From an uncultured Pseudomonadota bacterium (GTDB taxonomy: Bacteria > Pseudomonadota > Gammaproteobacteria > Methylococcales > Methylomonadaceae), in NCBI GenBank assembly GCA_903876445.1, contig CAIQZX010000091.1, positions 1 through 60,783 on the forward strand: a DNA stretch of 60,783 nucleotides, written 5' to 3'. The notes beneath the pieces are model-generated. The model saw nothing but the letters and a program-made list of their open reading frames with translations, was not told where the DNA came from and searched no databases. This document shows positions 1 to 60,783 of the stretch, in pieces; the stretch's first letter is position 1; every line of letters starts with the position of its first letter. Both the position numbers and the translations under genes were made by a program.

Positions 1-999
1 AATTTAGAAGAGCGGCTTGGTTACGTTCACAAAGGCACCGAAAAAATCGCCGAAGGTCGCACGCCAGAAAGTTTGGCGAAATTAGCGGGGCGCGTTTCGG
101 GTGATACTTGTGTGTCACACGCTTGGGCAGCTTGCATGGCAATGGAACAAGCCGCAGGTGTTGAAATTTCACTACGCGCAGCGTTGATTCGAGGCATTTT
201 TGCCGAACGCGAACGCATTGCCAATCATCTTGGCGACATCGGCGCGATTTGTAATGACGTGGCGTTTACGTTTGCGTTTATGCAAATGATGCGATTGAAA
301 GAATTGTGGTGTCGAACCAATTACGAATTATTCGGACATCGTTCATTGATGGACAAAATTATTGTAGGTGGCGTAGCGGTTGACGTGACCGAAGCGGCAA
401 GTAAATTCATGCTGACCGACATTGAACAACTTCGCGCAGAATTAGCGGATTTAATTTCGGCAATTGATTTAAATTCATCACTCGAAGACAGAATTTACAC
501 AGCGGGTTATTTATCGCCAGAAACTGCCGCGCATTTTGGAACATTAGGTTTTGTCGGACGTGCCAGTGGGCAAGATTTCGATGTTCGTCGCGATGCCCCT
601 TACGCGCCTTATGATTCTGTTGCAGTAAAAGTAGCAGCGGAAAACCAAGGCGATATTGCGTCACGTTTTTGGGTGCGCTACAAAGAAATCAATGCGTCCA
701 TGAAATTGATTGAGCAATTTATTGAGCAATTGGAAAACTTACCCGAAGGCGATTTAGTTGCGAATTGGCAAACGCCCAAAGCTGAAAGTTATGGATTGGG
801 AATTGTAGACGGGTGGCGCGGCGAAATTATTTCGTATGTTCGTTTTGGTGAAAACAACACAATTGCGCGTTTTTATCCACGCGACCCCAGCCAATTAAAT
901 TGGGAAGCTCTCGAAAAGGCGGTATTGAATAATATCGTGCCTGACTTTCCGGTGTGCAACAAATCCTTTAATTGTTCTTATTCTGGCTGCGATTTATAG
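1..999 (+). CDS. Hydrogenase-4/formate hydrogenlyase large-subunit-like protein (HyfG/HycE/NuoD family), 5' truncated by window edge
   Basis: Frame is open from base 1 (NLEERLGYVHKGTEKIAEGRTPESLAKLAGRVSGDTCVSHAWAACMAME); NuoD/HycE-like core; followed by a small-subunit gene. Confidence 0.8.
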   Translation, partial: NLEERLGYVHKGTEKIAEGRTPESLAKLAGRVSGDTCVSHAWAACMAMEQAAGVEISLRAALIRGIFAERERIANHLGDIGAICNDVAFTFAFMQMMRLKELWCRTNYELFGHRSLMDKIIVGGVAVDVTEAASKFMLTDIEQLRAELADLISAIDLNSSLEDRIYTAGYLSPETAAHFGTLGFVGRASGQDFDVRRDAPYAPYDSVAVKVAAENQGDIASRFWVRYKEINASMKLIEQFIEQLENLPEGDLVANWQTPKAESYGLGIVDGWRGEIISYVRFGENNTIARFYPRDPSQLNWEALEKAVLNNIVPDFPVCNKSFNCSYSGCDL

Positions 1000-1008
1000 G
1001 CGACGACG

Positions 1009-1518
1009 ATGTTAAATACCTTTAAAAAAATTTTTACCGTTGGCATTGTCACTGAAAATTACAAAGCCCCGCACGATGCCGAATTGGAAACGTTAGGCAT
1101 TGAAATTAAACGCCGCATTGATCAAAAATTCACTGGCAGTTTAGCGATTCGAGCCGTTGATGCAGGTTCATGTAACGGTTGTGAATTGGAAATCCACGCG
1201 CTGAATAATCCGTTTTATGATGTTGAAAGATTTGGAATTCATTTTGTTGCTTCACCGCGCCACGCCGATGTTTTATTGGTAACGGGTGTGGTGTCACGCC
1301 ACATGCAAACCGCATTATTGCGAACTTATGATGCCACGCCAAATCCAAAATGGGTGATTGCAATGGGCGATTGTGCAAGTTGTGGTGGTGAATTTGGTAC
1401 GTCTTATGCTAGTTGTGGGGCAGTGAGTAACGTAATTCCTGTAGATATGACGATTGCAGGTTGCCCACCAACGCCTTTAGTTTTGCTCAAGGCATTATTA
1501 GCCATAATGGAAAAATAA
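1009..1518 (+). CDS. Hydrogenase small-subunit-like / NuoB-like 4Fe-4S protein (HyfI/HycG family)
   Basis: CNGCE, MGDCASCGG and GCPPTP motifs of the NuoB/HycG family; directly downstream of the large subunit. Confidence 0.85.
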   Translation: MLNTFKKIFTVGIVTENYKAPHDAELETLGIEIKRRIDQKFTGSLAIRAVDAGSCNGCELEIHALNNPFYDVERFGIHFVASPRHADVLLVTGVVSRHMQTALLRTYDATPNPKWVIAMGDCASCGGEFGTSYASCGAVSNVIPVDMTIAGCPPTPLVLLKALLAIMEK

Positions 1519-1520
1519 AA

Positions 1521-2210
1521 ATGAAAAAAGTGTTAATTGGCTCACTCCTATTTTTAGGAGTTGCCACAACGGGAAATGCCAAAACCGTCGAGGACTTTCA
1601 AACGTGGGGAAATGTCACCGCAACGGGAAGTTTAGGTGTTATAAATCCCGAACTCAAAAATATGAAGTATTGGGTAGAAGGGCAGGGACGTTTCGGCAAT
1701 GACACGTCGCAATTTTCACAAGGTATGGTTCGTGCAGGTTTAGGCTATGCCGTCATGGATAAAGTTAGCGTTTGGCTCGGTTATGCGTTTGTACCGACCG
1801 AAGAACCATTCACCAAAAAGCCTTTCGATGAGCATCGAATTTGGCAACAATTATTATGGAGCGATAAATTCGCCGATATTACGCTGACCAGTCGTACCCG
1901 TTTGGAACAGCGTTTTATTCCGACGGGTAGCGATGTAGGTTGGCGTTTTCGACAAATGTTTAAAGCGTCTGTGCCAGTTGCTTACGATTTTAGTTTTGTG
2001 ATGTCGGACGAGTATTTTGTGAACATTAACAAAACGAATTTTGGCGCGGCGGATGGTTTTGATCAAAATCGGGCGTTTGCGGGTGTGGGTTATAACTTCG
2101 ATAAAAACATTAAAACCGAAGTCGGTTATATGAATCAATATATTCGCAAAGCCGCCGCTCCAGACCGCAAAGATGATATTTTGTCGGTGAATTTGTATCT
2201 GAATTATTGA
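1521..2210 (+). CDS. DUF2490-like outer-membrane protein with signal peptide
   Basis: MKKVLIGSLLFLGVATTGNA signal peptide; WxxQ/FRQMFKA/NRAFAGVGYNF beta-barrel pattern. Confidence 0.65.
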   Translation: MKKVLIGSLLFLGVATTGNAKTVEDFQTWGNVTATGSLGVINPELKNMKYWVEGQGRFGNDTSQFSQGMVRAGLGYAVMDKVSVWLGYAFVPTEEPFTKKPFDEHRIWQQLLWSDKFADITLTSRTRLEQRFIPTGSDVGWRFRQMFKASVPVAYDFSFVMSDEYFVNINKTNFGAADGFDQNRAFAGVGYNFDKNIKTEVGYMNQYIRKAAAPDRKDDILSVNLYLNY

Positions 2211-2227
2211 AATTTACATCAATAAAA

Positions 2228-2536
2228 ATGATGAACGACAGTAACAACAACGATCTTTCTCACCATATTTTGCCAAACTCAGCGACGATGGTGGGAGTTT
2301 GCATTATGGTTATCAGCATTGTAAAAAGTATGCCGCCCGATGCCGTGAATTACCTAATCGACAAAGCATTAGCGATTGATTGCGTACTTTTTATGGCGAG
2401 CGCATTACTGTCTTTTTTATCGATTCGATTAGAAAAATCGACACTTGGTTTGGAGCGTTGGGCAGAAATTATTTTCATTTTTGGTTTAGTTTCAATGACA
2501 ATTATTGCAGTAATTTTTGCTTTTGAGATTGTTTAG
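2228..2536 (+). CDS. Small membrane protein of unknown function (~3 TM)
   Basis: ORF with hydrophobic segments; internal ATG at 2228 chosen over 2207. Confidence 0.5.
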   Translation: MMNDSNNNDLSHHILPNSATMVGVCIMVISIVKSMPPDAVNYLIDKALAIDCVLFMASALLSFLSIRLEKSTLGLERWAEIIFIFGLVSMTIIAVIFAFEIV

Positions 2537-2714
2537 CAACTTTCTGAATCATTACGTTGAAATTAGACACACAAAACTAGCAAAATAATGCTGTATTTGG
2601 CACAAACGAAAGAAAGTAATGATACACTTCTACAGTTGAGCAAGTGGAATTCTCATCGCTTTTAATAAAGCAAAGAGAATGTCAATTTTCACATTTTTAA
2701 CTTTAGGAGCCATT

Positions 2715-6325
<3,611 letters not shown>

Positions 6326-6327
6326 AA

Positions 6328-7119
6328 ATGCTTGCTTATCCCGCTATTGACCCTGTTGCTGTTTCGATTGGTGCCGTAAAAATTCACTGGTACGGCATTA
6401 TGTACCTGATTGGTTTCGCAGCAGTTTATTTGCTTGGGCAACACCGCGCAAAACAAGCGTGGTCGCCCATCAAACCCGAAGCAATTGAAGATTTAGTGAC
6501 TTATGGCGCGATGGGCGTGATTTTAGGCGGTCGAATTGGCTACATTTTGTTTTACAACTTCAGCGCGTTTTTAGAAAATCCGCTGATTTTGTTCAAAATT
6601 TGGCAAGGTGGAATGTCTTTTCATGGCGGGATGTTGGGCGTATTTGTAGCGATGGCGTGGTTTGCGAAAAAGCAAAATTGCACGCTTTGGCAACTCACAG
6701 ATTTAATTGCCCCGATTGCCCCAATCGGTTTGGGCGCGGGACGAATCGGTAATTTTATCAATTCTGAACTTTGGGGTAGACCAACAGACGTGCCGTGGGC
6801 AATGATTTTTCCAAATGGCGGTGACGTGGCGCGTCATCCGTCGCAACTTTACGAAGCGTTTTTGGAAGGCTTTGTATTGTTTGTGATTGTGTGGATTTAC
6901 ACGCAAAAGCCGCGTCCCACAATGGCAGCAACGGGTTTAGCGGTTGCAGGTTATGGCGTATTTCGGTTTTTCATTGAATTTTATCGTTTGCCCGACGCGC
7001 ATTTGGGCTATCTCGCGCTCGATTGGGTGACGATGGGACAAATTTTGTCCACGCCGATGATTGTGATTGGGGCAGCCTTAATGATTTTTGCGTATAAAAA
7101 ACATGAAAAATTATCTTGA
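6328..7119 (+). CDS. lgt: Prolipoprotein diacylglyceryl transferase
   Basis: [35 protein letters not shown] motifs. Confidence 0.97.
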
Positions 7120-7936
7120 ACTTTTAAACAAATTGCTCACCGAAGGCGTGCAAAAAGGCGACCGAACAGGAAACGGGACGTTGTCGATTTTTGGGCATCA
7201 AATGCGTTTTGATTTGGCGGCGGGTTTTCCACTGATTACCACTAAAAAAGTGCATTTGAAATCGATTATTCATGAGTTGTTGTGGTTTTTGAATGGCGAT
7301 ACGAATAACAATTTGCTCGAAGAAAAAGGCGTTTCAATTTGGCGCGAATGGAGTGACGAAAACGGCGAATTAGGCGCGATTTATGGCAAACAATGGCGTT
7401 CATGGGAAACACAAAATGGCGAAACCATTGACCAAATTTCTCAAATCATCGAGCAACTAAAAACCAATCCAAACAGCCGCCGCATTATCGTTTCAGCGTG
7501 GAATGTTGCCGATTTACCTGACGAAAAAATCAGCCCGCAAGAAAACGTCAAAAATGGCAAAATGGCTCTCGCACCATGTCATGCGTTTTTTCAGTTTTAT
7601 GTGGCGAATAACAAACTTTCTTGCCAACTTTATCAACGTAGTTGTGACACGTTTATCGGCGTGCCGTTTAACATTGCCAGTTATGCGTTGCTGACGATGA
7701 TGATTGCTCAACAATGTGATTTAGAACTCGGCGAATTCATTTGGACGGGCGGTGATGTGCATTTGTATTTGAATCATCAAGAGCAAGCTAAAATCCAATT
7801 ACAGCGAACACCACGCGCTTTGCCAACGATGAAAATCAAACGCAAACCCGATTCAATTTTTGATTACGCTTACGATGATTTTGAACTAATCGGCTACGAT
7901 GCCGATACTCATATTTCTGCCCCAATTGCTATTTGA
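7103..7936 (+). CDS. thyA: Thymidylate synthase
   Basis: GDRTGTG-like start ([14 protein letters not shown]), [35 protein letters not shown]. Confidence 0.98.
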
Positions 7937-7950
7937 GAAATTTGTTTGTG

Positions 7951-8976
7951 ATGATTACTTTCTGCCGATTATTTGTTGTTTTTCTGCTGCTTTTATTAGC
8001 GGGTTGCGCGTCTGAACCCGTTATTCGTCCAAGCAAACCTTATCCAACTGACACGGGTCGAACTCCTGATTATACGGAAGCTCGTCCAATTGTGGGTGTT
8101 TATGCAAATCAGCCTTCTGTTAGTGCATTTGTCCAACACATGGTTCACGATTACGGTTTTTCAGAAGATTATTTGAATAATTTGTTTTCACAAGCAAACA
8201 AACTCGATTCCGTTTTACGTTTAGAAGTTGATCCATTTGTGCCGCCAAAACCAAAATATACAGGACCTACTTCGTCTGAACCTGTTGTGCCACCAAAACC
8301 AAAAGTAACAGCGGGTTGGTCAAGTTATCGCAAACAATTTATGGATGACGCGCATATCAATAACGGTGTGACTTTTTGGCGTGCGAATGCCGAAGCCTTG
8401 CAACGTGCCGCACAAACGTATCACGTTGATCCTGAATATATCGTTGGAATTATCGGCGTGGAAACATATTTTGGGCGCAATGTCGGAAAAACAAATACTT
8501 TTGATGCGTTAAGTACATTGTCATTTTTTACGATTCGTCGTGCCGAATACTTCACCAAAGAGCTTGAAAACTTTTTGTTGATGTCTAAAGAAGAAAATTT
8601 AGAACCGCGTAAAATTATTGGCTCTTGGGCGGGGGCGTTAGGTTTAGGTCAGTTTATGCCAAAAAGTTTTCGCAAATTAGCGGTTGATTTTAATGGCGAT
8701 GGTAAACGCGATTTGTGGAATTCTGAAGATGCGATTGGCAGTGTCGCGCATTATTTTAGTAATTCGGGTTGGAAATTTAATCAACTTGTTGCTACGCCAA
8801 TAAATGGAGATGTTGATGCGGAATATATTATTTTGGGAACCGATGGCGGAAATCAATTTTGGGCAGTCGGTGATAATTTTAAAACCATCAAAAAATACAA
8901 TAGCAGCAACAAATATGCGATGGCGGTGCATCAGCTCGGTCAAGCGATTAAACAACGTTATTTAATGTCAAAATGA
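7951..8976 (+). CDS. mltB: Lytic murein transglycosylase B-like lipoprotein
   Basis: Lipobox LLAGC; GIIGVETYFGRNVG; GALGLGQFMPKSFR; start could be TTG 7933 overlapping thyA stop. Confidence 0.9.
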   Translation: MITFCRLFVVFLLLLLAGCASEPVIRPSKPYPTDTGRTPDYTEARPIVGVYANQPSVSAFVQHMVHDYGFSEDYLNNLFSQANKLDSVLRLEVDPFVPPKPKYTGPTSSEPVVPPKPKVTAGWSSYRKQFMDDAHINNGVTFWRANAEALQRAAQTYHVDPEYIVGIIGVETYFGRNVGKTNTFDALSTLSFFTIRRAEYFTKELENFLLMSKEENLEPRKIIGSWAGALGLGQFMPKSFRKLAVDFNGDGKRDLWNSEDAIGSVAHYFSNSGWKFNQLVATPINGDVDAEYIILGTDGGNQFWAVGDNFKTIKKYNSSNKYAMAVHQLGQAIKQRYLMSK

Positions 8977-11900
8977 ATCGAATTTGTCTGTATTTTGTTA
9001 TCTTATTTTCTTTATTAGTTTCAACACTCAGTTTTAGCGCAACGTTGCCGACAAACAGCGAAGCAATTTCTGCCGAATTTATTCAACATAAAATTGCAGA
9101 TTTGAATGCTCGCCAAGGTTTAGATGAAGCTGTAAAAGCCGCAATTTTAAAGCAATATCAAGCTGCATTAGATAATTTAACAAGTAATACTCAGGCTATC
9201 GCACAAATTGAGAATTTTACTGCCGCGCTACATCAAGCACCTTCAAAAATTAAACTTTTACAAAAAGAAATTGAACAAGCCTCCTCGCTTAAATCTAATA
9301 GTAAACAAAAAATTGAAGATTTTCGACAAATTCCGGTCGAAGAGTTAGAGCAACGTTTAATTATAGAAAAAAACAAAATCAGCCAACTTGATGAACAATC
9401 GAAAAAATTGGAAGCGGATTTAGCCTTACAAAATAACCGCCCAATGTTAATTCGAGAAGAAACAAATGCTGCCCAACAGCAAATCGAAGACGCTCGCAAA
9501 AAACTTGAATTCTCTGGCACGACGATTTCTAAACTCGAAATCGAAGCGCAACAACTGTATTTCAAAACGCTTATTGAAACGAAAATTACAGAATTAAAGC
9601 TGCTTGATGTCGAAGCAATCAGTCAGCCAGCACGACTTGAGTTATTAAAAACACAATTTCAATTACTTGATATTCAAAAAAATTCCCTCGCCCCCATTGT
9701 CGCAACAATTGAAAATTTGGCTTTTGATTTGCGAGAACAAGAAGCAAAAAAAATGGAGGATTCATTAAGTAAAACGGAAAAGGAAATTGAAAATAAGCAT
9801 CCTTTAATTCAGCAATATACTCGTGAAAATATTAAATATAGCCGGGACTTGCAAGCAGTTACAGCAAAAATCGAACAAGTCAGTGACCAAAAAACACAAG
9901 TTGAAACTAAAAATACTGACATTGAAAATGAATTTAAAAGTGCAGAGAAAAAAATCAGTTTAGCGAGTTTAAGCCCAGCATTAGGAAAAATTTTGCGTGA
10001 ACAACGCCGCAGTTTAGCGAATCAAAATGAAGATCAAAAAGAATCTTCTAAACTTCAAAATGAAATTGAATTAACCAGTTTAGAGCAGTTCAAAATAGAA
10101 GATAAGCAAAAATCGTTGCTAAATTTAGATACTTTTTTGAAACAAATGATGGCAACACAAGTTGAATTCACATTGTCATTTGAACAGCGCATGATGATTC
10201 AAGCTGAATTGCGTATGTTGTTAAATAATCAAAAAGAATTACTCAATAAACTTGCGTTAGCAGATGCGACATATTTGCGAACACTAGGCGATTTAGATTT
10301 CACTCGTCAAAAAATGCTCACGCAAGCTAGAAAATTTGCTGTGTATTTAGACGAGCGTTTGCTATGGGTGCAAAGTTCCGAACCCGTTAATTTAGATATA
10401 TTTTCGGGGCTTTCTCATTCATTACAGTGGTTATTTTCACCCTCAAATTGGCTGGAAGCTGGACGCGAAACATTAAATGCGATTCAAAATAATCGTGTAA
10501 TTTTTAGTAGCGTTATTGGTTTCTTATTTTTCTTGATTCGATTGAAAAATTGGGCGAGTAATCGTTTAAAAATCAATGCAACAGAATTAAATCATTGGCG
10601 TAATGTTCATTTTTACAGCACATTACAAGCTCTTATTTATCAGGTTTTATTTATTTTACCTGCGCCAATTATCGTTTATTTATTCGGGCTTTTTTTTACA
10701 ATTAGTCGTTCAACAGATTTTACTTTCGCATTAGGATCTGGATTACAGAGTGCGGCAATTTCATTGTTTGTTTGGCAGTTTTGTTATTCTATTTTTGCAA
10801 TCAATGGTATTGCTAGACGACATTTTCAATGGCATAAAAAAACCGTACTTTTATTTCATACACATTCAGCATGGTTGCGGTTTGTGATTGTCCTCGCTGT
10901 TTTTTTTGTTAATGCAACGCGCGTTTCTGAAGTTTCAGAGTATAGCGATTCACTGGGTAGATTAGCGTTAATTGTTATGTTTATTGCTTTAGCTGTTTTT
11001 ATGGTGAAACTTTTAAAGCACAATTTATGGCAAATTTGGTTAAAAAACCATTTCCCGCGTTTACGTTATGTCGCTTTCGCGCTAATTATTGCAGTGCCAG
11101 TCATGATTATTGGCTCTACAATCATGGGATATTATTCAAGTGCGTTAGAATTGCAGGAAAAATTGATTAGCAGTTTTCGATTACTAATGTTAATCGTAGT
11201 TGCACATGAAATGGTATTGCGTTGGCTGACGTTGATAAATCGCCAGTTAGCGTTAAAGAATGCTCAACAACAAAATGAATTACACGATAAACATATATTA
11301 GAAAATGAAGCGTTGCTCGACATTCCAAAAATAAACGCCCAAACTCGAAAATTATTACACGTTACACTGGCTTTTATCGTGATTTTTGGATTTTGGGTAA
11401 TTTGGAAAAATCTTTTACCGGCATTTTCATTTTTAGATCATATCGTTCTTTGGCAGCATAAAGTTATTGTCGAAAATCAAGAAAGTTATCAACCAATTAC
11501 ACTCACGAATTTACTGTTTGCGAGTTTGTATTTTTTTATTGCGATTGTGGCGGTAAGAAATTTTTACGGTGTATTGGAATTATTAGTATTTCGTCGCTGG
11601 GAAATTGAAGTCGGTAGCCGTTATGCGACCAACCAATTAGCAAAATACTTTTTTGTTACGATAGCCTTTATCAGCATCGCCAATGAACTCGGTGGAAGTT
11701 GGTCGCAAGTACAATGGCTTGTTGCGGCATTAGGCGTAGGGTTAGGATTTGGTTTACAGGAAATTTTCGCAAATTTAGTTTCCGGCATTATTTTATTATT
11801 TGAGCGTCCGATTCGAGTCGGTGATGTCGTAACAATTGGTGACTTAACAGGTTCAGTTTCTCGTATTCAAATGCGAGCCACAACGCTCATTGACGTGGAA

Positions 11901-12278
11901 CAACGTGAATTGATTGTCCCTAATAAAACATTCATTACCAGCCAACTTACAAATTGGACGTTAAGTAATACGACAACGAGAATTGTCATTCCAATCGGAA
12001 TTGCATTTGATTCGGATGTCGAATTTACTCACGATTTGATGTTACAAATTGTGAAAGAAACACCGCAGGTTTTAGAAGAACCTGCGCCATGTGTGTTATT
12101 TATTGGGTTTGGTGAAAGTTCATTAAATTTCTCAATTTGTGCATTTGTTAACGAACCTACGCTCCGATCATTTGTCATTCATGATTTAAATATGCGCTTA
12201 GAAAAATCGTTACGAGAAAATAAAATTAAAATTCCTTATCCTCAACGAGAAGTTCACATTAAAGACAGTCAGCAATAA
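8973..12278 (+). CDS. Large mechanosensitive channel (MscK/KefA-like) with long periplasmic coiled coil
   Basis: 1101 aa; signal peptide, coiled coil, multiple TMs, C-terminal MscS core (GLGLQEIFANLVSGIILLFERPIRVGDVVTIG). Confidence 0.88.
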   Translation: MNRICLYFVILFSLLVSTLSFSATLPTNSEAISAEFIQHKIADLNARQGLDEAVKAAILKQYQAALDNLTSNTQAIAQIENFTAALHQAPSKIKLLQKEIEQASSLKSNSKQKIEDFRQIPVEELEQRLIIEKNKISQLDEQSKKLEADLALQNNRPMLIREETNAAQQQIEDARKKLEFSGTTISKLEIEAQQLYFKTLIETKITELKLLDVEAISQPARLELLKTQFQLLDIQKNSLAPIVATIENLAFDLREQEAKKMEDSLSKTEKEIENKHPLIQQYTRENIKYSRDLQAVTAKIEQVSDQKTQVETKNTDIENEFKSAEKKISLASLSPALGKILREQRRSLANQNEDQKESSKLQNEIELTSLEQFKIEDKQKSLLNLDTFLKQMMATQVEFTLSFEQRMMIQAELRMLLNNQKELLNKLALADATYLRTLGDLDFTRQKMLTQARKFAVYLDERLLWVQSSEPVNLDIFSGLSHSLQWLFSPSNWLEAGRETLNAIQNNRVIFSSVIGFLFFLIRLKNWASNRLKINATELNHWRNVHFYSTLQALIYQVLFILPAPIIVYLFGLFFTISRSTDFTFALGSGLQSAAISLFVWQFCYSIFAINGIARRHFQWHKKTVLLFHTHSAWLRFVIVLAVFFVNATRVSEVSEYSDSLGRLALIVMFIALAVFMVKLLKHNLWQIWLKNHFPRLRYVAFALIIAVPVMIIGSTIMGYYSSALELQEKLISSFRLLMLIVVAHEMVLRWLTLINRQLALKNAQQQNELHDKHILENEALLDIPKINAQTRKLLHVTLAFIVIFGFWVIWKNLLPAFSFLDHIVLWQHKVIVENQESYQPITLTNLLFASLYFFIAIVAVRNFYGVLELLVFRRWEIEVGSRYATNQLAKYFFVTIAFISIANELGGSWSQVQWLVAALGVGLGFGLQEIFANLVSGIILLFERPIRVGDVVTIGDLTGSVSRIQMRATTLIDVEQRELIVPNKTFITSQLTNWTLSNTTTRIVIPIGIAFDSDVEFTHDLMLQIVKETPQVLEEPAPCVLFIGFGESSLNFSICAFVNEPTLRSFVIHDLNMRLEKSLRENKIKIPYPQREVHIKDSQQ

Positions 12279-12318
12279 TTAAAACAAAAATACGATTATT
12301 TATTTGCAACCCCAAAAA

Positions 12319-13230
12319 TTACAATAAACAATAAGATGGAACCCAACTTTTTTTCATCATGTAATCTGGCACTTTGTTAAAATCAAATTCTTCGCCATCT
12401 TGAATCATTTTTCTCACGTCAAACAACTGCCCAACTTCAGGAATATCATTGAAAAATAACGTGTAAAAAGGTTGTACTAATTTTTTAGCCACCTTAATTC
12501 CTATCATTCCAATGAAATTACGTCGCTGTCCAACGTGAGCGATTTCATCAATTGTAATTTCGTCCAGCAATTCTTTTAAACGATCGCGCACTTCCGGTTC
12601 GTCAGCTAACACATCATCGAACAATTTGTGTAAATGAAAGTAAAACGTAACGCCCATCAATTCCGTTACAAACGCCGGTGTGTCAATTAGAATCCCCGGA
12701 AATTTTGGAAATTGTTCATACATTTTTTCTTTCCAAGGCGACAAAGGTACCCATTCGACTTTATCCAAACCGCACGTTTTTAACATTTCATCAAATAATC
12801 GAACGTGGCAAAACTCTTCCGCTAAATGAATTCGACTGATTTTATCTTCAAGTGTTTTGCAGTGTTCCATTCTCGGAGCTACATCCCACGCGCCTTTAAT
12901 TCCCACCCATTCGTGTCTCGCAAATTTATAAATGCCTGTTAGCATCAATGTCATTTTGTCTAATGATTCTGGATTGTCTTGCATTTCAACATAATTACGA
13001 TAAAACGCTTCGGGATTCGCTAATGGCGTGCGTAATTTAACGGGATTGTTTTGAAAAAAAACAAGTTTCTCACGTTTAACAGCTAAATCGCGGTCTTCTT
13101 CTAATAATTCACCACCATGCTGTTGTGTAAATTCCCAATAATTATCAAAGTTTTCTTTGCGTTGTTGCGCGGTGGACGGTGAAAAAATAGAACGATATTT
13201 GGTTGTGACTGTCATTGTGATGAAATCCAA
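12319..13230 (-). CDS. Ferritin-like putative diiron protein of unknown function
   Basis: Two ExxH motifs (AEEFCHVRLF, DEIAHVGQR) separated by Glu-containing helices; helical protein. Confidence 0.55.
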   Translation of the reverse strand: MDFITMTVTTKYRSIFSPSTAQQRKENFDNYWEFTQQHGGELLEEDRDLAVKREKLVFFQNNPVKLRTPLANPEAFYRNYVEMQDNPESLDKMTLMLTGIYKFARHEWVGIKGAWDVAPRMEHCKTLEDKISRIHLAEEFCHVRLFDEMLKTCGLDKVEWVPLSPWKEKMYEQFPKFPGILIDTPAFVTELMGVTFYFHLHKLFDDVLADEPEVRDRLKELLDEITIDEIAHVGQRRNFIGMIGIKVAKKLVQPFYTLFFNDIPEVGQLFDVRKMIQDGEEFDFNKVPDYMMKKSWVPSYCLL

Positions 13231-13331
13231 ATTAGAATAAAAAAAACGGCCGATTGTATAGCACTAAAATCAATTATGTTATTTTTTTTGTACGACCATA
13301 ACGATGCGGAAAATCTGTTTTTTAAACCGCT

Positions 13332-14516
13332 TTAAGTATTGCTGATTACTTTGGTTGCCCAATTGATACTTTCAATGTAAATTTCACCAATTATTTTCTG
13401 GTCAACATTAGAAAAGGTAATCGCACCTGTTTCCCAATGTTCATAACTTAATACGCAATTTAACGCTTCGCCACCAATTCCGTTATGTTTTAAAATTGCC
13501 TCTGTAACGTCATCGCCAAGTGGTAATTGTTCAAGTGCTTCATCCAGTGAAATATCTAAAATGCTGTCTAATGACGAAAGCATACCAATTAAAAAGAAAT
13601 TTTCTGTTTTTTGTCCGATAGCTTTGGCGAGTAATTCGCACATTTTTCCGCGAATTAACGCATTTTGCATAACAACAACGGGCTTATCTGATAACGATGA
13701 CAACATCAAAATGTTAATCCAACGTTTTAATTCATTCATGCCTAGATATGAAACAGCTTGATTGATAGAGTTGATTTTGGATGGAAGCGAAAAAAATGCT
13801 GAATTGATGTAATGCAATAATTTGTAACTTAGTCCCACATCTTCAGAAATCACGTTCGTTAATTCATCAAATTCAACAGTTGGATTATTGATTGTTGTTA
13901 ATAAACGAATGGCGGCGAGTTGATTTACTCCCATTCGTTTGCCTTCAACTAAATTGGGTTTACTGAAAAAGAAACCCTGAAAATAGTCACAACTTAATTC
14001 AAGTAAATACTGGTATTCAGTGTAGGTTTGGACGTTTTTAACCAAAACTTTTAAGTCATAAACGCTAAGTTGAGCAATGGCATCACGAACTTTTGTTCCC
14101 CCCATTTCTGAAATATCTAATGTAACCATGTTGATAAATTCAACAACTGGTTTTAATTCTTCAGTAAAAACAAAATCTTCTAATGCAATTAAATAGCCTT
14201 TTTCTGACATTTCCTGCAAATTATTGATAATGCGCCAATCAATTTTTACGTCACCTAATACACAAATCACAATTTGTTCTTTTGGTAATAATAACGGCGT
14301 TTTATCTAAGATATTTTGCGTTCCGAAATTGATAAAAGCACGATTTTCATCAACGATATTTTTAATGCCTACGTTTAAAATCGTATCGATGATAATTTGA
14401 TTAGCTTCATTTTTGCTATTTGAATTTAATCCCTGTTGACGAAATAAAAGCTCATAAGCGTAAATGTTAAGTTTTTTGTCGAGAATTTGTTGCCGTCCAA
14501 TAATAAAATCTGTCAT
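13332..14516 (-). CDS. EAL-HDOD family signalling protein (degenerate EAL)
   Basis: IIGRQQILDKKLNIYAYELLFRQ (YuxH-like EAL start) followed by a HDOD-like region (YKLLHYINSAFFSLPSKINSINQAVSYLGMNELKRW). Confidence 0.8.
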   Translation of the reverse strand: MTDFIIGRQQILDKKLNIYAYELLFRQQGLNSNSKNEANQIIIDTILNVGIKNIVDENRAFINFGTQNILDKTPLLLPKEQIVICVLGDVKIDWRIINNLQEMSEKGYLIALEDFVFTEELKPVVEFINMVTLDISEMGGTKVRDAIAQLSVYDLKVLVKNVQTYTEYQYLLELSCDYFQGFFFSKPNLVEGKRMGVNQLAAIRLLTTINNPTVEFDELTNVISEDVGLSYKLLHYINSAFFSLPSKINSINQAVSYLGMNELKRWINILMLSSLSDKPVVVMQNALIRGKMCELLAKAIGQKTENFFLIGMLSSLDSILDISLDEALEQLPLGDDVTEAILKHNGIGGEALNCVLSYEHWETGAITFSNVDQKIIGEIYIESINWATKVISNT

Positions 14517-14579
14517 ATCATTTCACTTTAAAGGTTATAAAAATAAATTAAACACCCACACAAATGTGAGGTATTCATT

Positions 14580-14598
14580 CGTAGTATATATTACTACG
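14580..14598. promoter_or_regulatory. Palindrome CGTAGTA-TATAT-TACTACG in divergent intergenic region (EAL-HDOD / carbonic anhydrase)
   Basis: 7-bp perfect inverted repeat between divergently transcribed genes. Confidence 0.35.
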
Positions 14599-14718
14599 GA
14601 TAAGCGTTTGTAATTCAGTCGCGTTTTAAAAATCAATGTTTCACCTGTTACACTATCAATGCTTTTTTATTAAAGGAAAAGCGAGAGGCTTTTTTAAATT
14701 TTAACAATGAGGTGTTTT

Positions 14719-15297
14719 ATGTCAAAAGTTCTCAATGAAGTTTTACTTGCTAACCGTAGTTATGTCGCTGGTTTTGAAAAAGGTGATTTAGCTATGCCGC
14801 CTGCACGTCAATTTGCAATTTTGACTTGCATGGATGCGCGTTTAGATCCGGCTAAATATGCAGGTTTGAGCGAAGGCGACGCGCACGTTATTCGTAATGC
14901 CGGTGGTCGAGCAAGCGATGATGCGATTCGTTCACTCGTGATTTCTTACAAATTACTCGGCACAAAAGAATGGTTTGTGATTCATCACACGAATTGCGGT
15001 ATGGAAACATTCACAGACGACATAATGCGTAATTTACTTTCAACCAGTTTGAAAACCGCTTCTATCGATGAAAATGGTTGGCATGATTGCTGTGAAGGCG
15101 GCGGTTCACATGAAGCAAAACATATTGCATGGCTCACAATTAGTGATTTGGCACAAAGTGTTGTCGAAGATGTAACACGCATTAAAAATCATCCACTTGT
15201 CCCTTCAGATATTCCTGTTTATGGTTATATTTACGACGTTAAAACAGGTGGGTTAATTGAAGTACCTGAAGCCACGAAAATTGGCGCGGTAAATTAA
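14719..15297 (+). CDS. Beta-class carbonic anhydrase-like protein
   Basis: [38 protein letters not shown] (C-DxR-H-C zinc motif). Confidence 0.92.
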
Positions 15298-15306
15298 ATA
15301 AAACGT

Positions 15307-15333
15307 CGCTCACGCTTTATATAAACGTGAGCG
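15307..15333. terminator. Hairpin CGCTCACG...CGTGAGCG downstream of carbonic anhydrase
   Basis: 8-bp perfect stem just after the stop codon; no strong T-tract. Confidence 0.4.
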
Positions 15334-15551
15334 ATTCAGGCAAATCCACCAATTTAAAAATAAAAAAGGGGCATTTCACCTATTTTTATCAGTTAACACT
15401 TACTTTTAAATTTTAAAAAGTTTTATTTATCATAAAGATAATAAAAATTTTAAATTGGCATATTTATCGCTGTATGCTAATCGAAAGCGTTTTCAACTGT
15501 TGGTTAGATGCTTTAAGTTTTATTAACAAAGCCGTTTAAAAGAGGTTATTT

Positions 15552-17111
15552 ATGCAAAAAAATCATGGATTTACGACGTTATCAAATTTCAATTCGCTAT
15601 TTGACGATTTTAATTCAATGTTTAATTTCAATTCATTTTCGTTTTCTTATCGAAAATACACACCGCCCGTTACAACGACTAAGGGGGCGGATGTTAACTT
15701 AGGCGTTGGTCTGTCTTATACAGTTAAAAACAACGGATTGAATATTCATGGCAATACCGGTTTTGAAAAAGTAACGATTTCTCAAAATGTAAGTGGTATC
15801 AAAATAGATTCTGCTGTGGAATCCGTTACTTTCAAAGGCGTTAATTTTAATTCGGGATTGCTTGTTTCTTCACAAGGTAGCCTTGCTATCAATTCAACAT
15901 CTGGAAATCTAGCGACATTAAATTTAACTGCGAATCATAATGAATCGTTAAATTTCAGTAACGCGGTTGGAACGGCAACGCTTGATAGTTCTGGAAATGG
16001 CATTTTTAATTTGTCTCAAATTCAATTAGATAAAAATCAAAATTATGCTGTTTTAAACAATGATTTGATTGTTTATGGTAATTCTGGACAAGAAAAAGTC
16101 ACGCTCGGTCATGATATAACAGGCGTGTCGGTTTCTAATATGGTTGAAACGGTAGCGATTGACGGAAATTTCAAAGACTATTCCTATGATGTTCAAGGTG
16201 GAACCGTTGTTGTCAGCAGTATTTCTAATGGAAATGATGTAGCGTTTATTGATGTAAATAGTGGCTCGACAGGTACTCAAATTCAATTTGCCGATAAAAC
16301 ACTGAATGCGACATGGGAAACCAACGGTTCATTTGGACGCTGGAGCTATTGGAACGTTGTTGTCACAGATCCGACTACACCTGCTGCATCGACTATCATT
16401 TCTGGAGGCTCAAATTTGCCTTATGTGATTGATTTCAGTCAAACTAATTTAGGGGGTTATCTTTCTGATGTGGAAGCTGTTGTTAAAACTGCATTGGATA
16501 ATATCGGACAATATGTAAAAAGTACCGTGCCATTTAATTTGCAAGTTTTAACAGAGCAGACTTCATCAAGAACATTGGCGGAAACGAGTGCGTCTATGGT
16601 TACTGTAGCGGGACAAAATGGCGTAACACAAGCGACCACTTTTGTTGCTGAAGCTACTTCTGGAACAAACTCGAATGGCTCATCATCTGATGCAACGCTT
16701 TATATCAACTTAGCCAATCTAAACAAAATGGCATTTGATGGTACGCCCGCTGCAAATCAATATGATTTAACAAGTATTGTCACGCACGAAATTTTGCATG
16801 GTTTAGCATTTACTGGAAATCTCGAATCAGCGGGCGCGAGAACGGCTTACGATTCATTAGTGACACTGCAAAATAATTCGCCTGTTTTCACTGGTTCTCA
16901 TGCTGAGGCATTAAACGGTAATGCGCCTATTTTGTTAGATTCTGCAAGTGCTGGTGATGGTTCTGCGTATTATCATGTTGTGAATGCAAATGATTTGATG
17001 GCGGATTCCATTGGAAAAGGAGAAGTGCGAACGATTTCATCATTAGATGTCGCGATGCTTCAGGATATGGGGCTAACAATTGTTGGCACGCCGCCTACAA
17101 CAATCGCTTAA
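15552..17111 (+). CDS. Putative secreted zinc metalloprotease with N-terminal beta-repeat region
   Basis: HEILHGLAF (HExxH) and DVAMLQDMGLTI near the C-terminus; two ~90-aa repeats upstream; no classical signal peptide. Confidence 0.65.
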   Translation: MQKNHGFTTLSNFNSLFDDFNSMFNFNSFSFSYRKYTPPVTTTKGADVNLGVGLSYTVKNNGLNIHGNTGFEKVTISQNVSGIKIDSAVESVTFKGVNFNSGLLVSSQGSLAINSTSGNLATLNLTANHNESLNFSNAVGTATLDSSGNGIFNLSQIQLDKNQNYAVLNNDLIVYGNSGQEKVTLGHDITGVSVSNMVETVAIDGNFKDYSYDVQGGTVVVSSISNGNDVAFIDVNSGSTGTQIQFADKTLNATWETNGSFGRWSYWNVVVTDPTTPAASTIISGGSNLPYVIDFSQTNLGGYLSDVEAVVKTALDNIGQYVKSTVPFNLQVLTEQTSSRTLAETSASMVTVAGQNGVTQATTFVAEATSGTNSNGSSSDATLYINLANLNKMAFDGTPAANQYDLTSIVTHEILHGLAFTGNLESAGARTAYDSLVTLQNNSPVFTGSHAEALNGNAPILLDSASAGDGSAYYHVVNANDLMADSIGKGEVRTISSLDVAMLQDMGLTIVGTPPTTIA

Positions 17112-17135
17112 ATTTTTCTTGCCCACAGTAAAACA

Positions 17136-18026
17136 ATGCGTGTTTTTTTAGCTTATTTGGGAATGGTTTTATTGTGGGCGACGACACCGCTAGCAATTAA
17201 ATGGAGCGTCAATGGAATGGGTTTTTTGTGGGGCGTAACGTCACGCATGACTATTGGCGCATTTTGCATGGTGGCATTATTGTTATTTTTCAAAAAACGT
17301 TTGCCTTTAACACGCTCGGCTTTATTAACGTATATCGCGGTTGCTGTCCAAATTTATGGTGCAATGACCGTTGTTTATTGGGCAGCTCAATTTATTCCAT
17401 CCGGTTGGATTTCAGTAATTAGTGGTTTAACACCTCTCGTTACTGCTATTTTTGCAGCGATTTGGTTACATGAACGCAGTCTAACGATAGGGAAAATTCT
17501 TTCATATCTTATTGGAATTCTTGGATTATCGATTATGTTTGGTTCTGCGGGAGAATTTAGTTCAACGGCGATACTGGGCATTTTTGGGGTATTAGGCTCT
17601 ATTTCGTTGCAAGCGATTAGTGCTATAGGTATCAAAAGAATTCGCGCTCAACTGCCTGTTTTGACACAAGTCACGGGTGGTTTGTTATTGGCGATGCCGC
17701 TTTATTTTGTGACATGGGATACATTCGACGGACAAGTTCCTTTGCAATTCTCATTGACCACGTTTCTTTCGGTATTATATTTAGGTGTGATTGCCACGCC
17801 AGCGGGATTTTTGCTGTATTATTATTTGTTGTCACAACGTTCAGCAACTCAAGTTTCACTTGTCACACTTGCATCACCAGTGCTTGCGCTTTGGTTAGGG
17901 CATTACGCCAATTACGAACCGATGACATTGCAAATTATCATTGGCACTACATTGATTTTATTAGCATTAGTGATACACAATTTTTTTGATCGGTTTATAA
18001 AAACGCACAAAAAAATTATCGTTTAG
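17136..18026 (+). CDS. DMT-superfamily (EamA) transporter
   Basis: ~10 TM; two EamA-like halves. Confidence 0.88.
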   Translation: MRVFLAYLGMVLLWATTPLAIKWSVNGMGFLWGVTSRMTIGAFCMVALLLFFKKRLPLTRSALLTYIAVAVQIYGAMTVVYWAAQFIPSGWISVISGLTPLVTAIFAAIWLHERSLTIGKILSYLIGILGLSIMFGSAGEFSSTAILGIFGVLGSISLQAISAIGIKRIRAQLPVLTQVTGGLLLAMPLYFVTWDTFDGQVPLQFSLTTFLSVLYLGVIATPAGFLLYYYLLSQRSATQVSLVTLASPVLALWLGHYANYEPMTLQIIIGTTLILLALVIHNFFDRFIKTHKKIIV

Positions 18027-18102
18027 AATTAGCAAAACACATCCAAGATTTTCAAAATTTTGAATTCTTAATTTTTCGATAGGTCATTTTGGGAAGTTCA
18101 TA

Positions 18103-19179
18103 TTGAATGTTTTAACAAAATATATTGTGAAAGAAATTCTAAAAGGCGCATTTATCGCCTTAGTCTTACTTTTGACGTTATTTAATTTATTTACGCTGAC
18201 CGACGAATTGAAAGATGTCGGTAGAGGTTCTTATAATTTAACCGCCGTTTTCACTTATCTTGCACTGACTTCGCCACGAGTGTGTTATGAATTAGTGCCG
18301 GCTTCCGCGTTACTGGGTAGTTTATTTGTGTTAGGCGCAATGGGAAACCAGCGGGAATTGATTGCGATGAGAGCGGCGGGGGTATCGGTTTTTGGTATTA
18401 TTCAATCTGTTTTAGTGGCAGGTGTCATTTTAGCGATATTTTCAATTTTTATCGGCGAATTGATTGCACCAACGACGGAAGCAAAAGCGCAATTACTTAA
18501 AGCTACGGCTCAGAATCAGCCGCTTGTTTCAAATGCTCGTTACGGTCTCTGGTTACGCGAAGGTAGCAAATTCATTAACGTTCGTAAATTGGAAAATAAT
18601 GGCGAATTAGCAGACATTAGTATTTATGAATTGAATAATCAGGCACGGCTACAAAGTGTTACGCACGCTGAAAAGGCGATTTATTTACAAAATGAACAAT
18701 GGCGTTTAGAAAATTTGAAACAATCACAAATATCCATTCAGCAAATGCAGGCAAACTCTCAAACAGCACAAATCTGGCAAACGACGATTGCGCCAGATTT
18801 GGTAAAAATTGCGGTGGTCAATCCGGATAATTTATCGTTACTTGATTTGGCGCAATATGTTCAGTTTTTGAAAAACAACCAACAAAAATCTCAAACATTT
18901 GAATTCGCTTTTTGGGGGCGGGTCGTAAATCCATTGGTTACATTTGTTATGTTACTGGTTGCAACGCCTTTTATAATTGGTGTTAAACGCGGTATCAACG
19001 TTGGAAGTCGCATGATGATTGGTGTTGTGATTGGAATGAGTTTTAATATTTTGGATAAAATTTTTGGTCACATAGGTTTAATTTATGATTTCAATCCATT
19101 TTTAATGGCAATTTTTCCAAGTTTATTCGTCAGTGGATTGAGTTTTTATGCTTTGCGCTATAATCTGAACAACGTATGA
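18103..19179 (+). CDS. lptG: LPS export ABC transporter permease LptG (TTG start)
   Basis: YIVKEILKGAFIALVLLLTLFNLFTLTDEL; MGNQRELIAMRAAGVSVFGI; YjgQ-type topology. Confidence 0.9.
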   Translation: MNVLTKYIVKEILKGAFIALVLLLTLFNLFTLTDELKDVGRGSYNLTAVFTYLALTSPRVCYELVPASALLGSLFVLGAMGNQRELIAMRAAGVSVFGIIQSVLVAGVILAIFSIFIGELIAPTTEAKAQLLKATAQNQPLVSNARYGLWLREGSKFINVRKLENNGELADISIYELNNQARLQSVTHAEKAIYLQNEQWRLENLKQSQISIQQMQANSQTAQIWQTTIAPDLVKIAVVNPDNLSLLDLAQYVQFLKNNQQKSQTFEFAFWGRVVNPLVTFVMLLVATPFIIGVKRGINVGSRMMIGVVIGMSFNILDKIFGHIGLIYDFNPFLMAIFPSLFVSGLSFYALRYNLNNV

Positions 19180-19245
19180 ATGTCGCCCCTAAATATAAAA
19201 TAAAAAAACATTCATTTTTATCCGCAAATACTCCTTTTTTAAAAA

Positions 19246-20496
19246 ATGCAAATTCATTTAAAAACATTAGGTTGTCGATTAAACGAAGCCGAATTAGAAA
19301 CTTGGGCGCAAGCCTTTCAAGCACAAGGACATTCGATTACACGCGATATTTTAACCGCGCAATTAGTGGTCATAAATTCTTGTGCAGTGACACAAGATGC
19401 CGCTCGAAAATCCCGTCAATTGATTCGTCGCATTCATCGTGAAAATCCTCATGCAAAATTGGTGGTTAGCGGGTGTTATGCCACTTTAAATACGGATGAA
19501 GCACAATCTCTTTTAGGTGTTGATTTAGTCGTTAGCAATAAAGATAAAGAAAATTTGGTTGAAAAAGCATTAAGCGAATTGAACTTTGACACCATGCCAG
19601 CAATGGCAACTGAACCCGCTGAAATCGCATTATTTACACGCGGTCGGCAACGTGCTTTTGTGAAAGTACAAGATGGTTGCCGTTATCGCTGTACATTTTG
19701 TATTGTAACTGTTGCGCGAGGTGAAGAAACCAGCCGCTCCATTTTTGATGTAGTTTCAGAAATCAATACGTTGCACGCGCAAGGCATCAATGAAGTGATT
19801 TTAACGGGCGTTCATTTAGGCGGTTATGGTAGCGATAATAACGAAAATATCGTTTCCTTAATTCAAGCTATTTTGACACAAACCCAAATTCCCCGTTTAC
19901 GATTAGGTTCATTGGAACCGTGGGAATTAAATGATGAGTTTTTTGAATTATTTACTAATTCACGTTTGATGCCGCATTTACATCTACCATTGCAAAGTGG
20001 TTCGGATTCCGTTTTGAAACGTATGGCGCGGCGTTGTAAAACGGATGAGTACGCGCAAATGTTAAAGCGATTGCGTCAAATTCCGAACTTCAACATCACG
20101 ACAGATATTATTGTTGGCTTTCCAAATGAAACGAATGAAGAATGGCAAGAAAGTTTTGAATTTATTAAGCAATGTGGTTTTGGGCATATTCATATTTTCA
20201 CTTATTCGCCGCGCGAAGGCACAAAAGCTGCGACGTTACCAAATCCCGTTTCGCATGAAATCAAAAAACAACGCAGTGAACAATTACATCGTTTAGCTGA
20301 AGAAATGAAACAGATGTTTTATCAACAAAATATTGGACAAACTCTTGATGTTTTATGGGAAGGTCAGCGCGAAGAGTTGGAAAATGGTAACGTGAAAATC
20401 TTTGGTTATACGCCTAATTATTTACGAGTAGCGCGGGAAATAAATAAAAATGAATCTCTGGAAAATCACATTACAACATTCCAATTGAATGATTGA
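19246..20496 (+). CDS. mtaB: tRNA (t6A37) C2-methylthiotransferase MtaB
   Basis: LKTLGCRLNEAELETW; radical SAM CRYRCTFCIV; VDIIVGFPNETNEEW-like (TDIIVGFPNETNEEW). Confidence 0.93.
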   Translation: MQIHLKTLGCRLNEAELETWAQAFQAQGHSITRDILTAQLVVINSCAVTQDAARKSRQLIRRIHRENPHAKLVVSGCYATLNTDEAQSLLGVDLVVSNKDKENLVEKALSELNFDTMPAMATEPAEIALFTRGRQRAFVKVQDGCRYRCTFCIVTVARGEETSRSIFDVVSEINTLHAQGINEVILTGVHLGGYGSDNNENIVSLIQAILTQTQIPRLRLGSLEPWELNDEFFELFTNSRLMPHLHLPLQSGSDSVLKRMARRCKTDEYAQMLKRLRQIPNFNITTDIIVGFPNETNEEWQESFEFIKQCGFGHIHIFTYSPREGTKAATLPNPVSHEIKKQRSEQLHRLAEEMKQMFYQQNIGQTLDVLWEGQREELENGNVKIFGYTPNYLRVAREINKNESLENHITTFQLND

Positions 20497-20800
20497 CATC
20501 CACCGCTACTAAAAACCCATGGAAAGTATCTATTCACACCGTCAACACAGAAGCTATGAAAGTTTTACTCTGCTCTTGTGTGCGTTTAAAGTCTGGCTGT
20601 TTTATAAAGCCACTAAGCGTAACGAATTTTTTAACGTGAAACTTGGTTTTCGTTCCACGAAAAGCATTCTACATGAATAATAACTTAATACAAAAAAATA
20701 GATTATATTGATAATCATAGATTAAAGTGAGCGGTTACTTACCCTTAAAGCCTCGCCGTTCAGGGCGCGGCTTTAAGGGCTAAAATCGTAAAAAGTAGTT
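20494..20800 (+). mobile_element. Possible ORF-less IS200/IS605-like remnant between mtaB and lptF
   Basis: Left edge TTGACATCC (TGA is the mtaB stop), identical to the element at 42990; right edge CTTAC followed by hairpin CCCTTAAAGCC-T-CGCC-GTTCAG-GGCG-C-GGCTTTAAGGG, typical subterminal palindrome style. Confidence 0.45.
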
Positions 20801-20855
20801 GTGACAAACCGTACGCCTAAGTTTTAAAACATTTTTCACAAACGGCATCATCCAG

Positions 20856-21941
20856 TTACTTTTTCGCTAAAAGTTGCAAGGCTAGCCACCGCCAGCCGTA
20901 AAATTTCGCCAGTAAAAAACTGCCGATTAAAATCAATAAAAAATTCACACTCATCAATCCGATCCATGGCGGAATGGTTTGTTTTAAAACCCAATTTTGC
21001 GAAATACTCAGCAAATTTCCATAACTGAAATAAATCAAAAAACCCACTAACATATTGCCGTAAATTCCACCGCGTGGTGATAACTCCGCAAGTGGCACGG
21101 CAATAAATCCCAGTAATAAAATGCCCAATGGCACAGCAAAACGGCGTTGTATTTCAGCCGCATCAATACTTGTTCCCGATTGCCATAATTCGACAAACGA
21201 TGTCGCCTGTTTAGCAATAATCAATGGCGACACTTTAGTATCAATTCTTACCGCGTAATCGTCGAAACGTTCAATGGCATAATTTAGCTCCCCCGCTTTG
21301 CCTTGAACCCGTTCACCATTTTTCAAAACCATATATTGTCCATCTTCTAAATCCATCAGTTTTCCGGATTCGGCGTTGATAATCGCAACAGAATCGGCTT
21401 GTCGATGCTGAACAAAAACATGGTGTAATTGTTTATGATCATCAATATTTTCAACATAAAAAACAATATCGCCGTGACTGTATTCGCTAAATTTTCCCGC
21501 CACCAATCCGCGCAAATCAGCAGATTCTTGGTCATGATGTGTTCGCGCTTCAATTTGACTTTCCGCCCAAGGCGAAATGGTTAACGATAAACTTGTAGCG
21601 AACAAACTTAATGGCACTAAAACCAAAAAAACCGCGCGGTAAATTGTCCAAATTCCGCCACCCGCAGATGAAATGGCTGCCATTTCTTGGTCACGATACA
21701 TTCGCCCTAAAACCATTAACACCGCCATAAACGTGGCTGCAGGTAAAAATGTTACGCACGCAATTAACATTTTTAAACTCAAAATCACAAATAACGTATC
21801 ACTCGCAATTTGTCCTTCGATTACTTGATCAAGCACTCGAAGAAATTTTCGGCTTACAATGATTACGACTAACACAGACAAAACAGCGGATAACGTTTTT
21901 GTTAAATCGCGCATAATCATTTTGTTTATTACACTAATCAA
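20856..21941 (-). CDS. lptF: LPS export ABC transporter permease LptF
   Basis: LGRMYRDQEMAAISSAGGG; SPWAESQI; PLAELSPRGGIYGNMLVGFLIYFSYGNLL. Confidence 0.93.
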   Translation of the reverse strand: MISVINKMIMRDLTKTLSAVLSVLVVIIVSRKFLRVLDQVIEGQIASDTLFVILSLKMLIACVTFLPAATFMAVLMVLGRMYRDQEMAAISSAGGGIWTIYRAVFLVLVPLSLFATSLSLTISPWAESQIEARTHHDQESADLRGLVAGKFSEYSHGDIVFYVENIDDHKQLHHVFVQHRQADSVAIINAESGKLMDLEDGQYMVLKNGERVQGKAGELNYAIERFDDYAVRIDTKVSPLIIAKQATSFVELWQSGTSIDAAEIQRRFAVPLGILLLGFIAVPLAELSPRGGIYGNMLVGFLIYFSYGNLLSISQNWVLKQTIPPWIGLMSVNFLLILIGSFLLAKFYGWRWLALQLLAKK

Positions 21942-22014
21942 AAACTACACTCCTGCAAAAAAGATTTAATTATAGTATCGTTGCTTTTTTAAAAACTATT
22001 CAAGCCATAAAATC

Positions 22015-22398
22015 ATGACAAAAAATTGCCCTTGTGGTTCAACGCTTTTTTATGCGGATTGCTGCCAACCTTTTCACGATAATAAAACCTTGCCTAGAAC
22101 TGCTGAAGCCTTAATGCGTTCACGTTACAGCGCGTATGTGTTGCAAAATACCGAGTATCTATTGGCAACGTGGTACAAATCAACCCGCCCAAAACATCTC
22201 GATTTTTCAGATGAAAATGTAAATTGGCAAAACTTAGAAATTTTACATACCAAAAAAGGCAGCGCGAAAGATGACAAGGGGAGGGTAGAATTTAATGCGT
22301 TTTATGTTCAAGATGGAGAATCACGGCTGATACACGAAATCAGCCGTTTTAAAAAAATTGATGGTCGTTGGTTTTATATCGATGGCGTTTTAGATTAG
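22015..22398 (+). CDS. YchJ family (SEC-C, NTF2-like) protein
   Basis: CPCGSTLFYADCCQPFH; LMRSRYSAYVL; W...RWFYIDG. Confidence 0.9.
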   Translation: MTKNCPCGSTLFYADCCQPFHDNKTLPRTAEALMRSRYSAYVLQNTEYLLATWYKSTRPKHLDFSDENVNWQNLEILHTKKGSAKDDKGRVEFNAFYVQDGESRLIHEISRFKKIDGRWFYIDGVLD

Positions 22399-23513
22399 TC
22401 GAATTTATTTGGCAACCAACCGTTATTCACGCAATCTCGAAAACACCACGCAGGGGTTGTTTCGGTTTTGTAACTCCAGAAAAACCAACCTTGATATTTT
22501 TCAAATGTCGCCAACTGTGCAGCGGCATAGCCACGGTAAGCAACATTCATTTGGAAATCGTCCATTTTTTCAAGCGCGTGGTTAAACGGTCCCTCTGCCC
22601 AAAGCGAAACAACTTTTAAATCTAAACCTAAACTCCACTCGCCTAAAAAGGTAGGTAATTTTAATTCGGTAATAATTCCATCGGCTTCATGTTTCCATTC
22701 GCCGGTGGCTTTATGTATATGCGTATAAATATCGGAGTTGATGTCGGTACGATCAAAACATTGGTAACGGTGAATATCAAAAATAACATTTTGATATTCT
22801 GGCTCTAGCATAAAACCAATATATTCTCGGAATGATCGAAACCCGTCATGGAAAATAACAGCGACTTTATCGGAGCAATGTTGACGAATTTTGTGATAAG
22901 CCAATATGTTGTAATTTTTTAAATAATCGGTCGGTACATCCCAACGCGGTTCATTTAAAACTTCAATTCCGTGCAATGCTGGACGATGGCAATAGCGTTC
23001 GGCAAGCCGCTCCAAAACAGATAAAGAATGTTCTAAGTACAATTCTTTTGTGTGCCATTCGCAAATATCTTTAATGCCGCCATTGTCAAATCCATTTTGG
23101 CAACCTGCTCCAGCGTGTAAATCTAGGATAATGTTTAGACCAAATTCTTTCGCCCAATCAAACGCTTGATCTAAAATTTCGATTCCACCCACGACAAACG
23201 GATATTGATTTTCACCATAACGGCGATGGTAAGGATAATCTGCGCCAAAAATCCAATGTCCAATAGGAATACGAACAGCGTTAATACCATGTTTAGAAAG
23301 CCATTCAAAATCGTCACGAACAATAAAACTGTTCCAATGTGCTTTTAAAATTGCGTCGGCATCTTCGCCCAATTCGGCGCAAAAAGTTGTCTCATCAGTA
23401 GCTTCTAAGCCTTCAAAAATACTCGGTGTCATCCATTTTTCTAACACCAACCAACCGCCTAAATTTACACCGCGTAATTTTTTACCGCGTGCTTGTTCTA
23501 TTTTTTGTTTCAT
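22395..23513 (-). CDS. Glycoside hydrolase family 5-like protein (exo-beta-1,3-glucanase-like)
   Basis: RGVNLGGWLVLEKWMTPSIFEG; RIPIGHW; IEVLNEP; FLGEWSLGLD. Confidence 0.85.
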   Translation of the reverse strand: MKQKIEQARGKKLRGVNLGGWLVLEKWMTPSIFEGLEATDETTFCAELGEDADAILKAHWNSFIVRDDFEWLSKHGINAVRIPIGHWIFGADYPYHRRYGENQYPFVVGGIEILDQAFDWAKEFGLNIILDLHAGAGCQNGFDNGGIKDICEWHTKELYLEHSLSVLERLAERYCHRPALHGIEVLNEPRWDVPTDYLKNYNILAYHKIRQHCSDKVAVIFHDGFRSFREYIGFMLEPEYQNVIFDIHRYQCFDRTDINSDIYTHIHKATGEWKHEADGIITELKLPTFLGEWSLGLDLKVVSLWAEGPFNHALEKMDDFQMNVAYRGYAAAQLATFEKYQGWFFWSYKTETTPAWCFRDCVNNGWLPNKFD

Positions 23514-23532
23514 TTAAGATTCCTCTTTTAAT

Positions 23533-24807
23533 TCAATATGAAAACCAACATATTCTATTGCGCCCCGATTCTTTTGCGACATATAAAGCACTGTCTGCGT
23601 GATTTAATACTATTTCACCATCTGTATTATTAACAGAAAGTAATGCTGCACCGATGCTTACCGTAATATGAACATTTCCTTTTGTGTGTTCAATGCTCAT
23701 TTCTGAAACTTGTTGTCGTAACCGTTCCGCCACAATTTGAGCATCATCTTGATTCGTACTCGGTAATAAAATCGCAAACTCTTCACCACCTAAACGTGCT
23801 GGTACATCAATATGTCGAGAATGATTTTTTACTATTTCCGAAAATTCCTTTAATACTTCATCGCCTGTCGCGTGTCCATAAACATCATTCACTCGCTTGA
23901 AAAAGTCTAAATCCAACATCAATAATGCCGCCGTTCCACCTAACCGTAAAATTCGACCGGATTCTTGTTCTAGTCGTTCCAAAAAAACACGTCGATTAAA
24001 TAAACCCGTTAAAGGATCTGTATTTGCGAGTAATTGTAATTTTTCTTCCAAAAGTTTTCGATCCGTAATATCTTCTTTAATACCAATAAAATTTGTAATT
24101 TCACCCGACGTATTTTTTACCGGTGCAATACACAATTCTTCATGATATAAACTGCCGTCTTTGCGTTTATTGATGATTTCACCGCGCCAATTTTTTCCTT
24201 CTAGCAACGCACACCACATCTCTTGATAAAACTCTTTATTTTGCATTTCCGATTTAACAAGTTCGTTTGGTTTTCTGCCTATTGATTCATCTAATTCAAA
24301 ACCTGTTAAACGGCTAAAAGCAGGATTTGCCCATAAGATTTTTGCATCTTTATCCGTAATCACAATGCCATTTCCTGCGGCTTTTAAGGCGGCGACTAAT
24401 AATTTGTTATGCGATTCCATTTCAACACGAAGCAGCGCGTAACGAATTACTCGTGCTAAACCATCAAAACCAAAATCGCCTTTCACCATATAATCGGTTG
24501 CGCCTGCTTTTAATGCTAACAATGAAAAATTGGTGTCGCATCGCCCTGTGAGTACAACAATTGGAATGTTTGCCGCAAGTTTACGCATAATTTCTATTGT
24601 TTCTAATCCTTCTGAATCCGGCAATGATAAATCTAATAACACCAAATCAAAATGCGAATGGCTTAAAATTTGTTTTGCGATAGCTAACGATTCAACCCAA
24701 GTGACTTCAAAATTTATTTCTTGTGTTTGCCTCAAAGCTGTTTTCACGAGTAACGCATCACCTGCTTCATCCTCAACAAGCAAAATACGAATAATAATCG
24801 GGTTCAT
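23533..24807 (-). CDS. Response regulator-PAS-GGDEF diguanylate cyclase
   Basis: REC (LLVEDEAGDALLV...LLDLSLPDSEGL); PAS; GGEEF active site with RxxD I-site (RHID-VPARL-GGEEF). Confidence 0.93.
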   Translation of the reverse strand: MNPIIIRILLVEDEAGDALLVKTALRQTQEINFEVTWVESLAIAKQILSHSHFDLVLLDLSLPDSEGLETIEIMRKLAANIPIVVLTGRCDTNFSLLALKAGATDYMVKGDFGFDGLARVIRYALLRVEMESHNKLLVAALKAAGNGIVITDKDAKILWANPAFSRLTGFELDESIGRKPNELVKSEMQNKEFYQEMWCALLEGKNWRGEIINKRKDGSLYHEELCIAPVKNTSGEITNFIGIKEDITDRKLLEEKLQLLANTDPLTGLFNRRVFLERLEQESGRILRLGGTAALLMLDLDFFKRVNDVYGHATGDEVLKEFSEIVKNHSRHIDVPARLGGEEFAILLPSTNQDDAQIVAERLRQQVSEMSIEHTKGNVHITVSIGAALLSVNNTDGEIVLNHADSALYVAKESGRNRICWFSY

Positions 24808-24823
24808 TTTTTTGTTGCCTTTT

Positions 24824-26770
24824 TTATTTTTCCACAGGGAATAACAATCTAAATGTCGTTCCTATTTCAAGTTCTGACTCAACTAAAATATGTCCATGTG
24901 CATGATGTATCATTCCACTGACCGTTGATAATCCAAGTCCGGTTCCTTCACCTTCTTTTTTTGTTGTAAAAAACGCATCAAAAATTTTGGCAATAATTTT
25001 ACTGTCAATGCCACTTCCACTATCTGAGACGCTTAATTCAATAAAATCGCCTTCAGCCGCCATTAAGCAAGCGGTACATCGCTGTGTTTGCATTTTAACT
25101 TTTTCGAGTTTCACTTTAATTACTCCGCCGTTTATTTTCATGGCATCGCGGGCATTCACTAATAAATTTGTCATAATTTGATGCAAATCAATAGCAGAAA
25201 TTGAAATATCTATCGCGTCATTTAATGCTAATTCTATTTTAAATTTATTGGTCAATCCCGCTTGTACCATATCAATAACTTCTCGAATTACTTTGGATGT
25301 GGATTCATTTTTGAGTAATTCATTCTCTTTGCTTTCTGTATTTTGGCGGCAATAGTTCATCATTTTGGCGATAAGTTCCACAGCACGATAACTCGCAATT
25401 TCAACTTGATGCAAATTATGTATCAATTCATTTTTTAATTTATCATCCGAAATATCTTCGCTAATTATTTTATTTAACTCGGTATAACCCAAAATGCCAG
25501 TCAGCATATTGTTAAAATCATGACCGATGCCGGCTGCAAGTCGTCCAATACTATCAATTTTTTGCATTTGAATGATTTGTTCTCGGTGAATTTTATCGCG
25601 TTTTTGTAGTTCTATTCGTTCGGTAATGTCATGCAAAAATACAAACCAAGTGCCATCGTTCAACGTAGAGTGCGAAGCGGTAATTTCAGCTAACCAAATT
25701 GAACCATCTTTTCTACGCTGTTCAATTTCAAATGTTTTCCCCGCATCTTGAATAATATGATCAAATTGCTGACAACTTAATGCAAAATTATCACTCAATT
25801 TTAAAATGTTCATTCTTAGCAATTCTTCTCGACTGTGTCCAGAAAGTAAACAATAACCATCACTTACATCTAAAAAATCCCCTTCACTTGTGATTCGGCA
25901 AAATCCATCGGTCGTTTCAATTGCGGCTTCATACAATGCCGCCCGTTTTTGCATTTCTAATTCACGCTTCTTTTTTTCCGTAATATCTAAACCCACCATG
26001 GCATATTTATAATGCGTTTCCATGCCATTATTTTTGTAAAAAATAGGAAAAATAATGGTTTGCATCCAATAATAATCACCGGTTTTTTGACAATTACAAA
26101 TTTCCCCTGACCAAATTTCGCCACTTTTAATTGTTGCCCATAAATTAAGATAGAATTCCTTTGTATGTATGCCGGACTGAAGCATTTTATGCGTTGTGCC
26201 GATCAATTCGTGTTCATTGTAACCAGAAATACGGCAGAATTGTTTATTAACAAAGGTAATTTTCCCATTTAATGCGGTTTCAGCAATGATAGCGGCATTA
26301 TTTAATGTGCGAAGTAAACTCAAATCTAAATTCGCTGCCTCCAATAATTTAGTGCTTTTTTCAAGTTCAATACGAAGCAAAGCGTAACGAATCACACGAA
26401 CTAAACTGTCACTATTTTTGACTATATCTTTTGTGACGTAATCCACAGCACCTAATTCTAATGCCGTTAAAGCAAATTCCATGTCGTTATAACCACTCAA
26501 AATAACAATAGGAATTAGGGAATTTATCGTATTTTGAATCGCTTTTAATGTTTGTAATCCATTGGAATCAGGCAATGACAAATCTAACAAAATGACATCA
26601 AAATCCGAATCAACTAATTTTTGTTTCGTGCTGGCTAATGATTCTGTCCATGCTACGTCAAAATAAATATCTTTAGCTTGTTTCAACGTTTTTTTAATTA
26701 AAAACGCATCGCCGGTCTCATCTTCCACAATTAGAACGCGAATTGTCATAGAACTGCGATTTTGATTCAT
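24824..26770 (-). CDS. REC-PAS-PAS-histidine kinase
   Basis: REC (VLIVEDETGDAFLI...LLDLSLPDSNGL); PAS repeats; HisKA RLAAGIGHDFNNML; HATPase NARDAM and GTGLGLSTV. Confidence 0.92.
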   Translation of the reverse strand: MNQNRSSMTIRVLIVEDETGDAFLIKKTLKQAKDIYFDVAWTESLASTKQKLVDSDFDVILLDLSLPDSNGLQTLKAIQNTINSLIPIVILSGYNDMEFALTALELGAVDYVTKDIVKNSDSLVRVIRYALLRIELEKSTKLLEAANLDLSLLRTLNNAAIIAETALNGKITFVNKQFCRISGYNEHELIGTTHKMLQSGIHTKEFYLNLWATIKSGEIWSGEICNCQKTGDYYWMQTIIFPIFYKNNGMETHYKYAMVGLDITEKKKRELEMQKRAALYEAAIETTDGFCRITSEGDFLDVSDGYCLLSGHSREELLRMNILKLSDNFALSCQQFDHIIQDAGKTFEIEQRRKDGSIWLAEITASHSTLNDGTWFVFLHDITERIELQKRDKIHREQIIQMQKIDSIGRLAAGIGHDFNNMLTGILGYTELNKIISEDISDDKLKNELIHNLHQVEIASYRAVELIAKMMNYCRQNTESKENELLKNESTSKVIREVIDMVQAGLTNKFKIELALNDAIDISISAIDLHQIMTNLLVNARDAMKINGGVIKVKLEKVKMQTQRCTACLMAAEGDFIELSVSDSGSGIDSKIIAKIFDAFFTTKKEGEGTGLGLSTVSGMIHHAHGHILVESELEIGTTFRLLFPVEK

Positions 26771-26808
26771 GTTGAAAATCTCCAGAATGAAAAATATGAC
26801 ATTTCCTG

Positions 26809-27261
26809 TCAGTTTTTGAGTTCTTTTGGTAAACGCACAAGTGCGAACCAGTATTCGCAAAGTTGATGAATTGCAGAGGTGAACTGCACCATATCAACGG
26901 GTTTCGTAATAAAACTCGATGCACCCGATTGATAAGAGCGAACAACATCACTTTCTACATCTGACGTTGTTAATACCACAACAGGAATATCTTTTAATGA
27001 GGTATTCGCTTTTATCTCATTCAGAAATTCGTAGCCATTCATGCGAGGCATATTCAAATCTAAAAAAATCAAATCCGGTCGCGGCATATTAGTATATTTC
27101 CCTAATCGCTCAAGAAAATCCAATCCATCACGCCCATCTATCGCATGATGTAAATTTGCGAGAATTTTCGCTTCTTTCAACGCAATTTTAACTAAATAAG
27201 CGTCGGCGGGTTCATCTTCCAATAATAAAATCTCAGCTACATCTGTACATTCAGTAATCAT
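26809..27261 (-). CDS. Stand-alone CheY-like response regulator
   Basis: EILLLEDEPADAYLVKIALKEA...DLIFLDLNMPRMNGYEFL...VVLTTSDVESDV...FITKPVD. Confidence 0.93.
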   Translation of the reverse strand: MITECTDVAEILLLEDEPADAYLVKIALKEAKILANLHHAIDGRDGLDFLERLGKYTNMPRPDLIFLDLNMPRMNGYEFLNEIKANTSLKDIPVVVLTTSDVESDVVRSYQSGASSFITKPVDMVQFTSAIHQLCEYWFALVRLPKELKN

Positions 27262-27281
27262 TTTTTTTCCAAAATTAAATT

Positions 27282-29123
27282 TCAAAGACCCGTTGGCAAA
27301 TCGAATACAACGGTTGTTCCACCACCCGCTGTCTCGACTAAATTAACGGCACCATCGCAGCTTTCAACAATCCGGCGCACAATGGCTAATCCAATACCGG
27401 TTGAATTTTGGTCTTCATTCACTTGTAACCGTTCAAAAACTAAAAAAACTTTTTCACGGTATTCGGCGGGAATGCCGATGCCATTATCTTCAACATAATA
27501 ACGAATCCGTGCCTCATCGGGTACACCGTAAATTCGTATTTTAAGCGCACAATCTAATCGTCGATAGCGCAGCGAATTATCGACTAAAAGATTGAATATA
27601 TTATATAAACGCGATTTATCTATTATTACAGAGGGTAACGTATCACACACAATTATTACAGAGGGTAACGTATCACACACAATTTGTGCATGAATTTCTC
27701 GAATTAACGATTCGTGGTGTTGAATGACTTTTTCGATTACGTCGGTCACAGAAACTAATTCAACTTCCCCACGCGGCGTTGGCGCGGCAAGATAGAGCTG
27801 TATATCACGAACTAATGCCTGTTGTCGCTCCGCACTCTGCATGATGAATTGTAAAGCAATTGCCACTTCTTCATTGGCATTTGTAGAGCGAGTGAGTTCG
27901 TCTTGTAATCGTTTGGAAAAGCTGACTAATCGACGCGCAGGTTCTTGCAAATGGTGTGTGGAAATTGTGGTGAATTGCAATAAATCCGCATTCACTAACG
28001 CTAATTTTCTTTCTTTTTCACGCAATTGTTTTGTTAAATCAAACGCAATTGATGAAGCTTTCATTCGTGTCATCGCATAAGAGCGTAATAACGAAAATAA
28101 TAATAAGCCGATAGAGACACCTGTTACGAGCGTAATCCATGCTTCGCGGTAATTGATTTTATTGATTGGGTTGGGAAATTGTTGGAAATTGATTGTCCAT
28201 ATCGCGCCATAAAAATTTAGTTGAGTTTTATATTGAAAAAGAACAGGCGGATCATTCGGCGAATCTTTTTTGTTTTGATATAACAATTTTTTTTCGTTTA
28301 TATCGTTGCCATCGTAAACGTGCATATGTAAATACGTCATATCAAAATCATGATCATTGGAAACGATATTTTGAAATAAATCGGTCATTCTAAAAGGACT
28401 ATAAACCCAACCAAATATCGCATTACGACGTTGTGCAACCGTTTCAATTTGTTGATTTTTTTTATAAACAGGACAATACATTAGCGTCCCAGCTTGAATG
28501 TCCGTTGATGTTTCTTGAACTAAAAGCACCTTACCCGACAAACTAACCTCATTATTATCAACTGCCCGCTGCATTGCATCTCGACGCACAGGCTCTGAAT
28601 ACATATCATAACTGAAGGCGCGTAAATTTCGGTTACTGAAAGGTTCGATGTAAATAATGGAAGTGTAAGCGTCGCGCTTACCAGCGGGTTTAATGTGATA
28701 ATCTGGAAAACCTTCTTTTTGAATACTTTTTTCATGAGCAGCGAGTTCTTCGGGTTTTATCCAAAGTGAAAAACCTAATGCCTGAATACCATCGAAATGT
28801 TTATCTAATCTCAAGCGATTAACATAAATCGTCCATTCTTTACGCTCTACATAATTTGAGGCATCAAACATGGCTGCACCACTTAATAATGTTTGCTTAT
28901 GTGCCTCAAGGAGAATTTCAATTCTTGTTCTAATTTCATCGCAATGTTTTTCAAATTTTTCTTGATTGTCTTTATCGATATAACTTTTAACGTAATAACT
29001 TACAAAAAACGTTGTCAATAAACCTAGCAATAATAAAATCCATGCGAGGGTAAAACTCAATTTATGATTCTTTATGAAAAAAAAGTCTTCACGAAACGAT
29101 TTCATTCGGAAAATCCAATACAA
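27282..29123 (-). CDS. CHASE-domain sensor histidine kinase (start may be ATG 29105)
   Basis: CHASE region (ALGFSLWIKPEEL...FSYDMYSEPVRRDAMQRA); H-box THHLQEPARR; HATPase GTGIGLAIVRRIVE-like. Confidence 0.9.
   Translation of the reverse strand: MYWIFRMKSFREDFFFIKNHKLSFTLAWILLLLGLLTTFFVSYYVKSYIDKDNQEKFEKHCDEIRTRIEILLEAHKQTLLSGAAMFDASNYVERKEWTIYVNRLRLDKHFDGIQALGFSLWIKPEELAAHEKSIQKEGFPDYHIKPAGKRDAYTSIIYIEPFSNRNLRAFSYDMYSEPVRRDAMQRAVDNNEVSLSGKVLLVQETSTDIQAGTLMYCPVYKKNQQIETVAQRRNAIFGWVYSPFRMTDLFQNIVSNDHDFDMTYLHMHVYDGNDINEKKLLYQNKKDSPNDPPVLFQYKTQLNFYGAIWTINFQQFPNPINKINYREAWITLVTGVSIGLLLFSLLRSYAMTRMKASSIAFDLTKQLREKERKLALVNADLLQFTTISTHHLQEPARRLVSFSKRLQDELTRSTNANEEVAIALQFIMQSAERQQALVRDIQLYLAAPTPRGEVELVSVTDVIEKVIQHHESLIREIHAQIVCDTLPSVIIVCDTLPSVIIDKSRLYNIFNLLVDNSLRYRRLDCALKIRIYGVPDEARIRYYVEDNGIGIPAEYREKVFLVFERLQVNEDQNSTGIGLAIVRRIVESCDGAVNLVETAGGGTTVVFDLPTGL
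27622..27681. repeat. Perfect 30-bp tandem duplication inside the CHASE kinase gene
   Basis: attattacagagggtaacgtatcacacaca occurs twice head-to-tail (27622-27651, 27652-27681); encodes duplicated VCDTLPSVII. Confidence 0.97.
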
Positions 29124-31410
29124 CAGTAAGACCGCCGCCCAACGATTCCTCTAAATTTATCGCGCCATTGAGACTTTCCATAATGTTTCTCACTGTCGAT
29201 AATCCAATGCCCGTTGATTCTTGATTTATACTGGTTTGTAAGCGTTCAAAGACTAAAAATACGCGCTCTCGATATTGTACAGGAATCCCCATTCCATTAT
29301 CTTCAATATAATAGCGAACCAACGTTTTATGCCTTTCACCATAAATTCGTATTTTCAGATTCCGATCTACAATGTGAAAAATCAGCGCATTGTGAAGCAA
29401 AATATCGAACACATCGAATAAACGCGGATGATCTATCAAAACAAATGGCAACTCACCACAAATTACGTTTGCGTTTAAATCATGAATAAGCGGCGCGTGT
29501 TTTCTCAGCACATGACTCAAAACTTCTGTCATATCGGTTTCTTTAATTTTTGCTCTAGGTTTATTTGCCGCGAGATAGATTTGAATATCCCGAACTAACG
29601 CGCGTTGACGTAATGCACTTTGCTCGATAAATTGAATTAGCAATTTTACGGATTCATTCGTTGAACTTTCGCCCAATTCTGATTTTAATTTTTGGATAAA
29701 ACTCACAACTCGGCGGGTGGGTTCTTGTAAATGATGCGCCGCAACATGGGTAAATTGTAATAAATCGGCGTTAATCAGAGCCAATTTTTGGCGATGTTTT
29801 TTCAGGTTTAATTCCATCTCATAACGTTCGGTAATATCCACCACAAAACCGTCTACAAAAAGAACTTCACCGTGTTCATTTTTTACGCCAGAACCACGTT
29901 CATCGACCCAGCGAATATCGCCATTTTTATGAAGAATACGATATTCAACCGTGTAAGGCAGATTTTTATGTATCGCTTTATTTATTTCATCGAATACGCG
30001 CTGTTCATCGTCGGGATGAATAACGCTGACATAAGTGCGAGTTTTATTATTCATAAAATCTTCCGTCACATACCCCGTCAATTCATACACCAAACCGCTC
30101 ATAAATAACGTTGTCCAATTTGCATCCAAGCAATAACGGAAAGTTACACCAGGGATATTTGAGATTAAGGCTTTGAATTGATCGCGACTTTCTTGCAATT
30201 TTATTTTTTCTTGCTCCAATTCATCCGTTATGCGGTGGAAATTTTGTAAGGCATCGCTAAGATGTTTCAACGTATTGATACGATTTGAAATGGCACTGTT
30301 GGTAATCAAAAATGCAATCAGCCCGTTTAATCCGGTAAAAAATAATAATGCGTTTAATATCTTTGAAAATAATTCATGCGTGGATGTCATTATTTGATTA
30401 ACTGGCACTAAAACATAATAACGCCACTTCAAGGGCGCGATTGTCATGCCAATCACAATATGAGGTTGATTATTAAATGACAAATTATTGGTTAATAGTT
30501 CAGGTTTGCTACTCAAAGGCGTTAGAAGTAAATCGAAAAATGCCGGCTCTTCCTTCATCAATGTTTGGAATGTTGTTTCTTCATTTTTGAAAATGAAATT
30601 GTTTTTGTTATCCATTAAAAAATGTTCTGTACCAAAATAAATTGGGTCAAATTGAATCATAAATTTGAAAACATCCATAATGGGAATGTCTTGTCCTAAA
30701 ACCCCCATCCATTCATTATTCACATACAGTGGGTAAATTGTACTGACCATCCAACTTTTTAATTCAGAATCGAAAAAGGGTGGTGAAAAATGAATTTTTT
30801 TGTCAGGATTTAACGCTGTCGCATATTTTAATTGCAGAATTTGAATGTAATCGTTTTCGATTTTTTTAGGCAAAATGGCATTTGAATGACTTTTGTCGAA
30901 AAGAATCGCGCTGTGATTTGGCGACACATACCAAGTATTTTTAACCCGTGCGCTGTCAAAATCACCAGCAACATCTAGCGTTTGTTTAATTCGCAAAAAC
31001 TGTATTTTTTCCAAATCACTTTGCGTGGAAGTTGAAGGTAAAAAAACGCGAGCTTCATGTTCGGGATTAAAATTACTTTGTTTATTTTGCCAAATTCCGT
31101 TGGAATCACGCTCCATTTGTTGATGAAAAACCGTCATATCATTTTGTTGAATCGGTTTCGAAAAGTCCATTTCTATGCGTTGTGCGAGCATTTTAAGTTT
31201 GGGTTCGGATTCTAAAAAACGTTGCGTAATAACGGAAGTAAATACGCTCGTAATTTGTTTTAATTCCATAATTTCATTAACTAAAACTTCACTTTTCACA
31301 AAATTAAAAATTAGCATGATACTCAATACAATGGCAAATAAAACACTACTTATCACCATAAGTAGCTTTTTCTTAGACCATAATAAAATACTTAATTCTT
31401 TATTTTGCAT
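29089..31410 (-). CDS. Sensor histidine kinase with Cache-like periplasmic region and PAS
   Basis: N-terminal TM, periplasmic region, second TM, PAS/PAC (GDIRWVDERGSGV), H-box AAHHLQEPTRR, HATPase GIGLSTVRNIME. Confidence 0.88.
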   Translation of the reverse strand: MQNKELSILLWSKKKLLMVISSVLFAIVLSIMLIFNFVKSEVLVNEIMELKQITSVFTSVITQRFLESEPKLKMLAQRIEMDFSKPIQQNDMTVFHQQMERDSNGIWQNKQSNFNPEHEARVFLPSTSTQSDLEKIQFLRIKQTLDVAGDFDSARVKNTWYVSPNHSAILFDKSHSNAILPKKIENDYIQILQLKYATALNPDKKIHFSPPFFDSELKSWMVSTIYPLYVNNEWMGVLGQDIPIMDVFKFMIQFDPIYFGTEHFLMDNKNNFIFKNEETTFQTLMKEEPAFFDLLLTPLSSKPELLTNNLSFNNQPHIVIGMTIAPLKWRYYVLVPVNQIMTSTHELFSKILNALLFFTGLNGLIAFLITNSAISNRINTLKHLSDALQNFHRITDELEQEKIKLQESRDQFKALISNIPGVTFRYCLDANWTTLFMSGLVYELTGYVTEDFMNNKTRTYVSVIHPDDEQRVFDEINKAIHKNLPYTVEYRILHKNGDIRWVDERGSGVKNEHGEVLFVDGFVVDITERYEMELNLKKHRQKLALINADLLQFTHVAAHHLQEPTRRVVSFIQKLKSELGESSTNESVKLLIQFIEQSALRQRALVRDIQIYLAANKPRAKIKETDMTEVLSHVLRKHAPLIHDLNANVICGELPFVLIDHPRLFDVFDILLHNALIFHIVDRNLKIRIYGERHKTLVRYYIEDNGMGIPVQYRERVFLVFERLQTSINQESTGIGLSTVRNIMESLNGAINLEESLGGGLTVVLDFPNEIVS

Positions 31411-33773
31411 TACAAATCATCCGGCTCAATAGATTTCATCAAAGGGATTTCAAACCAAAATAAACTGCCTAATCCTTCCCCTTCGGATGTGACTCCGATA
31501 TTACCGTTGTAATGTTCAACAATTTTACGACACAACGCTAAACCAACACCGGTACCTTCAAAACGGCTGTGTGATTGTAATCGTGAAAATACTTTGAATA
31601 ATCTTTCGATTTGATTTGGTGAAATGCCAATGCCGGTATCTTTTATTTCAACTCTAAAGGTTTGTTCATTTACAATCGTTGCTCGAACTTCAACAAGAGG
31701 AGGCTGATTTTCGTCGTGATATTTGAGCGCATTACCAATCAAATTTTGTAAAAGTCGCGTTAATTCATCGGGATTCATAACTAAGTTTATCCAATCGCCC
31801 AATACATCGACATGACCATTATTTTTTTCAATATCGCATTTCAAAAATGCTAAGGCTTCTTCAACGCACTCGCGTGAAGAAATCACGGCAAAATGATTTT
31901 TAAAGCGTCCCACTCGCGAATAATCGAGTAACGACAAAATCATCGAATCCATGCGTTTCGCGCCACCTACCGCAAAATCAATAAATTGGCGAGTGTCTTC
32001 ATCTAATTTTGATTCTAAGGCGGATTCGATGAGTGATAAATAACTAGCAACCATTCGTAATGGTTGCCGCATATCGTGCGAAATGGCGTAGGCAAACTGT
32101 TCGAGTTCGGTGTTTGAACGTTGTAATTCTAATTCTGTTTTTTTCCGATGGGTAATTTCTTCATGACTGACAACAACGCCACCCGTTCCTTTTTCACTTT
32201 TTAAAGGCGAAACCGTCATCAAAAACCAACGTTGTTTCATCGGGGTATGACAAGGATATTCCATGCTGAAAAAAGGTTCTGTTCCATTCATCACATTTTT
32301 AATACCATCGTGAGCGTTAAGCGCGTATTCACCATCGGGGTGTTCAAGGGATTTTTCACATACGTTTAAATAATTTAGACCAATCATGGTCTGATTTTTA
32401 TTCTTATCCGTACACATTTTGGCTGGCTTATTTTCTTGCGCGATTTTATTCCAAGCATGATTTGCTGAAATAATAATTCCTTCAGTATTTAAAACAACAA
32501 TTTCCATGGCTAATGAATCGAGAACACCGGAAATAAAGGCTTCTTCGTCGCGTATTTTTTGTTCACTTTCACGCAACGCAAATTCTATTTTTTTGCGTTC
32601 AGTAATATCTTCAATCGTTGCGATAATGTAATCGGCGGTTTCGCTATCAATATCTTTAACCAATTGAAAAGATAAACTACCCCAAGCTAAACCTTTATCG
32701 CGTCGAATATATTGTTTTTCTAAACAGAAATTATCAATTCCGCCTGTGCATAATTGTTTGATTAGCTCAAAATAGGTGGCTCTATCTTTTTCTTGTGTTA
32801 CGTCCATCACGGTCATAGTTAATAATTCTTCACGACTATAACCGACAATATCGCAATATGTTTTATTAACGGCTAAATAACGACCATCACACGAGATATT
32901 GATAACACCAATAGCGGCGTTTTCGAATGTTTTACGAAAGCGTGTTTCACTTGCTCGCAAATGGATTTCCATTTTTTTGCGTTCGGTAACATCGGAAAAA
33001 AAACCGTACCAAAGTGTTGAGCCATCTTCTTGATGATGGGGGATTGCATTACCGGCTATCCAGCGTTCTTCGTCATTTTTAAATTTAAGTCGGTATTCAC
33101 CATTCCACATCGTTAAATAAAGTGCCGATTTTCTTATTTCAGAAAGACATTTTTCTAAATCATCGGTATGAAAAAGCGCAAAAAGCGGCGAGGCATCTTT
33201 TTGTAACGCTTCAAAATTTGTTTGATAAACAGTTCGTAAGGCTTCATTCGCGTAAGGTACACAAAAACTACCATCGGCACGCATCAGAAATTTAAAAAGG
33301 AAACTCGGAATTTGATTTGTGATTTTGTATAACTGTTCGGAGGCTTCTTGTTGTAATAATTCATCTATTTTGCGTTGATTTATTTGAGATTGTAATTTCT
33401 CTGCGCTGGGTAATTGTAAAGCGTTAGGAATTATTTTTACCGTTGCGATAGCTGTTGCCACAGAAATAATTGCCGTAAACGCTTTCAAATAACCATCTAG
33501 CCAATATATCGGAATCCAAACCAGAATAGCCGACATTAAATGCGTTGTGCCACACGCCACAATAAATGTCGCCGCCATGAGAATCAACCACGCATAAGGG
33601 AAATCTTTACGTTTTCGAATAAAGTACGCCAAGGTAATTGGAATCGAATAATAAGAGATGGCAATCAATACATCCGAAGTAACGTGTAGCCACAATAAAA
33701 AGGGATTCCAACTCAAACAAAAACCGTGCGGAATAAAACTGCCGATACCGAAAAAATCAATCAATGTTTGCAT
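31410..33773 (-). CDS. Sensor histidine kinase with N-terminal ethylene-receptor (ETR)-like membrane domain and three PAS domains
   Basis: N-term SDVLIAISYYSIPITLAYFIRKRKDFPYAW...FIVACGTTHL; PAS/PAC repeats; HisKA AISHDMRQPLR; HATPase GTGVGLALCRKIVE. Confidence 0.9.
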   Translation of the reverse strand: MQTLIDFFGIGSFIPHGFCLSWNPFLLWLHVTSDVLIAISYYSIPITLAYFIRKRKDFPYAWLILMAATFIVACGTTHLMSAILVWIPIYWLDGYLKAFTAIISVATAIATVKIIPNALQLPSAEKLQSQINQRKIDELLQQEASEQLYKITNQIPSFLFKFLMRADGSFCVPYANEALRTVYQTNFEALQKDASPLFALFHTDDLEKCLSEIRKSALYLTMWNGEYRLKFKNDEERWIAGNAIPHHQEDGSTLWYGFFSDVTERKKMEIHLRASETRFRKTFENAAIGVINISCDGRYLAVNKTYCDIVGYSREELLTMTVMDVTQEKDRATYFELIKQLCTGGIDNFCLEKQYIRRDKGLAWGSLSFQLVKDIDSETADYIIATIEDITERKKIEFALRESEQKIRDEEAFISGVLDSLAMEIVVLNTEGIIISANHAWNKIAQENKPAKMCTDKNKNQTMIGLNYLNVCEKSLEHPDGEYALNAHDGIKNVMNGTEPFFSMEYPCHTPMKQRWFLMTVSPLKSEKGTGGVVVSHEEITHRKKTELELQRSNTELEQFAYAISHDMRQPLRMVASYLSLIESALESKLDEDTRQFIDFAVGGAKRMDSMILSLLDYSRVGRFKNHFAVISSRECVEEALAFLKCDIEKNNGHVDVLGDWINLVMNPDELTRLLQNLIGNALKYHDENQPPLVEVRATIVNEQTFRVEIKDTGIGISPNQIERLFKVFSRLQSHSRFEGTGVGLALCRKIVEHYNGNIGVTSEGEGLGSLFWFEIPLMKSIEPDDL

Positions 33774-33802
33774 AATAGAAATCCCTCAAAAGTAATACGT
33801 TA

Positions 33803-36352
33803 CTAACTGTGATAGTCTGCGATTTTATCGAAATTCAAATACTGATAAGTTTCTTCGGCAGTTTCGTTAATTTTTGTGGCGTAAGACATATATTCTGCAA
33901 CCGTTGGAATTTTGCCTAAAATTGAACATACCGCTGCCAATTCCGCTGAAGATAAAAACACATTGGTGTTATTGCCTAAACGATTTGGGAAATTTCGGGT
34001 TGAGGTTGAAACCACAGTTGAGCCTTCTTTCACACGCGCTTGATTACCCATACAAAGTGAACAACCAGCCATTTCCAAGCGTGCGCCTGACTTTTCAAAA
34101 GTGTCATAATACCCTTCTTTCGTGAGTTGCGTAATATCCATTTTCGTTGGTGGTGCAATCCACAATTTGCTTGGTAAATCGTTTGTTTGCTGTTTAAGTA
34201 AATTTCCTGCCGCTCTGAAATGTCCGATGTTTGTCATGCACGAACCTAAAAACACTTCGTCAATATGCGTGCCTGCGACATCGGATAATTTTTTAATATC
34301 GTCGGGATCATTTGGACACGCAAGCAATGGTTCAGTGATTTCGTTTAAATTGATTTCGATAACTTCAAAGTATTCGGCATCGGCATCTGGTTCGAGTAAA
34401 ACAGGTATTTCAAGCCATTCTTGCATTTTAGAAATGCGACGTTCAATCGTGCGTTTATCGCCATAACCTTCTTTAATCATCCAATTTAAGAGCGTGATAT
34501 TTGAATTGAGATATTCACGAATCGGAGCTTCATTTAAAAGTACCGTACAACCTGCCGCGCTACGTTCTGCTGAGGCATCAGATAATTCAAACGCTTGTTC
34601 AACTTTCAAATTAGGCAAGCCTTCGATTTCTAAAATACGACCTGAAAAAACGTTCTTTTTGCCTTTTTTATCAACCGTTAAAAGTCCTTTTTGAATTGCG
34701 GCGTAAGGAATCGCGTTGACCAAATCGCGTAAAGTAATTCCTGGTTGCATTTCGCCTGTGAAACGCACTAAAACGGATTCAGGCATATCAAGCGGCATCA
34801 CACCTGTGGCGGCAGCGAATGCGACTAAACCCGAACCTGCAGGGAATGAAATTCCGATTGGAAAGCGTGTGTGCGAATCGCCGCCTGTTCCAACCGTGTC
34901 AGGTAACAACATTCTATTTAACCAAGAATGAATAATCCCATCACCAGGACGCAATGAAACGCCGCCACGATTCATAATGAAATCGGGCAGTGTATGTTGC
35001 ATTTCAACGTCAATGGGTTTCGGATAGGCGGCGGTGTGGCAAAACGATTGCATCACCAAATCCGCAGAAAATCCGAGGCACGCCAAATCTTTTAATTCAT
35101 CACGAGTCATAGGACCTGTTGTGTCTTGTGAACCGACAGTTGTCATTCGTGGTTCGCAATAAGTATTCGGGCGAACCCCGATTACGCCACACGCTTTGCC
35201 GACCATTTTTTGCGCTAATGTGAAACCTTTTCCGCTGTCTTTTTCATCAACTGGGCGTTTGAATACGGTTGATGGTTCTAAACCTAATGCAATTCGCGCT
35301 CTATCCGTTAAACCACGTCCGATAATTAACGGAATCCGTCCACCTGCTCGAACTTCGTCTAATAAAACGTCTGTTTTTAATTCAAATTTGCAGATGATTT
35401 CATCGCTGTCGTGGCGTTTCACTTCACCTTGATACGGAAAAATATCGATTACATCGCCCATTGCGAGTTGACTTACATCACATTCAAACGGCAACGCGCC
35501 TGAATCTTCCATTGTGTTGAAAAAGATTGGCGCGATTTTGCCACCGATACACACGCCGCCTTCACGTTTATTTGGAATGTGTGGAATGTCGTTACCCATG
35601 AACCATAAAACCGAATTCGTCGCTGATTTGCGTGAAGAACCTGTGCCAACCACGTCGCCAACGTAAGCAACGGGGAAACCTTTTTGTTTTAATTCGGCAA
35701 TTTGAGCTTCGGCATTTGTAATTCCATCGCGTGGCATTTTGAGCATTGCTTTAGCGTGTAATGGAATATCAGGACGTGACCACGCATCGGGAGCAGGCGA
35801 GAGGTCGTCTGTGTTGGTTTCGCCTGTAACTTTGAAAACCGTCACAGTTAATTTTTCAGGCGTGGCATTTTTAGTGGTGAACCATTCGGCATCTGCCCAC
35901 GATTGCATGACTTTTTTTGCGAATGAATTTTCCGCGTCAGCTTTGATTTGAACATCGTGAAACGCATCGAAAATTAACAATGTGTGTGACAAACCTTTTG
36001 CGGCAAGTCCACAGATTTTTTCATTTTTGCTGTCGAGCAAATCAATCAATGGCGCGATGTTATAACCGCCAAGCATTGTGCCAAGTAATTCGGTGGCGCG
36101 TTCTGAATTCAAAATCGGCGATGTCGTTTCGCTTTTTGCAATTGCCGCTAAAAATCCTGTTTTGACATAAGCCGCTTCGTCAACACCTGCGGGAATACGG
36201 TTTGCGAGTAAGTCTAAAATAAAATCAGTTTCGCTAGCAGGTGGATTTTTGAATAATTCAATTAGTGAAGCGGTTTGTTCTGCGTTTAATGGTTTAGGTA
36301 CGACACCTTCAGCGGCTCGTTCTGCAATGTGTTGGCGATAAATTTCTAGCAT
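33803..36352 (-). CDS. acnB: Aconitate hydratase B
   Basis: [22 protein letters not shown]; full-length AcnB architecture ([31 protein letters not shown]). Confidence 0.98.
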
Positions 36353-36512
36353 GAGAATTCCTTGAAATATAAGAATAAAAAAGTGTGAAGTAAGTCGCTT
36401 TATTTTTAAAGAAAATCGCGTAGAATCCGATACGCATGTTAGGGCGTAATACAGCGACTAAACAGCAGTTCTTATTTTATTCGATTTCACATCCAAAAGT
36501 GCGAGGTTCATC

Positions 36513-37190
36513 ATGAATACCATTTCTTCTGTTTCAAATTCCAATGTTTATAATCCACAAATAACAAATAAAGTTGCGGCGGCAAACAGTGCAAACTTAG
36601 CTAACAATGCGGCGAATCAATCGGCATTTTCGTCTTACATTGGGCAAGCGTTAGCGCAAATTGGCGTAGCAAATCCAACTAATTCAACAGCCCCAGTTGT
36701 AAGTGGCGCGAACAAAGCAAGCGCAAAAGAACAAGATTCACAAAAAACAATCAGTACATTTATTCAAGATTTATTCTCAGTTTTGAGTAACAAAGGTAAT
36801 TCCTCTGAAACTCCGGTTACTGGTGTAGAGCAACAAGTTAATTATCAACGGAATCCAAATCCAAACGTTGAAACACCCGATGGTAATGACGCAGAAGTGG
36901 CTCTTAATGAAGAGGCTTTAGCGGCTTATGGTGTAGATAATACGACAACAGTCGGTAATATCGTCGGTAATTTGCAAACATTAGTTAGCCAGTTAAACGA
37001 TACAAGTCGGAAAATAGGAAGTGATGATTCAAGTGCCTTACAATTCTTGAAAGATAGATTTCAAACTATTTTAGACGCACAAGGCGCGAATTCAGATAAT
37101 CCTGCGACACTTGGAAATTTTTTGCAGGCTTTAGCGCAAAACTTAGAAGGTCAAAGTCCACTCGGTCTTATCTTCAACACAACAGCCTAA
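36513..37190 (+). CDS. Asn/Ala/Ser-rich hypothetical protein
   Basis: 225-aa ORF with low-complexity N-terminus; no recognised family. Confidence 0.55.
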   Translation: MNTISSVSNSNVYNPQITNKVAAANSANLANNAANQSAFSSYIGQALAQIGVANPTNSTAPVVSGANKASAKEQDSQKTISTFIQDLFSVLSNKGNSSETPVTGVEQQVNYQRNPNPNVETPDGNDAEVALNEEALAAYGVDNTTTVGNIVGNLQTLVSQLNDTSRKIGSDDSSALQFLKDRFQTILDAQGANSDNPATLGNFLQALAQNLEGQSPLGLIFNTTA

Positions 37191-37197
37191 AAATAAA

Positions 37198-37223
37198 GGC
37201 GTAAAAACGTTTGTTTTCACGCC
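37198..37223. terminator. Hairpin terminator candidate, probably bidirectional, between hypothetical and ackA
   Basis: GGCGTaAAAAC...GTTTTcACGCC stem with T-rich flank on the minus strand. Confidence 0.6.
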
Positions 37224-37247
37224 TTCGGTTCAACGAACTTATTTGTT

Positions 37248-38357
37248 TTATCGAATTTCTTGAATTTGTTGTGCAATTTCACGTTCTTCTTCTGCGTGAA
37301 TGACTAGAACCTTTGACAAATTCAAGCCGCCCAATCCATCTACAATTTGCGCTCGAATAATTGGCGCATTTTCACCAATACCACCCGTGAAAACTAAGGC
37401 ATCAACGCGCCCATTTAAAACAACGAAATAAGCACCAATATATTTTTTAATGCGGTAACAAAACAGGTTTAAGGCTAAACAACAGCGTTCATCACCTTGA
37501 TCCGCTTTTTGTAAAATAGTCCGCATATCCGTTTCACCGCACACGCCTTTTAAACCACTTTCTTTGTTTAAGAATTGGTTAATTTCTTCAAGCGTTTTTC
37601 CTTCACGTTGTAACGTTAGCGAAATCATTGGATCAATATCACCACTACGACTTGCCATGACTAAACCTTCGGTTGGCGAAAAACCCATTGATGTATCAAT
37701 ACTTACACCTTTTCTAACGGCTGTAGCACTTGCTCCACCTCCTAAATGTAAAATAATCAGATTCAAATTCTCGGCAGATTTATTTAACAATTTTGCCACC
37801 GCATTGACGCTGTGTTGACATGAAATGCCGTGAAAACCATAACGATAAAAATCGACATGGGATGATAAATTTTCAGGGATTGCGTAACGCGCGGCGTAAT
37901 CGGGAATTTGTCGATGAAATGCGGTGTCAAAAACGGCAAATTGTTCGACATTCACAAATAATTCTGCTGCCATTTCAATTCCCAAGCGATTCAGAGGATT
38001 GTGTAAAGGCGCGTAATTATCAAGTTGTGCGATTTGTGTTAGAACGTCTGGGGTGATTAGGGTGATTTTTTTAAAATTCGCGCCACCATGCACAACGCGA
38101 TGTCCAATCGCCAAAAGCGAAAATTTATTTTCAATAAGCCATTTTTGCCAATGTTGATAAAGAAATGCGAGAGTGTTTTTTGCATCGTGAATTGTTTTAT
38201 CGTGATGTGAAAATTTTTCACCTTGAACATTTTCGCCACTAATTGACAAACCATCTTTCGCACCGTAATCGGCATTTAAAATGGCTTTGACACATAATTT
38301 ATCGTCGAATAATTGCGTTTTTACAGAGGTACTACCTACATTTACAATAAGTTTCAT
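37248..38357 (-). CDS. ackA: Acetate kinase family protein
   Basis: IVNVGSTSVKTQLF; GHRVVHGG; FDTAFH; GYRYGFHG-like (FYRYGFHGISC); HLGGGAS. Confidence 0.93.
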   Translation of the reverse strand: MKLIVNVGSTSVKTQLFDDKLCVKAILNADYGAKDGLSISGENVQGEKFSHHDKTIHDAKNTLAFLYQHWQKWLIENKFSLLAIGHRVVHGGANFKKITLITPDVLTQIAQLDNYAPLHNPLNRLGIEMAAELFVNVEQFAVFDTAFHRQIPDYAARYAIPENLSSHVDFYRYGFHGISCQHSVNAVAKLLNKSAENLNLIILHLGGGASATAVRKGVSIDTSMGFSPTEGLVMASRSGDIDPMISLTLQREGKTLEEINQFLNKESGLKGVCGETDMRTILQKADQGDERCCLALNLFCYRIKKYIGAYFVVLNGRVDALVFTGGIGENAPIIRAQIVDGLGGLNLSKVLVIHAEEEREIAQQIQEIR

Positions 38358-38382
38358 TTTTTAAACCTTTATCAAAGTGGAT

Positions 38383-40125
38383 TTAGCTTGTTTCACGCAA
38401 CAATTGCAACAGAACGCCTTTTTCATAATCATTCAAGCCTTCAGTAGTCGTGGCTTTAATTTGTAATTTTGCCAGACGATTTTTACGCCCATGTAAAATC
38501 AATTGCTTTAATGCGCCTGAAAATTCGGCATCAATTCCTTCATCGGGTAATAAAATTGGCAAACACGCCAATATATTCAAAATTTTCTCATCAGGCATTT
38601 CCCGATAATGCTCAAGTAATTGAGCGGTTGTTGCTGGTTTGACGGCACATATTTTTTCAGCAATTTCTCTGAATTTCTCAATACCAATAAAATCTAACGC
38701 TTGCCAATCAATGGGATTTACTTCTAATTTTTCAACAAGACGTGGGTTTTGTACAAGCAACGCTAACGTTAATCTTTCTAAAGAATGCCGCGTATTTTGA
38801 TTTTTCTTGATGTAGCGTTTTGGTGGTAGCGGAAGTGTTTCTTTGTTTAAAATGGGTGCTACATTAAAATTCATCAATTCTTGTAACTTTGTCAGCATCA
38901 TTTCTTTAAAAAAACCGTCGGCTAATTTAAGTAAAAACGGTTTTGCTTGAGACGCAAGTTTAGCCCGACTTTCAATTGAGTTTAAATTGAGCGTCGAAGT
39001 AAAATGATTGAAAAAATAATGGGATACCATTTCAGCATTTTCAATTCGCTGTAAAAATGCTTCAGCACCTTCCGTTTGTAATAAAGAATCAGGGTCATGC
39101 GGTTCGGGTAATAATAAAATCCGCACTTGACGATTATCGTTTAAGATAGAAAAAACAGCATCCATCGCTTTCCAAGCAGCATCTTGTCCGGCTTTATCGC
39201 CATCAAAACACAAAATCACTTCAGAGGTTGAACGAAATAAAAGCTGTAATTGTGTTGCGGTTAAATTCGTTCCCAATGTAGCAACCGCATAATCAATTCC
39301 AAATTGTGAAAGCATTACAACATCCATATAACCTTCTACAATTAAAATGCGGTTTGGTTTAGGATTTTTTTTCAATAATTCATACAAACCATAAACTTCA
39401 TTGCTTTTGTGAAATAAAGGTGTTTCGGGAGAATTAAGGTATTTCGGTTGTTGAGAATCGTCTAAAACACGACCACCAAAACCAATAACATGACCACGTT
39501 TATTCCGAATCGGGAACATAATGCGTTGTCGAAAACGGTCATAATACTGCTCGTTTTTATACGCGAGCATTCCTGCTTCACAAAGTAAATCGATATTAAA
39601 ATTTGGTGCGAGAATTTGCCATCCCTCAGGCGCATAGCCAATCATAAAATCACGCGCAATCTCACCTGTAATACGGCGTTGCATTTTCAAATAATCGATA
39701 GCTATTTGTTTTTGTGGATGATTTCGTAGTTGCTGCATATAAAATGTAGCGACTTTTGCCAAGAGTTGTTGTAATTCAAGAAGTTTGTTTTTTGCTTGTT
39801 GTGGAGGTGTGTTTGGATTTTGATTTTCATAAGGAATTTCAACGCCGCAGGAAAGTGCTAATTCTTCAATCGCTTCCACAAAACTCAGGTGATTAAAATT
39901 CATCAAAAACGTAATCACGTTTCCACCGGCTCCGCAACCAAAACAATGATAGAATTGTTTGTTCCGACTGACGTTAAAACTTGGGCTTTTTTCGTTATGA
40001 AAGGGACAACGGGCTGTATAATTTGTTCCCGTTTTTTTTAAAGGGACGTGCGAATCGATAATATCAACAATATCAACTCGCACTAAAAGATCATCAATAA
40101 ATTGCCTTGGAATGCTACCTGACAT
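38383..40125 (-). CDS. dnaG: DNA primase
   Basis: CPFHNEKSPSFNVSRNKQFYHCFGCGAGGNVI; TOPRIM VEGYMDVV; FDGDKAG. Confidence 0.98.
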   Translation of the reverse strand: MSGSIPRQFIDDLLVRVDIVDIIDSHVPLKKTGTNYTARCPFHNEKSPSFNVSRNKQFYHCFGCGAGGNVITFLMNFNHLSFVEAIEELALSCGVEIPYENQNPNTPPQQAKNKLLELQQLLAKVATFYMQQLRNHPQKQIAIDYLKMQRRITGEIARDFMIGYAPEGWQILAPNFNIDLLCEAGMLAYKNEQYYDRFRQRIMFPIRNKRGHVIGFGGRVLDDSQQPKYLNSPETPLFHKSNEVYGLYELLKKNPKPNRILIVEGYMDVVMLSQFGIDYAVATLGTNLTATQLQLLFRSTSEVILCFDGDKAGQDAAWKAMDAVFSILNDNRQVRILLLPEPHDPDSLLQTEGAEAFLQRIENAEMVSHYFFNHFTSTLNLNSIESRAKLASQAKPFLLKLADGFFKEMMLTKLQELMNFNVAPILNKETLPLPPKRYIKKNQNTRHSLERLTLALLVQNPRLVEKLEVNPIDWQALDFIGIEKFREIAEKICAVKPATTAQLLEHYREMPDEKILNILACLPILLPDEGIDAEFSGALKQLILHGRKNRLAKLQIKATTTEGLNDYEKGVLLQLLRETS

Positions 40126-40146
40126 TTTGATGAATACGCTGCATCG

Positions 40147-40596
40147 TTATTCTGCGAATGCTGCCTTGATTTTCGCACTCACGACAGACATATCAGCGCG
40201 ACCTTGCATGGGTTCTTTTAATAACGCCATGACTTTACCCATTTCTTTTATCAACGTTGCGCCAGAATCTACCACAGCTTGCGCGACCATTGCATCGATT
40301 TCAGTTTCGGTTAACGGTTGGGGAAGAAAATCTTGAATAATGAGGATTTCAGCCGCTTCGATTTCAGCTAAATCGAGACGATTTCCGTCTGTATATTGAC
40401 GAATTGATTCACGACGTTGTTTGACCATTTTATCTAAAACGAGCAGAACGCGGTTGTCGTCGAGTTCGATACGTTCGTCAACTTCGATTTGTTTAACCGC
40501 CGCTAACATCAACCGAATCACGCCTAAACGCGCTTTTTCGCCACTTTTCATGGCGACTTTCATTTCGTTTTTAAGGTGTGCTAATAATTCACTCAT
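40147..40596 (-). CDS. GatB/YqeY domain protein
   Basis: LKNEMKVAMKSGEKARLGVIRLMLAAVKQIEVDER; QDFLPQPLTE; MGKVMALLKEPMQGRADMS. Confidence 0.95.
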   Translation of the reverse strand: MSELLAHLKNEMKVAMKSGEKARLGVIRLMLAAVKQIEVDERIELDDNRVLLVLDKMVKQRRESIRQYTDGNRLDLAEIEAAEILIIQDFLPQPLTETEIDAMVAQAVVDSGATLIKEMGKVMALLKEPMQGRADMSVVSAKIKAAFAE

Positions 40597-40599
40597 GAA

Positions 40600-40833
40600 T
40601 TACAGCGCAGGACGACCGCGACGTAAGTTTTTCAACGCATAACGTTCACGCGCCAATTTTTTCAAATGACGTTTAACCGCTGCAGCACCTTTACGTTTAC
40701 GTTCGGTTGTGGGTTTTTCATACGCTTCACGACGACGCACTTCCGCCAATACACCTGCTTTTTCACAAGCGCGTTTAAAACGGCGAATAGCAATGTCGAA
40801 AGGTTCGTTTTCTTTAAGTTTTACTGATGGCAT
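40600..40833 (-). CDS. rpsU: 30S ribosomal protein S21
   Basis: [42 protein letters not shown]. Confidence 0.98.
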
Positions 40834-41014
40834 TCAAAAATTCCAGTGTTTGTTTAGATAATAAAAAAGAGTTCAACGGCATAATCACCGTCTAAATTGA
40901 GCGTGCAATTATAGTACACAATCCCGATTATTCACAATTTTAGATAACGGTAACTCACCGTTTATGAGCGCATTTTGAAGAAATTAGAGATAAATTTCTG
41001 AATTCATGAAGCGC

Positions 41015-41405
41015 GTTAATAATGACAACTTCGCGTGAACTACCAACCACTAAACGCTATCGCGTTCTAGTGGTGGCTTCGACTGACCCGTACTGATATT
41101 TTCATCAGCACCTCTCGCAGTATCACGAGCTTTGACTCGTGTAGACACTGAGGAACGCTTTACAGTTACGACAGAACCTGCCGCCTCAAATTGGTTGCGC
41201 AATCTAACTATGATTGGTTTAGATTGCAAATAGGTTTGCTTTTCACACATTATCAGCCTCTTGGTTTTCGATGACCAACAATGTAAGCGCACGGAAATTT
41301 TACAGTATGAATAAGAAAATCAAAAGCCGCTTCGCGGAAGAACTGCTATCCATCCCCACCCAAGCCTATCAGATCGCTCTGGGTGGGGAATTTCGCACGG
41401 TTAGT
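41015..41405 (-). mobile_element. Degraded IS200/IS605-like (tnpB-type) element remnant
   Basis: Minus strand reads GAAGCCACCACTAGAACGC-GATA-GCGTTTAGTGGTTGGTAGTTCA, resembling tnpB 3' end palindromes; other edge has the perfect 9-bp stem CCCCACCCA...TGGGTGGGG (about 41354-41388); 80-aa ORF (41292-41050) runs into the first hairpin. Confidence 0.5.
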
Positions 41406-41551
41406 TAAAAAATGAAAAGTCAGGGTATCTTTTAAAAAATGGACAGTTTAATTAACTTGTAACTTGATTAACGTATGCTTTTAGATTACTATCCAAGAAA
41501 AACAATATAAAAAATATGTTTATATTAACCTACACTTCCCGAGGTAACTCC

Positions 41552-41905
41552 ATGAAATTATTACGCTCACCGTTTAAATTAAAAATTTTTTTATCTGCTG
41601 CACTTATCATGTGTTGTTTTTCTGCAAATGCAGAAAGTGTTGATGTTGACGCGGCAAAAGGTTTAGCAAAACAAAATAATTGCTTCCGCTGTCACGGTGT
41701 TGATAAAGACAAAGATGGACCCGCTTGGAACAAAATTGCTGCAAAATTTAAAGCAGATCCAAAAGGAGAAGAAAAACTTTTACATCATTTAACCTCAGGA
41801 GAAACAGCGAAATTTTCTGATGGACACGAAGAGGCACACATGATTTTGAAATCAGATGATGCAAAAGCAACTAAAAACTTAGTTGATTGGATACTTTCGC
41901 TTTAA
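41552..41905 (+). CDS. Periplasmic monoheme class I cytochrome c
   Basis: Signal peptide; single CFRCH; distal Met-type region (HEEAHMILKS). Confidence 0.88.
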   Translation: MKLLRSPFKLKIFLSAALIMCCFSANAESVDVDAAKGLAKQNNCFRCHGVDKDKDGPAWNKIAAKFKADPKGEEKLLHHLTSGETAKFSDGHEEAHMILKSDDAKATKNLVDWILSL

Positions 41906-41993
41906 CACTTTCGTTTTTCGTCACCTGAAATTTGAAACACATTTTTTGGTTTGGCATTTGGAGTGGTTTTAAATTATCTTTGGAATACGGCTT

Positions 41994-42992
41994 ATGAAAA
42001 ATTTTATTAAAATTGTAATCATCATGTTATTGGGATTTATTGTTTTCCCCGTTCATGCTGCGAATTTGTTGAGTGACAACAAGCAGCCGCCAACTACTAA
42101 TCCGGCACAGTCGTTGAGCAGGGATGCGGTTTGTACCCGTTGTCATGATGAAACTGAAAATAAGCCAATCCTTTCTATTTACCAAACAGCTCATGGTAAT
42201 AAAGGCGATTCGAGAACCCCTTCATGTCAAACGTGTCACGGCGAAAGTGACTCACATATTAGAGGTGACCAGCAACAGAAAGTAAGACCGCGTCCTGATT
42301 TTACCTTTGCAGAAAAATCTCAAACTTATCCGGCATCACCAGCTGAAGCTAGAAGTGGGCAATGTATTTCTTGTCACGAAAACGGTTTGCGTAATCATTG
42401 GGCGGGCAGCCAACATCAAAGCCAAGGCGTGGCGTGTAACTCTTGTCACACCGTTCATACACCTCGCGATAAAGTGTTAGCAAAAACGACGCAACCCGAT
42501 GTTTGTTTTACTTGCCACAAAAGTCAACGTGCTGAATCTCATTTGTTTTCAACTCATCCGATTCAAGCGGGTAAAACCTCCTGTTCAGATTGCCACAACC
42601 CGCATGGTTCAACAGGTCCTAAATTGTTGATTAAGAATTCAATAAATGAAACCTGTTACACCTGCCATGCTGAAAAACGTGGTCCATTCTTATGGGAACA
42701 TTCACCTGTTTTCGACGATTGTACAAATTGCCACACACCACATGGTTCTAATAATTCACCATTGTTAAAAACACGCGCTCCGTGGTTGTGCCAAGAATGC
42801 CATACTGCTGACCACGCCAATACGGTAGACAGTGGAGCAAATTTAATCGGCGGTGATGTCACCACTATTAACGGCAATCAACCAGCGGCGAGTTTAAATC
42901 CAAGAGCGCAAGCGAATGGGCGTGCTTGTTTGAGTTGTCATTCCATGATTCATGGTTCTAATCATCCAGCGGGTGCTAAGTTCAACCGTTGA
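41994..42992 (+). CDS. Decaheme c-type cytochrome, MtrA/DmsE/PioA-like
   Basis: Signal peptide and 10 CxxCH motifs (CTRCH, CQTCH, CISCH, CNSCH, CFTCH, CSDCH, CYTCH, CTNCH, CQECH, CLSCH); MtrB-like porin downstream. Confidence 0.93.
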   Translation: MKNFIKIVIIMLLGFIVFPVHAANLLSDNKQPPTTNPAQSLSRDAVCTRCHDETENKPILSIYQTAHGNKGDSRTPSCQTCHGESDSHIRGDQQQKVRPRPDFTFAEKSQTYPASPAEARSGQCISCHENGLRNHWAGSQHQSQGVACNSCHTVHTPRDKVLAKTTQPDVCFTCHKSQRAESHLFSTHPIQAGKTSCSDCHNPHGSTGPKLLIKNSINETCYTCHAEKRGPFLWEHSPVFDDCTNCHTPHGSNNSPLLKTRAPWLCQECHTADHANTVDSGANLIGGDVTTINGNQPAASLNPRAQANGRACLSCHSMIHGSNHPAGAKFNR

Positions 42993-43320
42993 CATCCTCC
43001 CCGCCCTAAAGGGAACGGGGATTCCTAGGTTTCGCAATCTAGGTTTCTGTTTCAAAGAGTGTAGCTCGGGGGTAGCTTGGTTATCGCCGTAAAATCCCAG
43101 AGGGAATTTTACGGTGTCGAACCAACCCATATTCCCCCAAGACTCACACACTCTCCGGAGACTTAACATACCGCAAGCCCTGCGGTAGGTCTAAAAAGAC
43201 GGAGTTATTTTATAACAGTAAGTAAGCACAACGCAAACAGGAGAATGCGTGATTGAGGGCGGCTTATCGCCGCCGCGCTTACCTCCCCGCACTGAACGGC
43301 GGGGTATCACGCGCAATTTG
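42990..43320 (+). mobile_element. ORF-less IS200/IS605-like element with large structured RNA candidate (IscB/HEARO- or TnpB-type omega-RNA-like)
   Basis: Begins at TTGACATCCTCCCCGCCCTAAAGGGAACGGGG; nested ~100-nt stem 43056-43154; further hairpins CCGCAAGCCCTGCGG, GGCGGCTTATCGCCGCC, CCCCGCACTGAACGGCGGGG; ends at the mtrB-like ATG. Confidence 0.7.
43056..43154 (+). ncRNA. Nested multi-segment stem-loop inside the element (candidate omega-RNA scaffold)
   Basis: AGAGTGT/ACACTCT, GGGGG/CCCCC, TTGGTT/AACCAA and CCGTAAAATCCC-AGA-GGG(A)ATTTTACGG pair concentrically. Confidence 0.6.
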
Positions 43321-45762
43321 ATGAACAATAATTTTTTAATTGTTAGAACAGCGGCTTTGATGAGTTGTGCCATTTTTTCTGTTTGCACTTTCGCGGCAGA
43401 GGATGCGGCAGAATCCGAAACTGCAGAATTAACAAAACCTAAAAGCACCGTTGAGTTTGGTGTAGGTGGCGTAACCGATTCGTCGTGGAAATTTGGTCAA
43501 TACAATGGTTTGAATGATAGTGGTGTTTATGGCATCGGTAATTTTGATATTCGTGGTGGCGCAGCTTATGACAGTGACGACGCTACTCGTTGGCGTTTAA
43601 CTGGTAAAGACATCGGTTTGGATACTCGTAATTTTACTGGTGAGTATAAAGACCAAGGGCATTACAAACTTAATTTTGATTATGACGAGTTACAAGTAAA
43701 TCGTAATGGTAGCTATTTAACACCTTATTTAGGTGTTGGCGGTAATAATTTGAATTTGCCTAACTGGACACCCCCAGCCGCAAATAATATGCGAGCTTTG
43801 CCGTCAACTGACTTGCCGGATTTTCATACTGTTAGCATGGAAACAACACGCAAAAAAATTGATGGTGGTTTTAGCTATTTCCTAACTGACCACTGGGAAG
43901 TACAAGCCAGTGTGCGCCATGAAGATAAAAATGGCTTGCAAGCTCTCGGTGCGCCGATTGTCGCTGCACGTTCGATTATTTTACCGAATCCAATTTCTCA
44001 ATCAACCGAACAAATTAACGCCAGCATGAAATACAACGGCGAAAAAGGCTTTGGTCAATTCGCTTATTATGGTTCGTTATTTCATAACGACATTAACGGT
44101 GTGTTGTTTCAAAATCCTTTTGCAGCAGGTCAACCTGCTTTTGGGCGTATGAGCAGCGCACCCGATAACCAATTTCATCAGTTTAGTTTAACGGGTGGAT
44201 ATAACTTCACCACCAACACTAAATTAGTCGCTAATGGTTCGTATGCTAGAAATTGGCAAACTCAATCATTCTTACCTTATAACACTGCCAATGATAGTGG
44301 TGGATTTTTACCAGTTTCAAATCTAAATGGTGATGTAGAAACGAAAACCGCTAATTTGAAATTAACGCATCGTGTAAATAGTGATTTCAATGTTGCATCG
44401 GCTTATAAATATGACGAGCGCGAAAATAACACGCCCATCAATTTGTACAATTTCAATGATGTTGATAGTGTTATTGCTACCGGAACTACACCGACTAATT
44501 TCCGTAGCAACACGCCATACAGTAAACGTATCAATCAAGGTAATTTAGATGCCAATTATTCGTTCGCTAAAGGTCAATGGCTAAAAGCAGGCTACGAAAT
44601 TCAAAACATTGATCGTTGGTGCAACGGCACTTGGATTTCTTGTGTTGATACAGGAACCACTCTCGAAAATACAGGTAGAATTGATTATCGCGGTAGTTTT
44701 CTGGACAAATTCAACGGCAAATTGGGTTACGCTTATTCGCATCGTACCGCCGATAATTACAATCAAGATAATGGAGCTTGGGCATCGTATCCCGCCACGG
44801 CTGGCAACATGGCACTTTATAATTTAATTACTCAATCAGGATTGCCTGCCTGGGGGGCGTTTTCACCTTATGCCAATGCACCGACGGCTTTGTTCCCTAA
44901 TAATAATGCCGCTACGACGGGAAATTTAGCGAATAACTCAATGGATATAAACGGTCTTGGACGATTCAATACATCAAATCGTGAACGTCAAAAAGTGCAT
45001 TCGTATTTAGATTATCAAGTGAATAATAAATTGTCGTTAGGCGTTGGCGGGGATTTCCGTTACGACGAATACCCTGATTCTAGTTTTGGGCTACAGTCTT
45101 CGAGAAATTGGGGAACGAATTTTGATACGAATTATAATTTTGATGAAGATACGAGTATTCAAGTGTTTTATTCGTACCAAGATATTTTAACGAATACAGC
45201 AGGAATGTCTTACGGTGCAAATTCCAATTCCAGCACAGCTAGCATTGGTGGCGTAGCGACTGCGGCAACGCTTTCTGGTGGCTGTTTTTCTAGTGTTCAA
45301 GCAATGAACAATAGTGCGAAAACAGATCCTTGTCGTAATTGGTTCACCAATATGAACGACAACATAGATACTGTTGGTTTTGGAGTAAAACACAAAGGAT
45401 TCTTCGGCGGTAAATTAGATATGAACGGGGATTTTGTTTATAGTTTTGCTCGAACATTGATTGGCGTTGATGGTGGAAGTTATACACAATTAACGGGACA
45501 GCCTAATTATTACTACACTCGCGCCGCCGATATGCCAACCGTTAAAACACAAACCTTCCAATTCAAATTAAACGCAAAATACATTATCAATAAACCTTCA
45601 GCGATTCATTTAAGTTATATGTATCAGCATTTGTTTAGCAGCGATTATATTTACACTGGAATGCAGCCAGCCGGAACCCCAACGGGCGTTGTGCCAACAT
45701 CTGAACAATCGCCAACGTATTCTATCCATGCGATAGGGTTATCTTATATCTATAATTTTTAA
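43321..45762 (+). CDS. MtrB/PioB-like decaheme-associated outer-membrane beta-barrel
   Basis: Signal peptide; VEFGVGGVTDSSWKFGQYNGLNDSGVYGIGNFDIRGG; repeated beta-strand pattern; downstream of decaheme cytochrome; C-terminal aromatic YIYNF. Confidence 0.9.
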   Translation: MNNNFLIVRTAALMSCAIFSVCTFAAEDAAESETAELTKPKSTVEFGVGGVTDSSWKFGQYNGLNDSGVYGIGNFDIRGGAAYDSDDATRWRLTGKDIGLDTRNFTGEYKDQGHYKLNFDYDELQVNRNGSYLTPYLGVGGNNLNLPNWTPPAANNMRALPSTDLPDFHTVSMETTRKKIDGGFSYFLTDHWEVQASVRHEDKNGLQALGAPIVAARSIILPNPISQSTEQINASMKYNGEKGFGQFAYYGSLFHNDINGVLFQNPFAAGQPAFGRMSSAPDNQFHQFSLTGGYNFTTNTKLVANGSYARNWQTQSFLPYNTANDSGGFLPVSNLNGDVETKTANLKLTHRVNSDFNVASAYKYDERENNTPINLYNFNDVDSVIATGTTPTNFRSNTPYSKRINQGNLDANYSFAKGQWLKAGYEIQNIDRWCNGTWISCVDTGTTLENTGRIDYRGSFLDKFNGKLGYAYSHRTADNYNQDNGAWASYPATAGNMALYNLITQSGLPAWGAFSPYANAPTALFPNNNAATTGNLANNSMDINGLGRFNTSNRERQKVHSYLDYQVNNKLSLGVGGDFRYDEYPDSSFGLQSSRNWGTNFDTNYNFDEDTSIQVFYSYQDILTNTAGMSYGANSNSSTASIGGVATAATLSGGCFSSVQAMNNSAKTDPCRNWFTNMNDNIDTVGFGVKHKGFFGGKLDMNGDFVYSFARTLIGVDGGSYTQLTGQPNYYYTRAADMPTVKTQTFQFKLNAKYIINKPSAIHLSYMYQHLFSSDYIYTGMQPAGTPTGVVPTSEQSPTYSIHAIGLSYIYNF

Positions 45763-45771
45763 GGAGCGATT

Positions 45772-46497
45772 ATGATTGAACCAAGGGATGATTTAACGCT
45801 GGGAAAATTATCGTTAACGTACCGTGTTTTGTTCACGAGTTTTTTGTTAGTGGTTGGTTTAGGTTTGATGATGGCTGGAGCGCAAATTATGTTGACTCAC
45901 GGCATGGCAGATGGCAAACCCGGTTTATCGATGAACGATATTGTGTACAGTTATTACGGTAATCGTTCGGGGTCTAAATTAGAATCCGCTCTCACAGGAA
46001 AAATGAAAGGGAAAGCCGATGACAATGTGAAATTTACCATGATTCAATGGGTGCGCGATGGCGCGTCTGAGACTGAATGGGAAAAAGTAGCACCTTTATT
46101 TGCAAAAAATTGCGCGTCTTGTCATGACGAAGAATCGGGTTTACCTGAAGTCGCTAAATTGGAAGTTGCTAAAAGTTTAGCTGAAGTTGATCATGGTGCG
46201 AGCATTGCGTCATTAACGCGAGTTTCTCACATTCATTTATTTGGAATTAGTTTTATTTTCCTATTCGTCGGTTGGATTTTCGGTATGGCGGAATTCAATC
46301 AAGTATGGAAATTGATTTTAATTTCAACACCATTTGCCTTTTTAGTGTTAGATGTGGCTTCGTGGTGGTTAACTAAATTCTATCCCACTTGTGCATGGTT
46401 CACTATGATTGGTGGCTTTGGTTATAGCGTCGCCGCGATTGTGATGTTTGTTACCTGTTTTGCTCAAATGTGGTTGCCTCGTTGGACACAAAAATAA
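45772..46497 (+). CDS. 4-TM inner-membrane protein with one CxxCH heme motif
   Basis: Predicted N-terminal TM, periplasmic CASCH, three further TM helices with TM-embedded His (SHIHLFGISF). Confidence 0.75.
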   Translation: MIEPRDDLTLGKLSLTYRVLFTSFLLVVGLGLMMAGAQIMLTHGMADGKPGLSMNDIVYSYYGNRSGSKLESALTGKMKGKADDNVKFTMIQWVRDGASETEWEKVAPLFAKNCASCHDEESGLPEVAKLEVAKSLAEVDHGASIASLTRVSHIHLFGISFIFLFVGWIFGMAEFNQVWKLILISTPFAFLVLDVASWWLTKFYPTCAWFTMIGGFGYSVAAIVMFVTCFAQMWLPRWTQK

Positions 46498-46518
46498 ATT
46501 CATAGTTTTAGAAATTTT

Positions 46519-46545
46519 AGAAGTGTAAACGAAATTTACACTTCT
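46519..46545 (+). terminator. Rho-independent terminator candidate after EET gene cluster
   Basis: AGAAGTGTAAA-cgaaa-TTTACACTTCT followed by GAATTTTTAG. Confidence 0.75.
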
Positions 46546-46723
46546 GAATTTTTAGTCACTGCGTGTAATTTTCGCACTTTCTCGTATTCATCTAGTATCA
46601 CCGGATTTTGGGTAAGAAAAACATTTCCTCAAGTCACTCAAAACACTTTCGTTCTCATGCTTGAAAATTGACTTATACTATACGCCAATTTTTAAACCCT
46701 ATAATTTTCAAGAATAAAAAAAC

Positions 46724-47689
46724 ATGGACTTAAAATTTCTCGATTTTGAACAACCAATTGCTGTTTTAGAAGCTAAAATTGAAGAGCTTCGTAATGTACA
46801 ATTTGATAATAAAATTAACATTTCAGACGCACTCAAACAGTTAGAAGGTCAAAGCGAATCGTTAACGGAATCAATTTTTGCAAATTTATCTGATTGGCAG
46901 ATTTCGCAACTTTCACGTCATCCTGGTAGACCATACACGCTAGATTATATTGATTTGATATTCTCAGATTTCCACGAATTGCATGGCGATCGTGCTTATG
47001 CGGATGATCCCGCCATCATTTGTGGTTTAGCAAAATTGGATAATGAACCGATTGTGATTATTGGGCATCAAAAAGGGCGTGATACAAAAGAAAAAATTTA
47101 TCGCAATTTTGGAATGCCGCGTCCTGAAGGTTATCGCAAAGCCTTGCGGGTGATGAAACTCGCGGAACGTTTCAAATTGCCTATTATTTGTTTAATCGAC
47201 ACACCAGGCGCATATCCTGGCATTGATGCAGAAGAACGCGGACAAAGTGAAGCAATTGCGCGAAACTTATTTGAAATGGCAAAACTGACAACGCCGATTA
47301 TTTGTACCATTATTGGCGAAGGTGGTTCGGGTGGCGCGTTAGCAATTGGTGTTGGAGATAGATTGATTATGCTTGAATATAGCACTTATTCTGTGATTTC
47401 TCCCGAAGGTTGTGCATCTATCCTTTGGAAAAGTGCCGATAAATCACAACTTGCGGCTGAAGCAATGGGAATTACCGCCGACCGAATTCGTGAACAAGGC
47501 TTTTTAGATGAAGTCGTGCGTGAACCGTTAGGTGGCGCACACCGTGATTTCAAAACCACGGCTTCAAATTTGAAAAATACATTAACGCATCATCTAAATG
47601 AACTAAAACGCCAAGACATTCATACATTACTCGAAAAACGTTATCAGCGCATTATGAGTTTTGGTGTATTCGAAGAAACAAGTAAATAG
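46724..47689 (+). CDS. accA: Acetyl-CoA carboxylase carboxyltransferase subunit alpha
   Basis: [47 protein letters not shown]. Confidence 0.98.
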
Positions 47690-47700
47690 GTCTATGTCAG

Positions 47701-49311
47701 GTGAAAAGTGAATTTAATTTTGACGTTTTAGTTATTGGCAGCGGTGGTGCAGGTTTGACCTTAGCACTTAAACTTGCAAATTCTCATACCAACGTTGCCG
47801 TATTGTCGAAATTTGCCTTAACAGCAGGCAGCACTTATTACGCACAGGGTGGAATTTCGGCAGTTTTTGACGCGAATGATTCGTTGGAATCACATTTAAA
47901 CGATACGCTCGATTCTGGCGCGGGTTTGTGTGATGAAGAAATTGTGAGATTAACTGTTAATCATGGAAAAGAATCGATTGATTGGTTACGCGAACAAGGC
48001 GTTTTATTCACTGAAGAGCAAACAATAAATGGTGAAACTAAACTTCATCTAAATCGTGAAGGCGGACATTCTCATCGCCGTGTTGTCCACACAGCGGACG
48101 CAACGGGCAAAGCGGTTTCACTTTCACTTATAGAGCGTGCTGAAGAAAATTCAAACATCACACTTTTTGAAAATCACAATATCATTGATTTAATTACCGA
48201 AAATAATTGCTGCGTTGGGGCGTATGTTTTCAATAGTAGAAAACAAAAAGTCGAAACGTTTGCCGCAAAAATTATTGTGTTAGCAACGGGCGGGGCAAGT
48301 AAAGCCTACTTATATAGCACAAATCCACAAAGCTCAACGGGTGACGGTATGGCAGTTGCTTGGCGTGCTGGTTGTCGGGTGAGTAATTTGGAATTTATGC
48401 AATTTCATCCAACCTGTCTTTATCATCCAGCTGGGCATTCATTTTTGATTAGTGAAGCCGTGCGTGGGGAAGGTGGGCGTTTGATTTTGCCAGATGGTTC
48501 TGCATTTATGCACCATTTTGACGAACGTGGCGAACTTGCCCCGCGTGATATTGTGGCGCGAGCCATTGATCATGAAATGAAAAAACGCGGCATTGATTGT
48601 GTGTATTTAGATATTAGTCACAGACCCGCATCATTTATTCGTGAACATTTTCCGAACATTTATCAACAGTGTTTAGAATTCGATATAGATATGACTCAAC
48701 AACCCATTCCTGTTGTTCCAGCCGCACATTATACTTGTGGCGGTGTTTTAACCGATAGTTTTGCACGAACAGACATTGAAAATTTGTATGCTGTTGGCGA
48801 GGTCGCTTGCACTGGATTGCACGGGGCAAATCGCATGGCAAGTAATTCACTTTTGGAATGTTTAGTTTTTGCTGAACGCGCAAGCGAGGACATTAAGCAA
48901 AAATTACCTACTTTAACAATGCCAAAAAATTTACCATTTTGGGATGAATCAAAAGTGAGTGATTCCGATGAAGAAGTGGTTGTTTCTCATAATTGGAACG
49001 AATTACGGCATTTTATGTGGGATTATGTTGGCATTGTAAGAACAGATAAACGTTTATATCGTGCCATGAATCGTGTCGAATTATTAAAAAAAGAAATCGC
49101 AGAGTATTACGCGCATTTTCGTGTCACCAGTGATTTATTAGAATTGCGAAATTTAGTAATTGTTGCTGAACTCATTATTCGCTGCGCTCAACAACGCAAA
49201 GAAAGCCGTGGTTTGCATTACACGCTAGATTACCCGCAAACGGATAACTCGAAACCCGCACAGAACACAGTTTTGAAGCCAGATTCTTCTTGTACGCCGC
49301 ACTCAAAATAA
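47701..49311 (+). CDS. nadB: L-aspartate oxidase (GTG start)
   Basis: [70 protein letters not shown]. Confidence 0.97.
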
Positions 49312-49521
49312 TCTGCGTGAAATAATTCAAACAACGGTTTGCAGATGTCAATTCACCGAAAAATTTTTTGTTAAAAAACAATAATTATATTTTTATGGTA
49401 TACGGTTTGCTTAAATTCAGGATTTATAGCGCATTTTAATTACAACAAAATCCATTTTGAATAAATAATTGAAATGACACAGCGAGTTATATAAAACTCA
49501 CTTTTCGGAAATTAGGTTACT

Positions 49522-51957
49522 ATGTTTTTTAAAAATCTCCCCATTAGACGTAAGTTGTTATCAATGTTGGTTTTGCCTATTCTGAGTCTTCTTGTTTTTA
49601 GCGGCATGATAATTTTTGACCGCATTCATCAAGTTCATCTTTCACGACAATTGATTAACGACGCAGATTTTTTCGCCGAAATTGGTAGCACGACTCATAA
49701 TCTCCAAAAAGAACGCGGTACAAGTGTTGCTTTTGTAAGCAGTAAAGGCGAAAAAATGGCGGACAAATTGCCGGCATTACGCGATGAAAGTGATAAATCG
49801 ATTCAATTATTAACGCAAGACATTACTAATCGTATTAGCCTTAATCAAGACAATCAAATCATGCAAAATACATTGGAAATGCTGAATAAATTGCCGGATT
49901 TACGAAAAAAAACCAATGAATTACAAATAGATGGACTTTCTTGTGCTGCACAATATACGGGTATTATTCAATCTCTTTTAGAACTGACTACAAATGTTGG
50001 TAAATTCTCAAAAAATGCTGAAATCATGCGCGGCGCAAATACTTATTCCGCATATTTGAATATGAAAGAACGTGCAGGACGAGAGCGAGCGATTTTAGCG
50101 GGTATTTTTGCGATTGATAAAATGGATACCGCCCATGTGTTAAAACTATCTGCAAATTTGGGAGAGGCTAACGCGAGTTATTTACAATTCATGCAAATTG
50201 CTACGCCCGCACAAATTGATTTTCATAAATCTACCGTCACCGGAAAATCTGTTCTTGAAGTCGAAACCATGCGTAAGCACGCACTGGAATCAAATTTAGA
50301 CACGCCATTAGGAATTGATAACGCTTATTGGTTTGAACAAGCAACGGCTCGTATTAACTTAATGAAAAAAGTCGAAGATAAATTAGTCGCTGACTTACTT
50401 GTGAGTGCAAACGACATTAAGGCGAGTGCTATGGCAATAGCCATCACGATTTCGATTTTGGTTTTACTTTTGTTGATTGCGACAGCTTTTTTGATTAGTA
50501 ATGTGGCATTTTCGATTATACGTCCATTGGATTTGATGAAAAGTACATTGATTGAGGTAAATAAAACGGGAAATTATTCTAAAAAATTAGATTACGATTC
50601 ACATGACGAAATTGGACAAATGGCAATTGCGTTTAATAACATGATGATGGCGTTGCAATTAGTGTTATTTAATGTCAATAACGTGATGAAATCCGTTTCA
50701 CACGGTGAATTTACGGTAAGTGTTGATGTTAATGCGAACGGTGATTTAAACGAATTGAAAAATAACGTCAATCAAACTGTCGGGCAAATTAGAATCACCA
50801 TGTTTGCCTTGAATGATGTCATGAATTCTTTATATAACGCAGATTTTGCAAAAGTGATTGTTGCAAACGTTAAAGGAAATTATAAGCAAATTATTGATCA
50901 AGCTATTCAATCTCAAGACGCATTACGCATTATGCTTGGTGATATTGGCGAGGTTATGCAATATGTTGCAGAAGGCGATTTAAATCATCGTGTAAATGCA
51001 GAAGGTCGGGGCGAATTATTGACGTTGAAAAATAATATCAACAGCACACTTGAGTCATTAGAAAGTTTAAATGACATTGTTCATGTCGCTGAAGCCTTAG
51101 CAAAAGGGGATTTAACGCAATCTATCACAAAAAATTATCCGGGTATTTTCGGTAAGGTAACAGTTAGTATTAACAATACAACTAAAAACTTAAAAAATTT
51201 AATTCAAGACGTTCATAACGCAGCGGATATTATTCATTCAGCGGCAAGAGAAATTGCAGCGGGAAATAATCATTTAGCGATTCGAACCGAACAGCAAGCC
51301 GCAAGTTTGGAAGAAACCGCTGCAAGTATGCAGGAGCTAACAAGCACCGTTAAAGAAAATAGCACCCATTCGGGTGACGCAACGAAAATGGCAAATGATG
51401 CGGCTGAAATTGCATCACGCGGTGTTAATGTGGTGAATTCAGTTGTAATAACCATGAATGAAATTAACGATTCATCACATCGAATTGTAGATATTATTTC
51501 AGTAATTGACGATATTGCTTTCCAAACCAATATCTTGGCATTGAATGCTGCTGTTGAAGCCGCAAGGGCAGGGGAGTCGGGAAAAGGATTCGCAGTGGTG
51601 GCTATTGAAGTTCGGAATTTAGCACAACGTGCGGCAAATGCGGCGGGTGAAATTAAACGGTTAATTGGCGATTCTGTAGAACGTGTTTCAGACGGCGGTA
51701 AGCAAGTCGCAAATGCAGGAAAAACAATGCAAGAAATTGTGAATTCGATTTTGATTGTCTTGGATATTATCAGTGAAATTACTCGGGCATCTTCTGAGCA
51801 AAGCGTCGGAATTGAGCAAGCAAATCAAGCGATTCGACAAATGGATGATGTGACACAACAAAATGCAGCATTAGTTGAACAGGCTGCAGCGGCAGCAGAA
51901 TCTATGGAAGACCAAACTCGCGATTTATCAAGAACATTAAGTAATTTTAAGGTGTAA
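49522..51957 (+). CDS. Methyl-accepting chemotaxis protein with NIT (nitrate/nitrite-sensing)-like domain
   Basis: NIT-like [14 protein letters not shown]...[17 protein letters not shown] segments; MCP hairpin tip [24 protein letters not shown]. Confidence 0.92.
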
Positions 51958-52013
51958 ATGTTAAAATTTTTAGCTTTATCTATTCGTTATTTTTCATTTG
52001 GAGTCCCAATTTA

Positions 52014-52988
52014 ATGCTTGATTCAACCGTTCCACAAATTCGCCACGATTGGCACACAAACGAAATTTTAGATTTATACGCTTTGCCATTTAATGATTTG
52101 CTTTTCAAGGCACAAACTATTCACCGCGAAAATTTCAATCCTAATGAAGTTCAAATCAGTAGCTTATTGAGTATTAAAACGGGGTCATGTTCTGAAGATT
52201 GCGGTTATTGCCCACAAAGTGCGCGTTATGATTCCGGTTTAACGTCAGAGCCTTTAATGGCTATTTATGATGTTTTAAAAGCGGCGGAACAAGCAAAATC
52301 CCAAGGCGCATCCCGTTTTTGTATGGGGGCGGCTTGGCGAAAACCGAAAGATTCTGATATTGAGCGTGTTGTTGAAATGGTTCAAGGTGTAAAAGCGTTA
52401 GGCATGGAAACGTGCGTCACCTTAGGTATGTTAACTGATACGCAAACGACACGTTTAAAAGAAGGTGGTTTAGATTATTACAATCACAATTTAGATACAT
52501 CAGAAGATTATTATTCTGAAATTATTACTACTCGTACTTATAAAGATCGCTTAGATACTTTGGAGCGTGTTCGCGATGCCGGAATTAACGTCTGTTGTGG
52601 TGGAATTATTGGTATGGGCGAAAGCGATTTAGATCGCGCCAACTTATTGCTGCAATTAGCAAACTTGCCGCAACATCCAGAAAGTGTGCCAGTAAATATG
52701 TTGGTACAAGTTCAAGGTACGCCGTTAATGGGAACGGAACAACTTGACCCATTAGTTTTTGTGCGGACGATTGCGGTGGCGCGAATCATAATGCCAAAAT
52801 CACGAGTACGTTTATCTGCTGGACGAAATGAAATGAGTGATGAAATGCAGGCATTATGTTTTTTTGCTGGGGCGAATTCGATTTTTTACGGCGATAAATT
52901 ATTAACGACCGATAATCCGATGACGAATCACGATTTAAATTTATTTGCGCGTTTGGGATTGAAATCTGCTGGCTCAAGTTATGCGTAA
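52014..52988 (+). CDS. bioB: Biotin synthase
   Basis: [48 protein letters not shown]. Confidence 0.98.
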
Positions 52989-53049
52989 GTTAAAAAAAGC
53001 GTAACGCCACTTTTTCCAAAGGATCTGGCAAACACGAATCCAAAAAAAG

Positions 53050-53094
53050 CTGGCAATAACGAATAAAAGTAATCTCTTAACGTTAAATTGCCAG
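53050..53094. terminator. Imperfect stem-loop CTGGCAAT(A)ACG...CGTT(AA)ATTGCCAG between convergent bioB and reductase genes
   Basis: Inverted repeat at a convergent gene junction. Confidence 0.4.
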
Positions 53095-53118
53095 CAGGAG
53101 GAATGAACGGTGTTCTTT

Positions 53119-54084
53119 TCAAGAAGAAAATGGGTCTATGTAAATTTCTTTTAGTGATGCACCTTGTAAATAGGCTGTTCTTTTAGATTGTAAAACCATT
53201 TCGGGTTGACCACATAAAAATACGCGCCATCCATTTAATTTTTGAAATTTATCGAACGCGATTTGATTAGCCCTTCCTTTTGTATATGTCTCAAAATCTA
53301 AATTATCACCAGTCAAACACGGTGTGTAATAAAAATTTGGATATTTCTGTGCTAGTTGTGTCAATTCGTTTTCCATATATAAACCGGACGCATCGCGACT
53401 GCCATGAAATAAATGAATTTCGCCATAATGTTCGTGAAAAAGCGCGTCTTGAAGAATGCCGTATAACGGTGCAAGTCCAGTTCCTGTGCCGATTAACAGA
53501 AGTGATTGTTCTAATTTCCCCTCAACATAATGACAACTTCCTTGAGCGTGTGAGAAACTGAGTGGCATTCCAATTTCTAATTCATCCGCAACCCAACGAC
53601 TAAAGTTACCATTAGGTAAAATACGAATATGAAATTCTAATTCGTGTTCAGCATTGTGAATGTTTGAAATTGAATAACTTCGAATAATGCCATCGTGCCG
53701 ACGTAAATTTACAAATTGCCCTGCAAAAAAAGCTAATGGTTCTTTTGATTTTAATTTTAAAAGAATGACATTTTCGGACAAATACCGTTTTTCGATAACG
53801 TCGCTTTCAAACCATACATTTTTTGTATTAGGTAATTCGACTGACATATCGTTTTCAGGTTTACAAATACACGGTAAAAAATAATTTTGCTTTTGTTGCG
53901 TATCTTTCAAGCCAACTTGAGATTCGGCAGGAGGGCTATTATCAATGCTACGCATCAAACAACATTGACACGCACCTGTTTTACAGCCATAAGGCATCTG
54001 CACATTATTTCGTAGCAAAGTTTGCAAAACGGTTTCTTCATTTTCAGATTCAAAGATTTGATCATCAAATTTAATGCGTGTCAT
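53119..54084 (-). CDS. 2Fe-2S ferredoxin / FAD-NAD(P)H reductase (oxygenase-reductase type)
   Basis: CKTGACQCCLMR ferredoxin motif plus distal Cys; FNR motifs RSYSIS and GTGTGLAPLYGIL. Confidence 0.93.
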   Translation of the reverse strand: MTRIKFDDQIFESENEETVLQTLLRNNVQMPYGCKTGACQCCLMRSIDNSPPAESQVGLKDTQQKQNYFLPCICKPENDMSVELPNTKNVWFESDVIEKRYLSENVILLKLKSKEPLAFFAGQFVNLRRHDGIIRSYSISNIHNAEHELEFHIRILPNGNFSRWVADELEIGMPLSFSHAQGSCHYVEGKLEQSLLLIGTGTGLAPLYGILQDALFHEHYGEIHLFHGSRDASGLYMENELTQLAQKYPNFYYTPCLTGDNLDFETYTKGRANQIAFDKFQKLNGWRVFLCGQPEMVLQSKRTAYLQGASLKEIYIDPFSS

Positions 54085-54098
54085 AATTTCAGCCTTTT

Positions 54099-54482
54099 TT
54101 ATTTTCCAAGAACGTCTTTACGGGTAGTTTCAGCAAGTGCAGCAACTTGTGCAATCAATTCCGCAGGTACATTTAATTCTGTCAAAGTTGCCGCCAAGTT
54201 TTCAATAACTGCATCAAAATGACTGTCGTCTAAGCCCATTTTGACCAATCTCGCATGACCATCACGCATATCTTGACCGCTGTAGTTATTTGGACCACCA
54301 AACGCCATCGTTAAAAATGCTTTTTGTTTAGCCGCTTGTTTGTCCATGTTCACGCCATCGAAAAAACGGTTAATTCGATAATCCGCTAACACTTTGCGAT
54401 AAAAAATATCAACTGCTGTATCAACCGCGCCTTCACCGCCGAGTTGTTCAAACAAACTTAAATTTGTTGTTGTTTCGGTCAT
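54099..54482 (-). CDS. Group 1 truncated hemoglobin
   Basis: LFEQLGGEGAVDTAVDIFYRKVLAD; FLTMAFGGPNNYSGQDMRDGHARLV. Confidence 0.95.
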   Translation of the reverse strand: MTETTTNLSLFEQLGGEGAVDTAVDIFYRKVLADYRINRFFDGVNMDKQAAKQKAFLTMAFGGPNNYSGQDMRDGHARLVKMGLDDSHFDAVIENLAATLTELNVPAELIAQVAALAETTRKDVLGK

Positions 54483-54614
54483 TTTGCCATCTCCTAAAAG
54501 TTATTATTATTCTACGAGCTAAATTGCTCAAAAACAGTTTATAGTAACAACAATCCTTATACAATAATCCACAAAAATCATTCTATTTTTTGTTCCAACC
54601 TGACGAGGTAAAAC

Positions 54615-55199
54615 ATGACATCCTATCTAAAATGTACAATTCCTTTTTTGTTTTTAATCAATTTTCAAATTGCCCATGCTGAAAACTGGGGCGAGGTTTT
54701 GAAATCTGTTAGTAAAGAAGGCAGTCATACTTTAGAAAGCAGTGCTGATGCAGTGAACGACGCGCAACGATTGCTGGAAAGTGGCAAAACATTAAAGGCG
54801 GGAGAATTAACTAACATATTAGTTCAACGTCTGGGTATTTCAACAACGCAAGCAATGGGCGGAGCGGGTGCTTTATTCCAACTCGCGAAAACACGCATGA
54901 GTCCGGAAGCCTTTGAAAAATTAATGCAACAAGTCCCCGATGTTTCACAATTACTTTCTGCTGTTCCTGCATTACAACCTCAATCTGGTTTAGGTGGTTT
55001 AGCGGGAAAATTAGCGGGGTTATCTGGTGATAATTCAATTAACACCGCCTTAACCGCCGTATCAATTTTTCAGCAATTAGGAATGCAGCCTGAAACGATG
55101 CAAAAATTTGTTCCCGTTGTTGTTGATTATGTTCGCGGTGACACGGAAGCCATCGTTGCGGATAGTCTAAATTCAGCCTTAACGATTGGTAAAAAGTAA
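54615..55199 (+). CDS. DUF2780-like secreted protein (VcgC/VcgE type)
   Basis: Signal peptide; LTNILVQRLGISTTQAMGGAGALFQLAKTRMSPEAFEKLMQQVPDVSQLL. Confidence 0.75.
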   Translation: MTSYLKCTIPFLFLINFQIAHAENWGEVLKSVSKEGSHTLESSADAVNDAQRLLESGKTLKAGELTNILVQRLGISTTQAMGGAGALFQLAKTRMSPEAFEKLMQQVPDVSQLLSAVPALQPQSGLGGLAGKLAGLSGDNSINTALTAVSIFQQLGMQPETMQKFVPVVVDYVRGDTEAIVADSLNSALTIGKK

Positions 55200-55293
55200 T
55201 TTTGTCTGAATCAAAAGTGTAAGAACGGCAAACCCTGTGTGATAATAAACGTCATAAATCACTCTCTTTTTCAATGAATAATAAAGGATTCAA

Positions 55294-56349
55294 ATGGACG
55301 AAAATAAGAAAAAAGCCTTAGCCGCCGCGTTAATGCAAATCGAAAAACAACACGGCAAAGGCTCGGTCATGAAAATGGGCGATGTCGATATTTCAAAAGA
55401 TATTGAAGTCGTTTCTACAGGTTCGTTAAGTTTAGATATTGCGTTAGGTTGTGGCGGTTTGCCACGCGGGCGCATTATTGAAATTTATGGTCCTGAATCC
55501 TCTGGAAAAACCACATTGACGCTTCAAGTGATTGCAGAAATTCAAAAACTCGGTGGAACCGCCGCCTTTATCGATGCTGAACACGCACTAGATATTAACT
55601 ATGCGGGGAAATTAGGTGTAGATATTGCGAATTTATACGTTTCACAACCCGACACAGGTGAACAAGCGTTAGAAATTACGGATTCCTTAGTACGTTCTGG
55701 TGCGTTAGATATTGTGGTGGTTGATTCGGTTGCGGCATTAACGCCCAAAGCCGAAATCGAAGGTGATATGGGTGATGCGCACATGGGTTTGCAAGCGCGT
55801 TTAATGTCGCAAGCCTTACGAAAATTGACCGCAAATATCAAACGTTCAAATACTATGGTGATTTTCATCAATCAAATTCGGATGAAAATTGGCGTGATGT
55901 TTGGTTCGCCCGAAACCACAACCGGCGGTAATGCACTGAAATTTTATGCGTCGGTGCGTTTAGATATTCGTCGCATCGGTGCCGTGAAAAAAGGTGACGA
56001 TATTATCGGCAACGAAACCCGCGTGAAAGTCGTAAAAAACAAAGTCGCACCACCATTCAAACAAGCAGAATTCGAGATTTTATACGGCGAAGGCATTTCG
56101 TTTGTGGGTGAATTGGTTGATTTAGGTGTGAATTATGGATTCGTGCAAAAAGCAGGTTCTTGGTATAGCTACGGCACTGAAAAAATCGGGCAAGGTAAAG
56201 ATAACGCTAAAATTTTCTTCAAAGAAAATCCCGCGAAAGCCAAGGAACTCGAAACCAAAATCCGCGACGAAGCCTTCAAAAAACCGTTACTAGCGGTCAA
56301 AGAATTTGAACCCACCGACGACGAATTAGACGTTGACGAACCACTCTAA
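55294..56349 (+). CDS. recA: Recombinase A
   Basis: [74 protein letters not shown]. Confidence 0.99.
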
Positions 56350-56358
56350 AAATCTGCT

Positions 56359-56826
56359 GTGAATTCCGTTGCTCACGACATCAAAAACCATTGTTTGCGT
56401 TTATTGGCGCGTCGTGAGCATTCGCAAAAAGAATTGATCACTAAATTGATGCAAAAAGGGTTTCAACGAGCAGACATTCAATTTGTTATCGATGATTTAG
56501 CGCAAAATAATTGGCAAAGCGATGCACGTTTTGCTGAAAGTTATGCGCGGTATCGTTTGAAAAAAGGCTACGGTGCAACGGCAATTCGTTATGAATTAAG
56601 CCAAAAAGGCATAGATGTTGCTGTCAATACATTAAATGACGCAATGTTGACAGTCGCAGGCGATTGGTTAGATTTATTAACGCAAACGTATTGTAAAAAA
56701 TACGGAGAAATTGCCCCAATTACTCGTTATGACTGGTCAAAACGCAGTCGATTTTTATTACAACGCGGTTTTTCGAGTTCGCAAATTACAGAATTTGCTA
56801 GAAAATTACGCTTTATTTATTCCTAA
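56359..56826 (+). CDS. recX: Regulatory protein RecX (GTG start)
   Basis: [23 protein letters not shown]; directly downstream of recA. Confidence 0.93.
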
Positions 56827-56854
56827 AATTTTTTATCACGCACACAAAATCATT

Positions 56855-59467
56855 ATGAAAACTATGACTAGCGCAGAAGTACGCTCTGCTTTTTTAGACT
56901 TTTTTAAACAACACGGACATTCGGTTGAGCCTTCCAGTTCGTTAATTCCGAGCAACGACCCGACGTTACTTTTTGTGAATGCGGGAATGGTACAATTTAA
57001 AGATTTGTTTTTGGGGCGTGAGCAACGCGAATTTACTCGTGCGGCAACCAGTCAACGCTGCGTGCGTGCTGGTGGCAAACATAACGATTTAGAAAACGTC
57101 GGTTACACGGCGCGGCATCATACGTTTTTTGAAATGCTTGGCAATTTTAGTTTTGGCGATTATTTCAAAAAAGAAGCGATTCATTTTGCCTGGGAATTTT
57201 TGGTCAATGTGCTTGAAATTCCAAAAGAAAAATTGTGGGTCACGGTGTTTGACGAAGACGACGAAGCGGCAAACATTTGGATTAACGAAATTGGTGTTTC
57301 GCCCGACCGTTTGTCACGCATCGGCGCGAAAGATAATTTTTGGTCGATGGGCGACACTGGGCCTTGCGGGCCTTGCAGCGAAATTTTTTACGATCACGGC
57401 GACGACATTTTCGGCAGTCCTCCAGGAACGCCTGATGAAGACGGCGACCGTTACATTGAAATCTGGAATTTGGTGTTTATGCAATATGACCGCAGTGCGG
57501 ACGGTACTTTAACACCGTTGCCAAAACCCTCTGTTGATACAGGTATGGGCTTAGAGCGTATTTCTGCCGTGATGCAAAATGTGCATAACAATTACGACAT
57601 CGATTTATTCCAAAACATCGTCAAAGCCGCTGCGAAATTAGCCAACATGACGGACTTAACTAACAGTTCGTTGCGCGTGATTGCTGACCACATTCGTTCA
57701 TGTGCGTTTATGGTGGTCGATGGCGTAATGCCGTCAAACGAAGGTCGCGGTTATGTGTTGCGCCGCATTATTCGTCGCGCGATTCGTCACGGTTATCGTT
57801 TAGGAATTAGCGACATTTTCTTTTACAAATTGGTCGCGCCACTCGCGCAAGAAATGGGCGATGCCTTCCCCGAATTACGCAAAGAACTCGAACAAGTTGA
57901 AAAAGTCTTAGAACGCGAAGAAAAACGTTTTGCTGAAACGCTGGGTCAAGGGATGAAAATTTTAGAAGCGTGTGTGGCGAAAATGGCAGGCACTGTGATT
58001 GAAGGCGAAACCGTTTTCCAACTTTATGACACTTACGGTTTCCCTGTGGATTTAACGGCGGATTTTGCCCGTGAACATAATTTAACTGTCGATTACGACG
58101 GCTTTGAAAAAGCGATGGAAGCGCAACGTGATAGAGCGCGTTCGGCAAGCCATTTCGGTGCGGATGCTCACAAAAATATCGAACTCGATTCGCAAACGGA
58201 TTTTACGGGTTATGAATTATTAGACGACACCGCGCAAATCGTGGCGTTGTTCAAAGGCGGAGAAGCGGTTGAACAATTAAATGCTGGTGAAGATGGCGTA
58301 ATCGTTTTAGATAAAACACCGTGTTATGGTGAATCAGGCGGGCAAATTGGCGATAGCGGCACGATTAGCACAGACGGCGCGATATTTGATGTTGCCGATA
58401 CCCAAAAACAAGCAGGCAGTTTATTTTTGCATCAAGGCAAAATCACTGCTGGCGCGTTGAAAGTCGGACAAAATGTTAAAGCCACCGTTGATATGGCAAA
58501 ACGCAAAGCCACAGAATTAAACCACTCGGCAACGCATTTATTACACGCCGCGTTGCGTCAAACATTGGGCGAACACGTCGCGCAAAAAGGCTCGCTTGTA
58601 AATACGGAACGGTTGCGTTTTGACTTTTCGCATTTTGAACCGTTGACGGCTGACGAAATCGCTACGATGGAACGTTTAGTTAATGAACAAATCCGTTTGA
58701 ATAATGCCGTTTCCGCGCAAATCATGGCAAAAGATGATGCGGTTAAAGCAGGCGCGATGGCGTTGTTCGGCGAAAAATATGGCGCAGAAGTGCGCGTCTT
58801 AAAAATCGGCGAATTCTCAACCGAATTATGCGGCGGCACACACGTTGCGCGAGCTGGCGATATTGGTTGTTTCAAAATTATCAGCGAAAACGGCGTGGCG
58901 GCTGGCGTGCGACGCATTGAAGCGGTCACAGGCGCAAACTGTTTAGCGTGGTTCGCGCAACGTGAAAGCGCGTTGGTGCAAATCGCAGATTTGGTCAAAG
59001 GCACGCCCGATAAAGCGGTCGAAAAAGTGGAACAACTCGTTGAACGTGCGCGTGGTTTGGAAAAACAATTAGAGCGTTTGAATTCAAAATTGGCGAGTGC
59101 GACAGGTGATGAATTGATGGCGAAAGCGGTCGAAATCAACGGTGTGAAAGTGTTGGCGACGACGGTTGAAAATGTCGATGCCAAAATTTTGCGTGAAATC
59201 GTCGAGCAATTGAAAAACAAATTACATAACGCCGTTGTCGTTTTGGCTTCAGTGGAAGGCGAAAAAATCAGCGTGGTAGCGGGTGTTTCAAAAGACCAAA
59301 CCGCAAAAGTTAAAGCTGGCGAATTGGCGAATTTTGTTGCCGCAAAAATTGGTGGTAAAGGTGGCGGCAAACCTGATTTAGCACAAGCTGGTGGGAATAA
59401 TCCTGCGGCGTTGGCGGGTGCTTTGGGGGATGTTAATGGGTGGATTAAAGATTTGTTAGGTTCATAA
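56855..59467 (+). CDS. alaS: Alanyl-tRNA synthetase
   Basis: [59 protein letters not shown]. Confidence 0.98.
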
Positions 59468-59514
59468 AATGCCTGAAATAGGTTATTTAGGAATCATTAT
59501 CCGAATACGTCTGC

Positions 59515-59949
59515 GTGACCTTGCATTCATCCGCATTCACGCAAAACACAATGGTGTTGCAAATGATTGATTTAATAAAAAAATACTTTTTGAAAAGCAA
59601 AATCATAGAAGAATTCGAAGATTTCCTTATAAGTATGATGTGCGCTTATAGTGAACATGAATCTTATTACAAAGATGCAGATGCACTAATTCGATTTTTT
59701 GTACAAAATTTTCTGGATTCTAACGAAATAACTTATAGGCAAAAAACCTTCTACAGAGAATTGCTAAACATAACAGCAAATAAAACAAAAAGTGATAAAG
59801 AAAAATTCATGGAATTTACATTAGAAGTGTTCTTTATTGGACATGAATACAGCAGTGAGATTCAAAGGTGGGCTTCTGTTTTTTTAATGAGAAAAATGTC
59901 TTCTATTTATGATAATCAACAAATCTATCCGAGCAAACGAGGTATATAA
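59515..59949 (+). CDS. Hypothetical protein (start may be 59551 or 59563)
   Basis: 144-aa ORF, AT-rich, no recognised motif. Confidence 0.4.
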   Translation: MTLHSSAFTQNTMVLQMIDLIKKYFLKSKIIEEFEDFLISMMCAYSEHESYYKDADALIRFFVQNFLDSNEITYRQKTFYRELLNITANKTKSDKEKFMEFTLEVFFIGHEYSSEIQRWASVFLMRKMSSIYDNQQIYPSKRGI

Positions 59950-60011
59950 CACAATGCCGCACATCTGCTTTTGAAGGAGGAAATGATGCAACAACAAACG
60001 AATTTGAAGCC

Positions 60012-60179
60012 ATGCCTTTTCAACATACGGTTCGTATTCCAGATTACATTCCAGACGGTGTTTCTGTGCGAGTGATTTTGTCTTTTGATGATGCCGTAAC
60101 GAGTAAAAAGCCGCGTGAAAATTGGAAAGCATCAATTGAAACGATGATTGCAACGCACGGGCAGGAAGTTTTAGATTGA
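60012..60179 (+). CDS. Small ORF, possible antitoxin remnant (MPFQHTVRIPDYIPDGVSVRVILSFDD...)
   Basis: 55-aa ORF directly upstream of the PIN toxin-antitoxin pair; not in supplied ORF track because of length. Confidence 0.35.
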   Translation: MPFQHTVRIPDYIPDGVSVRVILSFDDAVTSKKPRENWKASIETMIATHGQEVLD

Positions 60180-60198
60180 GCAACTTGGAGATGATGAA

Positions 60199-60447
60199 AT
60201 GCAATTAGCGATTGAATTACCCGACGAATTGGGCGAGCAACTTTTACAACAAGGCAACGTTGTGACATTCGTGCAAGAAGCGATTAAAAAAATGTTGTTG
60301 GAGCAAAAAGAAACCAAGTTAGCCGAGAAAATAATCGCGGCAAAAAACGGGCATTTACCGATTACGCAATCGTTTATTGGTGTGTTGGCGAGTTCTAATC
60401 TTGATGAACGGGATTATAAAAAACACCTCGAGGATAAATACCTTTGA
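60199..60447 (+). CDS. Antitoxin of a PIN-domain toxin-antitoxin pair
   Basis: MQLAIELPDELGEQLLQQGNVVTFVQEAIKKMLLEQ; overlaps the start of a PIN-like ORF. Confidence 0.65.
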   Translation: MQLAIELPDELGEQLLQQGNVVTFVQEAIKKMLLEQKETKLAEKIIAAKNGHLPITQSFIGVLASSNLDERDYKKHLEDKYL

Positions 60448-60783
60448 AAGTTTTACTCGATACCAACGTCGTTTTAGATGTGCTGTTAATTCCTGAACCG
60501 TTCGCGCAAATGGCGATGAATTTGTTTGATGCGGCTGCCAAAAAGAGATTGAAGGTTATTTATGTGCAACGACTTTCACGACGATTGATTATTTGGTAGC
60601 AAAACAGCAAAACAAACACGAAGCGAGAGCGTTAATTTGTCGGTTGTTGGAATTGTTTTCAGTCGCTGAAGTAAATGAAATAGTCCTGAAAAAAGCGAGT
60701 GCATCGGCTTTCTCTGATTTTGAAGATGCGGTTTTATATCAAGCTGGCTGTTATGTTGGCGTTGATTGTATTGTGACGCGCAA
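60444..60783 (+). pseudogene. PIN-domain toxin, apparently frameshifted and truncated by window end
   Basis: KVLLDTNVVLDVLLIPEPFAQMAMNLFDAA then frame change to EIEGYLCATTFTTIDYLVAKQQNKHEARALICRLLELFSVAEV...DFEDAVLYQAGCYVGVDCIVTR. Confidence 0.75.

Follow-up and report, generated by a model that had tools for sequence, protein, structure and literature searches.

In the window (the whole stretch of 60,783 nucleotides analysed here), a short mobile element separates two genes of an operon for electron transfer, and its left end adjoins the start codon of the downstream gene, mtrB. We consider it probable that this element, a non-autonomous member of the IS200/IS605 group moved in trans, belongs to a lineage that uses the target TTCAT, resides at start codons and carries a folded substitute for the Shine-Dalgarno (SD) sequence in its left end.

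The element and its copies

The IS200/IS605-type element was 337 nt long and spanned 42989-43325 on the minus strand, with the target TTCAT counted in. The features of the locus were as follows:

41994-42992, plus strand: mtrA-like multiheme cytochrome gene; its TGA stop (42990-42992) lies within the right end of the element
42989-43325, minus strand: full extent of the element, from its right end (42989) to its left end (43325); a 98% copy of the same span occurs in contig C181
42989-43025, minus strand: right end GAATCCCCGTTCCCTTTAGGGCGGGGAGGATGTCAA, ending in TCAA; the plus strand gives TTGA, the present mtrA stop; termini identical among copies
43321-43325, minus strand: target site and transposon-associated motif (TAM) TTCAT; the complement ATGAA is the mtrB start codon and two further bases
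43321-45762, plus strand: mtrB/pioB-like outer-membrane porin gene (Pfam PF11854, 442 bits)

When the minus strand was read, the element started with TTCAT|CAAATTGCGCGTGATACCCCGCC and finished with GAATCCCCGTTCCCTTTAGGGCGGGGAGGATGTCAA|, and this start and end together give the layout of an IS200/IS605 element. The right end of IS608 likewise finishes in TCAA. Imperfect palindromes were present close to both ends, terminal inverted repeats were absent, and insertion had taken place 3' of a short fixed target without target duplication, TTCAT being found at the left ends of all family-I copies. An ORF-less IS200/IS605-type element between mtrA and mtrB, with an omega-RNA-like region and no target duplication, had been proposed in the first-pass annotation, and the copies, their ends and an empty site at leuD agreed with it. 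The location was right, while the extent of 42990-43320 had to be corrected to 42989-43325 so as to include TTCAT. Similarly, the motif TTGACATCCTCCCCGCCCTAAAGGGAACGGGG at the mtrA stop did overlap the TGA at 42990-42992, and its start was at 42989 instead of 42990. The nested stem of about 100 nt was recovered at 43056-43154 and the palindrome shortly before the mtrB ATG (43321) at 43285-43304. ORF inspection found no tnpA, tnpB or iscB within 42989-43325, as had been noted.

The genome assembly to which the window belongs is fragmented and incomplete (223 contigs), and copies were gathered both by search and by sequence stretches. A second full-length copy, 98% identical, was located in contig C181 of the same genome, and partial copies with 96-99% identity were located at contig ends: left-end halves at C157 and C15, and right-end halves at C100, C68 and C130, the flank at C130 being the same as that of C181. 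Similarity among the copies stopped at 42989 and 43325. Contig ends and distinct flanks indicated four insertions of near-identical copies (about 97-100%) in this genome, probably that of a methanotroph-type bacterium: between mtrA and mtrB, between leuC and leuD (C68 with C157), between an upstream gene and bioD (most likely C100 with C15), and at the gene in C181. The genomes compared were likewise incomplete, and the interiors of elements were collapsed in assembly. TTCAT was common to the left-end copies C91, C181, C157 and C15 and to those of two further genomes, G014 and G001. The element had been called an orphan; this description did not hold, for the genome has four copies, related elements occur in other members of the family, and a cousin carries TnpB. 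Fragmentation into 223 contigs might raise the thought of an assembly artefact, or of an ordinary intergenic region, but the copies already refute it, and the autonomous cousin, the empty site and the covariation speak against it too, so that its probability is practically negligible.

The right end's final 38 nt also occurred at more than 30 further places in this genome, where they are part of other short elements. Another short ORF-less family of about 345 nt, with the target TTTAT, has the same 38-nt right end. It is present in more than 20 copies in the window genome at contig ends (e.g., L023, L031 and L034) and is complete in sister species (L089, L090 and L077); its repeats break the assembly.

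Autonomous relatives

A search of the genome for full-length copies with iscB or tnpB had been proposed as a check; an element with tnpB was present in a sister species of the same genus (G014). This element of 1.35 kb has a left end 95% identical to ours over 86 nt and a related right end, and it encodes an intact TnpB of 373 aa in which Pfam PF12323, PF01385 and PF07282 were all present. The same type of left end preceded tnpB-like frames in G193 and G181, the latter frame with one internal stop. Judged from these sequences, the window element is a non-autonomous IS200/IS605 member from which tnpB was deleted and in which a candidate TnpB-type RNA region was kept. A TnpA for the TTCAT clade was not found, nor was a compatible tnpA or tnpB in the incomplete assembly of the window genome. 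Y1 genes do occur in this genome, and those with visible left ends had ends of the TTTAT type. The only intact tnpB found in its own assembly belonged to an IS607-like pair (L042, G000:C170:8000-11500), consisting of a serine recombinase with an N-terminal helix-turn-helix and a TnpB of 363 aa. TTCAT-type elements of about 415-550 nt were also observed in G083 and G078 (L181, L189 and L173); they have the right end ...GGGGTGATTGACT and an internal RNA region quite unlike that of the window element.

The element resembles the PATEs described from Haloquadratum (PMC3119063) and Halanaerobium (PMC7290912), which share subterminal palindromes, the lack of inverted repeats, target duplication and ORFs, and presumably movement in trans. 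Unlike PATEs, it has retained a candidate RNA region of the TnpB type and its left end is long and structured; start-codon insertion is not described for PATEs in the passages of the two reports consulted. With ISDra2 and IS608, which carry TnpA and TnpB and specify a right-end RNA (reRNA), it shares insertion 3' of a short T-rich target and a candidate right-end RNA region whose guide would lie in the flank (PMC8612924). It differs from them in its target (TTCAT instead of TTGAT or TTAC), in having no genes, and in an extra left-end module with an SD-like motif and the helices P1 and P2.

A candidate TnpB-type RNA region

The element folded more stably than shuffled sequence on both strands (z of -6.6 on the minus and -5.4 on the plus strand). 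Two features concern its right end:

42989-43200, minus strand: candidate omega-RNA (reRNA) region of the TnpB type, comprising the GCAGGGCTTGC hairpin, a long nested stem and a terminal hairpin
42973-42988, minus strand: predicted guide position of 16 nt, CGGTTGAACTTAGCAC, antisense to the end of mtrA, placed by sequence and by the reRNA layout of PMC8612924

By their position, by sub-threshold Rfam matches and by similar elements elsewhere, the 210 nt of the right end look like a TnpB-type omega-RNA region. An Rfam scan of the element region gave zero matches at the gathering threshold, and the matches below it fell on the minus strand only (HPnc0580, E about 0.005; HgcC, E about 0.09). Stretches 78-90% identical in short elements of three other genera resembled the region, the copy in G251 apparently decaying. 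Either an IscB/HEARO-type or a TnpB-type element had been suggested. The TnpB-type alternative was favoured, whereas the HEARO/IscB assignment was rejected, since HEARO (RF02033) gave no match and the RNA region sits at the right end; what it has in common with HEARO/IscB is its place in an IS200/IS605-type element. Both HPnc0580 (RF02269) and HgcC (RF00062), compared with the minus strand of window 42976-43200, resemble TnpB-type right-end RNAs, and their original annotations may hide omega-RNAs.

A putative TnpB-type RNA would be made from the element, and CGGTTGAACTTAGCAC would then be its guide. A TnpB-type guide had been expected to cover the start of mtrB. However, the RNA region reads on the minus strand, which puts the guide position in the end of mtrA, in antisense. 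The main role of the element could in principle be guidance by RNA: with a guide taken from mtrA, the minus-strand RNA would direct a TnpB supplied in trans to cut the empty allele and thereby preserve the insertion, or a nuclease-dead homologue to regulate. TAM and guide geometry are as for TnpB (PMC8612924), and the region was kept in short elements of several genera despite the loss of tnpB. Nevertheless, we regard this role as very unlikely, because a compatible TnpB was not found in the genome's own assembly, the guides differ from copy to copy and match only the pre-insertion site, and the RNA in G251 is apparently decaying.

Insertion at start codons

All four left ends in the window genome adjoined the ATG of a gene, namely mtrB, leuD, bioD and a gene for an ODP-type metallo-hydrolase. 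The contact arises because ATGAA is what the target TTCAT reads on the opposite strand, and this also explains the exact placement between stop and start codon. At leuC-leuD, the empty site was found in a relative (G008) as TGGACAGGAGAATAAGAGA|ATGAAAGCC, and the flanks in the window genome were exactly these halves; this insertion was clean and lay between the SD sequence AGGAG and the ATG. The joined flanks at bioD and mtrB were stop/start overlaps, ...CC|ATGA and ...CCG|ATGA, respectively, and after insertion the right-end TTGA is the stop of the upstream gene in the same frame.

A search of 237 genomes of the family with the covariance model R1, which was built from start-codon copies and includes the SD positions, recovered copies in 27 of them; outside the family, one genome from a different family of the order had copies too. 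Forty of the 45 readable TTCAT-type left ends adjoined the ATG of an open frame encoding 60 aa or more, though length alone cannot establish that each of these starts is native; when one orthologous pair was counted once, the proportion was 39 of 44 independent left ends. The genes included leuD, bioD, mtdB, proB, argS, recG, CheW and a Lon-like protease (an assignment of this G083 gene as comM was rejected). NCBIfam models aligned at the N-termini of leuD, bioD, proB, argS, recG and CheW, and Pfam models at those of mtdB and ODP. Background was estimated from 260 kb and 61 kb of sequence with a simple and approximate ORF caller: in the window genome, 4.9% of all ATGAA sites and 40% of the non-coding ones were starts, and in G083 the values were 4.1% and 16%. 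Against a background of 0.40, the excess of left ends at start codons had a p of about 3e-11. In G083 alone, 10 of 14 left ends were at starts (p 6e-6), and so were four of six copies there with near- or fully identical, that is recent, left ends. The ODP-type gene in C181 (L017) and a G083 gene alike at its N-terminus (G083:C128, L177) both carried an element at the start codon; the left ends are of different subtypes in two genera, and these appear to be independent insertions at the same kind of gene start.

Start codons could be occupied simply because the element is a plain ends-only member of the group, of the PATE kind, with CAT contained in TTCAT, insertions elsewhere being purged, the fold serving the transposase and the SD-like motif being incidental. 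The target by itself makes contact with ATG possible, and coding sequence accounted for 88% of the ATGAA sites sampled in the window genome, where insertions should be purged. Yet non-coding ATGAA sites that are not starts exceed those that are, and 39 of 44 copies were nonetheless at starts; together with the left-end structure described below, this makes the plain-element account rather unlikely. The bias could reflect selection for insertions that leave both neighbours expressed, or a preference of the machinery for such sites. In the open-access literature, we found nothing relevant on start-codon insertion of IS605-type elements or on TTCAT with TnpB.

Left ends also occurred alone. Solo or degenerate left ends, with the right end undetected, preceded mtdB and proB in G001, and one was common to G010 and G011 at an orthologous gene, as expected if such ends stay as gene leaders. 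The earlier suggestion that the element may now be the leader of mtrB appears right.

The left end as a folded RNA

Read toward mtrB, the left end contained the following features, all on the plus strand:

43213-43325: left-end RNA module, model R1, with strong covariation in a 39-copy alignment
43222-43227: 5' half of P1 (GTAAGC); GCTTAC at 43277-43282 is its partner
43239-43243: AGGAG, SD-like, directly 5' of helix P2
43246-43253: 5' half of P2, the helix proposed to bridge SD and ATG
43258-43274: hairpin P3 (GGCGGC-TTATC-GCCGCC), six of six pairs varying on both sides
43285-43304: terminal hairpin P4, a palindrome
43306-43313: 3' strand of helix P2, partner of 43246-43253

Covariation, which had been proposed as a check on the element, was clear in the left end. 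In the alignment (39 copies, 37 distinct), three helices covaried with a score of 0.446, compared with 0.159 +/- 0.012 for shuffles and at most 0.136 for slid controls, and 15 of 19 pairs changed on both sides. P2, for example, appeared as GCGTGA/TCACGC, GCGAGA/TCTCGC or GCGGGA/TCCCGC. A fourth helix, P1, which crosses P2, alternated between GTAAGC/GCTTAC and GATAGC/GCTATC, with the right partner in 35 of 37 copies and the wrong partner in none. The prediction of minimum-energy folds was ambiguous for the mtrB copy, with P2 formed when one segment was folded and a different hairpin when another was; covariation therefore carries the argument. In some other copies, P2 was not in the minimum-energy fold either.

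The AGGAG at 43239-43243 had been taken for a start-like remnant. The sequence is there, and being conserved in every copy, it is the most telling feature. All 37 distinct copies had an SD-like 4-mer directly 5' of P2, compared with a background of 2.0% of 10-nt windows, and this motif varied in register among copies (GGAGA, AGGAA, GAGGA), as expected of an SD. The spacing from SD to ATG was about 78 nt in linear sequence and had a median of 9 nt (7-14) with P2 formed; the left end has a conserved covarying helix between SD and AUG, which would bring them to within 7-14 nt. When each genome or subtype and pair was counted once, the non-Watson-Crick cells of P2 and P3 on the sense strand were G-U in 25 and A-C in 5 cases (p 3e-4). 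The fold under selection is therefore most likely that of the transcript that reads in sense through the downstream gene, and neither that of the strand cut by the transposase nor that of the TnpB transcript.

Relatives with the target TTTAT served as a control, since the complement ATAAA cannot supply a start codon. An SD followed by a P2 strand was found in none of 12 TTTAT-clade ends; one of them (L192) had GGAGG near P3 without P2. P4 and the GCTTAC or GCTATC motif were also present in TTTAT-clade ends, which would suit a plain element whose fold serves the transposase. Nevertheless, that account has to reckon with wobbles on the strand opposite to the one cut by the transposase, and with an SD-like motif that is universal in the TTCAT copies, varies as an SD does and is absent beside TTTAT ends. 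A CTCC beside P4 (window 43283-43287) was kept in most copies of the left-end alignment A3. In a different fold this CTCC might pair with the SD, which would perhaps be an off state.

A model for translation initiation at mtrB

In relatives (L096, L097 and L103), mtrA and mtrB are separated by a 22-nt spacer with a good SD. This spacer was absent here, exactly at the right edge of the element, indicating that it was lost before or at insertion; for the same reason, the mtrA-mtrB empty site itself was not seen. The flank joined after removal of the element has no SD, and no native SD remains for mtrB, so a substitute would be needed. In named records, the relatives of mtrB came from MAGs of uncultured proteobacteria and Methylococcaceae.

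In the model that we favour, a Y1 transposase would move the element in trans. With TTCAT read as ATGAA on the other strand, the left end touches the ATG, and nearly all copies lie between a gene's own SD and its ATG, so that the native SD is moved away by a whole element length. As a substitute, the left end has an SD-like sequence followed by P2 enclosing P3 and P4, with P1 crossing P2, and the folded module would set this SD about 9 nt from the host ATG. At ATGA stop/start overlaps, the right-end TTGA also takes over the upstream stop. Ribosomes would then use the left-end SD, and the substitute would be the reason why start codons are tolerated or preferred.

Translation might also be restored by a leader reading frame, which would begin at the SD and a GTG and fuse with, or stop next to, the gene without any bridging of SD and ATG. 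In the window, this frame is an extension of mtrB within the element:

43249-43320, plus strand: in-frame mtrB extension of 24 codons with a GTG start, from the ORF list; an alternative start

AGGAG-N5-GTG was in frame with mtrB, leuD, bioD and proB, and the frame stopped at or near the ATG in C181, G014, mtdB, G193 and G181. When the clade was examined as a whole, the leader peptide held in only part of it: the GTG frame ended far from the ATG or was missing in G083, G078, G058, G251 and G137, and G271 had no such leader although SD and P2 were kept. We therefore regard restoration by a leader frame as quite unlikely.

A precedent for bridging is known. In phage T4 genes 25 and 38, an mRNA helix shortens the distance from SD to AUG from 22-27 nt to 5-11 nt (PMC3014915). 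The principle would be the same in the window left end if the bridging model is right. The differences are that the distance here is about 78 nt, that the module is mobile and that the AUG comes from the target site.

We lean, somewhat cautiously, towards the broader view that this lineage is specialised on start codons, with the host ATG as its target site; that the left end acts as a folded ribosome-binding site which moves with the element and takes the place of the displaced one, possibly also as a switch, given the CTCC within the fold; and that elements or solo left ends persist as 5' leaders of core genes. If this is true, a mobile element limits its damage by entering at a start codon with its own translation initiation region, and the coexistence of high-copy elements with argS, recG, leuD, mtdB and other core genes would be explained. 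The left end would be a portable ribosome-binding site of natural origin, for which the target supplies the start codon, and it would show a route by which transposon ends become gene leaders.
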